A stretch of 52,010 bases of DNA from a virus: positions 1 through 52,010 of the IMG/VR virus record IMGVR_UViG_3300008629_000007; one strand, given 5' to 3'. Below the pieces are notes generated by a model that was not told the DNA's origin, searched no databases, and saw only the letters and a list, made by a program, of their open reading frames with translations. Made by a program: the position numbers and the translations under genes. This document shows, one piece after another, positions 1-52,010 of the stretch (position 1 is the stretch's first letter; the number at the start of each line of letters is the position of its first letter).

Positions 1-546
1 AGGGCGATCCAACAGACAGGAGACAGCAGGGCAGCGTTTACTGTGCACAACGAAGGCAACGAGATTTTCCGCAGTCTTTTTGATGAGATAACAGTGCCTG
101 GCAACAACCAGCGTCACCTTATTTTGGACAAAACCATGTCCGACCTTGGTGATTTTGATTTAATCGATACGCTTAAAGACAGAGGCTATGAGGTTTTTGG
201 CGTGGGCGCACATGTGCCTTTGGAAGAAATGATAAACCGAGCCACTTCAAGAGCGCTTGGCGGTGGTCGTGATCTTCCAGCCAATATTCTGCTGGAAAAG
301 GGCTTTGACTTTGCAAACAACTTTGACACATTGATCGGCAAGATAGACAATTTTGTGTTGCTCGACAACATGGAACAACCCTTTAAGATCGGAGCCAGAT
401 CATCTGGAGAAGATGTGCTCAATGTTTTTGACACAGATGTTTTGGATGAACTATTGTTACAAGGAAAAATTAATACAAATATCATAGACACAAAAACCCA
501 ACTGCACGAAGCCTTGGAGTTGGCTAATCAATTGGGAGTTGAATAA
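1..546 (+). CDS. Zeta-toxin-like kinase domain protein, C-terminal part
   Basis: The frame is open from the first base, so the gene begins outside the window; an internal GTG at 43 is probably not the start. The visible 181 residues resemble the C-terminal half of zeta-toxin/P-loop kinase domains: a strand with HLILDKTMSD, then LKDRGYEVFGVGAHVPLEE, an Arg-rich RATSRALGGGRDLP segment and a final helical part. Zeta-type kinases phosphorylate UDP-sugars or other small substrates. In marine phages such domains often sit at the end of very large proteins, which is likely but not visible here. The P-loop would lie upstream, so activity cannot be judged. The gene ends in a 21-bp tandem repeat that also provides the ribosome-binding site of the next gene. 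Confidence 0.6.
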   Translation, partial: RAIQQTGDSRAAFTVHNEGNEIFRSLFDEITVPGNNQRHLILDKTMSDLGDFDLIDTLKDRGYEVFGVGAHVPLEEMINRATSRALGGGRDLPANILLEKGFDFANNFDTLIGKIDNFVLLDNMEQPFKIGARSSGEDVLNVFDTDVLDELLLQGKINTNIIDTKTQLHEALELANQLGVE

Positions 547-567
547 ATACAATTGGGAGTTGAATAA
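530..567 (+). repeat. 21-bp tandem duplication at a gene junction
   Basis: A 17-base sequence, AATTGGGAGTTGAATAA, occurs at 530-546 and again at 551-567, a period of 21 bp. The first copy encodes the last residues and stop of the upstream gene. The second copy supplies GGGAG seven bases before the ATG at 567. A short tandem duplication therefore seems to have created or duplicated a translation-start signal. Its location close to a recombinase gene also allows a role as a recombination site, but nothing else supports that. Confidence 0.85.
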
Positions 568-743
568 TGGCAGAACCAAAAAATAATAACAGCGCAAAAG
601 GTGAAAACTGGGATTTGTTTTTCTCAGCCGAGAGCAAGGAATTGCCCTTTAACGAAGAAGACATGCTCAAGGCAAGGGCGCAGAGGCAAATGGATGAAGA
701 AATGCTCGAAGGGCAGATCTTTACTATTGATATGTTCGATTGA
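567..743 (+). CDS. Small hypothetical phage protein (58 aa)
   Basis: The ATG at 567 has GGGAG seven bases upstream, supplied by the tandem duplication. The 58-aa product starts MAEPKNNNSAKGENWDLFF and ends in an acidic, Met-rich helix ([16 protein letters not shown]). No family is recognised. It follows the zeta-like gene by 20 bases and is probably co-transcribed. Its last 20 bases overlap the 3' end of the convergent recombinase gene, which fixes the boundary between the rightward genes and the leftward operon. Confidence 0.6.
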   Translation: MAEPKNNNSAKGENWDLFFSAESKELPFNEEDMLKARAQRQMDEEMLEGQIFTIDMFD

Positions 744-1407
744 GCTCTTTTTTCAGGATGTTGTTGACAGTTTCGTGAGAAACGCTGATCCCATGCTTTA
801 ATTTAATTTCCTTGGAGATGTTACGCAAGGAGACTCCTTCTTCCCTTAACATTATCATCGTGCCGATGGCACGTTGCTCTTCTGGATGGAGCTCCACTGT
901 GCCTTCCATCGTGACTGCGTAGCCAAACGGAAAGCTACCACCCAAGTAACGACCTTTGGATCTTTCGTTTTCCTTGACCAACCTGATTCTTTCACTACAG
1001 GTGTCGCGTTCAAACTGTGCAAAGGCAGAAAGCATATTATAATAAAGATTGCCTATCGCACTGTTGCCAGTCACATTGCCACCCATATCTATCAAGTGTA
1101 GTTCGTATCCACGACGGAGAAAGTAACTCCGTATTTTGGCTGCATCCTTTACATCCCTGAAAATACGATCCAGCCTAGTCGCAATTACCGAGTCGCCTTT
1201 TTCCATCAGTTTGTACATTTTCTTGCCTTCGGGTCGTTTTATTAATGGAGTGCTGGCACTGACACCTTTTTCAACAAAAACATGCTCCAGTTCGAGATCG
1301 TGGAGCTTGGCATATTGCTTTATCTTTTTCTCCTGGGCATCAAGGCTCAAGCCTTTTTGTGCCTGCTTGTCGGTACTAACCCGAACATAACCATAGGCTT
1401 TACTCAT
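724..1407 (-). CDS. Serine recombinase (resolvase/invertase family)
   Basis: This 227-aa protein has the resolvase catalytic domain: [10 protein letters not shown] near the N-terminus with the nucleophile at Ser11 and Arg9 beside it, the [10 protein letters not shown] arginine cluster near residue 77, and the [14 protein letters not shown] start of the long E-helix near residue 130. The C-terminal ~75 residues ([10 protein letters not shown]... onward) look like the first part of the Recombinase/HTH region and end in a probable helix-turn-helix. It is longer than Tn3-type resolvases and much shorter than large serine integrases. The family makes double-strand exchanges through a 5'-phosphoserine intermediate. 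It is the last gene of the leftward operon, has GGAG before its ATG and overlaps the upstream gene by 8 bases. Inversion, dimer resolution or integration cannot be told apart here. Confidence 0.9.
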
Positions 1408-1561
1408 TTTGATCTCCTTTTAACACTAATTTAGCCGCAACAAGCCTCTTGTTTTCCTCTGGCGTATTCGACCATGAGCCAATGCTTAGAGCTGTAACCA
1501 TTTTTTTGATTGCCCCTTTAGGCAGATTGCCCACAATCTTTTTTGCTTCTTCCAAGTTCAT
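1400..1561 (-). CDS. Small hypothetical protein (53 aa)
   Basis: The product begins [20 protein letters not shown] and continues with a helical segment containing [20 protein letters not shown]. The start has the operon's characteristic GGGAGTGCGTG sequence directly before the ATG. The stop lies inside the start of the serine recombinase gene, an 8-base overlap that implies translational coupling. No family is recognised. The composition (54 codons, Lys-rich, two amphipathic helices) fits a small phage accessory or regulatory protein, but there is no direct evidence of function. Confidence 0.65.
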
Positions 1562-1576
1562 CACGCACTCCCTTTG

Positions 1577-1876
1577 TTATTTAATTAATTCGGCATCTTC
1601 CAATGAATTTTTTGTCCAACTTGGATTGCCTCTTTCTTCTTCTCTGTAATCTACTAATTCATAGATTCTGTTCCATCGTTTGAGCCATTTTATTTGTTTT
1701 TCAGTTTTGGCATTTCTATCATCTAAAGAAATCAGATCATATAGTGTTTCATTTCCGCACTTATGATCTAACCCATTTTTGTCATAAAAATTGTCCAATA
1801 TATCTCCCATATACCAAAACAAACTGAATTTGTTGTTGTTTGTATAGATTGATTTTTTCATTTTATCTTTACTCAT
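1577..1876 (-). CDS. Hypothetical protein (99 aa)
   Basis: This 99-aa protein is rich in Lys, Asn, Trp and Tyr, with segments such as FSLFWYMGDILDNFYDKNG and KQIKWLKRWNRIYELVDY. No signal peptide, membrane segment or known motif is seen. Its start overlaps the end of the preceding gene by 4 bases (ATGA), a typical coupled junction in this leftward operon. It is followed by a short spacer that carries the RBS of the 53-aa gene. No function can be assigned. Confidence 0.65.
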   Translation of the reverse strand: MSKDKMKKSIYTNNNKFSLFWYMGDILDNFYDKNGLDHKCGNETLYDLISLDDRNAKTEKQIKWLKRWNRIYELVDYREEERGNPSWTKNSLEDAELIK

Positions 1877-2196
1877 TTTCTTCTCCTAGTTAAAAAGATG
1901 GCATCTTCCAAAACGGAAAAATGAGTTCCAAACTGATGATCTTCTTTTCCTTTTAAAACATCCTCACTTATGTCAAACCGAATATCATTATCCCATTCCA
2001 CAAATTCGTCATGGAGTGTGTCTAATTTGACATAAATAGCATTAGCCTCTTTATCCGTTATGACAGTTCCTTTTAGGTTTGATACATCGGTTTCAAAAAC
2101 AGGTGAAGAACACATCGCCCATGTCCCATTTCTGAACTGTATTCTGTCGCCATCTTTTAGTTTTTTTATTTCAATTAAATCTTCCGTGTTCATCAC
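1873..2196 (-). CDS. Hypothetical protein (107 aa)
   Basis: The 107-aa product starts with two Met codons. Its N-terminal IKKLKDGDRIQFRNGTWAM looks like a small beta-barrel (SH3-like 'conditions and expression' segment), followed by TVITDKEANAIYVKLDTLHD. It could be a small OB/SH3-type regulatory domain, which is inference only. It ends in a basic TRRRK tail and overlaps the following gene by 4 bases. Its own RBS is the GGGGGTGCGTG that also codes the end of the upstream gene. Confidence 0.65.
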   Translation of the reverse strand: MMNTEDLIEIKKLKDGDRIQFRNGTWAMCSSPVFETDVSNLKGTVITDKEANAIYVKLDTLHDEFVEWDNDIRFDISEDVLKGKEDHQFGTHFSVLEDAIFLTRRRK

Positions 2197-2420
2197 GCAC
2201 CCCCTTCTAAAGTTTCTTTAAAATACCAGCCTTTGCCTTTCGACCAGCTACCGATGTGTCCACTGTCGTTATAGTAAAGATGTACTATCGTGTTTGTATT
2301 TTCTTCATAATCAAAACTGTTGTGCTTTCTATAACCCATGGTTTCTTCATTATTTAATCCGAACAAAACATCTTCAAACTCAGCTTTTTTTATTTTTCCA
2401 AGATTTGTTGCTTCCATCAC
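2193..2420 (-). CDS. Hypothetical protein (75 aa)
   Basis: A 75-aa product beginning MMEATNLGKIKKAEFEDVLF, with a central aromatic stretch and GSWSKGKGWYFKETLEGGA at the end. The final EGGA codons double as the purine-rich RBS of the next gene, whose ATG overlaps this stop. No family is recognised. The length and position are typical of the small accessory proteins in the early operons of tailed phages. Confidence 0.6.
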   Translation of the reverse strand: MMEATNLGKIKKAEFEDVLFGLNNEETMGYRKHNSFDYEENTNTIVHLYYNDSGHIGSWSKGKGWYFKETLEGGA

Positions 2421-2983
2421 GCACCCCCTTCGTTTTTATTGTCGGACTCCTCTAAATAGTCTAATTCATCTTTAACTGCCTCTTGTACCCATTCGTAACC
2501 TATATGTCCCCAACAAGACTCTATATCGTTAGAGTATTCGCAGTCTTCTTTCTTATAAATTTGGTAGCCGTAAACTTCTCCGTTGATGTAGTTAGAGTAT
2601 TCTTCTATTTCTGCTTTTAGATTCTTTTCTGCTTGTTCTAGGTTAAGTTCGCCAAACCATTCAATAATCTCTGCATGAGATACGAATATATAACCTATCT
2701 GTCCACTATCCCATTGGCAATGAAAAGGTGTTGTACTCAGAGCAATACCGCCATGCTCATAAAGATATATGGGCAAAGACAAAATATCTTTCTCTTGGAT
2801 ATGCTCTATAAGTTCTTCTTTTGTCCAATCATTATTGTCTGAATAGTCACATCTTGAATGAAATGCTATTAGAGTTCCGAAATTATCATCTTCTCTAGGA
2901 TCAAAAGGTGAATAATCTATATGGATATTGGCAACGTAATTGTCGCTTTTAATCGTTTCTATTATTTCATTTTGATTCATCAC
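2417..2983 (-). CDS. Conserved phage/mobile-element protein of unknown function (188 aa)
   Basis: The sequence matches, from memory, a family found widely in phages and conjugative elements but not characterised. Its signature is LPIYLYEHGGIALSTTPF followed by CQWDSGQIGYIFVSHAE, then a helical region and INGEVYGYQIYK. The N-terminal IDYSPFDPREDDNFGTLIAFH is also typical. No catalytic motif is obvious. It is co-directional with its neighbours and overlaps both by 4 bases. The last codons (NKNEGGA) are the RBS of the next gene, within a 30-bp junction repeated at 2978-3007. Function unknown; an anti-host role would be a guess. Confidence 0.75.
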   Translation of the reverse strand: MMNQNEIIETIKSDNYVANIHIDYSPFDPREDDNFGTLIAFHSRCDYSDNNDWTKEELIEHIQEKDILSLPIYLYEHGGIALSTTPFHCQWDSGQIGYIFVSHAEIIEWFGELNLEQAEKNLKAEIEEYSNYINGEVYGYQIYKKEDCEYSNDIESCWGHIGYEWVQEAVKDELDYLEESDNKNEGGA

Positions 2984-3213
2984 ACACCCCCTTCGTTTTT
3001 ATTGTCGTTCCATAAGTTAGCAACTTTAAATGCCAGTTTTTCTGACATCTCAAATACTTCCATTAATATCCAGTGGGCATCCAACCACCCTTTGCAGTCT
3101 GAGCATCCATCTAAATACTCAAAATGTGCATTAAATGTTTTTAAGTCTGGATCGTAGATCTTTATGGAAACTAGCTTATCTTCTTTCGTGCTTATTACTG
3201 TTGGTTCCATCAC
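2980..3213 (-). CDS. Hypothetical protein (77 aa)
   Basis: A 77-aa protein with a central segment CSDCKGWLDAHWILMEVFEM, which has two close cysteines but no second pair, so a zinc site is not convincing. It begins MMEPTVISTKEDKLVSIKIY and ends WNDNKNEGGV. The end shares its nucleotide sequence with the junction at 2415-2444, which suggests recombination or duplication between gene cassettes. It overlaps both neighbours by 4 bases. No family is recognised. Confidence 0.6.
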   Translation of the reverse strand: MMEPTVISTKEDKLVSIKIYDPDLKTFNAHFEYLDGCSDCKGWLDAHWILMEVFEMSEKLAFKVANLWNDNKNEGGV

Positions 3214-3512
3214 ACACCCCCTTTATTAAAAACTGTTTTTTCAATTAATTTTCCATTAGCATCATAAACCTTCCAGGTTGTATGGCACTCTTCCGAGCTC
3301 GCTACTTTACGCAAGCGATCTACCCAAGGCTCCATGCCAAAGTAAAGTTCAGATTCATAAAAGCATTTCCATGTTCCAAACCAGCCTGTGTTCTCATAGA
3401 TCTTGAGAAACCAGCCGCCTTCGTCATGTGTTGACAAACCGAGAGTCGTTAAGATTCTTTCAAACTTCAGTTTGTAGTCTGGATAAAACTTATACATTCT
3501 TTTTTTCATCAT
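3210..3512 (-). CDS. Hypothetical protein (100 aa)
   Basis: I place the start at the double ATG at 3512 because AGGAGGTGC lies directly before it. The open frame extends to 3581, but that longer start would overlap the upstream gene by over 60 bases without an RBS. The product begins MMKKRMYKFYPDYKLKFERI and includes STHDEGGWFLKIYENTGWFG and WVDRLRKVASSEECHTTWKV. It ends FNKGGV, the RBS-coding tail of this operon. No family is recognised. Confidence 0.6.
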   Translation of the reverse strand: MMKKRMYKFYPDYKLKFERILTTLGLSTHDEGGWFLKIYENTGWFGTWKCFYESELYFGMEPWVDRLRKVASSEECHTTWKVYDANGKLIEKTVFNKGGV

Positions 3513-3519
3513 GCACCTC

Positions 3520-3753
3520 CTACCAATAACTACTAAATGGAATTGCGTCTTTGTCGATACCCCAATAAATACCAATACCATTTTCGTGATTACCCACTTT
3601 GATCTCGTCTAGTCTGAGATTGACCTCTCTGCCATCATTCCAAAGAATGTCAACAGTGTTGTCAGTATGCACAGCAACAACCTCACCGAAGTCTAATGAG
3701 ATGCCAGCACCATAAAAACCAGTAACTTTTTTAGTTTTTCTATTTAACATCAT
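3520..3753 (-). CDS. Hypothetical SH3-like protein (77 aa)
   Basis: The 77-aa protein has alternating strands (GAGISLDFGEVVAVHTDNTV, DILWNDGREVNLRLDEIKVG) that resemble a small SH3/Tudor-like barrel. It ends in an aromatic SSYW. It overlaps the upstream gene by 4 bases and is separated from the next ATG by only 7 bases holding the RBS. The fold is guessed from pattern only. No function is known. Confidence 0.6.
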   Translation of the reverse strand: MMLNRKTKKVTGFYGAGISLDFGEVVAVHTDNTVDILWNDGREVNLRLDEIKVGNHENGIGIYWGIDKDAIPFSSYW

Positions 3754-4049
3754 TCACCCCCATTTACATTATACATTACTTTGCATGTGTTTGTAGTGTT
3801 TTCGCAACTTGAGCATGGCAAGTAAACTGGATCTTTTTCTGCTGGTTCACCAGTCAAAGCATTTTTAAAAGTGATTTCGATTTTTCCAGTGCCTTCGCAT
3901 TTTTCGCAGACCCCAGGCTCTTTGACATACTCGTTCTCAAAAACAGTTTTTAAACCAGCTTTGAGACCTTTTGCCATTTCTTTATCTTCCTTGCCATCAG
4001 CGCCAAAGCTGACAACTTCGAGATGTTCATCAAACCAATTATTCATCAC
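3750..4049 (-). CDS. Small zinc-finger-like protein (99 aa)
   Basis: Cysteines are arranged as CEKCEGTGKIEI near residue 48 and LPCSSC near residue 79. This resembles the CxxCxGxG zinc-binding repeats of DnaJ-type proteins and of many small phage proteins. The N-terminal half is helical (NWFDEHLEVVSF, MAKGLKAGLKTVFENEY). A zinc-stabilised hairpin binding protein or nucleic acid is plausible. It starts with MM after GGGGGTGCGTG and ends NVNGGE, and overlaps both neighbours. Confidence 0.65.
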   Translation of the reverse strand: MMNNWFDEHLEVVSFGADGKEDKEMAKGLKAGLKTVFENEYVKEPGVCEKCEGTGKIEITFKNALTGEPAEKDPVYLPCSSCENTTNTCKVMYNVNGGE

Positions 4050-4525
4050 GCACCCCCTTTGTTGTAGTGTTCTTTTTCGTGTTCATAATCTGCCAATATT
4101 GAATATCTGAGAGCTTCTGTTTTCTTCATGCTCTCAGCCCTTTTAGAAGTTAGCTCTTCAAGCTCTCCCCAGCCGTAATTTTCGCACATGAAAAACTTGC
4201 CATCGTTGAGCACGATGTCACCGACACTCATTGAAGGAATGGTTCCAGAACCAGTCAATGGTGTGACTGGATTGCCATGAAGATGGTTATAGGCAAACGC
4301 TTCTTCACTGTTGGTCAAGTGAAAAGCCTCGGCTGGTGTTTCGCAATTAATAGTAGCAACACAGCTATAGTATTTGAAATACTCTGGCTTGAATTTGCTA
4401 GAGTCTCGCATCATCTCAGTCCAGAGATCCCAACCGCAAGCAGGGCTACCATCTCTTGATTCAATTCCAAAACCCTCTTCGAGCCTGGCTCTCTTGTTGT
4501 GTATTGTGTAGAAATAAATCATCAC
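4046..4525 (-). CDS. YodL-like domain protein (159 aa)
   Basis: The segment PSMSVGDIVLNDGKFFMCEN, followed by YGWGEL at about residues 99-124, matches the YodL-like domain seen in many phage and mobile-element proteins ('SMSVGDii' then an aromatic Gly turn). The N-terminal IYFYTIHNKRA and the acidic helices in the middle also fit that family. The molecular role of the domain is not known to me. It is one of the larger genes of the leftward operon, starts with MM after GGGGGTGCGTG and ends HYNKGGA. Confidence 0.7.
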   Translation of the reverse strand: MMIYFYTIHNKRARLEEGFGIESRDGSPACGWDLWTEMMRDSSKFKPEYFKYYSCVATINCETPAEAFHLTNSEEAFAYNHLHGNPVTPLTGSGTIPSMSVGDIVLNDGKFFMCENYGWGELEELTSKRAESMKKTEALRYSILADYEHEKEHYNKGGA

Positions 4526-4534
4526 GCACCCCCA

Positions 4535-4867
4535 TTAAAGTATGTCTATAATTGATCCAGCTTCCCTGGCATCTTTCGCATATTCAGCCAAAGTTTTTTC
4601 TGGCTCCCAATACATGTCCCTTTCAATGCCGAGCTCAAAAGGCAATTTAATTTCTTCAATCTCTTTCAATCTAACGGAACCAAGTTCAGGAGATCCCATT
4701 CCCAAATCACACAACCCAAACATTATTCCGCTTTTTTTGTCGTATTCAGAGATCAACCAAGTTGCTGGTCCCATCGGGTTAAACAACTTTAAATATGGTT
4801 TATCGATAATTGCGTTCCCAACACTTTTAGCCAATTTGGTTTCTATTGCTTTAGTTATTAATTTCAC
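4535..4867 (-). CDS. DUF2958 family protein
   Basis: The 110-aa product fits DUF2958: MKLITKAIETKLAKS at the start, a central AT-WLISEYD, FGLCDLGMGSPELGSVRLKE, and the hallmark LPFELGIERDMYWEP near the C-terminus. DUF2958 proteins are small and common on plasmids, conjugative elements and phages; their function is unknown. The start is a GTG at 4867 overlapping the TGA of the upstream gene, with GGGGGGTGC upstream. It is the second gene of the leftward operon. Confidence 0.85.
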   Translation of the reverse strand: MKLITKAIETKLAKSVGNAIIDKPYLKLFNPMGPATWLISEYDKKSGIMFGLCDLGMGSPELGSVRLKEIEEIKLPFELGIERDMYWEPEKTLAEYAKDAREAGSIIDIL

Positions 4868-5022
4868 AATGCACCCCCCTCTAATCTAGTTGGAAGGTAT
4901 GGCGCTATAAAGTAAGTTTCAACCCACTCGCCCTTTATCAGTTTAAAAAGCGTGGTCAGCCTTTCGCCTTCCTTCACTTCCATTCCTTCTTTGTATTCTT
5001 TCCAGCCAAAATGTTTAATCAT
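4864..5022 (-). CDS. Hypothetical protein (52 aa), first gene of leftward operon
   Basis: A short ORF encodes MIKHFGWKEYKEGMEVKEGE followed by RLTTLFKLIKGEWVETYF and a C-terminal LEGGAL that contains the RBS of the next gene. It begins 43 bases downstream of the -10 element of the leftward promoter and has AAGGACG before its ATG. The 4-base GTGA overlap with the DUF2958 gene and the conserved junction support it as real. No family is recognised. Confidence 0.65.
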   Translation of the reverse strand: MIKHFGWKEYKEGMEVKEGERLTTLFKLIKGEWVETYFIAPYLPTRLEGGAL

Positions 5023-5064
5023 TTTTTCGTCCTTTTCTTTTTAAATTTACTATCCACATTTACA

Positions 5065-5092
5065 AGTATAAACACTTTTACATTAATAGCAA
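5065..5092 (-). promoter_or_regulatory. Leftward sigma70-type promoter, copy 1
   Basis: On the minus strand TTGCTA (5092-5087) and TATACT (5070-5065) are separated by 16 bp. AAAAAGGG precedes the -35, and TGTAAATGTGGATA (5064-5051) follows the -10. The same layout recurs at 42362-42335 (minus) and 42429-42456 (plus), which makes it much more convincing than a lone match. It would drive the small-gene operon down to the recombinase. Confidence 0.8.
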
Positions 5093-5134
5093 CCCTTTTT
5101 ACACCTTTTTTACATTATTATTTATTACCCAAAA

Positions 5135-5152
5135 AACAAATACTTATTTGTT
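5135..5152. promoter_or_regulatory. Perfect 8-bp inverted repeat, possible operator
   Basis: AACAAATA (5135-5142) and TATTTGTT (5145-5152) form perfect arms around CT. The palindrome lies between the leftward promoter and the first structural gene and overlaps the -35 of the candidate rightward promoter. A dimeric repressor or activator could bind here, for example the XRE protein encoded at 44709-44915. This is inferred from position and symmetry only. Confidence 0.4.
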
Positions 5153-5175
5153 ATTTTCCAGTTTTTATATACAAT
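5148..5175 (+). promoter_or_regulatory. Candidate rightward promoter of the structural operon
   Basis: TTGTTA (5148-5153), 16 bp, then TACAAT (5170-5175). The spacing equals that of the three stronger promoters in this window. The first usable ATG (5184) lies only eight bases past the -10, so a transcript from here would have almost no leader. That agrees with the lack of a Shine-Dalgarno sequence there. Confidence 0.4.
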
Positions 5176-5183
5176 TCTTGGAT

Positions 5184-7322
5184 ATGGCAAACAATATATT
5201 CAGTGGCATAGGCTCTCGTTCACCTATCGATGGCGAGTCGCGGATGGCATCCAGCGTCATGGAAAGCATCAGCAAATTGCCGAGCTTTGCTGAAGATACC
5301 GAGATACAGAGTTTCCAAAGAGGCGGTTTAGCCTTGGGTAAGGATTTTTACAGCAATCCTTTGCCATCGGGCTTGTATCCGATGGGAGAGCAATTTGACA
5401 TCAGCTCCATGTATGCACCATCGTTGACACCCTTTATACCAGAAACCATAGATCAAGTATTTGGTTCTATTTATGATCCTTATGAGTCTGAGAGAGATCC
5501 AACCGAATGGTTAGATTTTGATCCTTGGAACAGGGATCCACAAATGGATCCGTTCAGACCGATCAGCCAGAGCTGGGAAGATGATTTTCGTTTCAATGTT
5601 GGCGACTGGGGCGACTGGACTGGCAGTGGCATAAGAGAAACAGCGCCACCCACAACGTATGGCGGAGTCCCACCGACTGGAACTCCACAGCCTGGAGACC
5701 CCGAATTTGTAGGTCCACCAGAGCCAGTAATACCCAGTGATCCAGTAAACGTAGGATCAGCAGGAGGAGAGCCAGTAATGGAAGAAACAGTTGTCACAGC
5801 GCAACAGCCTTCTTGGTGGCAAAATTGGTTTCCATGGATGGCTGGGCTTGGAGCTATGGCTGGGCTTGGTGGTATTGGTGGAGGCGCGAGTGCTACTGCT
5901 GGAGCTGGGACTGAAACAACAACCATAGATCCAACTACAGGTGAAGAAGTTGTTACAGGAGAGCCAGTAACAGGAACAGAAGCAACAGGCATATCTGGCA
6001 TAGGAGCGCCTGGTTTGGGAACATTATTGATTCCTGGTGAAGAAGTATATACCGAAGAAAATGGCGGAGATCCCTATATTCCACAGGCGCAACCCTATGT
6101 TCCACCCATGGGATCGTTGATTCCATCACAGGTTACTTCTGACAATCCTTTTGTGTACTCACCATTGAATGTCGGTGATTATTCTTCAATTAGTGGCTAT
6201 CTGGATCCAAGGACAATGTACGGAGATCCATTGGGATATACGCCTTATCTGGGTAGCGGAATCGGTGGGCTTTTGCCACAATCCGAATACATCCCTGGCG
6301 TTTCTGATATGTGGAATGATAATTGGGCTTATCCAATGTCCATGGAATCTATGGATCCAAGCTGGCGACCATCCATGCCTTGGGAGCTGTCAAACATGCC
6401 TGCTGATTTATATACGCAGCCACCACCTCCACCACCCGATGAAACACCACCGCCTGATGACACAACACCAGTTACGCCTGTAATACCGCCAGATATTCCA
6501 ATAGATATTCCGCCAATTATACCTAGCGTTAGTCCAAACATTCCATTTGATCCAGAAACCTATGACTGGTCTGGAATTATGAACCAATATCGACCACAAA
6601 CACCAACAATGCCAGATTTAAGCCAATATGCGTTGAAAACAGACTTGCCAACAATGCCAGAGATGCCAGAGCTCCCATCAGCAACACAATTTAATCCAGA
6701 AACCTACGATTGGTCGGGAATTATGAGTCAATATCAGCCAACAATGCCAGAAATGCCCGATTTGAGCCCTTATGCCTTAAAAGCAGATATGCCAACGACA
6801 CCAACAATACCAGGGCAATTTGACCCTACAGGCTATGATTGGAGTAATATATTTAACCAATATCAACAAGAAATGCCTGAAATTCCGAATATTCCAAGTG
6901 TTTTTGACCCAACTGGCTATGATTGGGGCGGTATATTTGATCAATATCAGCAAGAAATGCCTGAAATTCCAGAAATTCCTTCCTTTACCGCATTTGACCC
7001 AGCAAATTATGATTGGGGCGGTATATTCAACCAGTATCAGCAAGAAATGCCAGAAATTCCTTCATACAATGCATTTAATCCAACTGGATACGATTGGCAG
7101 AATGTTTTTAACCAATATCAGCAAGACATGCCCAGTTTTGAAATGCCAGACTTAAGTGGTTATCTTACCCAAGGCGATTTAACCGCAGGTTTAGGCTCTT
7201 TGCCTAATTACAACGCGGAAATAAGAGCTTTGTCGGATAGAATGAATGCTTTAAACGCAAGATTTGACAACTATCAACCCACTCAAAATTATAACCAACC
7301 AGGTCTTGGGTTATTTACATAA
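5184..7322 (+). CDS. Proline-rich repeat protein, probable virion-associated
   Basis: I choose the ATG at 5184 (712 aa). The frame is open back to a TTG at 5148, but that extension would lie inside the promoter region. The protein has three parts. The first is a Pro/Asp/Gly-rich segment beginning MANNIFSGIGSRSPIDGESR. The second is a short hydrophobic Gly/Ala stretch after a Trp-rich WWQNWFPWMAG motif, near residues 207-240. The third holds six copies of a repeat built on FDPxxYDWxxIxxQYQ with Met-Pro-Glu-Ile-Pro linkers. The C-terminus is a short helix (ALSDRMNALNARFDNYQ). It lies directly upstream of the terminase. No known family; a virion or decoration role is inference. There is no SD before the start. 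Confidence 0.7.
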   Translation: MANNIFSGIGSRSPIDGESRMASSVMESISKLPSFAEDTEIQSFQRGGLALGKDFYSNPLPSGLYPMGEQFDISSMYAPSLTPFIPETIDQVFGSIYDPYESERDPTEWLDFDPWNRDPQMDPFRPISQSWEDDFRFNVGDWGDWTGSGIRETAPPTTYGGVPPTGTPQPGDPEFVGPPEPVIPSDPVNVGSAGGEPVMEETVVTAQQPSWWQNWFPWMAGLGAMAGLGGIGGGASATAGAGTETTTIDPTTGEEVVTGEPVTGTEATGISGIGAPGLGTLLIPGEEVYTEENGGDPYIPQAQPYVPPMGSLIPSQVTSDNPFVYSPLNVGDYSSISGYLDPRTMYGDPLGYTPYLGSGIGGLLPQSEYIPGVSDMWNDNWAYPMSMESMDPSWRPSMPWELSNMPADLYTQPPPPPPDETPPPDDTTPVTPVIPPDIPIDIPPIIPSVSPNIPFDPETYDWSGIMNQYRPQTPTMPDLSQYALKTDLPTMPEMPELPSATQFNPETYDWSGIMSQYQPTMPEMPDLSPYALKADMPTTPTIPGQFDPTGYDWSNIFNQYQQEMPEIPNIPSVFDPTGYDWGGIFDQYQQEMPEIPEIPSFTAFDPANYDWGGIFNQYQQEMPEIPSYNAFNPTGYDWQNVFNQYQQDMPSFEMPDLSGYLTQGDLTAGLGSLPNYNAEIRALSDRMNALNARFDNYQPTQNYNQPGLGLFT
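6546..7169 (+). repeat. Six-copy coding repeat (FDPxxYDW / QYQQEMPEIP)
   Basis: Six copies of a 28-48-residue unit follow one another. Each starts FDP or FNP, then xxYDW, xxIF/IM, NQYQ and a variable Pro-Glu-Met-Ile linker. The last four are most alike at the DNA level, and the first two carry an extra YALKxD insert. Such arrays can change copy number by recombination. Confidence 0.85.
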
Positions 7323-7333
7323 TTTAAAACATA

Positions 7334-8812
7334 ATGCCATCACAAAAGCCTGTTTGGGATATTTTGTCCGAAGACCAACTCAAAGAAACTTTGGCTCTTC
7401 AGGAAAGATTGTTGCAAATCGACAGAAGAGAACAAGCGCAAGGCGATTTCTTAGATTTTGTCAGGCTAATTTGGGAAGACTTTATTGAAGGTAGGCATCA
7501 TAAGATTTTTGCCGAAAAACTACAGGCGGTAGCAGATGGCAAAATAAAAAGATTGATTGTAAACATGCCACCAAGACACACAAAGAGCGAGTTTGCTTCT
7601 TATTTGTTTCCAGCTTGGCTGATTGGCAAAAAACCAGACCTAAAAATTATCCAAACAACACATACCGCAGAGCTCGCTGTACGTTTTGGTCGTAAAATGC
7701 GTAACTTGATGGATTCTATGGAATACAAAGACCTGTTTCCAAAAGTTACTTTGCGAGCTGACAATAAATCAGCAGGAAGATGGGAAACGGAAGAAGGTGG
7801 TGAGTATTTTGCTGTTGGCACAGGCGGAGCTGTAACTGGTCGTGGTGCTGATTTGCTGATAATCGATGATGTCCACTCAGAGCAGGATGCTTTGTCCCCT
7901 AGCGCATTAGAGCAAGCGTATGACTGGTATTTATCTGGTCCAAGACAAAGATTACAGCCTGGTGGAGCCATTGTTATCGTAATGACTAGATGGAGCACCA
8001 AGGATTTAACAGGAAGGTTGCTCAGTAAACAAACAGGAGAATATTCCGACAAGTGGGAAGTGGTTGAATTTCCAGCCATCTTTCCAGAAACAGGAAATCC
8101 GCTTTGGGGCGAGTTTTGGAAGAAAGAAGAATTATTGGCAGTCAAAGAATCTCTTTCTGTATCCCACTGGAATGCGCAATGGATGCAACAACCAACTTCC
8201 GAAGAAGGAGCGATCATCAAAAGAGAATGGTGGCGGTCTTGGGAAGGAGAGACAATACCTCCAGTTGAATATATTATTCAAAGTTATGATACTGCCTTTT
8301 TAAAAAAAGAAAGTGCAGATTATTCAGCAATAACGACTTGGGGCATTTTTTATCCGAATGAAGACGAAGGCGCTTCCTTGATATTGATGGATGCAAAGAG
8401 AGGTCGTTGGGAATTTCCAGAATTAAAAAAAATTGCTGCAAAGGAATATCGCTATTGGGATCCAGAAATGGTGATTATTGAATCCAAGGCTTCTGGGCTT
8501 CCGCTTACCCATGAGTTGAGACAAATAGGTATCCCAGTGGTAAACTTTTCTCCATCAAGAGGCAATGATAAACATGCTAGAGTCAATGCTGTGGCTCCAA
8601 TGTTTGAGTCTGGACAGGTTTGGGCTCCAATTAATTTTAAATTTTCAGAAGAAGTAATTGAAGAATGTGCGGCTTTTCCGTTTGGTGATCACGACGATTT
8701 TGTGGACAGCACAACGCAAGCCTTGTTAAGATTTAGGCAGGGAGGATATTTACCATTGCCCAGCGATTACAAGGAAGATGAACTTCCACCACAGGCAAGA
8801 ACTTATTATTAA
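7334..8812 (+). CDS. terL: Terminase large subunit
   Basis: This is the 492-aa DNA-packaging motor. The ATPase domain has a Walker A-like MPPRHTKS (residues 78-85), Walker B LLIIDD (174-179) and a coupling-type MTRWS (218-222). The nuclease domain has Asp319 in QSYDTAF, an acidic/ESKASG strand near 383 and GDHDDFVDS near 451-459, the RNase H-like metal ligands. Length and order match the Terminase_6 family. It cuts concatemers and drives DNA into the procapsid through the portal encoded immediately downstream (2-base gap). No small-subunit gene is recognised next to it; it may lie outside the window or be too divergent to recognise. Confidence 0.97.
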   Translation: MPSQKPVWDILSEDQLKETLALQERLLQIDRREQAQGDFLDFVRLIWEDFIEGRHHKIFAEKLQAVADGKIKRLIVNMPPRHTKSEFASYLFPAWLIGKKPDLKIIQTTHTAELAVRFGRKMRNLMDSMEYKDLFPKVTLRADNKSAGRWETEEGGEYFAVGTGGAVTGRGADLLIIDDVHSEQDALSPSALEQAYDWYLSGPRQRLQPGGAIVIVMTRWSTKDLTGRLLSKQTGEYSDKWEVVEFPAIFPETGNPLWGEFWKKEELLAVKESLSVSHWNAQWMQQPTSEEGAIIKREWWRSWEGETIPPVEYIIQSYDTAFLKKESADYSAITTWGIFYPNEDEGASLILMDAKRGRWEFPELKKIAAKEYRYWDPEMVIIESKASGLPLTHELRQIGIPVVNFSPSRGNDKHARVNAVAPMFESGQVWAPINFKFSEEVIEECAAFPFGDHDDFVDSTTQALLRFRQGGYLPLPSDYKEDELPPQARTYY

Positions 8813-8814
8813 AA

Positions 8815-11256
8815 ATGGCTGACAATATCGACAAAAGAATAAATGGAGCTTCCGAAAATCTGGAAGACCTCCAAATAGCTCCTGAAATGGTAGAAATGCC
8901 AGATGCAGATCTTCTGGAAAATGCATTAATACAAATGCAAGAAGATGGTAGCGCCATTTTTGGTGCTGAGATGGATGGTGGCGAAGAAGTCCCATTTGAT
9001 GCAAATTTAGCTGAATATATAGACGATTCTGAGTTAATAGGCGTTGCGTCTGGTCTTATTTCTGGCATAGAAGAAGACAAATCTTCTAGGAAAGACTGGG
9101 AAGAAACATACAGCAAAGGCATAAAACTGCTTGGTTTTAAAAATGAAGAAAGATCACAGCCATTTGAAGGATCTTCAGGCGTTCATCACCCGCTTTTGGC
9201 TGAATCCATAACACAATTTCAAGCCCAAGCATACAAAGAGCTGTTGCCAGCATCGGGACCAGTTAAAACACAGGTTTTAGGTGTTGCAACTGGAGAAAAC
9301 ACTGCGCAAGCAGAGCGTGTCAAGGAGTTTATGAACTACCAAATCATGCATGTGATGGAAGAGTACGATCCAGAGCTCGACCAGCTTCTTTTTTATTTAC
9401 CGCTTTCTGGTAGCGCGTTTAAAAAGGTTTATTATGACCAAACCATGGAAAGAGCTGTTTCAAATTTTGTGGCAGCCGAAGATTTGCTTGTTCCATACAC
9501 AGCAACCGATCTTTTAACCTGCTCCAGAATCACTCACATTGTCAGGATGTTCGACAACGAGCTCAAAAAACTTCAAGCATCTGGCTTTTATAGAGATATA
9601 GAAATTAATCCAGAAGTAAACACTTCTTCTGGTTTGGAAGTTCAGTCTGCAATTGATGAAGCTCAAGGAGTTGAGCCAACTGGTGTTTCTGACCAAGAAT
9701 ACAGTTTGTATGAAGTTCATACCGACCTTGATCTCCCTGGCTTTGAAGATGTTGACCAAAATGGAGAGATGACTGGCATAAAACTGCCATATATCGTTAC
9801 CATCGATGAAGACAGCACAAAAGTTTTATCAATTAGGCGAAATTGGGCTCAAACCGATTCTCGTCGCATGAAAATACAATATTTTGTGCATTACAAATTT
9901 TTACCTGGTCTTGGTTTTTATGGTTTTGGCTTAACCCACATGATTGGTGGCTTAACTCAGTCATCAACATCTATCTTAAGGCAGTTGATTGATGCTGGAA
10001 CACTTGCAAACCTGCCAGCAGGCTTTAAAGCCAGAGGCATAAGGGTCAGAAATGAAGACGATCCATTACAACCTGGTGAATTTAGGGATGTTGATGCTCC
10101 AGGCGGAAGTTTGCGTGATGCACTCATGCCATTGCCATTTAAAGAGCCATCAGCAACATTATTGAACCTTTTGGGCATTTTGGTCGATTCTGGAAGGCGT
10201 TTTGCGTCAATTGCCGACATGAAAGTGGCTGATTCCAACCAAGCAATGCCTGTTGGAACCACTGTTGCCATGCTGGAAAGGGGAACCAAGGTCATGTCAG
10301 CCATCCATAAAAGGCTTCATTACGCACAAAAGGTTGAATTTAATATTTTAGCTCGCGTTTTCGCCCAATACTTGCCACCAGAGTATCCATACCAGACAAT
10401 TGGTGGTCAACAGCAGATAAAAGCTATGGATTTTGATGATCGTGTTGACATTATTCCTGTTTCCGACCCAAATATTTTCTCAATGAGCCAAAGGATTATG
10501 ATGGCGCAAACTCAACTACAGCTTGTTCAGTCAAATCCAGAAGTTCATGGTCCACAAGGAATGTATCAGGCTTATAAACGTATGTATGAAGCATTGGGAG
10601 TGCAAGATATTGACTCTATTTTGTCTCCTCCACCAGAACCACAGCCTAGCGATCCAGCTACAGACGCTCAAAACATTCTTAAAGGTCAGTCTGTTCAGGC
10701 TTTCCCTGGTCAGGATCACGATGCTTATGTTCAAACATACATGTCTGTTTTACAAACAATGCCAGCGCAGTCCAATATGGCAATTTACTCAACTTTAGTG
10801 TCACAAATGTATCAACATGTGTCTTTAAAGGTAAAAACTGCTATAGAACAGCAAATGCAACCCCAAATACAGCAGATTTTAATGCAAAGTGGTGGTAATA
10901 TGACCCCAGAAATACAAATGAGCATCAAAAACATGATTGACAATGCAGCCAGCCCCATCATTGCACAGGAAATAACGAAAATTAATCAAAATATAGCTCC
11001 TCCGCAACAGGAAGATCCATTGGTAACGCTTAGAAGACAGGAATTAGCCATCAAAGGAGCTGATCTTGAGCGTAAGGCTCGCGAATTTGACTCAAAACAG
11101 GGCATGGAAATTGAAAAAATAAGAAGTGGTGAACAAATATCAAGAGAGAAAATGGGCTCCCAAGAACAAATAGCAGATGACAAGATAGATGTTGCGCTGG
11201 AAAAACTTGACCAACAAGCCGACTTTAAAGAAGCAGATCTTAGGCGCGACAAATAA
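8815..11256 (+). CDS. Portal protein (P22-like)
   Basis: This 813-aa protein follows terL directly. The pattern SSGVHHPLLAESITQFQAQA, followed by the YKELLPASGPVKT motif, is typical of P22-like and related podovirus portals. These form the dodecameric DNA channel and the docking site for terminase and adaptor. The central region has mixed strands with a Trp-Arg-Arg segment. The C-terminal ~170 residues are long Gln/Glu/Lys-rich helices (crown/barrel-like), ending in a charged coil. The length exceeds the P22 portal by about 90 residues. The stop shares a base with the next ATG. Confidence 0.9.
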   Translation: MADNIDKRINGASENLEDLQIAPEMVEMPDADLLENALIQMQEDGSAIFGAEMDGGEEVPFDANLAEYIDDSELIGVASGLISGIEEDKSSRKDWEETYSKGIKLLGFKNEERSQPFEGSSGVHHPLLAESITQFQAQAYKELLPASGPVKTQVLGVATGENTAQAERVKEFMNYQIMHVMEEYDPELDQLLFYLPLSGSAFKKVYYDQTMERAVSNFVAAEDLLVPYTATDLLTCSRITHIVRMFDNELKKLQASGFYRDIEINPEVNTSSGLEVQSAIDEAQGVEPTGVSDQEYSLYEVHTDLDLPGFEDVDQNGEMTGIKLPYIVTIDEDSTKVLSIRRNWAQTDSRRMKIQYFVHYKFLPGLGFYGFGLTHMIGGLTQSSTSILRQLIDAGTLANLPAGFKARGIRVRNEDDPLQPGEFRDVDAPGGSLRDALMPLPFKEPSATLLNLLGILVDSGRRFASIADMKVADSNQAMPVGTTVAMLERGTKVMSAIHKRLHYAQKVEFNILARVFAQYLPPEYPYQTIGGQQQIKAMDFDDRVDIIPVSDPNIFSMSQRIMMAQTQLQLVQSNPEVHGPQGMYQAYKRMYEALGVQDIDSILSPPPEPQPSDPATDAQNILKGQSVQAFPGQDHDAYVQTYMSVLQTMPAQSNMAIYSTLVSQMYQHVSLKVKTAIEQQMQPQIQQILMQSGGNMTPEIQMSIKNMIDNAASPIIAQEITKINQNIAPPQQEDPLVTLRRQELAIKGADLERKAREFDSKQGMEIEKIRSGEQISREKMGSQEQIADDKIDVALEKLDQQADFKEADLRRDK

Positions 11257-11456
11257 TGGATCTGATTTCCCTTGCACAATTCATTCTTAAAACAATTAGA
11301 GACAGAAGAGATCAGATTGGTGAGCTTCTTACATCTGGAAATGTTAAAAATATGGAAGAATATCGATCTTTGGTTGGTGAAATAATGGGCATGTCTTTTG
11401 TTGAACAGGAGCTTAGAACTGTATTAAAAAATGCGGAGATGTTAGACGATGAGTAA
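11256..11456 (+). CDS. Small hypothetical protein between portal and co-chaperonin (66 aa)
   Basis: A 66-aa, fully helical, acidic protein: MDLISLAQFILKTIRDRRDQ, then NMEEYRSLVGEIMGMSFVEQ. Similar small proteins sit at this position in many marine podovirus-like genomes, without known function. The ATG overlaps the portal stop by one base, and the stop overlaps the next gene by 8 bases, so it is tightly coupled to head genes. It could be a minor head or assembly factor. Confidence 0.75.
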   Translation: MDLISLAQFILKTIRDRRDQIGELLTSGNVKNMEEYRSLVGEIMGMSFVEQELRTVLKNAEMLDDE

Positions 11457-11973
11457 TGGTTTGTTGGTTCCTACACATATAAAAAAGGAACAGGAAATAG
11501 CGAAGCAAAATGCTTTAAAACAAAAAGAACTTAAGGATGAGCCAAAGGAAGAGCCAAAAAAAACTGTTGAAGAGGCTTATGTTGAGCCAGAAGAAAAAAT
11601 TTTAGATCCAGATCTTTTGTCAAAGTCATTGCTGGAAAGAATGCCATCTCCTACTGGGTGGAGATTGTTGGTTTTACCCTATAAAGGCAAAGCGGTTACT
11701 GATGGCGGAATTATGTTGACAGAATCAACGCTGGAGAAAAGAGCTTTAACAACAGTTGTGGCTTATGTTTTAAAAATGGGTCCTTTATGTTATAAAGATA
11801 CTAAGAAGTTTGGTGCTGACACAAAATGGTGTCAGGAAAGAGACTGGGTTTTGATTGGTCGTTACTCAGGAGCTAGATTTAGACTTGAAGATGATGCGGA
11901 AGTTCGTATTATTAATGATGATGAGGTTTTAGCTACCATACTAAATCCTGATGATATAACACATGTCGCGTAA
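11449..11973 (+). CDS. GroES-like co-chaperonin
   Basis: Residues ~66-174 fit the Cpn10/GroES fold: PTGWRLLVLPYKGKAVTDGG, then IMLTE (the mobile-loop region), VVAYVLKMGPLCYKD, a DWVLIGRYSGARF strand pair and a final INDDEVLATI. GroES caps the GroEL chamber. Phage versions such as T4 gp31 replace host GroES to fold the large capsid protein. Position between portal and scaffold/major capsid supports that role. An extra ~60-residue Lys/Glu-rich N-terminal tail, absent from host GroES, is unusual. The folding client is inferred. Confidence 0.88.
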   Translation: MSNGLLVPTHIKKEQEIAKQNALKQKELKDEPKEEPKKTVEEAYVEPEEKILDPDLLSKSLLERMPSPTGWRLLVLPYKGKAVTDGGIMLTESTLEKRALTTVVAYVLKMGPLCYKDTKKFGADTKWCQERDWVLIGRYSGARFRLEDDAEVRIINDDEVLATILNPDDITHVA

Positions 11974-12003
11974 ATATGCACATGCAACCATGGAGGAATA
12001 ACC

Positions 12004-12975
12004 ATGCCAGAAGCAGTTGAAAAACAAAAAACCGAAGCCGAAGAATTAATGATCCCTGTTGGTGAAGATGAAAAAGAAACCATTGTTTCTTTAGAAGAAT
12101 CAAACATCAGAACAGTTGAAGATCAAAAAACACCCGAAACAAAAGAAGCTATCGAAGCCTCACAGCCAGAAGAAGAGCTTGAAAGCTATTCTAAAAATGT
12201 CAAGAAAAGGATCGACAAACTTACTCGCAAGCTAAGAGAGACAGAACGAAGAGAAGCTACAGCTCTTGAATACGCAAATAATGTAAGATCTGAGATTGAT
12301 GCAATGAAATCTAGGGCAAACACCTTGGATCAAAATTATATTTCTGAGTATGAAAATAGGGTTACTGTTCAAGGACAGGCTGCCGAAAAAGAGCTGAAAA
12401 ATGCGCTTGATGCTGGAGACTCAGCAAAAATTATTGCAGCGAACAAGGTTTTAGCCCAAGTTGCTGTTGAAGAAGAGCGTATCCGCATGACCAAACAACA
12501 ACAAGAAGTACAGAAACAGCAACAAGAAGCCTATGCAAAAATGGCTCAACAACAACAAGCAGGTCAAGCAAACAACATGCAAGCACCAAATATGCAAGCA
12601 CCAAATCAGCCAGTGGATCCAAAGGCTGAAGAATGGGCTCGTAAAAATGACTGGTTTGGTGCTGATGAAGTTATGACTTATGCATCTTTTGGCATCCATG
12701 CGAATCTTATAGAGAAAGAAGGATTTGACGCAAACTCGGATGAATACTATGATGAAATAGATAAAAGAATGCGAAAAGCATTCCCACACAGATTTAATGA
12801 AGAAGAAAAATCTACAGAACAACGGAAAATCGCTCAAACTGTTGCCTCTGCTAATAAATCAACTGGGCGCAAGAAGAAGGGCGTAAGACTTACTCCATCT
12901 CAGGTGGCTATTGCTAAAAAACTCAATGTGCCACTGGAAGAGTACGCTAAGTACGTCAGTTTAGGTGTAAATTAA
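12004..12975 (+). CDS. Scaffolding protein
   Basis: This 323-aa, highly charged, mostly helical protein lies two genes before the capsid accessory and major capsid genes. Residues ~60-200 are a long coiled coil (KKRIDKLTRKLRETERREAT onward) with a Gln-rich stretch (MTKQQQEVQKQQQEAYAKMA) and NMQAPNMQAPN repeats. The C-terminus is basic (NKSTGRKKKGVRL) and could bind the coat protein, as in P22 gp8. Composition and position are what identify it, not sequence homology. GGAGG lies eight bases before the ATG. Confidence 0.85.
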   Translation: MPEAVEKQKTEAEELMIPVGEDEKETIVSLEESNIRTVEDQKTPETKEAIEASQPEEELESYSKNVKKRIDKLTRKLRETERREATALEYANNVRSEIDAMKSRANTLDQNYISEYENRVTVQGQAAEKELKNALDAGDSAKIIAANKVLAQVAVEEERIRMTKQQQEVQKQQQEAYAKMAQQQQAGQANNMQAPNMQAPNQPVDPKAEEWARKNDWFGADEVMTYASFGIHANLIEKEGFDANSDEYYDEIDKRMRKAFPHRFNEEEKSTEQRKIAQTVASANKSTGRKKKGVRLTPSQVAIAKKLNVPLEEYAKYVSLGVN

Positions 12976-12984
12976 GGAGTTGCT

Positions 12985-13479
12985 ATGTCTGATATAAATG
13001 AAGGACAAACTATTGATCGCTCAACTCGCGAATCGAGTTCTCGTTCTAGTGTAGAACGACGACAACCCTGGAGACCACCCAATATTTTGGATGCTCCTCC
13101 ACCCCCTGATGGTTATAAGCATCGTTGGATCAGAGAGTCCATTCTCAATGAGCCAGATGTAAAAAACATGACCAATCGAATCCGCGAAGGGTTCGAGCTT
13201 GTCAGGGCAGAGGAATATCCAGATTGGAATGGCACTCCAGTCATTGAAGAAGGAAAACATGCTGGCATTATTGGTCAGGGTGGATTATTGTTGGCTCGAA
13301 TCCCCATCGAAACAGTAAGGGAAAGAGAATCATACTATAATCAAAGAACCCAAGAGCAAATGGACGCTGTTGACAATGATCTTTTTAAGGAAGAACATCC
13401 TTCAATGCCGATTCACAAACCTGAAAGACGAACTAAAGTCACATTTGGCGGACAAAAACCAGCTAATTTGGAAGAATAA
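12985..13479 (+). CDS. Conserved head-associated protein (164 aa)
   Basis: The protein opens with a Ser/Arg-rich disordered tail and then WRPPNILDAPPPPDGYKHRW, a motif I associate with small structural proteins in marine T7/P22-like phages. GFELVRAEEYPDWNG and GGLLLARIPIETVRERESYY follow. It sits between scaffold and capsid genes with a GGAG RBS. It is probably a head component or assembly factor; the exact role is unknown. Confidence 0.7.
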   Translation: MSDINEGQTIDRSTRESSSRSSVERRQPWRPPNILDAPPPPDGYKHRWIRESILNEPDVKNMTNRIREGFELVRAEEYPDWNGTPVIEEGKHAGIIGQGGLLLARIPIETVRERESYYNQRTQEQMDAVDNDLFKEEHPSMPIHKPERRTKVTFGGQKPANLEE

Positions 13480-13527
13480 GTTGTTTTTGTCTCTGTTTTA
13501 ACCTGTTGGTAATAAAGGATAATTTTT

Positions 13528-14115
13528 ATGGCAAATAAAGATGCCCCTTTTGGAATGAGACCGATTAGGATGGTAAGTGGAGAGCCTTTTTCGGGAGGCT
13601 CAAACCGCTATAGAATTACAGCTAATTATGACACAAATATTTTTATGGGAGATCTTGTTGAAATTGCAACTGCTGGTACTATTACCAGAGTTGCAGCAAG
13701 CAACACTGATCCAGTATTAGGTGTGTTCCTTGGTTGTTTCTATACCGATCCTACGACCTCAAAGCCGACCTATAGTAACTACTACCCTGCTAGTACCAAT
13801 GCATCGGATATTATGGCTAATGTCGTTGATGATCCAAATGTTATGTTTGAAATGCAAGCTGACGCAGCGTTCCCAGTAGCTGATTTGTTTGGCAACTTTG
13901 ATATAGTTGACAACTCACCAGTTGGGGACACTAATTCTGGATGGTCAAGGATGGAGCTTGATGTAACCACTGGAGCTACGACTTCAAATTTGCCTATCAA
14001 GGCAATGGATATATCTCAAGATCCGCAAAATTCTGATGTTTCTTCCGCAAATACAAATGTTGTTGTTGTTTTTAACAACCAATTGTATAGTGGCGGAACT
14101 GCTGGTCTAGCATAG
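13528..14115 (+). CDS. Capsid decoration/stabilisation-type protein
   Basis: The start MANKDAPFGMRPIRMVSGEP is characteristic of a family of virion proteins found immediately upstream of major capsid genes in marine phages. The remainder is beta-rich with Gly/Thr/Asp loops (YDTNIFMGDLVEIATAGTIT). It probably coats or stabilises the capsid. It precedes the major capsid gene by 17 bases and follows a 48-base spacer with an AAAGGA RBS. Assignment rests on recognition of the N-terminal motif and on position. Confidence 0.75.
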   Translation: MANKDAPFGMRPIRMVSGEPFSGGSNRYRITANYDTNIFMGDLVEIATAGTITRVAASNTDPVLGVFLGCFYTDPTTSKPTYSNYYPASTNASDIMANVVDDPNVMFEMQADAAFPVADLFGNFDIVDNSPVGDTNSGWSRMELDVTTGATTSNLPIKAMDISQDPQNSDVSSANTNVVVVFNNQLYSGGTAGLA

Positions 14116-14132
14116 TAAATGAGGACTGAATA

Positions 14133-15041
14133 ATGGCTATTTCAAGATCGCAACTTGTGCGAGAATTAGAACCTGGACTTCATGCCCTCTTTGGTCTCGA
14201 ATACGAAAAGTACGCAAAGGAATATTCAGAAATTTTTGATACTGAAAGTTCTGATCGTGCTTTCGAAGAAGAGGTTATGATGGTCGGATTTGGAAATGCC
14301 CCAACGAAACAGGAAGGATCAGGCGTTGATTACGACACTTCATCAGAAGCATGGGTGGCTAGATATAGCCATGAAACCATAGCTCTTGCGTTTTCTTTAA
14401 CAGAAGAAGCAGTTGAAGATAACTTGTATGACAGGCTTGGAGCTAGATACTCCAAGGCACTTGCGCGAAGCATGGCTCATACAAAAGAAGTGAAAGGCGC
14501 TAATGTCCTAAATAATGGTTTTAGCAGTAGTTATACAGGTGGTGATGGTAAGGCTCTCCTTACTACTGACCATCCGTTGACCTATGGTGGAACTTTAGCA
14601 AATGAACCCAGCACTGCGGCTGATTTAAACGAAACTTCTTTGGAAAATGCGGTTATTAACGTAGCTGCTTTCGTTGATGAGCGCGGACTAACGCTTGCGT
14701 TGCAACCAACCAAGCTAATTGTCCCGCCAGCACTTCAGTTCACTGCTGATCGTCTGTTGGAAACACCAGGTCGAGTAGCGACTGCTGATAATGACATAAA
14801 TGCAATCCGTAACTTAGGAATGATTCCACAGGGATATACTGTAAATCACTTCTTAACTGATACAGATGCATGGTTTGTCAAAACCGATGCTCCTAATTCG
14901 TTAAAGCATTTCGACAGGTCTTCATTGAAAACTTCAATGGAAGGCTCATTCGACACTGGAAATGTTCGTTATAAAGCAAGGGAAAGATACAGCTTTGGCT
15001 GGTCTGATCCTCGCGGAATATACGGATCTCCAGGGGCTTAG
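14133..15041 (+). CDS. Major capsid protein (Mu gpT-like, HK97 fold)
   Basis: The 302-aa protein starts MAISRSQLVRELEPGLHALF. It has DYDTSSEAWVARYSHETIALA, the family segment before FSLTEEAVEDNLYDRL, then LLTTDHPLTYGG and a C-terminal RYSFGWSDPRG. This matches Mu-like major head subunits (gpT) and related podovirus capsid proteins. It forms the icosahedral shell around the scaffold encoded upstream. The gene is followed by a strong intrinsic terminator, consistent with high expression and the end of the head operon. Confidence 0.93.
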   Translation: MAISRSQLVRELEPGLHALFGLEYEKYAKEYSEIFDTESSDRAFEEEVMMVGFGNAPTKQEGSGVDYDTSSEAWVARYSHETIALAFSLTEEAVEDNLYDRLGARYSKALARSMAHTKEVKGANVLNNGFSSSYTGGDGKALLTTDHPLTYGGTLANEPSTAADLNETSLENAVINVAAFVDERGLTLALQPTKLIVPPALQFTADRLLETPGRVATADNDINAIRNLGMIPQGYTVNHFLTDTDAWFVKTDAPNSLKHFDRSSLKTSMEGSFDTGNVRYKARERYSFGWSDPRGIYGSPGA

Positions 15042-15093
15042 TTTAGAAAATGGAACGCTGACGACGACGTTTCTTACTCAATCGACGTAGAGA

Positions 15094-15119
15094 AGAGGGC
15101 TGAAAAGCCCTCTTTTTTT
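15094..15119 (+). terminator. Intrinsic terminator after the capsid gene
   Basis: AGAGGGCT (15094-15101), a GAAA loop, AGCCCTCT (15106-15113) and a run of T. The GC-rich 8-bp stem with tetraloop and U-tract is a strong rho-independent terminator for rightward transcription. Its 3' edge touches the stop codon of the leftward oxygenase gene, whose own strand lacks a good U-tract there. Confidence 0.92.
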
Positions 15120-15735
15120 ATCTGAATCTAGGTCCAAGCAACCAAGCGACAAGAACATGCCTATCGCCTTTGGTTATTTTATTAACTTTGTGCGGAATAA
15201 AAGAGCTAAAAGCAACAACATCTCCCGCGCTTGGTTTGGTGTTTTTTTCTTCATCTCCTATTCTAAAAACGAGCTCACCGCCTTCATAGTCTTCATTAAG
15301 TAGGACAGAAATGCCTATTTTTCTTTTTCCAGTTGTTTCTGTTGATCCTAAGTCTATATGCCAGTCATACCCATTTGATGGAGCTGTATAGTGCATAATT
15401 TGTATTTTTTCTACTCCTTCTAGCTTGTATTTAAAATACTGATTGATTTGGATGGCAATTGTTTTTAATAATTCATAGGCTTTTTTTTCATCATCTTCAA
15501 TAAAATAGATATTTACATCCCTGTAATCAGAGTCTTTTTCTTCTTTTCCAGCTTTGGCTACCTTTCCTTTGATTGGGGAAATTTTATTTTCTAAAGATAA
15601 AAAATAATCAACATGTTCTTTTGATATGGAGATTCCACCACAAATTCCATGTTTTGGCAGAGATTTGTTCAATTTTTTGTTTTGTTCTTGAATGATTGCA
15701 TTGTTTAGACTATCATTTTTAACAATGGCACACAA
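15118..15735 (-). CDS. 2-oxoglutarate/Fe(II)-dependent oxygenase
   Basis: The 205-aa protein has the iron-binding HxD in GYDWHID (residues ~133-139), a distal His in FIPHKVNKI (~185) and a cosubstrate-binding basic residue in KGDRHVLVAW. This is the prolyl-4-hydroxylase/PKHD-like double-stranded beta-helix. Such enzymes hydroxylate proteins or nucleobases. It is the only leftward gene within the structural block and looks like a separately inserted moron. The open frame begins with a TTG at 15735 just after an in-frame stop, without a clear RBS, so the start is uncertain. The target is unknown. Confidence 0.85.
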   Translation of the reverse strand: MCAIVKNDSLNNAIIQEQNKKLNKSLPKHGICGGISISKEHVDYFLSLENKISPIKGKVAKAGKEEKDSDYRDVNIYFIEDDEKKAYELLKTIAIQINQYFKYKLEGVEKIQIMHYTAPSNGYDWHIDLGSTETTGKRKIGISVLLNEDYEGGELVFRIGDEEKNTKPSAGDVVAFSSFIPHKVNKITKGDRHVLVAWLLGPRFR

Positions 15736-15744
15736 AATTTGTGT
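15730..15744. promoter_or_regulatory. 7-bp inverted repeat at the oxygenase start
   Basis: ACACAAA and TTTGTGT flank a single A. The repeat spans the first codon of the leftward oxygenase and lies in the 89-base divergent region before the next rightward gene. It could be an operator controlling one or both genes. TTGTGT (15739-15744) followed after 17 bases by TTATCT is a weak rightward promoter candidate. Both readings are tentative. Confidence 0.3.
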
Positions 15745-15824
15745 TCAGAACTAGGGTAAATTTATCTATCGACTGACCTAGCAGACAAGCCAAGACGATA
15801 GAGTTTTTTTTCGGGAGAAAAATT

Positions 15825-16382
15825 ATGGCAAACACAACCTTTAATGGTCCAGTTAGATCAGAGGGCGGCTTTGAACAAATCAGCAAAAACTCTACTACAG
15901 GGGCTATAACAACCAATTTAGACGTTGACAGTAGCGGTAATGTTACAACAACTGGGTATGTTTCTTCTTACGCCAATGTCAGTAGCATTACAGATGCTAC
16001 CAAATCAGTGGAATCAACCGATTCAGGCACAGTTTATACTCTGAACAGAGCAGCAGGTATAGTGGTAACACTGCCGACTGCGGTAGCAGGGCTAAACTAC
16101 ACCTTTATCGTTGGCACTACCTTTACAGGCGCAGGACAGATCAATACAGACAATACCAGTGATTTATTCTCTGGTTTTGCTACGATCTTTGATCCAGCAA
16201 CTGCAACCGATAACAACACTTTCATTCCTGATGCCAGTGATGACGACACCATTGACTTAGGGTCGGCAGCACAAGGCTGGTTGGTAGGCGGAGTAATTCG
16301 TCTGGTAGCAACAACAGCAGCAGTATGGCATTGCGAAGCATTTTTGCATGGTGATGGCACTCTAGCTACTCCATTTGAATAA
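15825..16382 (+). CDS. Thr/Ala-rich virion structural protein
   Basis: The 185-aa protein begins MANTTFNGPVRSEGGFEQIS and is Thr/Ser/Gly/Ala-rich with short strands, a composition typical of phage head-fibre or tail-associated proteins. Segment TVYTLNRAAGIVVTLPTAVA resembles beta-helix edge motifs in virion proteins. CGGGAG lies upstream. It opens a rightward block after the terminator and the oxygenase. No precise role can be given. Confidence 0.65.
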   Translation: MANTTFNGPVRSEGGFEQISKNSTTGAITTNLDVDSSGNVTTTGYVSSYANVSSITDATKSVESTDSGTVYTLNRAAGIVVTLPTAVAGLNYTFIVGTTFTGAGQINTDNTSDLFSGFATIFDPATATDNNTFIPDASDDDTIDLGSAAQGWLVGGVIRLVATTAAVWHCEAFLHGDGTLATPFE

Positions 16383-16392
16383 GGAGTAAACC

Positions 16393-16719
16393 ATGGGCGG
16401 ATCAAACGTACAGGCATCTGTTCCTTTAACAAGCACTGGACAATTACAGGGTTATGTTGGATCAGGCGCGGGTTCGGCAACGGATCTTGGGTCTATCAGA
16501 ATACAATCTATCCAAGCTCAAACAAGTGCAGCAGATGCAACGATCATCATATACGATGGCACAAGCGCGAGCAGCACTAAAATAATAGCTCAATTTAAGT
16601 TTGGAACAGCAGCGAATGAGTCTTTTGACCATTATATACCCAGTAATGGGTGTTTTTTTGGAACAGGAGCTTATGTTGCATTAGCAAATTGTGATTTTTT
16701 TGTTGCTTATTATCAGTAA
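16393..16719 (+). CDS. Small structural protein (108 aa)
   Basis: A 108-aa, Gly/Ser/Ala-rich beta protein starting MGGSNVQASVPLTSTGQLQG and containing SIRIQSIQAQTSAADATIII. It follows the preceding structural gene by 10 bases with AAGGAG before the ATG. Small beta-sandwich proteins at this position usually belong to the virion surface. No family is firmly recognised. Confidence 0.6.
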   Translation: MGGSNVQASVPLTSTGQLQGYVGSGAGSATDLGSIRIQSIQAQTSAADATIIIYDGTSASSTKIIAQFKFGTAANESFDHYIPSNGCFFGTGAYVALANCDFFVAYYQ

Positions 16720-16735
16720 AGATCAGGAGTAAATA

Positions 16736-17053
16736 ATGCCTGGATTAACAAATAGAAGACGAGCAATACAAGAAGGATCTGATTGGACTAAGGGATATTC
16801 TGAAGGCGGTTCTGTAAAGAAGTATGCAAAAGGAGGCGCTGTTGGAGCTGGAGCTGTTTCTAAAAAAGAAATGGAGCTTTTTAAAAACGCAATGGGCGTG
16901 GGCTCTGGAGTTTCAGATGTTGCAATAAGAAAGGCAATTCTGAAAAAAATTGGAAAAACCAAAGGATCTGTTTCTGAAAAAGAAATAGCCCTTCTTGAGC
17001 AAGCAGCTCCAAAATTAGCGAAGAAAGCTAAAAAACGAAGCGCGAAAAAATAA
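16736..17053 (+). CDS. Lys/Gly-rich basic protein (105 aa)
   Basis: The protein is very basic, with GYSEGGSVKKYAKGGAVGAG, helical Lys-rich repeats and an AKKAKKRSAKK C-terminal tail. This suggests binding to DNA or to acidic surfaces inside the virion. The central ~50 residues form helices around KAILKKIGKTKGSVSEKEIA. It is packed between structural and adaptor genes and its stop abuts the adaptor ATG. Virion DNA-binding is inference from charge. Confidence 0.6.
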   Translation: MPGLTNRRRAIQEGSDWTKGYSEGGSVKKYAKGGAVGAGAVSKKEMELFKNAMGVGSGVSDVAIRKAILKKIGKTKGSVSEKEIALLEQAAPKLAKKAKKRSAKK

Positions 17054-17746
17054 ATGGCTACATCTGGAAGCAAGGATTTTAGTCCCGATGTTGCTGAGTT
17101 TATAGAAGAAGCATTTGAACGCTGTGGCAAGGAACTTCGCACCGCTTATGATGCAATAACAGCGCGTCGTTCATTGAATCTTCTGTTGGCTGATTGGGCT
17201 AATAGAGGATTAAACCAATGGACTGTTTCCCAAGCTAGTGTTTCCTTGACTGAAGGCACAACCAATTATTCGTTGGATTCTGACAATCCCACTGCTGTTA
17301 TTGATGTTCTGGATGCCTTTATTCGTCGATCTGTAAACAGCACAGACACAGACTTCCAAATTTCAAAGATAAGCAGAAGCCAATATGCCGACATCCCTGT
17401 AAAAACAACGAAAGGCAGACCATCCCAGTATTTTGTTGACAAACAGATCACCCCAAAGATTTATCTTTATCCAGCTCCAGAAAACAGCACAGACAAGCTC
17501 TATGTCAATCGCTTGATAAGAATGGATGATGCAGATGCGTCTGTGAATACCGTGGATATGCCATTTCGCCTTTATCCAGCTCTAACAGCAGGATTATCTT
17601 ATTATTTGGCAATGAAAATAGCTCCAGAACGTATTGCTTTACTCAAACCAGTGTATGATGAGGAATTTCAAAGAGCCCTAGACCAAGATGAAAGTCGTGC
17701 CAGCTTTAGGGTTTCCCCAAGTTTATCCAATTACAACAGACCCTAA
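17054..17746 (+). CDS. Head-tail adaptor (P22 gp4-like tail accessory type)
   Basis: The 230-aa protein has the helical pattern of podovirus adaptors: FIEEAFERCGKELRTAYDAI, TARRSLNLLLADWANRGLN and WTVSQASVSLTEGTTNYSL, then strands with a YLYPAP turn, and a C-terminal FRLYPALTAGLSYYLAMKIA helix. P22 gp4 and similar proteins dock below the portal and seal the packaged DNA. It directly abuts both neighbours. The family call rests on pattern recognition. Confidence 0.78.
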   Translation: MATSGSKDFSPDVAEFIEEAFERCGKELRTAYDAITARRSLNLLLADWANRGLNQWTVSQASVSLTEGTTNYSLDSDNPTAVIDVLDAFIRRSVNSTDTDFQISKISRSQYADIPVKTTKGRPSQYFVDKQITPKIYLYPAPENSTDKLYVNRLIRMDDADASVNTVDMPFRLYPALTAGLSYYLAMKIAPERIALLKPVYDEEFQRALDQDESRASFRVSPSLSNYNRP

Positions 17747-18076
17747 ATGGCTTATGCAAGCGGAAAATATGCTTATGGCATGTGTGATCGTTGTGGTTTT
17801 CGATACTATTTAAGCGAACTAAGGAAAGAATGGAATGGTCTAAAGACCTGTCCTGAGTGTTTTGAGACAAAACAGCCACAATTAGAGCCAAACCCACATG
17901 TTGCGGATCCAGAAGCATTGTATCAACCAAGACCAGATTTGGATATTGAAGCTGGTCAAGGTAGAGTTTATACTGTAAACAACAGTGATGTAGATCCAAA
18001 TCAAGATGTAATTGGAAGTGCTTTTGATGGATTGGAAGGAACAGGAGAAACAGGAGATTTGACAATATCAACATGA
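17747..18076 (+). CDS. Zinc-ribbon virion-associated protein (109 aa)
   Basis: The N-terminal 40 residues form a treble-clef-like zinc ribbon: CDRCGFRYYLSELRKEWNGL, then CPECFETKQPQ. The remainder is Pro/Asp/Gly-rich and looks unstructured. Proteins of this form occur between adaptor genes in many marine podoviruses and probably belong to the neck. It abuts the preceding gene and overlaps the next by 4 bases. Confidence 0.7.
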   Translation: MAYASGKYAYGMCDRCGFRYYLSELRKEWNGLKTCPECFETKQPQLEPNPHVADPEALYQPRPDLDIEAGQGRVYTVNNSDVDPNQDVIGSAFDGLEGTGETGDLTIST

Positions 18077-18720
18077 GTTTTACTTACGCAACATTAAAAA
18101 CAGCCATCCAAGATTACATGGAAAATGATGAAACGACATTTACCAATAATTTGGATGTTTTTATAAAGGATATTGAAGAAGACATCCTGAAAAATGTTGA
18201 GCTTTTGTCTTATCGAAAGAATGTAACTGGAACAGCAGCATCAGGAACTCCATATCTTGGAATGCCATCTGACTATCTTTCCGCTTTCAGCCTGGCGGTC
18301 ATTAGCTCCAGTATTTATTACTATTTGCTTTTAAAACATCCTTCTTTTATGCGGGATTACACACCAAACGCTTCTACCACTGGTCGTCCAAAATATTATG
18401 CTCAATTTGACAATGACACGTTTATTATTGCTCCAACCCCAGATGAAAATTATACATTTGAGCTCCATTATTTTTATCGACCAGCTTCATTAACTGCTGG
18501 AGCTTCCGATGGCACTACTTATTTATCAACAAATGCTCCTAATACTTTATTGTCTGGATGTCTGTTGCAGGCAGCCTTGTTTATGAAGGTGGATCCTGCT
18601 GAAATAGCTGTTTATCAACAAAATTATGACAGGGAACTTGGACAGCTTAAAAATTGGGCTGAAGGCAGACAAACACAGGAAGAGTTCCGTTACGATAGAA
18701 TTAGGCAACAAAGTCCTTAA
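18073..18720 (+). CDS. Second head-tail adaptor / tail tubular A-like protein
   Basis: A 215-aa protein beginning MSFTYATLKTAIQDYMENDE, with DVFIKDIEEDILKNVELLSY, LGMPSDYLSAFSLAVI, then PKYYAQFDNDTFIIAPTP and a C-terminal helix (YDRELGQLKNWAEGRQTQEE). It resembles the adaptor family known from SU10-like and other podoviruses. It probably forms a ring between portal and nozzle, next to the gp4-like protein. Role inferred from order and pattern. Confidence 0.75.
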   Translation: MSFTYATLKTAIQDYMENDETTFTNNLDVFIKDIEEDILKNVELLSYRKNVTGTAASGTPYLGMPSDYLSAFSLAVISSSIYYYLLLKHPSFMRDYTPNASTTGRPKYYAQFDNDTFIIAPTPDENYTFELHYFYRPASLTAGASDGTTYLSTNAPNTLLSGCLLQAALFMKVDPAEIAVYQQNYDRELGQLKNWAEGRQTQEEFRYDRIRQQSP

Positions 18721-18729
18721 AATCAAAAA

Positions 18730-19485
18730 ATGCTTAATGGAAACAGTCCATCCAACAAGGATAAAACACTAAAAGGTAAAAAAGTTGCCATTGTTGCCAT
18801 GGGCAAAAGTCAACTCGACTATCACCTGTCCATTAGCCATAGTAAAGAATACGACGAAGTTTGGGCGATTAATTCCATGTGTGCGGTTATCAAATCAGAT
18901 CGAGTGTTTTTAATGGATCCTGTGTCCCGATTTTTTGAAACCAATGATGCTGGACCACAGACAAAAGTTTTGTGCAAAACATTGCCGAAATTAAAATGCC
19001 CTGTTTATTCTTGTGAATTGGACAAAAGAGTTCCAAGCCTTAAACTATACCCACTTGAAAAAGTAATAAAGGCAACTAATTGTGGTTATTTCAATAACAC
19101 GATTGCCTATGCTATTGCCTTTGCTTTATACAAGGAAGTAGCACAAATCAGTCTTTATGGTGCAGACTTTAGTTATACAACCAATGTTCATTTTGGCGAG
19201 CTTGGAAGAGCTTGTTGTGAATTTTGGTTGGCTAAATGTATGACACAAGGAATTGATGTTTCCGTAGCAGCAACTTCGCCCATGTTGGACACAAATATTC
19301 CAGAGAAAGAAAAATTATATGGATACCACAGACTTGATAATCCACCTGTGGTATATTTAAAAGATGGTGAGCTTAAGGTAACTGAATTTGACAAGATACA
19401 GCCTGATGAAAAAGTGCCTTTTGGTGTTTCAGGAAGAAAAGACATTTCAGCCAGCTTAAGTCCACCAGAACCAGAGAAATACTGA
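18730..19485 (+). CDS. Rossmann-like phage protein (DUF115/MAF-like)
   Basis: The 251-aa product opens with KKVAIVAMGKSQLDYHLSI, an alpha/beta nucleotide-sugar-type fold start. EVWAINSMCAVIKSDRVFLM and a conserved ISLYGADFSY motif follow. This is the pattern of DUF115/6-hydroxymethylpterin pyrophosphokinase-like proteins often found among phage neck genes. Enzymatic function is not established for the phage members. It lies between adaptor and neck genes and shares its last base with the next start. Confidence 0.6.
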   Translation: MLNGNSPSNKDKTLKGKKVAIVAMGKSQLDYHLSISHSKEYDEVWAINSMCAVIKSDRVFLMDPVSRFFETNDAGPQTKVLCKTLPKLKCPVYSCELDKRVPSLKLYPLEKVIKATNCGYFNNTIAYAIAFALYKEVAQISLYGADFSYTTNVHFGELGRACCEFWLAKCMTQGIDVSVAATSPMLDTNIPEKEKLYGYHRLDNPPVVYLKDGELKVTEFDKIQPDEKVPFGVSGRKDISASLSPPEPEKY

Positions 19486-19775
19486 TGGAAACAGATCCTT
19501 TTGACATGTCCCTCGGTGATCTGGGAGTGAAAACAACACATGGCAGAGGTCATACATTTGCAGAAGTTGCAGAAATGGCTACTGATAAATTGATTTCGGT
19601 GAGTGACACAGCACCAGAACCAATTAGAGCGCAAGCCCATGCCTTTAAAAACAGATGTCGCTATATAATTGCATATTATATGAAAGAGGCTATTAATAAC
19701 CATATTTGTACGATATGCAATCAATTGGAAGCGCAAGGTCATAAAGATCTGGCGAATATAATCAGGAGGCTATAA
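19485..19775 (+). CDS. Conserved small helical phage protein (96 aa)
   Basis: The central motif THGRGHTFAEVAEMATDKLI, then SVSDTAPEPIRAQAHAFK, is one I recognise from many marine and rhizobial phages at the neck/tail gene boundary. The C-terminus has DLANIIRRL. It is fully helical. A structural or assembly role is likely from position, but no function is known. Its start and stop each share one base with the neighbours. Confidence 0.7.
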   Translation: METDPFDMSLGDLGVKTTHGRGHTFAEVAEMATDKLISVSDTAPEPIRAQAHAFKNRCRYIIAYYMKEAINNHICTICNQLEAQGHKDLANIIRRL

Positions 19776-20206
19776 TGGCTATAACTCAAGCAATGTGTAC
19801 TTCTTTCAAAAGTGAGCTTATGCAAGCGGTACATAATTTTAAAGCTACTGGAGGAAACTCTTTCAAGCTCGCTTTATATACTAGCTCTGCGACTATGAGT
19901 GCTACTACTACTGCTTATAGTACAAACCAAGAAGCATCAGGAACGAACTATACTGCGGGGGGATCGGCTTTAACAAACATTGCCCCGACAACATCAGGAA
20001 CCACAGCGTTTACCGATTTTTCTGATTTGACTTTTGGAACAGCTACCATCACTGCAAGAGGTTGTATGATCTATAATGATACAGCTACTGGTGATCCAGC
20101 AGTTGCAGTCTTTGATTTTGGTGGAGACAAAACCAGTACCGCAGGCAGTTTTACCATAACTTTCCCAACCGCAGACGCAAGTAACGCTGTTATTAGAATA
20201 GCGTAA
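19775..20206 (+). CDS. Conserved beta-rich virion protein (143 aa)
   Basis: The protein begins MAITQAMCTSFKSELMQAVH and is Thr/Ala/Gly-rich with strands (FKLALYTSSATMSATTTAYS, then ASGTNYTAGGSALT). This pattern is frequent in marine siphoviruses and podoviruses next to neck genes. AGGAGG precedes the ATG. It is likely part of the virion surface or the tail. No experimentally known homologue comes to mind. Confidence 0.68.
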   Translation: MAITQAMCTSFKSELMQAVHNFKATGGNSFKLALYTSSATMSATTTAYSTNQEASGTNYTAGGSALTNIAPTTSGTTAFTDFSDLTFGTATITARGCMIYNDTATGDPAVAVFDFGGDKTSTAGSFTITFPTADASNAVIRIA

Positions 20207-20214
20207 TTTAGCCC

Positions 20215-20880
20215 ATGGCTAATATCACTGGCTGGGGTCGGAGTACATGGGGTTCTGGCACTTGGGGTGAACCAGTCGCTGTTGAACTTACTGGTTTAGC
20301 AGGGACAACCGCACTAGGTACAGAAACTGTTAGTGCTGCGGCAAATGTTGCAGTAACAGGACTTGCTGGTACAGGTGCTGTTGGTACAGTTGTTGCAACG
20401 GGTCAAGCCAATGTAACCGAAACAGGAGTCGCAGGAACCAGCGCATTAGCCAGTGTTACCCCTTCAGGCGCAGCCAATGTAACAGAAACAGGACTAGCGG
20501 GCACAGGTGCGGTAGGCACTGTACTCGCAGCGGGCTTTGCAATCACAGGAGTCAGTGGAACAGCTTCCACAGTTTCTCAAGGCGATGAAACAGTTACAGG
20601 CGCTGCTAATGTTTATCCAACAGGACTTGCGGGAACCAGTGCTTTAGGTAGTGTTGGCATTATTGGCAACAACATTATTGGTATTACCAGTGATGCGTTG
20701 ACCTCTGGACTTGGTTCGCTGACCATTACTACGCATGTTGATATTGCATTAACTGGATTGGCTGGAACAGGCGGAATAAGCCAAATACTTGTTTGGGGAA
20801 TTATTGACACTGATCAAGACCCAGAATGGGCAGCCGTTAGTGACACACAGGATCCAGAGTGGACAGACGTAGCAGCGTAG
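20215..20880 (+). CDS. Gly/Thr-rich repeat protein, probable tail-fibre-associated
   Basis: This 221-aa protein begins MANITGWGRSTWGSGTWGEP and then repeats a unit of about 26-30 residues: an Asn-Val-Thr/Ala block, TGLAGTxALGxV and a variable Thr/Ala-rich linker. At least six copies are visible. The C-terminus has two QDPEW motifs in DTDQDPEWAAVSDTQDPEW. Such repeats are common in secreted or fibre proteins. It directly precedes the large fibre gene, so a fibre attachment role is plausible. Function is inferred. Confidence 0.65.
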   Translation: MANITGWGRSTWGSGTWGEPVAVELTGLAGTTALGTETVSAAANVAVTGLAGTGAVGTVVATGQANVTETGVAGTSALASVTPSGAANVTETGLAGTGAVGTVLAAGFAITGVSGTASTVSQGDETVTGAANVYPTGLAGTSALGSVGIIGNNIIGITSDALTSGLGSLTITTHVDIALTGLAGTGGISQILVWGIIDTDQDPEWAAVSDTQDPEWTDVAA

Positions 20881-20894
20881 AGTTAGAATAAAAG

Positions 20895-20909
20895 ATGAGT
20901 TATACTCAT
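20895..20909 (+). promoter_or_regulatory. Palindrome with a TATACT box upstream of the fibre gene
   Basis: ATGAGT and ACTCAT flank TAT as a perfect inverted repeat, and TATACT (20901-20906) overlaps it. GGAGG at 20920-20924 then precedes the fibre ATG. The site may be an operator or a promoter -10 for the fibre gene. No convincing -35 is seen, so a small RNA hairpin in the leader is equally possible. Confidence 0.35.
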
Positions 20910-20932
20910 ATAAATCGACGGAGGAAATAAGC

Positions 20933-23923
20933 ATGGCGACTTATGTTAATGATTTAAGACTCAAGGAAATTGCTACAGGTGACGAATCAGGAACCTGGGG
21001 CACATCAACCAATACGAACCTATCGCTCATCGGGGAAGCAGTGAGTTATGCAACTCAAGAGTCTTTTTCCAGTGATGCAGACGTAACAACCACTGTAGCT
21101 GATGGCGCAGCAGACCCTGCTCGCGCTTTCTATTTCAAAGTAACATCAAGCGGTTCTTTATCCGCAACCAGAGTGCTCACTATTGCACCAAACACAATGA
21201 GTCGTGTTCAGATTATTGAAAACGCAACCAGTGGCTCACAAATCATAACCATCAAACAAGGAACTGGGGCTACTGTAAATATCCCCAATGGCGAAACCAG
21301 AATGGTTTATATGGATGGTGCTGGCAGTGGCGCAGCAGTAGTCGATGCACTGGCAGACATAAATATTGGCGGTAAACTTACAGTCGGTGTCGATGACACA
21401 GGATACGATGTAAAATTCTTCGGAGCTACTTCTGGGGCTTATATGCTCTGGGATGAATCCGCTGATGATCTGGTTTTAGCAGGTGCGGCAGGCTTAGATA
21501 TTGCAGGAGATATAGATGTTGATGGCACAGCTAATTTAGACGTAGTAGATATTGATGGCGCAACTCAAGCAGATGGAACTATCACAGTTGGTGTCGATGA
21601 CACAGGTTACGATGTTAAGTTTTTCGGAGCAACATCAGGTGCTTACATGCTTTGGGACGAATCGGCTGATGACTTAAAATTAGTAGGAGCTGCGGGATTA
21701 ACTGTTGCTGGTGATGCAGATATTGATGGAACTACAAACTTAGACGCTGTTGATATTGATGGTGCTGTGCAAGCAGATGGAACTATTACAGTAGGCGTGA
21801 ATGACACAGGCTATGACGTAAAATTCTTCGGGGCAACATCAGGGGCTTATATGCTCTGGGATGAGAGTGCTGATGACTTGAAACTGGTAGGAGCAGCAGG
21901 GCTAACTGTTGCTGGTGATGCAGACATTGACGGAACGACTAATCTTGATGCTGTTGATATCGATGGAGCAGTACAACTAGACAGCACACTTACTGTTGGC
22001 GTGGATGACACAGGCTATGATGTCAAACTTTTCGGTGCTACTGCTAGTAAATATATGCTGTGGGATGAATCAGCAGACAGTTTAATTGTTAAAGATATTG
22101 TAGATGCAGTTAATTTTAAAGTTAATGGTGGTCAAGGTACTGACGGACAAGTTTTAACCTCAACAGGAAGTGGAGTAGCTTGGGAAGACGCTGCTGGCGG
22201 TGTAACAGGACTGACAGGTTTAGTAGAAAACAATTCAATCTGGCTTGGTAATGATCCAACATCAACTACAAGCACAGCAGAACAAAATGTTGCTGTAGGT
22301 ACAACGGCTCTTGATGCCATAACGACTGGTGATAAAAATACTGCTATTGGCTATAACGCTCTAACCGCTAATACTACAGCAGATTTCAATGTCGCAATTG
22401 GTCGTGGTGCAATGACCACTAATACGACAGGGGCAGGCAATACGGCTGTCGGAACTGCTTCTCTGGATGGAAACTCAACTGGAAACTATAACACAGCCGT
22501 TGGTTATAATTCTTTGTTGACAAACAGCACTGCGGCAGACAACACAGCCGTTGGTTATAATGCTTTGTCTCTTAATACAACAACAGCAAATAATACAGCA
22601 GTTGGTAGATCAGCTTTAGCAAATAATGTAGCAGCAAATAATACTGCCGTTGGTAAAAGTGCTTTAGCTGAAAACACCACAGGCGTATCTAATACAGCAG
22701 TTGGTCAGAATGCTTTAAATGCAAACACTACATCTTCTTATAATACGGCAGTTGGTAAAGGTGCTTTAGCAGCAAACACCTCAGGAGGAGCAAATACAGT
22801 TGTTGGTGAAAATTCAGCAGTAGCACTAACTACAGGCACTGGTGTTACAGTTATTGGTAGAAATTCTTTAGCAGCAGCCACTACATCAAGTAATAATATC
22901 GCAGTTGGTCAGAATGCTGCTGTGTCCTTAAGCAGCGGTGAATATAATATTGCTATTGGTAATAATTGTATGTATGCCGTAGTTACAGGCGATAAAAATA
23001 TAGGAATTGGTAATGATACTTTTACTCAACTGACAAGTGGCGCAGCCAATATAGCAATGGGTCGCTATACTTTGGATGCTTTAACGACTGGTAGTAATAA
23101 TATTGGAATAGGTGCGCCTTCTTTGTCAGGAGTTACTACAGGTGATAATAATATTGGAATAGGTGTAGGTGCTTTAACAGCAAGCACTACAGCATCAGGT
23201 AATACTGCTGTTGGTCATAATGCTTTAACAGCAGATACCACAGGCGCATCGAATACTGCTGTTGGTTATCTTGCTTTAGATGCAAATACTACAGCTAGTA
23301 ACAACACAGCAGTTGGAAACAATGCTTTAGGTGCTAACACCACAGGTGGCTATAATGTTGCATTAGGTGTTGAAGCAGGAGATAAAATTACCACAGGACA
23401 AACCAATATTTGTATTGGATATGGCGCAGATACATCTGCATCAAGCAGCGATAATCAAATAGTTATAGGACCTATAAACGGAGGTGAAAACAATCAATTT
23501 ACTTTTGGAAAAGCATCTAATGTAGTTCAAAATGAATTTGATACTGATGCTAATTGGACTCGAACCTCTGATATTAGAAAGAAAAGAGATATTAAAGACG
23601 ATACTTTAGGTCTTGGGTTCATTAATGATCTGCGTACAGTAACCCATAAATGGAAACCCTCTAATGAATTTCCTAAAGAATGGCAGGAATACAGCGAAGA
23701 AAACAACATGAACCTAGATGCAGTAATGCATGGAATGATTGCTCAAGAGGTCAAAGGGGCTTTAGATAAAGCAGGTGTAGATACTTTTACAGGATGGAAA
23801 GAAAGATCAGATGGCAGTCAAACAGTATCCAGAGAAATGTTTGTAATACCACTAATTAAAGCAGTACAAGAACTCTCGGCAGAAGTCGAGGCATTAAAAC
23901 AACAACTAAACCAAGAGGAATAA
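20933..23923 (+). CDS. Tail fibre/spike with S74 intramolecular chaperone
   Basis: The 996-aa protein carries a conserved N-terminal segment (YVNDLRLKEIATGDESGTWG) typical of marine phage tail fibres. Four 68-residue repeats (VGVDDTGYDVKFFGATSGAY and following) come next. Then come ~18 short repeats of the NTAVGxxAL type, the left-handed beta-roll pattern of YadA-like adhesin heads. The last ~130 residues are a Peptidase_S74 domain, with TSDIRKKRDIKDDTLGL (the Ser-Lys self-cleavage motif) and a C-terminal coiled coil ending VEALKQQLNQEE. Trimers fold, cleave and release the chaperone. It is the likely host-recognition fibre. Confidence 0.92.
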   Translation: MATYVNDLRLKEIATGDESGTWGTSTNTNLSLIGEAVSYATQESFSSDADVTTTVADGAADPARAFYFKVTSSGSLSATRVLTIAPNTMSRVQIIENATSGSQIITIKQGTGATVNIPNGETRMVYMDGAGSGAAVVDALADINIGGKLTVGVDDTGYDVKFFGATSGAYMLWDESADDLVLAGAAGLDIAGDIDVDGTANLDVVDIDGATQADGTITVGVDDTGYDVKFFGATSGAYMLWDESADDLKLVGAAGLTVAGDADIDGTTNLDAVDIDGAVQADGTITVGVNDTGYDVKFFGATSGAYMLWDESADDLKLVGAAGLTVAGDADIDGTTNLDAVDIDGAVQLDSTLTVGVDDTGYDVKLFGATASKYMLWDESADSLIVKDIVDAVNFKVNGGQGTDGQVLTSTGSGVAWEDAAGGVTGLTGLVENNSIWLGNDPTSTTSTAEQNVAVGTTALDAITTGDKNTAIGYNALTANTTADFNVAIGRGAMTTNTTGAGNTAVGTASLDGNSTGNYNTAVGYNSLLTNSTAADNTAVGYNALSLNTTTANNTAVGRSALANNVAANNTAVGKSALAENTTGVSNTAVGQNALNANTTSSYNTAVGKGALAANTSGGANTVVGENSAVALTTGTGVTVIGRNSLAAATTSSNNIAVGQNAAVSLSSGEYNIAIGNNCMYAVVTGDKNIGIGNDTFTQLTSGAANIAMGRYTLDALTTGSNNIGIGAPSLSGVTTGDNNIGIGVGALTASTTASGNTAVGHNALTADTTGASNTAVGYLALDANTTASNNTAVGNNALGANTTGGYNVALGVEAGDKITTGQTNICIGYGADTSASSSDNQIVIGPINGGENNQFTFGKASNVVQNEFDTDANWTRTSDIRKKRDIKDDTLGLGFINDLRTVTHKWKPSNEFPKEWQEYSEENNMNLDAVMHGMIAQEVKGALDKAGVDTFTGWKERSDGSQTVSREMFVIPLIKAVQELSAEVEALKQQLNQEE
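21380..22105 (+). repeat. 204-bp tandem coding repeats in the fibre gene
   Basis: Four copies begin at about 21380, 21584, 21788 and 21992, an exact 204-bp period (68 codons). Copies 2 and 3 are most alike and copy 4 is cut short at about 40 codons. Synonymous differences between copies are frequent, so the array is not brand new. It can still support homologous exchange and changes in fibre length. Confidence 0.9.
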
Positions 23924-23926
23924 AAA

Positions 23927-24253
23927 ATGGCAGTGACTAAAACTTTAACAGTGGCAATCCCCTATAACAAGAGTAGCAAAGTCCAGCAATGGGATTTTAC
24001 GATGAAGTACGAGGAAGGGGCTGATGCCACTTACTATACCTCGTCTTTCCAAACATCAATCCCAGCTACTGATCCAGTTACTGGTGCTGTGAATTTCACA
24101 CCCAAGGCGGAAGCATCATGGACATTGGCTGAATTGACCTCTCTTTGCCCGACAAGCCAGTGGGATAATGTGTTTGCGAGTCAATACGACAGCGTAATTA
24201 CCAATCCGCCTGATGATCCTGTGCCTGATCCAAGTTACGTTATTCCAAGCTAG
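23927..24253 (+). CDS. Hypothetical protein after the tail fibre (108 aa)
   Basis: The protein begins MAVTKTLTVAIPYNKSSKVQ and has strands (WDFTMKYEEGADATYYTSSF) and a Pro/Asp-rich C-terminus. No family is recognised. It starts 3 bases after the fibre stop in the same direction and 2 bases precede the next gene, so it belongs to the same transcript. It may help fibre assembly, but only position suggests this. Confidence 0.6.
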   Translation: MAVTKTLTVAIPYNKSSKVQQWDFTMKYEEGADATYYTSSFQTSIPATDPVTGAVNFTPKAEASWTLAELTSLCPTSQWDNVFASQYDSVITNPPDDPVPDPSYVIPS

Positions 24254-24255
24254 TC

Positions 24256-24489
24256 ATGGCTGAAGCAAAAGAAAATGTGGTCTTTCTGGACGACAAGGAA
24301 GTCAAGGTAGCTGATCTTAGTGATGAGCAAAAATACCTCCATTCACAGGTTATTGATTTAACGAACCAGAAAGCAAGGATTACCTTTCAATTGGATCAGG
24401 TAAACGCCTCACTGAAGGTTTTTAAAGATGCTTTTGTCAAATCAACCAAGGAAAAAGCGGAAGAAGTTTTAGCTGTTGACAATGGCTGA
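24256..24489 (+). CDS. Small coiled-coil protein (77 aa)
   Basis: The protein is acidic and helical, with VVFLDDKEVKVADLSDEQKY and a heptad-like stretch LTNQKARITFQLDQVNASLK. Similar short coiled-coil proteins occur next to tail-fibre genes of marine phages. It overlaps the following oxygenase gene by 8 bases. No function is established. Confidence 0.65.
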   Translation: MAEAKENVVFLDDKEVKVADLSDEQKYLHSQVIDLTNQKARITFQLDQVNASLKVFKDAFVKSTKEKAEEVLAVDNG

Positions 24490-25189
24490 CGAGGACATAA
24501 AGGTAGAAGTACATCCATTGCCTTCAGTGTTTCTTATGGAAACACAGATGCCAGAGAAAATGGTCAATGACCTTAACACTTATTTGGACGATTTGTTGAA
24601 ACAGGATGATCGTGAGTCCTTGGCAGGTACGTTAGTAGGGCAAATCCATCGTGGTGAACAACTGAACATGGACCCAGAACATGAATTGTTACAGGAATAC
24701 TGCCAGTTTGTAACAGGTTTGGGGGCTTCGTATGTGAATACAGTGATGGAACAAACAGGACACGCCTTGGAAAAGCCGAGGCAAGTGGGAATAGATGAAG
24801 TCTGGTCGGTGCATAGTTTTGAAGGTGATTACAACCCGATCCACGATCATGGCACGAAAACCATTATGGGTATATCAACAACAGCGTGGACAAAAGTGCC
24901 ACAGCAGATATTGGACCAACCGACAGCAGGATCACCGCAATACAGCAAATACAATGATTCTGGAGCCTGTGATGGCTATTTGGCGTTCAGTTATGGGCGC
25001 AACCAGATCATGGATGTGGAGCGATTGCGACCCCCACAGAGCGCAGAAGTGCAACCACAGGTAGGAAGGCTATTCGTTTTTCCATCGTGGTTACAGCACA
25101 TGGTTTATCCTTTCTTCGGGAAAGGTGAACGCAGGACAGTGGCATCGAATCTTAACTGTTGGGAAGTGCAAGAACAACCAGCGACATGA
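24482..25189 (+). CDS. 2OG-Fe(II) oxygenase (PF13759-like)
   Basis: The 235-aa product has WSVHSFEGDYNPIHDHGTKT, the HxD/H iron-binding region around residue 117, then a distal FPSWLQHMVYPF around residue 205 and basic GERRTVASNLN. This matches the putative 2OG-Fe(II) oxygenase family frequent in cyanophages and other marine phages. I prefer the ATG at 24482; the frame also extends to a TTG at 24476. It overlaps both neighbours. Protein or nucleotide hydroxylation cannot be told apart. It is a second oxygenase, unlike the leftward one at 15118. Confidence 0.85.
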   Translation: MADEDIKVEVHPLPSVFLMETQMPEKMVNDLNTYLDDLLKQDDRESLAGTLVGQIHRGEQLNMDPEHELLQEYCQFVTGLGASYVNTVMEQTGHALEKPRQVGIDEVWSVHSFEGDYNPIHDHGTKTIMGISTTAWTKVPQQILDQPTAGSPQYSKYNDSGACDGYLAFSYGRNQIMDVERLRPPQSAEVQPQVGRLFVFPSWLQHMVYPFFGKGERRTVASNLNCWEVQEQPAT

Positions 25190-25356
25190 GCAAGTTGTCG
25201 GTAGCACAAATTAACGCAAAGATTGAGGCTCACGAAGCGGTCTGTGCAGAGCGTTGGCTTGAGATCATTAACAGGGTAAAAAGGGTGGAACATTTTATTG
25301 TTGCCACATTGATTACTCTGGTAATAGGGATGGCTGGAATTATATTCGGGTCATAA
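25186..25356 (+). CDS. Small protein with C-terminal membrane helix (56 aa)
   Basis: The ATG at 25186 overlaps the oxygenase stop (ATGA). A helical N-terminal part (AQINAKIEAHEAVCAERWLE) is followed by a membrane segment (FIVATLITLVIGMAGIIFGS) ending the protein. This resembles small XhlA-like membrane-associated lysis or tail proteins. The topology is seen; the lysis role is inference. The longer frame starting at 25159 lacks an RBS. Confidence 0.7.
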   Translation: MSKLSVAQINAKIEAHEAVCAERWLEIINRVKRVEHFIVATLITLVIGMAGIIFGS

Positions 25357-25378
25357 ATTTTAACAACCGAGGGAAATT

Positions 25379-25549
25379 ATGGGTACTTTAGTAAATATTG
25401 TAACTCTTATTATGCTTATTGTTACTGGCGCAAGCATTATTGCTGCGATTACACCTACGCCAAAGGATGATAAATGGATAGGTAAACTTTATAAGCTGAT
25501 TGATATTGCTGCATTAAATATTGGAAAAGCCAAAGATCGAGGAAACTAG
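25379..25549 (+). CDS. Small membrane protein (56 aa)
   Basis: The N-terminus is a membrane segment (LVNIVTLIMLIVTGASIIAA), followed by TPTPKDDKWIGKLYKLIDIA and a basic tail. I recognise this layout (hydrophobic start, TPTPKDD, KLYKxID) from many marine phage genomes, where function is unknown; holin-like or membrane-anchor roles are possible. It has GAGGG upstream of the ATG. The gene is too short to appear in a long-ORF scan. Confidence 0.7.
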   Translation: MGTLVNIVTLIMLIVTGASIIAAITPTPKDDKWIGKLYKLIDIAALNIGKAKDRGN

Positions 25550-25557
25550 GATCATGG

Positions 25558-25689
25558 ATGGAGCAATTATATAAAGACGGAAAAATATCTGAAAAGGAAT
25601 ATAGCAATTATGTTTTTTACAAAAAAGGTTTTTGGATATGCTTTGCATACGTCTTATTCGATACACTTAGAGCCTATGGCTTGTTGTAA
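25558..25689 (+). CDS. Very small membrane protein (43 aa)
   Basis: A 43-aa ORF starts MEQLYKDGKISEKEYSNYVF and continues with a hydrophobic stretch (GFWICFAYVLFDTLRAYGLL), a single membrane helix. It fills the space between the preceding 56-aa membrane protein and the nuclease gene, with no gaps over 10 bases. Codon pattern and packing support it as real. The function is unknown. Confidence 0.5.
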   Translation: MEQLYKDGKISEKEYSNYVFYKKGFWICFAYVLFDTLRAYGLL

Positions 25690-25691
25690 GA

Positions 25692-26111
25692 ATGTATGAG
25701 TACCAATGCGAAGTTAAAAGGATAGTTGATGGGGACACTGTAGATGTCATCATCGATTTAGGGTTTTCTATACATTTTTCTACCAGAGTCCGTCTTTACG
25801 GAATCGATACCCCCGAATCACGCACACGAGACAAGGATGAAAAAGTCCGAGGCTTTTTAAGCAAAGATTATTTAAAAGAATGGCTTGACCAAGGTGGCGT
25901 TATCATTCGTACCTATAGGGATAAAAAAGGTAAGTTTGGCAGGGTGCTGGGCGAAATGGTTGTTGGGGGGCGTAACATCAATTTACTCATGGTTGAAGAG
26001 AACCTTGCTGTTAAATACGAAGGGCAGAGCAAGGACGACATAAAGAAAGAACATCAGGTTAATCGGGAGAAGTTGATTGAGAAGGGGATTTTTGACCCAA
26101 GTGAAGTATGA
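25692..26111 (+). CDS. Staphylococcal nuclease-like protein
   Basis: The 139-aa protein is a compact SNase/thermonuclease domain: VDGDTVDVIIDLGF, then RVRLYGIDTPESRTRDKDE, which carries the catalytic Arg and Glu, and GKFGRVLGEM with the second Arg. SNases cleave DNA and RNA at the 5' P-O bond with calcium. There is no signal peptide, so it would act in the cytoplasm. Host nucleic-acid degradation is plausible. It overlaps the next gene start by 4 bases. Confidence 0.88.
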   Translation: MYEYQCEVKRIVDGDTVDVIIDLGFSIHFSTRVRLYGIDTPESRTRDKDEKVRGFLSKDYLKEWLDQGGVIIRTYRDKKGKFGRVLGEMVVGGRNINLLMVEENLAVKYEGQSKDDIKKEHQVNREKLIEKGIFDPSEV

Positions 26112-27520
26112 TGAAACGCTTGTTGGGCATATCTGGAATAGTTTTCTTCTTTGCCTTGTCGAGTACCTTTACTACGATTCGGGCAGAGCAAACAGGTGAC
26201 TGTACTGCTGGTACTGAGTTTTGTGAACAGAACTCGTTAGCGACCACAAATACCACGACTACTACAAATACCAATACGAACACCAATACGAACACTAACA
26301 CGAACACAAATACTAATACGAATGCCAATACGAACACCAATACCAATACAACCACTACGACATCTACTGGTACAAATACTAATACCAACACAAATACAAA
26401 TGCGAATACAAACGTAAATACCAGCACAGCAACAAATACCAACACCAATGCCAACACGAATGTAAATACGAGTACCGCAACGAATACAAATGCGAATACA
26501 AACACCAATACTTCGACAGCGACCAATACGAATGCCAATACAAACGTAAACACCAATACCAGTACCAGTGCGAACACGAACACAAACAGCAACACGAATG
26601 TAAATACGAATACATCCAATGTAACCTCGAACTCAACATCGAGCACAAACAACACAAATACAAGCACGAGTGCTAATACGAACACTAATACCAATAACAA
26701 TACCAGCACCAGTACGAACACAAACACCAACAACAATAATAATACGAGCACAAGTACCAGCAGTAATACCAACAACAACACAAACACCAGCACCAGCAAC
26801 AATACCAATACTTCGACAAGCGATAACACGAACACCAATAACAACACCAATGTGAATCAGTCCACATCTGATTCCAATGTGAAAACAGACAATAAAAATG
26901 TTAACGAGAGCACTTCAACTTCTGATAACACCAACCGAAACATTAATGAGTCGAAATCTGAGCAGACGATAAACCAGAATATTAAACAGGAAGCACCGCC
27001 AGCTTCAGCAATAGCACCGAGCATCATGTCCTATTCACAGGACTTGTGTACTGTTGGCAGAAGTGGAGCGTTTCAGGGACAGGTGTTTGGTCTCTCAGGA
27101 GGCAGGACAGTGGTGGATGAGAATTGTGAACGCCTAAAATTATCCAAATATCTTTACGATATGGGCATGAAAGTAGCCAGTGTTGCGTTGCTTTGCCAAG
27201 ATGTCAGGGTTTTTAAAGCAATGGAAATGGCAGGAACGCCTTGTCCATATAATGGAGCCATTGGTGATTCTGCGAAAACTGCTTGGGTAGCCAACATAGA
27301 AGACAGACCCGATGCCAAAGACCATAGCAAGAAACTAAAGAAAGAGAACAAGAAGGTTAGGGATAAAGCCAAAGGCAAAACGGATATGCAAAGAAAAGTA
27401 AAAGAAGGTTATTCATACTGGAGGGCTTACTGGAGAATGTGCAAACATGAAAAGAATCCTAATGGCTCTTTTAAATCCAAAAAGGAATGTAGGATAGAAT
27501 ATGCAAGGGTTTCTTCTTAG
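26108..27520 (+). CDS. Secreted protein with a long Asn/Thr low-complexity stalk
   Basis: A signal peptide (cut probably after residue 26) is followed by a short Cys segment. A ~200-residue stretch of almost pure Thr-Asn with occasional Ala, Ser and Val comes next, then a conserved ~160-residue C-terminal domain. That domain starts APSIMSYSQDLCTVGRSGAF, contains six Cys and ends in basic, Trp/Tyr-rich helices (GYSYWRAYWRMCKHEKN). I recognise the SYSQDLCTVG...CERLKLSK domain from other marine phages without a known role. The stalk could be O-glycosylated or act as a flexible spacer. Export to the envelope is likely; the function is unknown. Confidence 0.75.
   Translation: MMKRLLGISGIVFFFALSSTFTTIRAEQTGDCTAGTEFCEQNSLATTNTTTTTNTNTNTNTNTNTNTNTNTNANTNTNTNTTTTTSTGTNTNTNTNTNANTNVNTSTATNTNTNANTNVNTSTATNTNANTNTNTSTATNTNANTNVNTNTSTSANTNTNSNTNVNTNTSNVTSNSTSSTNNTNTSTSANTNTNTNNNTSTSTNTNTNNNNNTSTSTSSNTNNNTNTSTSNNTNTSTSDNTNTNNNTNVNQSTSDSNVKTDNKNVNESTSTSDNTNRNINESKSEQTINQNIKQEAPPASAIAPSIMSYSQDLCTVGRSGAFQGQVFGLSGGRTVVDENCERLKLSKYLYDMGMKVASVALLCQDVRVFKAMEMAGTPCPYNGAIGDSAKTAWVANIEDRPDAKDHSKKLKKENKKVRDKAKGKTDMQRKVKEGYSYWRAYWRMCKHEKNPNGSFKSKKECRIEYARVSS
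26246..26850 (+). repeat. Low-complexity Asn/Thr codon repeats
   Basis: About 600 bases are built from AAY and ACN codons with six- and twelve-base periodicity (AAYACN). Third positions vary, so this is not a simple microsatellite. Copy number may change through slippage or unequal exchange. The opposite strand is open and looks Val/Leu-rich as a trivial result. Confidence 0.9.
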
Positions 27521-30131
27521 TCTGCTTCTTTTTGTTTCGGTTTCACAAGTAGAAGCTGATTATGTTTATGAAGCGAGCCAACCCTTATACGACTTACAAA
27601 CCAATTCAGCAGGGTCTACAGGGTTAGGATCAAATGATGATTCAGTATCGGCAGCCTTTGACTTAGGCTTTACCTTTACCTTTTATGGTAATGACTTTAC
27701 TCAAGCAAGAATGGCTACCAATGGCTGTCTGCATTTTAACCTGACAGGCAGTTATTGTGGGGATTACACCCCCGATCCACTCCCTCAATACACCAATACT
27801 TTATTTCCATTCTGGACTGACCTCATAAAAGACGGTGGTTCAGCCATGAGAGCCAAAGCCTTTGATGATTACACCATTTTTGGCTGGTATAAGATGCGGG
27901 AATACAATCGTGCTAATTCTGATAATAGTTTGGAAGTCTGGTTGTATCCTAATAATACTTATGAGTTCCGTTATGGCGAACTGGATATTATTAGCCATGA
28001 TGTTTTAATAGGCGAACAGGGCAGTACCTCACAGATTTACACCTACCATTTCTTTGACGAGTGCAGTACAGGCACTACCAATGTATCTGGAACTTGTGTA
28101 AGTTACGACTGGAACTCCAGCAGTAATGCGGTGAATACTTTACTGGAAGGCGGTGGCTCTTTGTATGGGGATGGTACAGATCAATCGTTGTGTGCAACAG
28201 TTCCTTTAACTTCAGTCAACTGTGCTGGTTATGCCGTAGCTTATTTTAATCAACAGTGTGATTTAAGTGCTTTATACGATGATGAGTGTACTGGCTACGC
28301 TGCTGCTTATTTGTTGCAACAATGCAATCTGGATATTTTCTATTCGGTAAATTGTGTTGGCTATGCTAATGCACTGTTTGACAGTGAATGCGATGACGAC
28401 CCTCAGTTTTCTCCTTCTTGTCCAGGCTATTTGTTTGAACAATCGGCTGCCTACTTTGTCGAAGAACAATACGACTATGGCTATGAGGAATTTGATTATT
28501 ACGAAGAAGACTATTTTGTTTACGAAGATGAAAGTTTAGGGACTGTAGGGTATGAAGAAGTTTGGGACGATGACCCTTATGCCAATATGGAATTTACAGA
28601 TGCAGAGTGGTATGAAATTGACTTAGAAGAATTTGGACAAGAGCAGGTAGATGAGTGGTATGGAGCAGAAGTTTCGTTTGATGATGAGGGTTTGATTGTT
28701 TGGGAGGATTCTGCTTTAAGCGATTGGGATGAACTCGATATGCAAATGGATGAATACGATGAGTTCGTTGAAATCTATGAAGAAGTTTACTACGAAGAAG
28801 AGTATTTTGATCCAGTTTATGAAGAAGAATTTGTAGAAACGCTTTACATCGAAGAAGAATACATTATTTATGAAGAGCTTTATGAAGAGCCTATAGAGGT
28901 TGCTTTTGAGTATGAACCCGAATATGAAACGCCATTACTGGAAGATGTGCTCATGCAAAACTTTGAGCATGAGCAGATTGTAGAAGTTTTTTATGAAGAA
29001 GAGCCAGAATTTCTTGAGTTTGAAACGATAGAAGAACTGGATGAATGGTTTGAAGAGGAAATGGAAGAAGAGCAACTTGCCGAAGAAGAAGTCATAGAGG
29101 AAGCAATAGAAGAGTCTATTGAAGAAGAACTGCTGGCAGAAGAAAGGGAAGAGCTCGAAGAAGCTATAGAGGAAGAAGAATTTGAAGTGGTTGCCAGAGA
29201 AGATAACAAGGGCGATAAAAGAGAAATGCAACTGAATGTGGTTGCCAATACTGTGCGAACAGCGACCAATAGTATGAGTGGGACTACATCGGGTACATCC
29301 ATGCAATCTACAGGCAATTCTGTGGCTTCTGGAGGCGTTTCTAGCCCTACTGCTACTGCGGTAGCCAGTTCCGCTTCGGGAGGCGGTATGAGCATATCCA
29401 GTTCTCCCAGTATTTCAGCACAGTTTACATCTGCTACAGCGCAGACACAGACCCTTTTGGATATGAGTTCAGTAGCTTCAACAGGAGGCTCAATGTCAAC
29501 TGACATGGGTTCGTTTGATTCAGGAATTACCTCTGTTGCATCAGCAGATACATCTCTTTCGGCTGATATGGCTTCGGTTGATTCTGGTTCCACTGTAGAG
29601 GTTGGAGCTTCGGTAGAAACAGAAGTTGCCTCTGGAGACACAGAAGTAACTGTTGCAGACACAGGGAGTTCGGATACAGCATCTGGTTCTTCTGGCACAG
29701 TATCTGTCAGTGTTGTTCCCATGCAGACATTTGATGGTTCACCACAGGTGGTCATGGCAGAAGTACAGGTACAAAATATGCAGGGAGAGATCGACACAGC
29801 CATTTCAGGAGTGATGACAGCCAGTGAAGCGGATCAGGTTGCAGATAAAATCATTGCCCAAAACATAAAGGAACAGCAGGAAGAACAGGAAGCAGAACAG
29901 CAACAAACAGGGCAATATGCCGACTCAACTACGCTGATTGCCTACATGGGTTATGTGCCTGGATTCAATGCCTACAGTCAAATACAGTTGCCACAAGCCT
30001 CCGCTTGGTATGAACCAAAAACAATTTATGGTAATGTATCCATATCGGATAATGTGCAGGCATTTTATGGAATGTATGCAGACAGTCTGAATGGCATGAA
30101 CAATTTAATTAATATGCAACCAAAACTATAG
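27501..30131 (+). CDS. Secreted nidogen-like, Cys-repeat and Glu/Tyr-rich protein
   Basis: This 876-aa protein has a signal peptide (cut near residue 19). An N-terminal beta domain follows (DLGFTFTFYGNDFTQARMAT, then LPQYTNTLFPFWTDL) resembling nidogen-type domains. Next are three or four 24-residue repeats (CAGYAVAYFNQQC, CTGYAAAYLLQQC, CVGYANALFDSEC). A ~270-residue extremely acidic region rich in Glu, Tyr and Phe follows, then a Ser/Thr/Val-rich region. The C-terminal ADSTTLIAYMGYVPGFNAYS motif is one I know from cyanophage virion proteins. It overlaps the previous gene by 20 bases. It is probably exported or virion-bound; the function is unknown. Confidence 0.72.
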   Translation: MQGFLLSLLLFVSVSQVEADYVYEASQPLYDLQTNSAGSTGLGSNDDSVSAAFDLGFTFTFYGNDFTQARMATNGCLHFNLTGSYCGDYTPDPLPQYTNTLFPFWTDLIKDGGSAMRAKAFDDYTIFGWYKMREYNRANSDNSLEVWLYPNNTYEFRYGELDIISHDVLIGEQGSTSQIYTYHFFDECSTGTTNVSGTCVSYDWNSSSNAVNTLLEGGGSLYGDGTDQSLCATVPLTSVNCAGYAVAYFNQQCDLSALYDDECTGYAAAYLLQQCNLDIFYSVNCVGYANALFDSECDDDPQFSPSCPGYLFEQSAAYFVEEQYDYGYEEFDYYEEDYFVYEDESLGTVGYEEVWDDDPYANMEFTDAEWYEIDLEEFGQEQVDEWYGAEVSFDDEGLIVWEDSALSDWDELDMQMDEYDEFVEIYEEVYYEEEYFDPVYEEEFVETLYIEEEYIIYEELYEEPIEVAFEYEPEYETPLLEDVLMQNFEHEQIVEVFYEEEPEFLEFETIEELDEWFEEEMEEEQLAEEEVIEEAIEESIEEELLAEEREELEEAIEEEEFEVVAREDNKGDKREMQLNVVANTVRTATNSMSGTTSGTSMQSTGNSVASGGVSSPTATAVASSASGGGMSISSSPSISAQFTSATAQTQTLLDMSSVASTGGSMSTDMGSFDSGITSVASADTSLSADMASVDSGSTVEVGASVETEVASGDTEVTVADTGSSDTASGSSGTVSVSVVPMQTFDGSPQVVMAEVQVQNMQGEIDTAISGVMTASEADQVADKIIAQNIKEQQEEQEAEQQQTGQYADSTTLIAYMGYVPGFNAYSQIQLPQASAWYEPKTIYGNVSISDNVQAFYGMYADSLNGMNNLINMQPKL

Positions 30132-30140
30132 GGAGCTAAA

Positions 30141-30596
30141 ATGGACTGGTTTCAATCTAAAACAACACAATTGATTGCTTTGGTTTCTATTGTAGGAACA
30201 CTAGCAGGGTTTGGTTACACAGGCGCAACCTATGTCAACAGGCTTGAAAATCTTGAAGCCAAGATAGGCGGGATTGTAGAAACAGAAGATGCACAGCAAG
30301 CTATTGAAGAACGCTTTGCAGGAATAGAGACCTCTGTTGAATTTGTCAACAAGACAATTGATGAGAGTTTGCTCGTTTGGATTAAAGAAGCACAGGACAA
30401 TGTTTCGGCTATTCAGGTAACAGTTGGAAAGCTGGAGTCCGATATTGAGAACATTGATATTCCCGATATTGAGCCTCTGCAAGAGAGTATATCAACAACA
30501 AACGCAAGTATTGCTGGGATTAAAGCCAGCGTTGATGCGATCTATGCAGATGTTCAATCCCTTAAAAATAAAAGTGATAACCCATTAGCACAGTGA
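30141..30596 (+). CDS. Membrane-anchored coiled-coil protein (151 aa)
   Basis: An N-terminal membrane segment (LIALVSIVGTLAGFGYTGA) is followed by a long coiled coil (ENLEAKIGGIVETEDAQQ and further heptads) with Ile/Asp repeats. This looks like an inner-membrane protein with a periplasmic coiled-coil rod, which could act in lysis or in DNA ejection. It starts in the holin/spanin cluster with AGGGAG upstream of the ATG. It is distinct from the spanin pair at 31205-32000. Confidence 0.65.
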   Translation: MDWFQSKTTQLIALVSIVGTLAGFGYTGATYVNRLENLEAKIGGIVETEDAQQAIEERFAGIETSVEFVNKTIDESLLVWIKEAQDNVSAIQVTVGKLESDIENIDIPDIEPLQESISTTNASIAGIKASVDAIYADVQSLKNKSDNPLAQ

Positions 30597-30603
30597 GGCG
30601 ATT

Positions 30604-30987
30604 ATGAGCGATGAAAATTACCCAAGCGGAAGATTCGGTGGCGACATGGACAGGAATGAAGTTGAGATTGATCTCAATAAATTCATGGCATTGTTGCAGG
30701 AAACAGCAGAACTTAAAGACAAGATCAGGGATTTGGAGGATGTAACCAAAGCCAACCCTTATCAAAAAATTATTTTTGTAGCCGAGGCAGTAGACAGTTG
30801 GCGGATATTCCCCAGAATTTTTCTGTGCGTTTATATCTTTTTGCTTTATTACGCAACCATGTGGTTTATGAATTTACCAGACCCAACCTTTGAGCAGTCT
30901 GGATTAATCAGTATTATTGTTGGTAGTTTCGCAGCCTGTTTCGGACTTTATGCAGGAAACTCCAATGCAGCTAAGAAGAATAAGTAA
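30604..30987 (+). CDS. Putative holin with two membrane segments
   Basis: The 127-aa protein has a charged N-terminal 60 residues with a coiled coil (LLQETAELKDKIRDLEDVTK), then two hydrophobic helices (FLCVYIFLLYYATMWF near residue 78 and GLISIIVGSFAACFGLYAG near 100) and a basic tail. The WRIFPRIFLCVY motif before the first helix and the LPDPT loop resemble GTA-holin and marine phage holins, as I remember them. It would time lysis by making membrane holes. It sits just before the spanin genes, which supports the call. Confidence 0.72.
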   Translation: MSDENYPSGRFGGDMDRNEVEIDLNKFMALLQETAELKDKIRDLEDVTKANPYQKIIFVAEAVDSWRIFPRIFLCVYIFLLYYATMWFMNLPDPTFEQSGLISIIVGSFAACFGLYAGNSNAAKKNK

Positions 30988-31001
30988 TAAAGGAGGCTAG
31001 T

Positions 31002-31208
31002 ATGGCTATAGGTTTAAGCAAATGGTTCAAGGCGACCTTTCTTGGTCTTGAAGAAAAAAGAGTACGCACCAGAGATAAAGACGGCAAATATGTTGGTGAC
31101 GATAAATCCACCCCTGATGTCAATGAGGCTTATACTACTATTAATGTCCGTAAAAGTAACATAAAGAAGGCACAGGAAAGAAGACTTAAAAGACGCAACA
31201 TTAAATGA
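31002..31208 (+). CDS. Small basic protein in lysis cluster (68 aa)
   Basis: The protein has a basic amphipathic N-terminus (MAIGLSKWFKATFLGLEEKR) and an Arg/Lys-rich C-terminus (SNIKKAQERRLKRRNIK). GGAGG precedes the start. It overlaps the inner spanin start by 4 bases. It may associate with membranes or nucleic acid, but no family is recognised. Confidence 0.65.
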   Translation: MAIGLSKWFKATFLGLEEKRVRTRDKDGKYVGDDKSTPDVNEAYTTINVRKSNIKKAQERRLKRRNIK

Positions 31209-31642
31209 AGCTCGCTGTTTTCTTAGGGGTAATGCTGTTGCTGACGATTTCTGCTTTTGTGGGTTATCGCATGATTGTGGTAGCCGAGATAGAAAAATTG
31301 GAACTAGCCTTGCAAACAGCACTCAACAATCAACAGGTGCTTGAGAATACAGTCAAGCAACAAAATGACCAGATTGTGCAAGCGTTGGAAAGTGCTAAGA
31401 AAACCCAGCAACAAATCCAGAGCTTGAATACACGCTATAGCGAATCACAGGCACAGGTAACAAATTTGAGAAATAAGTTTGCCAATCACAATCTTGAGGG
31501 CATGGCATTAGCCAAGCCTGCGTTATTGGAGGGCAAGATCAACAAAGCCTCTGCCAGAGTGTTGGAAAACTTAACTGTAATAACAAATCCAGAACAATTT
31601 AATGAAGAACTTGCTGATACTGCTACTGCTGCTGTCAATTAA
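31205..31642 (+). CDS. Inner-membrane spanin (Rz-like)
   Basis: The 145-aa protein starts with a single N-terminal membrane anchor (KLAVFLGVMLLLTISAFVGY) followed by a periplasmic coiled coil (EIEKLELALQTALNNQQVLE and heptads). This is the i-spanin layout. The outer-membrane partner starts inside its 3' end. Together they would bridge inner and outer membranes and fuse them in the last step of lysis of a Gram-negative host. Sequence similarity to lambda Rz is not expected or seen; the call rests on topology and gene nesting. Confidence 0.82.
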   Translation: MKLAVFLGVMLLLTISAFVGYRMIVVAEIEKLELALQTALNNQQVLENTVKQQNDQIVQALESAKKTQQQIQSLNTRYSESQAQVTNLRNKFANHNLEGMALAKPALLEGKINKASARVLENLTVITNPEQFNEELADTATAAVN

Positions 31643-32000
31643 TGGTTGTACCTCTTTCTCTCTTTTTGGAGAAAGAAAAGCGAAAACTATGGCACCAGAG
31701 ACAAAGCCTGTGGAAGTTGTCACTGTTACCAGAACTGCGCCCATTTACCATCCACCATTGCCAGAGCCGATTGAATCTTCGGGAATAGAATGGCGGATAC
31801 TTTCTCCTGATATAATGCAACAATATCTTGAGAGTGTGGAAGCAGGAGAAGAACCAAGAGTAGCGTATTATGGGCTAACGAGCCAAGGTTATGAGAATTT
31901 AAGCATGACTATGGGGGAAGTTACCAGATATTTGGAACAGATACTGCATATTGTAGGTTATTATCGGGAAATGGATGAAGAAGAAGAGGATACTAAATAA
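31602..32000 (+). CDS. Outer-membrane spanin lipoprotein (Rz1-like)
   Basis: The start MKNLLILLLLLSINGCTSFS is a lipoprotein signal peptide with a lipobox Cys at position 16. The mature part is Pro-rich at first (APIYHPPLPEPIESSG) and then helical, as in o-spanins. The gene starts inside the last 41 bases of the inner spanin gene in another frame, a classic Rz/Rz1-type overlap. It would be anchored in the outer membrane and bind the inner spanin. It stops directly before the gp10-like gene. Confidence 0.85.
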   Translation: MKNLLILLLLLSINGCTSFSLFGERKAKTMAPETKPVEVVTVTRTAPIYHPPLPEPIESSGIEWRILSPDIMQQYLESVEAGEEPRVAYYGLTSQGYENLSMTMGEVTRYLEQILHIVGYYREMDEEEEDTK

Positions 32001-33884
32001 ATGCCATTAGCAAAATACATTTTAAAACCAGGGATAAACCGAGAAGGAACTGATTATAGCAATGAAGGCGGTTGGTTTGATGCTAATTTAGTTAGATTCA
32101 GAAAAGGATTACCTGAAAAAATAGGTGGATGGGAAAAAATTAGCACAAATACCTATCTTGGCACAGGCAGAGCTCTTCATGCTTGGGTTGACTTAGAAAC
32201 CTCAAAATATCTTGGGGTGGGAACAACCTATAAATATTACATTATGTTTGGTAATGCATTTAATGATGTAACACCAATTCGAGCTACCACATCTGCTGGA
32301 GATGTTACGTTTTCCGCAACCAATGGAGATGCAACTCTTACAGTTGCTGACACTGCACATGGTGCAGTTAAAAATGATTTTGTTACTTTTAGCGGTGCTG
32401 CTACTTTAGGTGGTTTAATTACAGCCAATGTATTAAATCAAGAATATCAGATAGCTACTATTGTTAATGCCAATAGCTATACAGTTGAAGCTAAAGATAC
32501 AGATGGCGATACAGTGACTGCAAATAGTAGTGATAGTGGCAATGGCGGTTCCAGCGTAGTTGGAACATATCAGATCAATGTAGGTCTGGATGTTTATGTT
32601 GCATCATCTGGATGGGGAGCCAGCCCATGGAGTGATGGAACTTGGGGATCTACAAGCTCAATAGCAGAAACTAACCAGCTAAGAATTTGGACACATGATA
32701 ATTTTGGAGAAGACTTGGTTATTAACCCAAGGGCTGGCGGAATTTATTATTGGGATAAAACCAATGGCGTGACAACAAGAGCTGTAGCTTTTTCTAGCTT
32801 AACAGGCGCAAATTTAACCCCAACAAAATCGTTACAGATTTTAGTAAGCGATATTGATCGTCATATTATTTGTTTGGGAGCTGATCCTTTAAACGCAGGA
32901 GGAACTGCCAGAACAGGAAGTTTAGATCCGATGTTTGTTTGTTGGTGTGACCAAGAAAATGCTGCGGAATGGGAGCCAAAAACAAATAATACAGCAGGTT
33001 CTTTAAGGCTTTCGGCAGGATCTTTGATTATTGGTGGCATTAGGGCTCGACAAGAAACACTGATTTGGACAGATACATCTCTTTATTCGATGACTTTTGT
33101 TGGATCCCCTTATGTATTCAGCATCAATTTAATCAACGAAGGCATTGGTCTTATAGGACCGAAAGCAGCAATAAACGCTCCAAGTGGTGTTTTCTGGATG
33201 GATTTGAAAGGATTTTATTTTTACAACGGATCCATTTCCCCGCTTGCATCTTTAGTGCATGATTATGTGTTTAGTGATTTGAATATTTCCCAAGCCTACA
33301 AAGTATTTGGGTTTTTGAACAAGGCTTTTGATGAAGTTGGCTGGTTTTATCCATCAAGTAGCTCAACTGAAATAGATCGATACGTTGTATATAATTATGT
33401 TGAACAAACTTGGGTAATTGGACAATTGGTTAGACATGGATGGCTTGATGAAGGCATAGAAGACTTCCCTAGAGCTACTGGCACAGACACCAGCAACTAT
33501 GTTTATAAACATGAAACTGGCAACGATGCTGATGGATCTCCAATGGATAATGTATATATCGAATCCAGCACCATGGATATAGGAGAAGGAGACTATTTCA
33601 GCTTTATTAGGCGCATTATTCCAGACATTAGGTTTACAGGATCAAACTCAGGCGCGGTTATGAACATTGTTTTAAAGAAAAAAGACTGGAATGCGGAAAG
33701 TTTGACTACTTCTTCAACCACATCAGTGACATCTTCGACCAACAAAATAAATACCAGGGCGAGAGGAAGGCAAATGGTTATAAGGTTTGAATCAGATGAT
33801 GATAATACAGCAGGTTTGCGCGAAGGTTTGGGATTTCGTGTGGGAGCTACAAGGATGGAAATCAGACCTGATGGCAAAAGATAA
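32001..33884 (+). CDS. Tail protein (P22 gp10 / tubular B-like)
   Basis: The 627-aa protein opens MPLAKYILKPGINREGTDYS, then GGWFDANLVRFRKGLPEKIG, the typical start of P22 gp10-like/packaged-DNA stabilisation or nozzle proteins. Many beta repeats follow, and a segment SMTFVGSPYVFSINLINEGI is characteristic of that family. The C-terminus has FRVGATRMEIRPDGKR. It closes the tail tube below the adaptors. Its location after the lysis genes, far from the adaptors, is a rearranged order. Base overlap with the next gene suggests an operon. Confidence 0.85.
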   Translation: MPLAKYILKPGINREGTDYSNEGGWFDANLVRFRKGLPEKIGGWEKISTNTYLGTGRALHAWVDLETSKYLGVGTTYKYYIMFGNAFNDVTPIRATTSAGDVTFSATNGDATLTVADTAHGAVKNDFVTFSGAATLGGLITANVLNQEYQIATIVNANSYTVEAKDTDGDTVTANSSDSGNGGSSVVGTYQINVGLDVYVASSGWGASPWSDGTWGSTSSIAETNQLRIWTHDNFGEDLVINPRAGGIYYWDKTNGVTTRAVAFSSLTGANLTPTKSLQILVSDIDRHIICLGADPLNAGGTARTGSLDPMFVCWCDQENAAEWEPKTNNTAGSLRLSAGSLIIGGIRARQETLIWTDTSLYSMTFVGSPYVFSINLINEGIGLIGPKAAINAPSGVFWMDLKGFYFYNGSISPLASLVHDYVFSDLNISQAYKVFGFLNKAFDEVGWFYPSSSSTEIDRYVVYNYVEQTWVIGQLVRHGWLDEGIEDFPRATGTDTSNYVYKHETGNDADGSPMDNVYIESSTMDIGEGDYFSFIRRIIPDIRFTGSNSGAVMNIVLKKKDWNAESLTTSSTTSVTSSTNKINTRARGRQMVIRFESDDDNTAGLREGLGFRVGATRMEIRPDGKR

Positions 33885-34207
33885 TGGCAAAATTGCTGGA
33901 AACGAGGTTGCCGACAGCAGTTGATGAAGTTGATCCACAGACTTTTAACAGGATGGGACGCATTTTAGAGCTTAATTTAGGCACTTTTGACCCCACTTCC
34001 ACTCCACAATACACAGATACAGAGCAAAATCAGAACCAATTTAACGCTGGAGATGTTGTCTGGAACACAAGCTCTGGCAGTTTGGAGCTCTATGATGGTA
34101 ACAAATGGCATGAAATATATGCGCCATCCCGCAACGGAGTGGGCGCAACTGGCTCTATTGGAACAGTAACAATAGTAACGAATGGAGCAACAGCGATAGA
34201 GATTTAA
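33884..34207 (+). CDS. Small virion-associated protein (107 aa)
   Basis: The protein begins MAKLLETRLPTAVDEVDPQT. Its C-terminal half has NAGDVVWNTSSGSLELYDGN and KWHEIY, a beta-rich element found in many phage virion proteins that bind or cap fibres. It shares its first base with the stop of the gp10-like gene. A neck or needle-associated role is possible from position only. Confidence 0.65.
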   Translation: MAKLLETRLPTAVDEVDPQTFNRMGRILELNLGTFDPTSTPQYTDTEQNQNQFNAGDVVWNTSSGSLELYDGNKWHEIYAPSRNGVGATGSIGTVTIVTNGATAIEI

Positions 34208-34236
34208 GACAATTTTATGATAATATCTATAATAAG

Positions 34237-35574
34237 ATGGCAGAGACAACACTAACCCTTCCAAGTTCGTTGGACAGTGGAATCATGGGGTCAATCCCCA
34301 TTGATTCTGGTTCTGGCATCTTAAACCTGCCAGAAGCAACCGATAAATTGGCTAAAATGGGCAGAAAAGGCGATGTTTACATTGCCCATCTGTCAGAAGG
34401 TGAAACTATTGTTCCCTTGGGAGTGTTTGACAAAAACCCAGAAGCCAAGGAATTATTGTTTAAATCCATAAGGGAACTTGGTTTCGAGCCAGAACAATTT
34501 ATTGTTGGCAACAAGCTCAACTCCATCAATCCCGAAACTGGCTTGCCTGAATTTGGCATTGGCAGTTTTATTAAGCGTCTGGTTAAAAAAGTAGCACCGA
34601 TTGTCGGTACAGTTGTCGGTTATATGTATGGCGGTCCTATGGGCGCAACCATAGGAAGAACTCTCGGTGGCAAGGTTAAAGGAGAATCTTGGGGAGATGC
34701 TTTGCGAAGAGGCATTACCACAGGTGGCATGATTTATGGCTCCAATGCTCTCTTTGGATCAAATCCAATTCAGTGGGGAGCAGAAAAATGGGGCGCATCC
34801 ACATTGCCTGGGTCTCAATGGGCTTCTTCAACTTTAGCAAACACAGCAGCCAGACAAGGAATGTTTGGCTTGGGTCTGCCAGCAGCACAAACATTGCCAG
34901 GCGCAGGTGGCACACCACAGGCTGCCCCGAAAGAAGGACTAGGCATGGGAGGTAGCTATTCACAGGGCGTAGCAGACGCTTTGGGCACAGGAACACAAGT
35001 AGCAGGAACAGGAGCAGGAACAGAAACACCATGGTGGAAAAGCCTGTTTATGGAAGAAGGGAAGTTTTCACCAAGCAGAACGCTTGGAACTGTAGGTATT
35101 GGCGGAGCTCTTTTGGGCGGTATGGCTCAAGAAGAAGACACAGGACAAGGAGAAATGGAGCCTACAAAATACCAAAATTACTTAGAAGCTGTTGCTAACG
35201 CAGAAGCCAGAGGCTTGCAATATGGAGACTTGGGCTATCCGACACCAGAACAGTTTGGCGTTTACAAGCCACCAGCACATGAGCTGATGGGTGGATTGTT
35301 TGGTCCAAGTGTAGCTAATAAAGATTACTATGATTATGTTGATTACTGGAAGAATGCGCCATCTGCCAACTTATTTTCTGATCTCAAAGGAACCAATGAA
35401 GGTGGCTATATTGAAGGACCAGGAACCGAGAAAAGCGACAGTATTCCAGCGCTTTTGAGCGATGGAGAGTTTGTTTTTACCGCAGATGCGGTAAGAGGTG
35501 CTGGAAATGGAGATAGAAGACAGGGAGCACGAAAGATGTATAATATGATGAGACAATTTGAACAGGTAGCTTGA
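34237..35574 (+). CDS. Internal virion/ejection protein with a membrane-active helix
   Basis: The 445-aa protein is conserved at its C-terminus: EGGYIEGPGTEKSDSIPALL, followed by SDGEFVFTADAVRGAGNGDR and a final MYNMMRQFEQV. This motif is widespread in marine phage virion proteins. The middle has hydrophobic Gly-rich helices (APIVGTVVGYMYGGPMGATI) able to insert in membranes. The N-terminus is a Ser/Gly/Leu segment with YIAHLSEGETIVPLGVFDKN. It precedes three other ejection-type genes, so delivery into the host envelope at injection is likely. Function is inferred. Confidence 0.75.
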   Translation: MAETTLTLPSSLDSGIMGSIPIDSGSGILNLPEATDKLAKMGRKGDVYIAHLSEGETIVPLGVFDKNPEAKELLFKSIRELGFEPEQFIVGNKLNSINPETGLPEFGIGSFIKRLVKKVAPIVGTVVGYMYGGPMGATIGRTLGGKVKGESWGDALRRGITTGGMIYGSNALFGSNPIQWGAEKWGASTLPGSQWASSTLANTAARQGMFGLGLPAAQTLPGAGGTPQAAPKEGLGMGGSYSQGVADALGTGTQVAGTGAGTETPWWKSLFMEEGKFSPSRTLGTVGIGGALLGGMAQEEDTGQGEMEPTKYQNYLEAVANAEARGLQYGDLGYPTPEQFGVYKPPAHELMGGLFGPSVANKDYYDYVDYWKNAPSANLFSDLKGTNEGGYIEGPGTEKSDSIPALLSDGEFVFTADAVRGAGNGDRRQGARKMYNMMRQFEQVA

Positions 35575-35575
35575 C

Positions 35576-36823
35576 ATGGCAGAAACCACCACCCAGATAG
35601 TAAAACAAGGCGTTTCCGAAGCCATTGAGCCATATCAAAGGCGACTTTTAGAAAGCGCTTGGCTTAGAGCTGGAGTTCCACTCTATGCTGGAATTACCCC
35701 AACTGGACTTCCACCACAAATACAAATAGCTGGCTTGAGCCCGATGCAACAGGAAATGCTTGCTTATGGCAGGTCTGGCATCGGTGGTTGGCGACCTTAT
35801 ATACAAGGGGCTGGAAGAGGATTATCTCAAGCACAAAGGATGACTCAACCACAATTGGATATGATACAAGCTGGCAGAGGATTTTTAGGGCGTGGTGGCA
35901 GGCAATTTGGTAGAGCTGGTCAATATGTTGGACAAATGGGAGGCGCTTTAGGGCGATCCTTCGGAATGCCTGGGCGAACAGCAAGAAGTTATCTGGCTGA
36001 ATCCACAGGTCGATTTGATCCAAGATCAGCACAAAGATACATGAATCCCTATACACAAAATGTTGTCAATCAAACTTTGGGAATGATGGAAGAACAAGGA
36101 GATGTGCAACGTAGAAGACTTAGGGATGAAGCGTTAAGGTCTGGTGCTTTTGGTGGCTCCAGAGCTGGTCTTGCCAGAGCAAAACTGGAAGGCGAGCTAC
36201 AGGAAGCAAAAGCCAGAGCAATTGCACCGATGTACCAACAAGGCTACTCACAATCATTACAGGCTGCGATGCAAGAACAAGCCAGAAGAATGGGCGCTCT
36301 TTCAGGCGCAGCAGGACAGGAAGCACAGCTCGGAACCGCAGCGACTGGCACTTTGGGACAACAAGCCCAATTAATGGCTGGATTGGGCGGTGCTTACGGA
36401 GATTTAGCAACAAGATATGGCGGTTTGGCACAACAACAAAGAGGCGCTCAAGCTGGAACTGCATCTTTGGCACAACAATTGGCACAGCTCGGACAGTCCA
36501 GACAAGGCATGTTTGGTCAGGATATTGGTCTTATGAGCCAAATGGGAGGTCTTGAGCAACGACAAATGCAAGCTATATTGGATGCCCAGAGAGCCATGGC
36601 ACAGGAAGCAGCAGGCGAGCCCTTTAAAAGACCACAATATTTTGGTGATATTTTGGCGGGTGTCCCAAGCGGTCAAACCAGCATGGCAACAATGACCCAG
36701 CCGAGTGCAAATCCATTTGCCCAAGGATTGGGAGCAATCATCAGTGCTGGTGCGGTTATGAACCCATGGGCACAAAACAAACAGAATCCTCTTGGCTTTG
36801 GCAGTGGCTACGCTTTTTCATAA
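35576..36823 (+). CDS. Gln/Ala/Gly-rich ejection protein
   Basis: The protein has YMNPYTQNVVNQTLGMMEEQ, followed by DVQRRRLRDEALRSGAFGGS, a motif I recognise from many podovirus and siphovirus virion proteins in marine data sets. Residues ~200-330 are Ala/Gln/Leu-rich helices. Such proteins are packaged in the head and ejected with the DNA. It follows the previous gene by one base. The N-terminal ~100 residues carry a Pro-Gly-rich ITPTGLPPQIQIAGLSPMQQ. Confidence 0.75.
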   Translation: MAETTTQIVKQGVSEAIEPYQRRLLESAWLRAGVPLYAGITPTGLPPQIQIAGLSPMQQEMLAYGRSGIGGWRPYIQGAGRGLSQAQRMTQPQLDMIQAGRGFLGRGGRQFGRAGQYVGQMGGALGRSFGMPGRTARSYLAESTGRFDPRSAQRYMNPYTQNVVNQTLGMMEEQGDVQRRRLRDEALRSGAFGGSRAGLARAKLEGELQEAKARAIAPMYQQGYSQSLQAAMQEQARRMGALSGAAGQEAQLGTAATGTLGQQAQLMAGLGGAYGDLATRYGGLAQQQRGAQAGTASLAQQLAQLGQSRQGMFGQDIGLMSQMGGLEQRQMQAILDAQRAMAQEAAGEPFKRPQYFGDILAGVPSGQTSMATMTQPSANPFAQGLGAIISAGAVMNPWAQNKQNPLGFGSGYAFS

Positions 36824-36826
36824 ACC

Positions 36827-38680
36827 ATGGCGATCAATAGATCCATATTAAACCGACCCATGATGCGAGCACCGCGCAGGAATGCTAGTGGTGTAGGCAT
36901 TACCAGTGGGTTACTCCCTGTCAGGAGACAGTTTGGCTCTCCTCCTATGGGTGAAATTGACATGGGCATCCACAATATGCAACCACAAGGACCGATGAAC
37001 ATGGGCGCACCAAGCGGTCTTAATGCCAGCTTTACATCAATGATGGATCCAAGTGGTGGTGGCGTTCCAAACATGGGTGGTACATCAATAATTCCTCAAG
37101 GAACAGATATTGGTCAAATGGGACTTGATGTTGGTGGACAACAGCAAGCGCAAGAGCAAGTAGAACAGGATGAAATGGCTAAGAATATTAGTAATAAATC
37201 TGAGGAAATGAATAAAGCTATAGAAACAGGGGATTTTAGAGCTATGTTGAGCGCATTAGGGTTTAATTTTGATCTTTCTTTTGCGAAAGAAGTGGAACAA
37301 GAAAAGGATGTTTTAGCACAGGTGTTGGGCATTGATGACGATGAAGGCAAAATGCGACCCGAAATGGCTGACTTCCTGATGGCTCTTGGAGCCAGTTTGA
37401 TGTCTAACAAGTCTGGTTCTGGCATGTCTGGAGCGTTTTCTGCGCTTGGTGAAGCTGGAATGAAAGCATTACCAACACTCACTGCTGGCAGGAAAGAGAA
37501 AGAAGCCCTTGAAAAACAAATTGCGTTATCTGCCTATAGCACTGTATCAGCCAGAAGAGCAGCAGAAGCACAACATACTAGAGATCTTGAATTAAAAGGT
37601 CTTGATGTGGACATGAAACCTTGGACTGATAATGAAGGAAATATTGTAACTGTAAATGAAAAAATGCCTGTAATGGGTGAGGGTAGCTCAATACTTGGAT
37701 ACGAACAAGCAGCCAAAGGTGGTTTTAAACCACAGAAAGGTGGCACTAACTTTAATGTAAATATGGGAGAAGGCTCAGAAGGTGGCATAAAAAGACTTGC
37801 CAATAATGTTTGGGATGGAGCAATAATAGAATCAGACAGCTCCATAGCTGAAGGAAACCTACAACTTATCGATCAATTTTCATCCTTGCTCACCGACATT
37901 CCAGAAGCTGGATTGGGACCAGCTTCTAGGTTCTTAACCAGTGTGCAAGCTCTTGGTAAACAAATGGGCGCTGATAGCCTTGTCAGACAAATGAATGAAA
38001 ACTATGGTGAGCTTGGTCCAAAACAAGCCATAGAATCACTCACCATGGCGTTTGTGTTACAAAAAATTCAACAAACAAAAGGTGCTATTTCCGAAAGAGA
38101 AATGGCTGCTTTTGAAAGAGCTTCACCAACTCTTCTTGCAAGCAAGCAGGGCAACCAAATCCTGTTGGCTTTGATGAGAAGAAAGGAAAACTTGGAAATA
38201 GCTTATGCTGATTCGGTTACTAATTTAATGACGGATGTTATCGATAAATTGTCCAATCCAAATCTACCGAGAGCAGAAAAAGCACAACTCAATAATCCAG
38301 CCTATCTCAAAAAGCTCCTGAGAGAAAACAAAATGAATTTTCAAAATGAGCAAGAAGAAGATGGAAACTTTAAGAACAGATTATGGAACCAAGAGTGGGA
38401 AACCCAGCTTGAAGCAATAAAACAAGGTCTTGGTGGTGTTGATTTAGAAACATACAATCGATTGAGTGCGGAACAAACAAGAGGAAGACAAGAATTGCTT
38501 AATAGAGAAAACGCCCTCTTGTCCACTTCTTCAAAAAGCACAGGAAATATAACAATGAGCAATATGCCTGACCTTGCAACCATAACCGACGAAGATGAGC
38601 TTTTTGATCTAGCAGACAGAACAAATGACAGAGAAGCTATAGAAGCAATCGTAGCTCGTATAACTGAGCTGAGACAATAA
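36827..38680 (+). CDS. Large internal virion protein (617 aa)
   Basis: Residues 1-130 are Met/Pro/Gly/Gln-rich and look disordered (GIHNMQPQGPMNMGAPSGLN). Then come helical regions: DFRAMLSALGFNFDLSFAKE, FLMALGASLMSNKSGSGMSG (a moderately hydrophobic Gly-rich helix) and long charged helices. The end, DLATITDEDELFDLADRTND, resembles a 'phage internal protein' tail segment. It is probably an ejection protein in the head. No enzymatic motif such as a lysozyme-type catalytic site is seen. Confidence 0.7.
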   Translation: MAINRSILNRPMMRAPRRNASGVGITSGLLPVRRQFGSPPMGEIDMGIHNMQPQGPMNMGAPSGLNASFTSMMDPSGGGVPNMGGTSIIPQGTDIGQMGLDVGGQQQAQEQVEQDEMAKNISNKSEEMNKAIETGDFRAMLSALGFNFDLSFAKEVEQEKDVLAQVLGIDDDEGKMRPEMADFLMALGASLMSNKSGSGMSGAFSALGEAGMKALPTLTAGRKEKEALEKQIALSAYSTVSARRAAEAQHTRDLELKGLDVDMKPWTDNEGNIVTVNEKMPVMGEGSSILGYEQAAKGGFKPQKGGTNFNVNMGEGSEGGIKRLANNVWDGAIIESDSSIAEGNLQLIDQFSSLLTDIPEAGLGPASRFLTSVQALGKQMGADSLVRQMNENYGELGPKQAIESLTMAFVLQKIQQTKGAISEREMAAFERASPTLLASKQGNQILLALMRRKENLEIAYADSVTNLMTDVIDKLSNPNLPRAEKAQLNNPAYLKKLLRENKMNFQNEQEEDGNFKNRLWNQEWETQLEAIKQGLGGVDLETYNRLSAEQTRGRQELLNRENALLSTSSKSTGNITMSNMPDLATITDEDELFDLADRTNDREAIEAIVARITELRQ

Positions 38681-38682
38681 CA

Positions 38683-40905
38683 ATGGCAGAAGATCGATTA
38701 GCAGAATTACAAAAAAAAATTGCGGAGCTGGATAAAGAAGACCGCGATCTTTTTAGAAGACATGTTGTTACAGGGCTTTTGTTTGATCCAGACATGGAGC
38801 TTGATGTTATCGCTGGAAGAATGTTTCCAGAAACAGAAAATCCAAGGGATGTTCATGGCTATGATCGTGACTCAGAAGGAATTTATTATTTTGATCCAGA
38901 GACAGATGAAAAAAGATATGCTACAGGATCTGGCACAGATGAAAATTTTGGTGATTGGATAGACAGGCAACTGGGTCAAAACCTGATCCCAGCAGGTCAA
39001 TTGGGAAGCGAAATATTTGGCGGTTTAGCTGGCATTAAAGCTGGAACCAAGGTAGCTCAAAAAGGCGCTCAATTTATACCACGCCCAGTAATAAAGGCTG
39101 GGGTTACATTGTTGTTGGAAATGCTTGGTGGCTATGTAGGAACAAAACTTTCTGGAAGAACCATGTATGAAGCAAGGGAACTCATTAATAATTTGGTATT
39201 GAATGGAGATCCGCAAGACATGGAACAAATATTGAAAGATCTTGAAGTCAGTGGTCGGTGGGGAATGATCCCATTTGGTGGTAAGTCAATGAAAATGGTA
39301 ATCGACAAGTTTACTGGCAGGGGAAAAATACTGGAAGAAATACTCAAAAGAGCCGAAACCCCAAACCAGTTGCAAAAGGAAGCTACGCAAAGAGGAGTTG
39401 CACTAACTTCTGCGGAAGCAGATGAGCTTTGGAAAGCTGGAAATGATATACAGTATTATCTGAGTAGGCAACCAGGCACTGAAGTGGTGAACTTTTATCG
39501 AAGTCGATCTCAAGATGTCACAGATATGGTTTATAATTTTGCTGACGAGTTGCTTGCAGCAGGAAAGGTTGCTGACCCACAGGAAGCTATTACGAGAGCG
39601 TCCAAAAAAGCCCTTGATATTATGAAACAAAAGCGCAAAACAAGGGCTGGAAGAATATATGAAACAGTTTTTAAAACAGCAGATGATGTTGATATAGCTC
39701 CTTTTATCAATCAAATAGATGACATGATTGCCAGTGGCAAATATGGAAACCCAGGCTCTGCTGTCAATAAAAAGCTGGCTGCCATCAAAAAACAATTTTT
39801 TGATGTAAATGGAAACCCAATCACCGATTTTGAAACCCTGCATAATTTACGGACAACTGAGCTCGGAAACGTGTTGGATAAATTACAGGGTGGCAACCAA
39901 AGAAATTTAATGAAAGAAGTGACTAAAGTTAAAAACAACTTAACCGAACTGTTGGATAATGTGCATGGAGATTATAGTTTTGCTAGGGAAGTTTTTGATC
40001 CAACCAGAGCGCCAGCGCTTAGAATTGAGAATAGCTTGATTGGCAACTTGGCAAAAGTCGGAACCGATAAACAAGCTGTTAATGCTTGGAAGGCATTGTT
40101 TGATCCAAAGCTGTCAGCAAATTCTGCACAAAGATCAAAAAGGGTTTTGCAGGCAGTTGATCCTGTAGCTTGGCAGAATATTAAGGCTTTTTGGCTAAAA
40201 GGACAACTCGATGACTCCATGAGAATGGCAATTGGAGCCGAAGTTGGCGGTGGTCAAGCATCATTTGCCAACAAATTAATGAACCAAAGAGGGCAGAAAG
40301 TCATTAATGCAATGTTTGAGCCACAAGAAGTGGAAGCGCTCAATAAGATATTGGAGATAACCAGAGCATCGGCAAGGATCCCAAGATCTGGATCACCAAC
40401 ACAACCATTAATAAGAACAGGTGAAGAAATAATATCAGATTTGTCAGCCGACGCTGGAAGGCTTGGGCTGGCTTTAAAAAATACTTTGGAAAGAATAACA
40501 GGTGGCTTGTATAGCAACACCGCATTAAGCAACAGACAATTGAAACAATTGGGAAGTTATGAAGATCAGTTAATCCAAGCGCTGTTTGATCCTGATAAAC
40601 TTAAAACTTTGCAAGAAGTGCTACAACATAAAGGCATTTTAAATTATGTAATACCACAATCTCTACTGAGAGGTGGCGCTGAAGGCGCAGAAGAAGGATA
40701 CGAATTTTTTACAGGAGAAGAAGCGCAAGCAACAGAGCCACCATCACCAGTGGAAACAACAATGAACATGCCACCACCATCTCCAATGTCCAGCATGGCT
40801 CCAGTGGCTGGATCCTTGCCCCTGATACAACAAAACCAGCCGATGATGGCTGGTTCTGATGCTCTCAAAGAGTTTGAAATGAGGAAGCTGGCTGGGCTGG
40901 TTTAA
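38683..40905 (+). CDS. Large internal virion protein (740 aa)
   Basis: Last gene of the rightward virion block. The N-terminus is charged (AEDRLAELQKKIAELDKEDR). Residues ~110-165 contain Gly/Ala-rich hydrophobic helices (EIFGGLAGIKAGTKVAQKGA, TLLLEMLGGYVGTKLSG), then many amphipathic helices. The C-terminus is Met/Pro-rich (NMPPPSPMSSMAPVAGSL). It has the size and helix content of podovirus ejection proteins (P22 gp16 or T7 gp16 class) but no visible transglycosylase motif. Its stop overlaps the convergent gene by 4 bases. Confidence 0.7.
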   Translation: MAEDRLAELQKKIAELDKEDRDLFRRHVVTGLLFDPDMELDVIAGRMFPETENPRDVHGYDRDSEGIYYFDPETDEKRYATGSGTDENFGDWIDRQLGQNLIPAGQLGSEIFGGLAGIKAGTKVAQKGAQFIPRPVIKAGVTLLLEMLGGYVGTKLSGRTMYEARELINNLVLNGDPQDMEQILKDLEVSGRWGMIPFGGKSMKMVIDKFTGRGKILEEILKRAETPNQLQKEATQRGVALTSAEADELWKAGNDIQYYLSRQPGTEVVNFYRSRSQDVTDMVYNFADELLAAGKVADPQEAITRASKKALDIMKQKRKTRAGRIYETVFKTADDVDIAPFINQIDDMIASGKYGNPGSAVNKKLAAIKKQFFDVNGNPITDFETLHNLRTTELGNVLDKLQGGNQRNLMKEVTKVKNNLTELLDNVHGDYSFAREVFDPTRAPALRIENSLIGNLAKVGTDKQAVNAWKALFDPKLSANSAQRSKRVLQAVDPVAWQNIKAFWLKGQLDDSMRMAIGAEVGGGQASFANKLMNQRGQKVINAMFEPQEVEALNKILEITRASARIPRSGSPTQPLIRTGEEIISDLSADAGRLGLALKNTLERITGGLYSNTALSNRQLKQLGSYEDQLIQALFDPDKLKTLQEVLQHKGILNYVIPQSLLRGGAEGAEEGYEFFTGEEAQATEPPSPVETTMNMPPPSPMSSMAPVAGSLPLIQQNQPMMAGSDALKEFEMRKLAGLV

Positions 40906-41426
40906 TCCCCTAGTTTTTTAAATTTTTTAGCAACCTTTCCTTGCTTGGTTAAAGTTGATTGATATTCCAAGGCTTTTCTTTTCATTGCACGGAAAGCCTC
41001 TTTTGTGGAGTTCCCTTCCTCATCTTGTGGGTATCTTTTGCTTTTGCCGCCCAAAGAAACGACTGAGGAGCCATATTTTTCAAAACTAAGCTCAAGTTTA
41101 GGTTCAGAGCTTTCAACTCCATTCACAGATATAAAGTATGAATCTGTTTCTGTAATTGCATCAATCTTTCTCCATCCAGCTGGTTCGTAATGTGCAGGGA
41201 TGTTGATACCTTCATCCCAAATGTAATCGCCTTTTTTGAGTTCTGAATTTAAAACAAATAACGAGTTACTAAAAAACTCAGCAGTTGCTTTGCCTTTTTT
41301 AGTAAGAGTTACGCAACGACCACCACATTTAAAGCAGACATATCCATCTCTTGGGTTGAAAGAATACTCCCCTGATCCACCACATCTGCTACAAGTTTCT
41401 TTTTCAAACTCTGTCATTGCCATCAT
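40902..41426 (-). CDS. Zinc-ribbon protein of unknown function (174 aa)
   Basis: Residues ~12-38 form a four-Cys ribbon: CSRCGGSGEYSFNPRDGYVC, then FKCGG, close to DnaJ-type CxxCxG repeats. The rest is strand-rich and Ser/Lys-rich with a basic C-terminus (QGKVAKKFKKLGD). The start is MM, after a GGGGGTGG sequence that also codes the end of the upstream gene. It is the last gene of a two-gene leftward operon. A nucleic-acid- or protein-binding role is plausible. Confidence 0.68.
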   Translation of the reverse strand: MMAMTEFEKETCSRCGGSGEYSFNPRDGYVCFKCGGRCVTLTKKGKATAEFFSNSLFVLNSELKKGDYIWDEGINIPAHYEPAGWRKIDAITETDSYFISVNGVESSEPKLELSFEKYGSSVVSLGGKSKRYPQDEEGNSTKEAFRAMKRKALEYQSTLTKQGKVAKKFKKLGD

Positions 41427-42283
41427 CCACCCCCTAGTTTTTCTAAAAGTTTCTTTTTCGCAATCTTTTCGTCATTCAAGAAAAAGTAACATCGGTATGT
41501 GTCATCTTCGTTACGATAAGTATTGCTCCTCATAATTTTTAAAGTAATGTCGCCAATGCTTACACTTTTTGTGATGGATTTTTCATAACCAGCAAAGTAT
41601 TTTTTGCGTCCATAGTTTCCAACAATTTCATGCTCATCAAAGCCTTCACTCACTTCAGTCTCCATGTCTTTCAAAATTTTTCCGCCATCAGCAACATTGA
41701 TAAGTGGGTTTCCGTAAATTTTTTCGATCAATCCTTTTAAGAACTCGATGTGCTCTTTTGCGCCTTTAATATCAGCTTTTTTATTTTTGATCCAAAGTAT
41801 GTTAGCTCTTTCTATAATCTCTTCTTCTGTGTATTTATCATAGACCCACTCTTTGTAAGCGCTACCATAAACATATCTGTGGTTGTTTATGACATCTGCA
41901 ATCTCATCTACTGGGATGTATTCAACTTTGTATCTATGTCTAAATCTTCCCACCATAGAAGCGCTGGGTGAACCAGATGGTATTGCTTCTATTTTCTTAG
42001 TCTCGCCTCCAATATTAAACCTACAGTTCACACCTTTAACGCCAGTAAAGTTTGTAATCTCATCTCCAGTTTTGATGATGAACTCTTCAAGTTTGCCAAT
42101 AAACTTTTCGGTAAATGTCTTGTCGAGCTCAAGTGGTGTGTGATCTGCTCCATCGCAGATGTTGTCAAAATAACCCCAGTAAGTATTGTAGCCATGTTTG
42201 GCAACCAGGGTTTCGTTGGTGCTAACTGCGTGAATCGCACCACAAGCTGGGCAATGTCCTTTATGTGTATGAGTTTCTCTCAT
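41423..42283 (-). CDS. Hypothetical protein with N-terminal zinc ribbon (286 aa)
   Basis: HKGHCPACGAIHAVST at the start has one CxxC pair and nearby His residues that could bind zinc. Beyond it are charged helices and strands (VPGEI-like turns are absent), including EEEIIERANILWIKNKKADI and HEIVGNYGRKKYFAGYEKSI. No family is recognised. Its 5' end is about 50 bases from the copy-2 leftward promoter, so it is the first gene of that operon. It ends EKLGGG, the coding RBS of the next gene. Confidence 0.65.
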   Translation of the reverse strand: MRETHTHKGHCPACGAIHAVSTNETLVAKHGYNTYWGYFDNICDGADHTPLELDKTFTEKFIGKLEEFIIKTGDEITNFTGVKGVNCRFNIGGETKKIEAIPSGSPSASMVGRFRHRYKVEYIPVDEIADVINNHRYVYGSAYKEWVYDKYTEEEIIERANILWIKNKKADIKGAKEHIEFLKGLIEKIYGNPLINVADGGKILKDMETEVSEGFDEHEIVGNYGRKKYFAGYEKSITKSVSIGDITLKIMRSNTYRNEDDTYRCYFFLNDEKIAKKKLLEKLGGG

Positions 42284-42334
42284 TGCTGGCTACCGCCCCC
42301 TTTTTTCATTATTAAATTTACTATCCACATTTAA

Positions 42335-42362
42335 AGTATAACTAATTATGCACTAATAGCAA
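42335..42362 (-). promoter_or_regulatory. Leftward sigma70-type promoter, copy 2
   Basis: TTGCTA (42362-42357) and TATACT (42340-42335) are 16 bp apart on the minus strand. AAAAAAGGG precedes the -35 and TTAAATGTGGATA follows the -10, as in copy 1. It drives the two zinc-ribbon genes 42283-40902 and diverges from copy 3, 66 bp away. Confidence 0.8.
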
Positions 42363-42428
42363 CCCTTTTTTAATGTTTTTTTAATATTATTTACACAAAA
42401 AATAAATGTAAAAAAGACTATAAAAGGG

Positions 42429-42456
42429 TTGATATGAGTTGAAAACCTGCTAGACT
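42429..42456 (+). promoter_or_regulatory. Rightward sigma70-type promoter, copy 3
   Basis: TTGATA (42429-42434), 16 bp, TAGACT (42451-42456), preceded by AAAAGGG and followed by GTAAATGTGGATA (42457-42469), the same element as in copies 1 and 2. The GTG at 42463 is only seven bases after the -10, where transcription is expected to begin, so this operon may start without a leader. Confidence 0.8.
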
Positions 42457-42462
42457 GTAAAT

Positions 42463-43122
42463 GTGGATATGAAAAACAAGAAAACAAAAATTGGATACGT
42501 CCCAGAAAAGAGCCTGAAAAGTGGCTCAAAAACTTGGTGCGTTCCTTATGCTCTGGCTACTGTCATGGGAGTTGACTATGAAGAGATGTACGATTTTTGT
42601 GCGGAAACCCTGCACAACGCTTTCGGAAGAAAGAGAGCAATAAAAGGACTTACCAAGGATGAGGCTGTCTTGATCGGGAAAGAGCTCGGTCTCGATATTA
42701 AATATGTGTCCACCATCTGGGGTCGTTTTACCTTGGGTCGCATTAAGGATTACATTGAAAGGGTCAAGGTCGATAAAGAAATAATTAACAGCCGAGTCGA
42801 GAATGGCGAGTACGAAGTTGTGAAAAACGAAAAAACAGAAGCTATTGGTTTCAAGACCGAAAATCATGGAAATGGATGGAGTGGCACAAGCACAAGATAT
42901 ATAGATCCAAAAATTGATCTCTTTGAAATACCAGAAGAACATTTCAATGCTCGTTTCTTCTTGGTCGAAGTCACCAACCATGAAATGGTTTATGATGCGG
43001 AGCTCGATTTGGTTATCGACAATTACAGCCTGGAATGGACAAAGCCAAAAGAGCACCGATGGAAAAGAACAATAATGAAGGCTGTCGCTCCAGTCATTGA
43101 CGATACAGGAGTTGCGTTATGA
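42463..43122 (+). CDS. Papain-like cysteine-peptidase-fold protein (219 aa)
   Basis: KTWCVPYALATVMG (Cys26) resembles the Cys helix of papain-like/C39-type folds. A late NHEMVYDAELDLVIDNYS offers a His and Asp/Asn for a triad, and the length and strand pattern fit. A peptidase or amidase role is inference. There is no membrane or signal segment, so it would act inside the cell, perhaps on a phage or host protein. The start is GTG at 42463 or ATG at 42469; neither has a usable SD. First gene of the early/middle operon. Confidence 0.6.
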   Translation: MDMKNKKTKIGYVPEKSLKSGSKTWCVPYALATVMGVDYEEMYDFCAETLHNAFGRKRAIKGLTKDEAVLIGKELGLDIKYVSTIWGRFTLGRIKDYIERVKVDKEIINSRVENGEYEVVKNEKTEAIGFKTENHGNGWSGTSTRYIDPKIDLFEIPEEHFNARFFLVEVTNHEMVYDAELDLVIDNYSLEWTKPKEHRWKRTIMKAVAPVIDDTGVAL

Positions 43123-43592
43123 AAACAGCAGAAGAACATAAGGCGACATTAAAAGAATATGGTCTGAAAGACACTGGCGATTGTTACGAAGCAGCAGCAA
43201 GACTGATGCTTGAGCTCAGTGCCAAGGGTGAAGACATGTCCAGTTACAAATTAGTTCATGGTGAAGTGACAGGACAAGGACCACTGGAAGGAACGAAGAT
43301 CGGTCATGCTTGGGTTGAGAAAAAAGAAACATTTGATGTGTCAGAGATTGTTCCCAACGCTCATCCAATTGTTGTGGAAACAGTTTTGGATTTTTCCAAT
43401 GGAGAAGAAAGCAATATTCCAAAAGGTCTATATTATGCTGTTGGCGAAATATACAGTGATGAATACGATGAAGAAAATCCATTCATCAGAAAATCCAACA
43501 CCCACTTCTACACTTTAGAAGAAATGAAAAAGAAGATTAAAGAGTTCGGACACTGGGGCTGTTGGGACTTGGTAACAAAGACAGGATTATGA
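43119..43592 (+). CDS. Conserved phage protein, possible Cys-His hydrolase (157 aa)
   Basis: DTGDCYEAAARLMLELSAKG, then LVHGEVTGQGPLEGTKIGHA, WVEKK and GHWGCWDL form a pattern I know from many phages and plasmids. Cys22 and the His of IGHAWVE could be a papain-like or transglutaminase-like pair. Its function is not established. The gene overlaps the previous one by 4 bases (ATGA) and the next by 4, so three genes form one translational unit. Confidence 0.7.
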   Translation: MKTAEEHKATLKEYGLKDTGDCYEAAARLMLELSAKGEDMSSYKLVHGEVTGQGPLEGTKIGHAWVEKKETFDVSEIVPNAHPIVVETVLDFSNGEESNIPKGLYYAVGEIYSDEYDEENPFIRKSNTHFYTLEEMKKKIKEFGHWGCWDLVTKTGL

Positions 43593-44203
43593 ATAAAAAG
43601 AAAAACATACCATTTGATATTTCAAAAACTGGCGAAAGGATGATGGCGGAAAAGCCAATTTCTTTAGCCCCTGAACATGACAAAGATGTGGAGGCTCTCA
43701 TGGACGAAAGAAAAAAAATGATGAACGAAGGAGTTTTGGCTCCAACAGGAACAAAAGATTATAGAGTAGACAAAGGCAGGATAGGTCTTGATGAGATTAA
43801 TGATCTTCTTGACCAACACAAAGTAACTGAAGAAGTGCCAGGTTATTTTGTGAATACCGAATTAATTTCCAAGATTGTCAAGATGCATCCATTTATCGAG
43901 AGCAAAAGAGAACTGGCTCGGATTGCTAAATTAGGAAACTCAGACGCAACTGGAACCCCCCGTGGTTATCATGCGATTTTGTCAAACAGTTATAAAACGA
44001 GAGCAAAAAGATTGCCTGAAAAACAAATGATTTCTTTAGCCAAGGTGTTAAAAATTGAAAACTGGAAAATCCTGATAGATCAAGAAAAACAAAATGAGTT
44101 GGTTCTCAGGCAAGAAAAAGCCAAAAGTTATTTGGAAGAAATTGCTGATCTGGAAGCCGAGTTTGAAAATGAAATGGAAAAAGAAATAACTGAGCTTGAA
44201 TAA
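43589..44203 (+). CDS. Probable HTH-containing phage protein (204 aa)
   Basis: The start at 43589 overlaps the preceding stop; the longer frame beginning at 43562 has no RBS. The stretch SKRELARIAKLGNSDATGTP, followed by YHAILSNSYKTRAKRLPEKQ and MISLAKVLKIENWKILI, resembles an XRE-type helix-turn-helix with the usual C-terminal 'LAKVLKI' pattern. The remainder is helical and acidic, ending in a coiled coil. A regulatory role is plausible. A plus-strand terminator follows 39 bases downstream. Confidence 0.6.
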   Translation: MNKKKNIPFDISKTGERMMAEKPISLAPEHDKDVEALMDERKKMMNEGVLAPTGTKDYRVDKGRIGLDEINDLLDQHKVTEEVPGYFVNTELISKIVKMHPFIESKRELARIAKLGNSDATGTPRGYHAILSNSYKTRAKRLPEKQMISLAKVLKIENWKILIDQEKQNELVLRQEKAKSYLEEIADLEAEFENEMEKEITELE

Positions 44204-44209
44204 AATGCT

Positions 44210-44338
44210 CTACTTTTTTCCGCCCTTATAACCAGAAGCATAAGCTGCCCTTCCTTGTCGTTGGGCAGCTTTTTTTGTTTTGTAAACCTTCCCTTTGCTA
44301 CCCCACCTATAACCGCCTTTGACTTTTTTGACTGGCAT
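44210..44338 (-). CDS. Small basic phage protein (42 aa), antisense to a terminator
   Basis: The leftward ORF encodes MPVKKVKGGYRWGSKGKVYK, then TKKAAQRQGRAAYASGYKGG and KK. I recognise this pattern (KGGYRWGSxGKVY, then AERQGRAIYASGY) as a short, very basic protein common in phage genomes. A nucleic-acid-binding role is likely from its charge. The gene contains the two arms of a plus-strand terminator inside codons 21-32, so the same DNA serves both. It is out of the long-ORF range and lies opposite to its neighbours. Confidence 0.68.
   Translation of the reverse strand: MPVKKVKGGYRWGSKGKVYKTKKAAQRQGRAAYASGYKGGKK
44242..44276 (+). terminator. Intrinsic terminator inside an antisense gene
   Basis: AAGCTGCCC (44242-44250), a 12-base loop and GGGCAGCTT (44263-44271), followed by a run of T to 44276. 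This is a strong rightward rho-independent terminator for the 42463-44203 operon. It lies wholly within the leftward 42-aa gene. Confidence 0.85.
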
Positions 44339-44383
44339 TCAAATCTCCCAATAAAGTATGTTGCTTTATATTATAGTAGATAA

Positions 44384-44734
44384 ATGCGTTTCAAATCAAA
44401 GAGAAGGCACAAGTATGGAGCTATTGCTACCACAGTGGATGGCATAAGGTTTGCATCAAAGAAGGAAGCACAGCGCTATAGTTTTTTAAAATCTCTGGAA
44501 AGAGCTGACCGATTAAGAGACCTGGAACTCCAGCCAAAGTTTCCATGTGTCGTCAATGGTAAAAAGATATGCACCTACATCGCAGACTTCAAATACACCG
44601 ACGAAGATGGCAATGAAGTCATTGAAGATGTGAAGGGAGTAGAGACAGCCATATTCAGGCTGAAGAAAAAATTGGTGGAATCTTTATATCCAGTAGAGAT
44701 AAAAGTGGTTAAATCTGTACGCCATTTTCAATAA
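44384..44734 (+). CDS. DUF1064 nuclease-like protein
   Basis: The 116-aa protein fits DUF1064: KYGAIATTVDGIRFASKKEA, then QRYSFLKSLERA, ELQPKFP, YIADFKYTDEDG and VIEDVKGVETAIFRLKKKL. The Glu of SKKEA, the Asp of ADF and the E-x-K of EDVKG give a PD-(D/E)XK-like nuclease active site. Phage members are proposed to resolve or cut branched DNA. It may act with the recombination genes downstream. A weak TATTAT box sits just before the start. Its last 26 bases are antisense to the next gene. Confidence 0.85.
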   Translation: MRFKSKRRHKYGAIATTVDGIRFASKKEAQRYSFLKSLERADRLRDLELQPKFPCVVNGKKICTYIADFKYTDEDGNEVIEDVKGVETAIFRLKKKLVESLYPVEIKVVKSVRHFQ

Positions 44735-44915
44735 AAGTAACTCCCTGTTTTTCCAAGGCATCCTGTATTTCAGACATGGTTCTATATAAAGGAGACCTTT
44801 TTTCGTTCTCTATGTAGGAAATTGTGGTGGCATTTATGCCCGAAAGATTTTGTAGTTTCTGAATTGAAATATTTAGTCCAGCTCGCGCCATTCTTATTTG
44901 CATCGGTGTAATCAT
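44709..44915 (-). CDS. XRE-family helix-turn-helix regulator (68 aa)
   Basis: The 68-aa protein is almost only an HTH: MITPMQIRMARAGLNISIQK, then LQNLSGINATTISYIENEKR, a short helix and EKQGVTFIENG. The 'P.QxRxAR' start and 'aLEkqGVxFIenG' end match single-domain regulators common in proteobacteria and their phages. It is the only leftward regulator near the recombination operon, so control of early genes is likely. Its promoter region (44916-44980) is shared with the divergent recombination operon and is AT-rich. Confidence 0.85.
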   Translation of the reverse strand: MITPMQIRMARAGLNISIQKLQNLSGINATTISYIENEKRSPLYRTMSEIQDALEKQGVTFIENGVQI

Positions 44916-44980
44916 TGTGATAGTCTTTCATTTAAATATCGTAAAGATAGCATAAAAAAGCAAAAGCAAACAAGCTAAAA

Positions 44981-45466
44981 GTGAAAAGTAAAAAAGATAA
45001 TTCAAGCACTCTCAACGATCTTGACTGGCTCAGTACAGAAGATCTCGCAAATTTAAGCATAGAAGAATTAGCCTTATTGGATGCCAAGCTCAATGAGCTT
45101 AACAAAATAAACTCTGAACGCAGAGTTAAATTACAGACAGCAATAGATCACAAGTTTGGTGTCACCATGCAGGACATGCTGGTGGACAGTGGACGCGACA
45201 CAGGACAGGTTTCCCTTTTTGATAATGAATATAAGATAACCAGAAGCGTCGGCAAGGAAGTTACTTGGGATCAGAATAAATTAATTGAAGCCCTTGACCA
45301 GATCCCTACACAAATTGCCAAGGATTTGGTGAAGGCAACCTTTCGTATCAATGAGAGAAAATATCTCTCTTGTTCAAACGAAATCAAAGAAAAACTTTTG
45401 GCATCGCGCACTGTGATGCCAAGAAAACCCACCTATAAAATAGAAAACAAAAAGGAAACATTATGA
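44981..45466 (+). CDS. Conserved protein next to Sak4 recombinase (161 aa)
   Basis: Start GTG at 44981. The protein is acidic and helical at first (STEDLANLSIEELALLDAKL), then has SLFDNEYKITRSVGKEVTWD and RINERKYLSCSNEIKE, a pattern I associate with genes just upstream of Sak4-type ATPases in many phages. It may be an accessory to recombination; this is inferred only from gene order. It overlaps the ATPase gene by 4 bases. Confidence 0.7.
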   Translation: MKSKKDNSSTLNDLDWLSTEDLANLSIEELALLDAKLNELNKINSERRVKLQTAIDHKFGVTMQDMLVDSGRDTGQVSLFDNEYKITRSVGKEVTWDQNKLIEALDQIPTQIAKDLVKATFRINERKYLSCSNEIKEKLLASRTVMPRKPTYKIENKKETL

Positions 45467-46323
45467 ATGAACTTAGTATTATCTCAGTTGAAGAAAGACT
45501 GTCCGAAGATGTAGGATTAAAAATAGTAGTGGCTGGAGTGTCGGGAGTTGGTAAAACCAGCTTAGTCTGGACGTTGCCAGCAGATGAAACCCTGATGATG
45601 GACTTGGAAGCTGGAACCCTGTCAATTGAAGGCTGGGCTGGTGACATGATTAGACCTAAAACGTGGCAAGATGCTGAGGATTTTGCTTGTCTGCTTGGTG
45701 GTCCAAATCCGTCGCTAAAGAACAATATGCCCTACTCGGAAGCACATTATCAGGCTTTAAAGGAAAACTATAAGCTACTTGATCTGGAAAAATACAAAAC
45801 AATTTTTGTTGACTCGATCACAATCGCAGCAAGATTGTGTTTTTCTTGGTGTCAGAACCAAGAAGAAAACATAAGCACTAGAAGCGGAAAGATTGATACC
45901 AGAGCTGTGTATGGAATGCATGGCAGGAAAATGATTGCTTGGCTTACCCAGTTGCAACATATAAGAAACAAGAATGTAATCTTTGTTGGTATTTTGGAAG
46001 AAAAAACCGATGACTTCAATCGCACAACCTATGGGTTGCAGATGGAAGGAGCCAAAACCAGCAGGGAATTACCTGGCATCGTTGATGAAATAATTACCAT
46101 GGCAGTCATGGAAGATGGCAACAACGAGCCTTACCGAGCTTTTGTTTGTACCACATTGAATCCCTATGGCTATCCAGCCAAGGATCGTTCAGGCAGGTTA
46201 CAGACGATTGAAGAACCCCATTTGGGGAGACTTATGCAAAAGATGGTTACGCAAAGAAGCACACCATTGAGCGAAAAAACCTTAAATCATAATTTACCAA
46301 AAGAGGAAAAAGAAAATGACTGA
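45463..46323 (+). CDS. Sak4-like RecA-fold ATPase
   Basis: The 286-aa protein has Walker A GVSGVGKTS (residues 25-33), a RecA-like MMDLEAGT strand, YKTIFVDSIT as Walker B (~106-115) and a C-terminal core with QLQHIRNKNVIFVGILEEKT. It matches AAA_24/Sak4 proteins, which anneal or exchange single strands during phage recombination. The next gene is a plausible SSB-like partner, as usual for Sak4 loci. It overlaps both neighbours. The DUF1064 nuclease and the PD-(D/E)XK gene at the window end may supply the nuclease partners. Confidence 0.88.
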   Translation: MNELSIISVEERLSEDVGLKIVVAGVSGVGKTSLVWTLPADETLMMDLEAGTLSIEGWAGDMIRPKTWQDAEDFACLLGGPNPSLKNNMPYSEAHYQALKENYKLLDLEKYKTIFVDSITIAARLCFSWCQNQEENISTRSGKIDTRAVYGMHGRKMIAWLTQLQHIRNKNVIFVGILEEKTDDFNRTTYGLQMEGAKTSRELPGIVDEIITMAVMEDGNNEPYRAFVCTTLNPYGYPAKDRSGRLQTIEEPHLGRLMQKMVTQRSTPLSEKTLNHNLPKEEKEND

Positions 46324-46900
46324 AATTAATTTGAATGATGCAGAAATCTCCACTGGAGATTACGAGCTTATCCCAGATGGCACGATAGCCAAAGTGTCCA
46401 TGCTGGTTAAACCAGGAGGAGAAGGCGAAGGCGGTTGGCTTACACAAGCAGCGTCTGGAAACCTTTATCTTAATTGTGAATTTGTTGTTACCGAGGGCAA
46501 GTATGCCAGAAGAAAGTTTTGGCAGGTATTGGTTTTGGTAGGTGGCAAGAAAAACGAAAAGGGCGAATCAATGAGCGCCAACATCAGCAAGGCTACATTA
46601 CGAGCCATTGTTGAGTCAGCCAAGGGAGTTGATCCCAAAGACACATCGGAAGACGCAAAAGCCAAAAGAGTTTTGCAGAGCTTTGATGATCTTAATGGTC
46701 TTGAGTTTACAGCGAAGATCAAGATAGAGAAAGGAACGGATGGCTATGCCGACAAGAACAATCTTGGTGGCGTTATCGCTTCCACTTCCAATCTTTATTT
46801 GGGTCAGGGATCAGTAACAGTGACAGCAACTGCTACAAAAACTGAAATCAAATCCAGCGAAGAGAAAAAAGAAGTAAATGTTCCAGACTGGGCTCGGTAA
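46316..46900 (+). CDS. SSB-like protein (Sak4 partner)
   Basis: The 194-aa product has an OB-like strand pattern: GDYELIPDGTIAKVSMLVKP, then GNLYLNCEFVVTEGKYARRK and FWQVLVLVGGKKNEKGESM, followed by a helical and then acidic region with VPDWAR at the C-terminus. This fits phage single-strand DNA-binding-like proteins that follow Sak4 genes. It would protect ssDNA and load the recombinase. The assignment relies on pattern and neighbour, not on a specific signature. Confidence 0.75.
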   Translation: MTEINLNDAEISTGDYELIPDGTIAKVSMLVKPGGEGEGGWLTQAASGNLYLNCEFVVTEGKYARRKFWQVLVLVGGKKNEKGESMSANISKATLRAIVESAKGVDPKDTSEDAKAKRVLQSFDDLNGLEFTAKIKIEKGTDGYADKNNLGGVIASTSNLYLGQGSVTVTATATKTEIKSSEEKKEVNVPDWAR

Positions 46901-46921
46901 CACTAAGAGAAGGGGAGAAAT

Positions 46922-48577
46922 GTGTTACTCAGACCTTACCAAAAGGAAGCAGTAGAAAATGCGAAACGACACCTAGAGGAATATAAAAATACTCTAGTGG
47001 TCGCGCCAACAGGCTCTGGAAAAACCATAATGCTTTCATCGTTGATTGGGGAAACCCTTAATGGTGGAAGAGCGTTGGTTTTGCAACATAGAGATGAACT
47101 GGTTAATCAGAACATGGACAAGTTCCATGCGATAAACCCAAACCTTGATACCTCTGTCGTCAACTCAAAAATCAAGGACTGGGATTCTGCAATACAGTTT
47201 GCGATGGTGCAAACATTACAGCGTTCAAAGAACTTAGAAGCTATGGTGGCTCCAGATCTGTTGGTCGTTGATGAAGCTCATCACACGACAGCTCCCACTT
47301 ACCGAAAGATAATATCCCGCGCAAAACATCTGAACCCAGATGTCAGGGTTGCTGGCTTTACTGCAACACCGAATCGTGGAGACAAAAAAGGGCTCATTGA
47401 TATTTTTAATAATGTTGCCCACCAGATAGACATTGCCCAGCTTATTGCCTTGGGTTTTTTAGTTAAGCCAAAAACATTTGTCATTGATCTTGGGGTCAAT
47501 GATGAGTTGCAAGGAGTAAGAAAAACAGCTCTCGACTATGACATGAATGAGGTTGAAAGAATTATGAACAAGCGTGTCATCAACAAAAGAGTGGTTGAAG
47601 AATGGAAAAAGAAAGCTGGAGACAGAACCACCTTGGTCTTTTGCTCAACCATAAGACACGCGGAAGAAGTCTTGCATGAGTTTAAGGAACAGGGAATATT
47701 GGCAGACATGGTAACAAGCGAAACTCCCAGCAAGAAAAGGGAAGCGTTATTGTTAGCCCTTGAGAGAGGAGAGATAAGGGTGTTGGTCAATGTTGCGGTG
47801 CTGACCGAAGGTTTTGATTGTCCACCAGTCAGTTGCGTTATCCTATTGAGACCCTGCTCCTACAAATCAACCATGGTACAGATGATTGGTCGTGGCTTAA
47901 GGATTATTGATCCAGAAGAATATCCAGACATTATAAAAACAGATTGTGTTGTCATGGACTTTGGCATCTCGGTGTTACTCCACGGAACCTTGGAAGATAC
48001 GCCTGACCTGATGGGAAAGCTGGCTACCGAAGGCGAAGCACCGACAAAAGACTGTCCAGACTGTGATGCAATTGTGCCTGCTGCCTGTAGGGTGTGCCCA
48101 ATCTGTGGTTTTGAATTTGCCACCATCAACAAGCATGGAGAGCTCGTCAAGTTTATCCTGACCGAAGTTGACCTGTTTGAAAAGTCTCCATTCAGGTGGG
48201 TTGATTTATTTGGCACAGGTAAAGCGCTGATGGCATCTGGCTTTGATGCTTGGGTTGGTGTATTTAGCTCTGGTAAACATTACGCAGCAATCGGTAGGAA
48301 GGGCAGGAACAAACCAAGAGTTTTGGCAATTGGCGAGAAGATCAATGCGTTGGCTGTTGCCGATGATTTTTTGAGAGCCAACGAGAACAACAGCAGTGTC
48401 AGGAAATCAAAACAATGGCTGAACGATACATCAACAGCAAAACAAAGGGATCATCTAAGGAATTACAACTACAACATAGGTGAGTTTAATTTTGGGTTTA
48501 CCAAGTACGATGCAATGTGCCACCTGAACTTTGTCTGGAACCGACCAGCTATTGAAAAGATTATCGGAGTCAGGTGA
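46922..48577 (+). CDS. SF2 DNA helicase with zinc ribbon
   Basis: The 551-aa protein is a DEAD/DEAH-type SF2 helicase: LLRPYQKEAVENA (Q-like), PTGSGKT (residues 29-35), DEAH (117-120), FTATPNR (146-152), then VLTEGFDCPPVSCVI, and QMIGRGLRI near 335 as motif VI. A four-Cys ribbon (CPDCDAIVPAACRVCPICGF) sits near 386-405 and a C-terminal domain follows. It would unwind recombination or replication intermediates. Start is GTG at 46922 behind AGGGGAG; an ATG at 46920 is out of frame. Confidence 0.92.
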   Translation: MLLRPYQKEAVENAKRHLEEYKNTLVVAPTGSGKTIMLSSLIGETLNGGRALVLQHRDELVNQNMDKFHAINPNLDTSVVNSKIKDWDSAIQFAMVQTLQRSKNLEAMVAPDLLVVDEAHHTTAPTYRKIISRAKHLNPDVRVAGFTATPNRGDKKGLIDIFNNVAHQIDIAQLIALGFLVKPKTFVIDLGVNDELQGVRKTALDYDMNEVERIMNKRVINKRVVEEWKKKAGDRTTLVFCSTIRHAEEVLHEFKEQGILADMVTSETPSKKREALLLALERGEIRVLVNVAVLTEGFDCPPVSCVILLRPCSYKSTMVQMIGRGLRIIDPEEYPDIIKTDCVVMDFGISVLLHGTLEDTPDLMGKLATEGEAPTKDCPDCDAIVPAACRVCPICGFEFATINKHGELVKFILTEVDLFEKSPFRWVDLFGTGKALMASGFDAWVGVFSSGKHYAAIGRKGRNKPRVLAIGEKINALAVADDFLRANENNSSVRKSKQWLNDTSTAKQRDHLRNYNYNIGEFNFGFTKYDAMCHLNFVWNRPAIEKIIGVR

Positions 48578-49518
48578 TGGTGCAATACCAATGGAAAAAA
48601 ACAACCTTGCAGGAAGAGTTTGATAGTTTTATGAGAGATGCTCTGCGTGGCAAGTTGCCCAAACAACACAAGAAAAAAGAAACAAGAAAAAAAAATTTAA
48701 CGATTGACTCAATATTAACAAATTTGGTTTCTGATCTTGTCCCCGAAAATGATGTAGCTCTTCTGCTATCTGGTGGGGTTGATAGCATGAGCGTCGGGTT
48801 TTCAGCACATAGGCTTGGCAAAAAGATCACTGCCTATACATTCAAAACAGACAAACACGATTCCTATGACTATAACAAAGCCAAAGAAGTTGCAGACAAA
48901 ATGAACTGGGATTTTGTTGGAGTTGTTATTCCTACAGAAAACTTAAAGGAAGACTTTTTTAAATTGTTGAATGAACATAATTGTATAAAAAAAACACACT
49001 TTGAATGTCTCTATCCATTTTTATATGTATATCCTAGAATAAAAGAACAATATGTGTTGTCTGGTTGGGCTGCTGATGGATATTATGGTTTGTCAAAAAA
49101 AGCGATGATAAATTATAGACACTCTTTGGAGCTCTTGAACCAATTTAGAGATGATTATTTTAAGCCTGAGAATAGAGCTGGTTATTGTTGGCATGAAAGA
49201 TTAGCCAAAAAACACAATAAAGTTTTTTGTTCTCCATATCTTTCTAACGAAATAAAAGAATTTTTTTACAGCAAAGACTGGCAAACAATCAACAAGCCAC
49301 AACAAAAGATACATGTAAGAACTTCCTTTGGTAAGTTTAAATTATTTGGAGATATTAAAAACCACTTAAACTTACAAATTGATTCACAGATCAATAAAGT
49401 ATTCGAGGCTTTAATTAGTGATGAAGAAATAAATTTCAAGAACAGAACCAGAATTATGGATATATGCAAAGACTGGATTAAGAGAAAGAATGACGATCAA
49501 TTACTTATCAATATGTAG
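48577..49518 (+). CDS. Asparagine-synthetase-like PP-loop ATPase
   Basis: The protein carries a PP-loop LLSGGVDSMSVGF (SGGVDS near residue 66) and a later VLSGWAADGYYGLSK, which corresponds to the SGxGxDExFGGY element of asparagine synthetases. These enzymes adenylate a carboxylate and join it to an amine. There is no N-terminal glutaminase domain, so it would use ammonia or an amine directly. It overlaps the helicase end and, by 29 bases, the methyltransferase start. It may modify a DNA base or another substrate; see the findings. QueC-like roles are less likely because of the Asn-synthase-type motif. Start chosen at the ATG behind CGGAG. Confidence 0.82.
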   Translation: MVQYQWKKTTLQEEFDSFMRDALRGKLPKQHKKKETRKKNLTIDSILTNLVSDLVPENDVALLLSGGVDSMSVGFSAHRLGKKITAYTFKTDKHDSYDYNKAKEVADKMNWDFVGVVIPTENLKEDFFKLLNEHNCIKKTHFECLYPFLYVYPRIKEQYVLSGWAADGYYGLSKKAMINYRHSLELLNQFRDDYFKPENRAGYCWHERLAKKHNKVFCSPYLSNEIKEFFYSKDWQTINKPQQKIHVRTSFGKFKLFGDIKNHLNLQIDSQINKVFEALISDEEINFKNRTRIMDICKDWIKRKNDDQLLINM

Positions 49519-50698
49519 CGGGATAGAGTCCGCTTCCGTAGCTTGGCATCCGCTTGGATGGAATTGCGTTGGCGTTTCTGAGATTCACCCCTTTCGTTCT
49601 GCTGTGTTAAATTATCATTATCCAGAGATTAAAAACTTTGGAGACTTTACGGAGATTACAAAAGATGACTTCAGAAAAGAAACCTACCCAGACCTCCTTG
49701 TGGGAGGAACTCCCTGTGCCAGCTTCTCCATCGCTGGACTTAGAAAAGGATTTGAAGACGATAGAGGAAACCTCGCCTTGGAGTTTATACTCTTGGCTAA
49801 TAGGCTTAAAACTTCGTGGGTTCTCTGGGAAAATGTCCCCGGCTTATTGTCCTCAGACAAAGGAAGGGATTTTGGAAACTTCCTCGGAGCGTTGGCAGAA
49901 TGCGGGTATGGGTTCGCCTACAGGATTCTTAACACTGAATTTGTCAGAACACAACGATTTCCAAGAGCACTCCCACAAAGACGAAGGCGTGTCTTCGTTG
50001 TCGGATGTCTTGGAAGCTGGAGAAGTCCCGCGAAGGTATTATTTGACGGAGAAACAATGTCGGGGAATTATCCGCCGAGCCGAAAAAAACGAGAGAACCC
50101 TGCCAGAAAACCTACTCATCGCACTGGAAGAAGCGATCAATACTTTCAAGACGCAACAGACAAAACAACCATAAGGCAAACAAGAAGCGACGGATATGTC
50201 GAAGATGACGTAGCTGGCACTATCGCTGCCAGAGATTACAAGTCTTCAACAGATTTGGTTGTGATGAGAGATAGCCAGACTGGTTCCAATGGGAAACCAT
50301 GGAACGACGATGGTGTGTCTTGGTCGTTGACTGCTCACGACAGATACACAGTGATTGAAACAAGCACCCCAGATAAGAGTGCTCGTATTTACAAAGATGA
50401 AGTTTCCCCTACCTTGAACGCCATGACTGGCGGAAACAGACAGCCCATCATTCTTAAAGAACGTACCACAGCTCCGAGAAACAGCATCATCAGACGACTC
50501 ACGCCAATTGAGTGTGAAAGGTTGCAAGGCTTTCCAGACAACTACACCCAAATACCCTACAGAGGCAAACCAAAGGAACAGGCTCCTATATCACAAAGAT
50601 ATGAAGCCTGTGGTCGAGCCATGTCAATCAACGTCATGGAATGGTTGGGAACAAGAATACAAATGGTACATGAAAGAAACAATGACAAAGCAATTTAA
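49490..50698 (+). CDS. C5-cytosine DNA methyltransferase with Arg in motif X
   Basis: The 402-aa protein has motif I SICSGIESASVAW, motif IV GGTPCASFS with catalytic Cys76, motif VI WENVPG (113-118) and motif VIII LPQRRRRVFVVG (161-172). The target recognition region lies at ~190-330, and then RRLTPIECERLQGFP. The C-terminal motif X reads QRYEACGRAMSINVMEWLG: the usual Gly-Asn is Gly-Arg (codon 50615-50617). The enzyme flips out cytosine and normally transfers methyl from SAM. The Arg may alter the cofactor. Another gene is nested in the +1-type frame at 49665-50174. It overlaps the PP-loop and CmoA-like genes. Confidence 0.92.
   Translation: MTINYLSICSGIESASVAWHPLGWNCVGVSEIHPFRSAVLNYHYPEIKNFGDFTEITKDDFRKETYPDLLVGGTPCASFSIAGLRKGFEDDRGNLALEFILLANRLKTSWVLWENVPGLLSSDKGRDFGNFLGALAECGYGFAYRILNTEFVRTQRFPRALPQRRRRVFVVGCLGSWRSPAKVLFDGETMSGNYPPSRKKRENPARKPTHRTGRSDQYFQDATDKTTIRQTRSDGYVEDDVAGTIAARDYKSSTDLVVMRDSQTGSNGKPWNDDGVSWSLTAHDRYTVIETSTPDKSARIYKDEVSPTLNAMTGGNRQPIILKERTTAPRNSIIRRLTPIECERLQGFPDNYTQIPYRGKPKEQAPISQRYEACGRAMSINVMEWLGTRIQMVHERNNDKAI
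49665..50174 (+). CDS. Nested conserved phage protein in the methyltransferase gene (169 aa)
   Basis: A second frame inside the methyltransferase gene encodes a protein with TSLWEELPVPASPSLDLEKD, then FSGKMSPAYCPQTKEGILET, SSERWQNAGMGSPTGFLTL, VSSLSDVLEAGEVPRRYYL and KQCRGIIRRAEKNERTLPEN. I recognise this as a family found next to DNA methyltransferases in many phages (the 'SSLSDiLEtGdVPqRYfL...GILRRAEkR' protein). Both frames are well conserved, so this is true overprinting. Start chosen at the ATG at 49665 with GGAG upstream. The role is unknown, perhaps linked to modification. Confidence 0.78.
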   Translation: MTSEKKPTQTSLWEELPVPASPSLDLEKDLKTIEETSPWSLYSWLIGLKLRGFSGKMSPAYCPQTKEGILETSSERWQNAGMGSPTGFLTLNLSEHNDFQEHSHKDEGVSSLSDVLEAGEVPRRYYLTEKQCRGIIRRAEKNERTLPENLLIALEEAINTFKTQQTKQP

Positions 50699-51329
50699 CT
50701 TTTCAGAGATAGATGATTTTGAAAGACACATAGATCTTTCAGTCCCTAACTTCTCCACTCTGGATAACATTTTCGTAAATGTAGCCAAGGAATACGCACA
50801 GGAAGAATCATCTGTGGTTGATTTGGGGTGTTCGACTGGTAGATTCCTGTCAAAGATACCAAAGATAAGTGGCTGTCACTACATCGGCATTGATTCCATT
50901 GACATGAAAGGCAGGAGAAAGGATTTTGGTTTCGTAAAAGGTGATTGTGAAACAGAATTAAAAAACATCGACAACATATCGGTGGTATCGTCGATGTTTT
51001 TTTTACAGTTTTTAGGTGCTCGAAAGAGAGCAAGGATATTGAGTGAGATTGCAAAAAGGATTAATTCTGGAGCGATCTTCCTGATTGCAGAAAAGGTTTA
51101 TCTTAACGATAGCAGGTTACAGCATTTAATCCACAAGCTACACATACAGGAAAAGAGAAAAAATTTTTCTGATGAAGAAATACTGGAAAAGGAATTGCAA
51201 TTGTCCATATCCATGTTTTGCAAAAAAGAAGATGAGCTGAATGAAGAATTAGGAAAATTGGGAAGCATGACGAAAGTTTGGCAAAGCTATAATTTTTTAG
51301 GCTATGTAATAAATAAAAAAAATGATTGA
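50682..51329 (+). CDS. CmoA-like SAM-dependent enzyme (carboxy-SAM synthase family)
   Basis: Start chosen at ATG 50682 (215 aa); the longer frame begins inside the methyltransferase. Residues follow E. coli CmoA along most of the length: DFERHIDLSVPNFSTLDNIF, VVDLGCSTGRF (motif I, 46-55), MFFLQFLGARKRARILSEIA, then SGAIFLIAEKVY and the end KVWQSYNFLGYVINKK. CmoA makes carboxy-SAM from SAM and prephenate. A by-eye alignment places Glu171 where E. coli CmoA has carboxylate-binding Arg199, so the product may differ. It overlaps the DNA methyltransferase by 17 bases. Confidence 0.8.
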   Translation: MTKQFNFSEIDDFERHIDLSVPNFSTLDNIFVNVAKEYAQEESSVVDLGCSTGRFLSKIPKISGCHYIGIDSIDMKGRRKDFGFVKGDCETELKNIDNISVVSSMFFLQFLGARKRARILSEIAKRINSGAIFLIAEKVYLNDSRLQHLIHKLHIQEKRKNFSDEEILEKELQLSISMFCKKEDELNEELGKLGSMTKVWQSYNFLGYVINKKND

Positions 51330-51657
51330 ACACAATACAATTTGCCCAGTGTGCTCAAGCCCAACCAAAGGCTTTTGCTTTGGACATAAAGAGTCGCTTG
51401 TTTTTTTTTGCTCAATGAAATGCCAGAAAGAATGGCGTGAACAATCAAATGATGGAGAAGATATGGATTATTTTAAAAAGAAAGAACAGGTAGCGATGGA
51501 AAAAACCATCAAGGATCTTGGTGAGCTTGTGGGATACATGGGAATGGATCGACCCATGAGTGATTACTCCAAGGAAGAAATACTGGATTTAATAGACAGG
51601 GTTATACACTCATTCCAGAAGCACATGAAATTTGACCAAGGGGAGGTTCCGTTTTGA
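51322..51657 (+). CDS. DUF6511-like zinc-ribbon phage protein (111 aa)
   Basis: CPVCSSPTKGFCFGHKESLV, then FFCSMKCQKEW gives a treble-clef-type zinc site. The C-terminal half is helical with EEILDLIDRVIHSFQKHMKF and a short acidic VPF tail. This layout matches small DUF6511-type proteins in phage genomes. Function is unknown. It overlaps the CmoA-like gene by 8 bases and shares its stop with the next start. Confidence 0.75.
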   Translation: MIEHNTICPVCSSPTKGFCFGHKESLVFFCSMKCQKEWREQSNDGEDMDYFKKKEQVAMEKTIKDLGELVGYMGMDRPMSDYSKEEILDLIDRVIHSFQKHMKFDQGEVPF

Positions 51658-51824
51658 TGAACTGCTGGCACTGTAATACAAAACTTATCTGGGGTGGCGA
51701 CCATGATGTGGAAGACAGCGACACTTATATTATGGAAACAAACCTGTCGTGCCCAGAGTGTGAATCTTTTGTGTTGGTTTATCTGCCTAAAACAATAAAT
51801 AAAGAGGAAGAAAATGGCAATTGA
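51657..51824 (+). CDS. Small zinc-ribbon protein (55 aa)
   Basis: Two Cys pairs, MNCWHCNTK at the start and LSCPECES near residue 30, make a typical zinc ribbon of about 35 residues. The start overlaps the preceding stop (TGATG) and the stop overlaps the next gene by 11 bases. Short two-pair ribbons like this are frequent in phage early operons. No specific role is known. Confidence 0.7.
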   Translation: MNCWHCNTKLIWGGDHDVEDSDTYIMETNLSCPECESFVLVYLPKTINKEEENGN

Positions 51825-52010
51825 TTTGAATCATTCTTATGCATCTGGTGATGTCTCGGACATCATCAACAAAAAAATAGACTTGGCACTCACTAAGAAA
51901 AACAGAGAAACACCGCCAAGGAATTATCTTGGAGCATCCATCTTGGGCAACCCATGTTCAAGACAGATCCAGTGGAATTACGAGCAGGTGGAAAAAGATG
52001 AAGGCAAAGG
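51814..52010 (+). CDS. PD-(D/E)XK nuclease, N-terminal part
   Basis: The gene runs off the window end. The visible 65 residues start MAIDLNHSYASGDVSDIINK and include PPRNYLGASILGNPCSRQIQ, the segment found in RecB/Cas4-type and phage exonuclease proteins ('YLGaSxlGxPCxRxlw'). The catalytic Asp/Glu/Lys would lie outside. With the upstream Sak4/SSB genes it could form a two-component recombination system. Start has AGAGGAAG before the ATG. Confidence 0.7.
   Translation, partial: MAIDLNHSYASGDVSDIINKKIDLALTKKNRETPPRNYLGASILGNPCSRQIQWNYEQVEKDEGK

Follow-up and report, generated by a model that had tools for sequence, protein, structure and literature searches.

The DNA analysed here (the window; 52,010 nt) is positions 1 to 52,010 of the IMG/VR record IMGVR_UViG_3300008629_000007, a 52-kb viral contig of a tailed phage in which a terminase and an SU10-type portal are present. 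An earlier sequence-only reading had described three overlapping genes at 48577-51329, encoding a PP-loop ligase, a C5-cytosine DNA methyltransferase (MTase) and a CmoA-like enzyme, and these were confirmed by reading frames and family profiles (Table 1); Pfam, NCBIfam and PHROGs concur on the families of the cassette genes. The ligase and MTase genes overlap by 29 nt and the MTase and CmoA genes by 17 nt. Because the helicase gene upstream and the DUF6511 gene downstream each overlap their neighbour in the cassette as well, the genes can be regarded as one operon-like block. For the CmoA-like gene, a start at 50682 was preferred over the mechanically assigned TTG at 50508. A profile search with TIGR00452 did not find CmoB within the window, in agreement with the earlier statement that a CmoB-like partner is missing there.

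Table 1. Features of the cassette (window coordinates).
Feature	Position	Strand	Basis
CmoY-like PP-loop amide ligase, 313 aa	48577..49518	+	PF00733; 45.8% identity to S-B43 CmoY
C5-cytosine DNA MTase, 402 aa; predicted carboxymethyltransferase, CmoX-like, GTPC/Dmt lineage	49490..50698	+	PF00145, TIGR00675, phrog_116, position in Dmt-type tree
Catalytic Cys76 codon	49715..49717	+	Alignment to S-B43 CmoX Cys98, comparison of 80 MTases
Arg376 codon, motif X "YEACGRAM"	50615..50617	+	Aligned with CmoX Arg350 and HhaI Asn304
CmoA-like Cx-SAM synthase (predicted), 215 aa	50682..51329	+	TIGR00740; fold match to E. coli CmoA

A pathway composed of these three activities has been proven in Synechococcus phage S-B43 (Yang et al, Nat Commun, December 2025; PMC12783734). 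There, CmoA generates carboxy-SAM (Cx-SAM), CmoX places the carboxymethyl group onto C5 of cytosine, and CmoY amidates the resulting 5-carboxymethylcytosine (5cxmC) with glycine at its carboxylate; the final modified base was detected in S-B43 phage DNA by LC-MS (PMC12783734). In CmoX (8YF3), the carboxylate of Cx-SAM is bound by Arg350, which replaces Asn304 of HhaI, and the engineered carboxymethyltransferase M.MpeI N374K mirrors this replacement (cited in PMC12783734). The R350N substitution did not simply revert CmoX to a methyltransferase, indicating that the arginine is not the whole story. Using the SPPC motif together with Arg350 as a filter, the authors listed 5,615 CmoX enzymes, and they described ligase clusters that differ in their predicted amine pockets (PMC12783734). 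The S-B43 genome (MN018232) and PDB entry 8YF3 served as our references. The sequence-only reading, which had the CmoA-like enzyme supply the MTase and the PP-loop ligase act on the carboxylate, had essentially deduced the published S-B43 pathway. The proposal is supported, each step matching a proven step of S-B43 and the diagnostic arginine being present; its remark that no example had been described is outdated, and its novelty was overstated because the pathway was already in print.

The window MTase matches the DNA_methylase profile PF00145 (E 5e-49) and TIGR00675 (E 6e-49). Its Arg376 falls on CmoX Arg350 in a MAFFT alignment and on HhaI Asn304 in a phmmer alignment, while Cys76, located in GGTPC-A-S-F-S, aligns with the catalytic Cys98 of CmoX and is followed, at position Cys+1, by Ala where Gln is usual. 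The enzyme thus combines two attributes that define CmoX, a C5-MTase fold with a catalytic Cys and an Arg for HhaI Asn304, and carries GTPC instead of the SPPC used for the published listing, which is a search criterion of the authors and not a demonstrated functional need. It is only about 23% identical to the proven CmoX and groups with P1 Dmt-type phage methylases, both by phrog_116 and in the tree described below. It shares the fold, the motifs and family membership with the phage P1 Dmt type; however, where Dmt-type enzymes carry a motif X Asn and a Gln at Cys+1 and are not accompanied by CmoA, the window enzyme has Arg, Ala and a CmoA neighbour. As in M.MpeI N374K, a basic residue stands in for the motif X Asn, the change that allows a C5-MTase to use Cx-SAM, but here the replacement is natural, is Arg rather than Lys and is accompanied by a second change at Cys+1. 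The best PDB match of the family profile was 8YF3 (E 4e-76), a match that is not independent because the profile alignment includes SPPC-type rows; phmmer with the single window sequence did not retrieve 8YF3. An AlphaFold model of the MTase had a good core and a target-recognition region (residues 188-333) scoring mostly under 50, and a fold search with this model ranked HhaI above 8YF3. Judged from its sequence, the window MTase is predicted to work like CmoX while lying outside the catalogued SPPC lineage. The window contains no ParB partner of the kind found in many SPPC systems.

The CmoA-like enzyme matches TIGR00740 at E 4.5e-18 and 65.8 bits, below the curated cut-off of 193 bits, and all 30 phage CmoA relatives tested match this profile. 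Its top sequence and fold matches are the CmoA proteins of E. coli and H. influenzae, and its AlphaFold model (pLDDT 94.5) best fits E. coli CmoA (4GEK/4IWN; TM 0.80). Although fold and family are alike, the window protein lacks Arg199 of E. coli CmoA, which forms a salt bridge to the carboxylate and is replaced by Glu, and neither CmoB nor a tRNA partner accompanies it in the window. The lack of Arg199 is not decisive, because the active S-B43 CmoA has no Arg at this position either; S-B43 CmoA does, however, carry an Arg four positions further along, which corresponds to Ser in the window protein. The two phage proteins are 30% identical, and relatives of the window CmoA in cellular genomes are distant (35% at best).

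The PP-loop protein matches Asn_synthase (PF00733; E 3e-10), with the SGGVDS loop at residues about 65-70 and ligase homology starting at residue 43. Its identity to the S-B43 CmoY glycine ligase extends over 260 aa, and it is up to 73% identical to other ligases adjoining Arg-type MTases. The active-site blocks KKTHFEC, ADGYYG-x-SKK, NKP-x-QK and H-x-NLQ are alike in the window ligase and S-B43 CmoY. Among Pfam profiles it matched only PF00733 and PP-loop relatives, so that it has the attributes of a CmoY protein: an asparagine-synthetase-like domain, no glutaminase domain and homology to S-B43 CmoY. Among solved structures, beta-lactam synthetase is the nearest in sequence; this enzyme uses an amino nucleophile. 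Its resemblance to the S-B43 glycine ligase and the missing glutaminase domain make glycine or another amino acid, rather than ammonia, the most likely amine, a correction to the amide step of the sequence-only reading. The ligase also carries a 42-aa N-terminal extension (window 48577-48702) that is missing from S-B43 CmoY. Its first 30 residues have an 83% match in two other contigs (L126 and L127), neither of which has a ligase match, and the extension is possibly a fusion remnant.

Relatives of the MTase were gathered from IMG/VR and phage genomes, and 80 dereplicated enzymes were compared. Within the GTPC lineage, CmoA lay beside the MTase for 28 of the 28 dereplicated Arg enzymes and for none of the 32 Asn enzymes; counted by locus, CmoA was found at 56/60 Arg-type versus 0/33 Asn-type loci, many of these loci being close relatives of the window. 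Fisher p values for this coupling (1e-17 to 4e-21) ignore kinship and are descriptive only, because the tree needs just one change within the GTPC lineage. A search of all available sequence from 24 Asn-type contigs, the longest reaching 49.8 kb, revealed no CmoA. Four Arg loci have no CmoA next to the MTase: L017 and L019, which possess a CmoA-like domain elsewhere on the contig, and two that are on short contigs. On the contigs of L017 and L019 (L161 and L162), the CmoA-like domain (E about 5e-19) is located inside giant ORFs of 1507 and 1230 aa that resemble a phage polyvalent or virion protein, and there is no stand-alone CmoA.

The ligase was distributed differently. Of the three genes, whose joint occurrence in related phages had been suggested as a check, MTase and CmoA do go together, whereas a CmoY-like ligase accompanies only 17/60 of the Arg-type loci; the homologue is missing from 43/60 within the pieces searched, some of which end near the gene. 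PF00733 was not found in sixteen ligase-less contigs searched over their full length, four of which exceed 58 kb, leading us to reject another AsnS-type ligase in these relatives. The contigs may be incomplete, but the result suggests that in many phages the pathway ends at 5cxmC or continues through a different enzyme.

Two further arrangements were seen around the Arg site. In Staphylococcus phage vB-SscS-F1 (L004, 6464-7471), the MTase adjoins CmoA and CmoY homologues and has GSPCQ, with Gly at the Arg site; either a different way of binding the carboxylate or an alignment error may account for this. In short pieces from three Bacteroidetes phages (L151, L153 and L160), SPPC MTases carry Ser at Cys+1 and Met where the Arg would stand.

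A maximum-likelihood tree of the MTases was built without the three trait columns. The GTPC-Arg enzymes formed one group with moderate support (93/67), nested inside the GTPC-Asn enzymes, and the sister of this group, L031, has Asn, lacks CmoA and is 61% identical to the window MTase. The SPPC-Arg enzymes were separate from the GTPC-Arg group, and a single clade uniting all Arg enzymes with S-B43 CmoX was rejected (AU p = 1.7e-5), a value to be read with caution because of long outgroup branches. Among GTPC enzymes, every Arg form has Ala or Val at position Cys+1 and every Asn form has Gln; the SPPC-Arg forms have Ser or Lys there, and Ser is also found in SPPC enzymes whose Arg site is occupied by Met. 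Both Arg groups have Glu four residues before the Arg, and L031 carries this Glu alongside Asn, so that in the GTPC lineage the Glu probably preceded the Arg. In trees of the ligases and CmoA proteins, the partners mostly track the lineage of their MTase. There are exceptions; the CmoA of L037, for one, clusters with the CmoA of Moraxella phage Mcat8.

Taking the S-B43 precedent, the ligase homology, Arg376, the coupling of Arg with CmoA and the lack of CmoB together, the cassette is very probably a DNA hypermodification system of the CmoA-CmoX-CmoY type. Points that weigh against this are the absence of Arg199 from the window CmoA, the low identity of the MTase to the proven CmoX, the R350N result in S-B43 and the many Arg-type loci without a CmoY homologue. 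It resembles the S-B43 system in its three predicted activities, adjacent genes, Arg in the Cx-SAM pocket and ligase family (46%), and differs from it in the MTase, which is GTPC rather than SPPC and has another target-recognition region, in the gene order (Y-X-A in the window versus A-Y-X) and in the divergent CmoA. According to the proposed mechanism, the CmoA-like enzyme would convert SAM and (host) prephenate to Cx-SAM, the carboxylate of which would be held by Arg376 of the MTase, followed by transfer of the carboxymethyl group to cytosine C5 within a short recognition sequence. The PP-loop ligase would adenylate the carboxylate and then couple an amine, most likely glycine, and the product, 5-glycyl-carboxymethylcytosine, would block host nucleases. 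What the window proteins themselves do, which amine is joined, that a short sequence is recognised and that the modification counters restriction are all inferred.

It could be argued that the MTase is an ordinary orphan Dmt-type 5-methylcytosine enzyme and that CmoA and the ligase act elsewhere, for example on tRNA. The window MTase does lie inside the P1 Dmt-type family, in which the remaining members carry Asn and presumably act as SAM-dependent methylases; however, the changes from Asn to Arg and from Gln to Ala at Cys+1 are exactly in step with the presence of CmoA, a coupling that makes an ordinary orphan methylase unlikely. A function of CmoA in tRNA modification was rejected because no CmoB is found in the window, and the ligase is homologous to an enzyme with proven 5cxmC ligase activity, leaving the orphan explanation highly improbable. 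A departure from the proposed mechanism at its last step, with the ligase using ammonia or some other amine so that the final base is a plain amide or a conjugate with a different amino acid, appears somewhat unlikely. The differing amine pockets predicted for ligase clusters (PMC12783734) would allow it, as would the only 46% identity of the window ligase to S-B43 CmoY. Against it, the active-site motif blocks of these two ligases are the same, and there is no glutaminase domain as an ammonia supply. The amino nucleophile of beta-lactam synthetase, the nearest solved relative, also speaks against it.

The position of the Arg enzymes in the tree makes it look as though the GTPC lineage became carboxymethyltransferase independently of SPPC CmoX. 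An alternative origin, in which exchange of the motif X helix brought the Arg into the GTPC lineage from an SPPC-type CmoX, would explain the Glu at Arg-4 common to both groups and would fit the presence of homologous ligases beside both MTase lineages; moreover, such a short swap would be invisible to a tree made without the trait columns. However, the motif X flanks differ between the lineages (YEACGRAMSINVMEW versus AERIGRMVPPLMMK), the GTPC motif X matches that of the Asn-type sister L031 (RYEALGNSMSVNVME), and the Glu exists without Arg, because L031 carries it. With one clade of all Arg enzymes also rejected, we regard a helix swap as improbable. Independent change is thus the likely account: C5-carboxymethyltransferases would have arisen at least twice, through an Asn-to-Arg replacement in motif X together with loss of Gln at Cys+1, and the window would represent a second, uncatalogued GTPC/Dmt lineage that occurs in many phages with CmoA but no known ligase, which may therefore carry bare 5-carboxymethylcytosine.

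The cassette itself is a further instance of a published pathway. What appears to be new is the CmoX-like lineage, uncatalogued because the SPPC filter of the paper excludes it, and a census limited to SPPC would miss a whole lineage of predicted carboxymethyltransferases. The Asn-to-basic switch made in the laboratory seems to have occurred naturally as well, on another scaffold. The window MTase and L031 form a natural before/after pair, and a minimal route from methyl- to carboxymethyltransferase becomes directly testable. For DNA labelling, the GTPC enzymes also provide scaffolds that would recognise other sequences.

A second long ORF was observed in the +1 frame inside the MTase gene (window 49638-50174). 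No relevant description of an overlapping gene in cytosine methyltransferases turned up in a search of the literature. The second frame was not seen in SPPC MTases; it runs for about 160-180 codons in most of the GTPC/Dmt-type MTases examined, including phage P1 dmt (L157). In most genes, with the exception of some GC-rich ones, it exceeds the length obtained by synonymous codon shuffling (p up to 0.04). Its conserved tail reads SLSD-x-LE-x-G...YYL[ST]-x-K-x-C-x-GILRRAE-x-x-x-K-x-LP, and the frame looks like a genuine overlapping gene.
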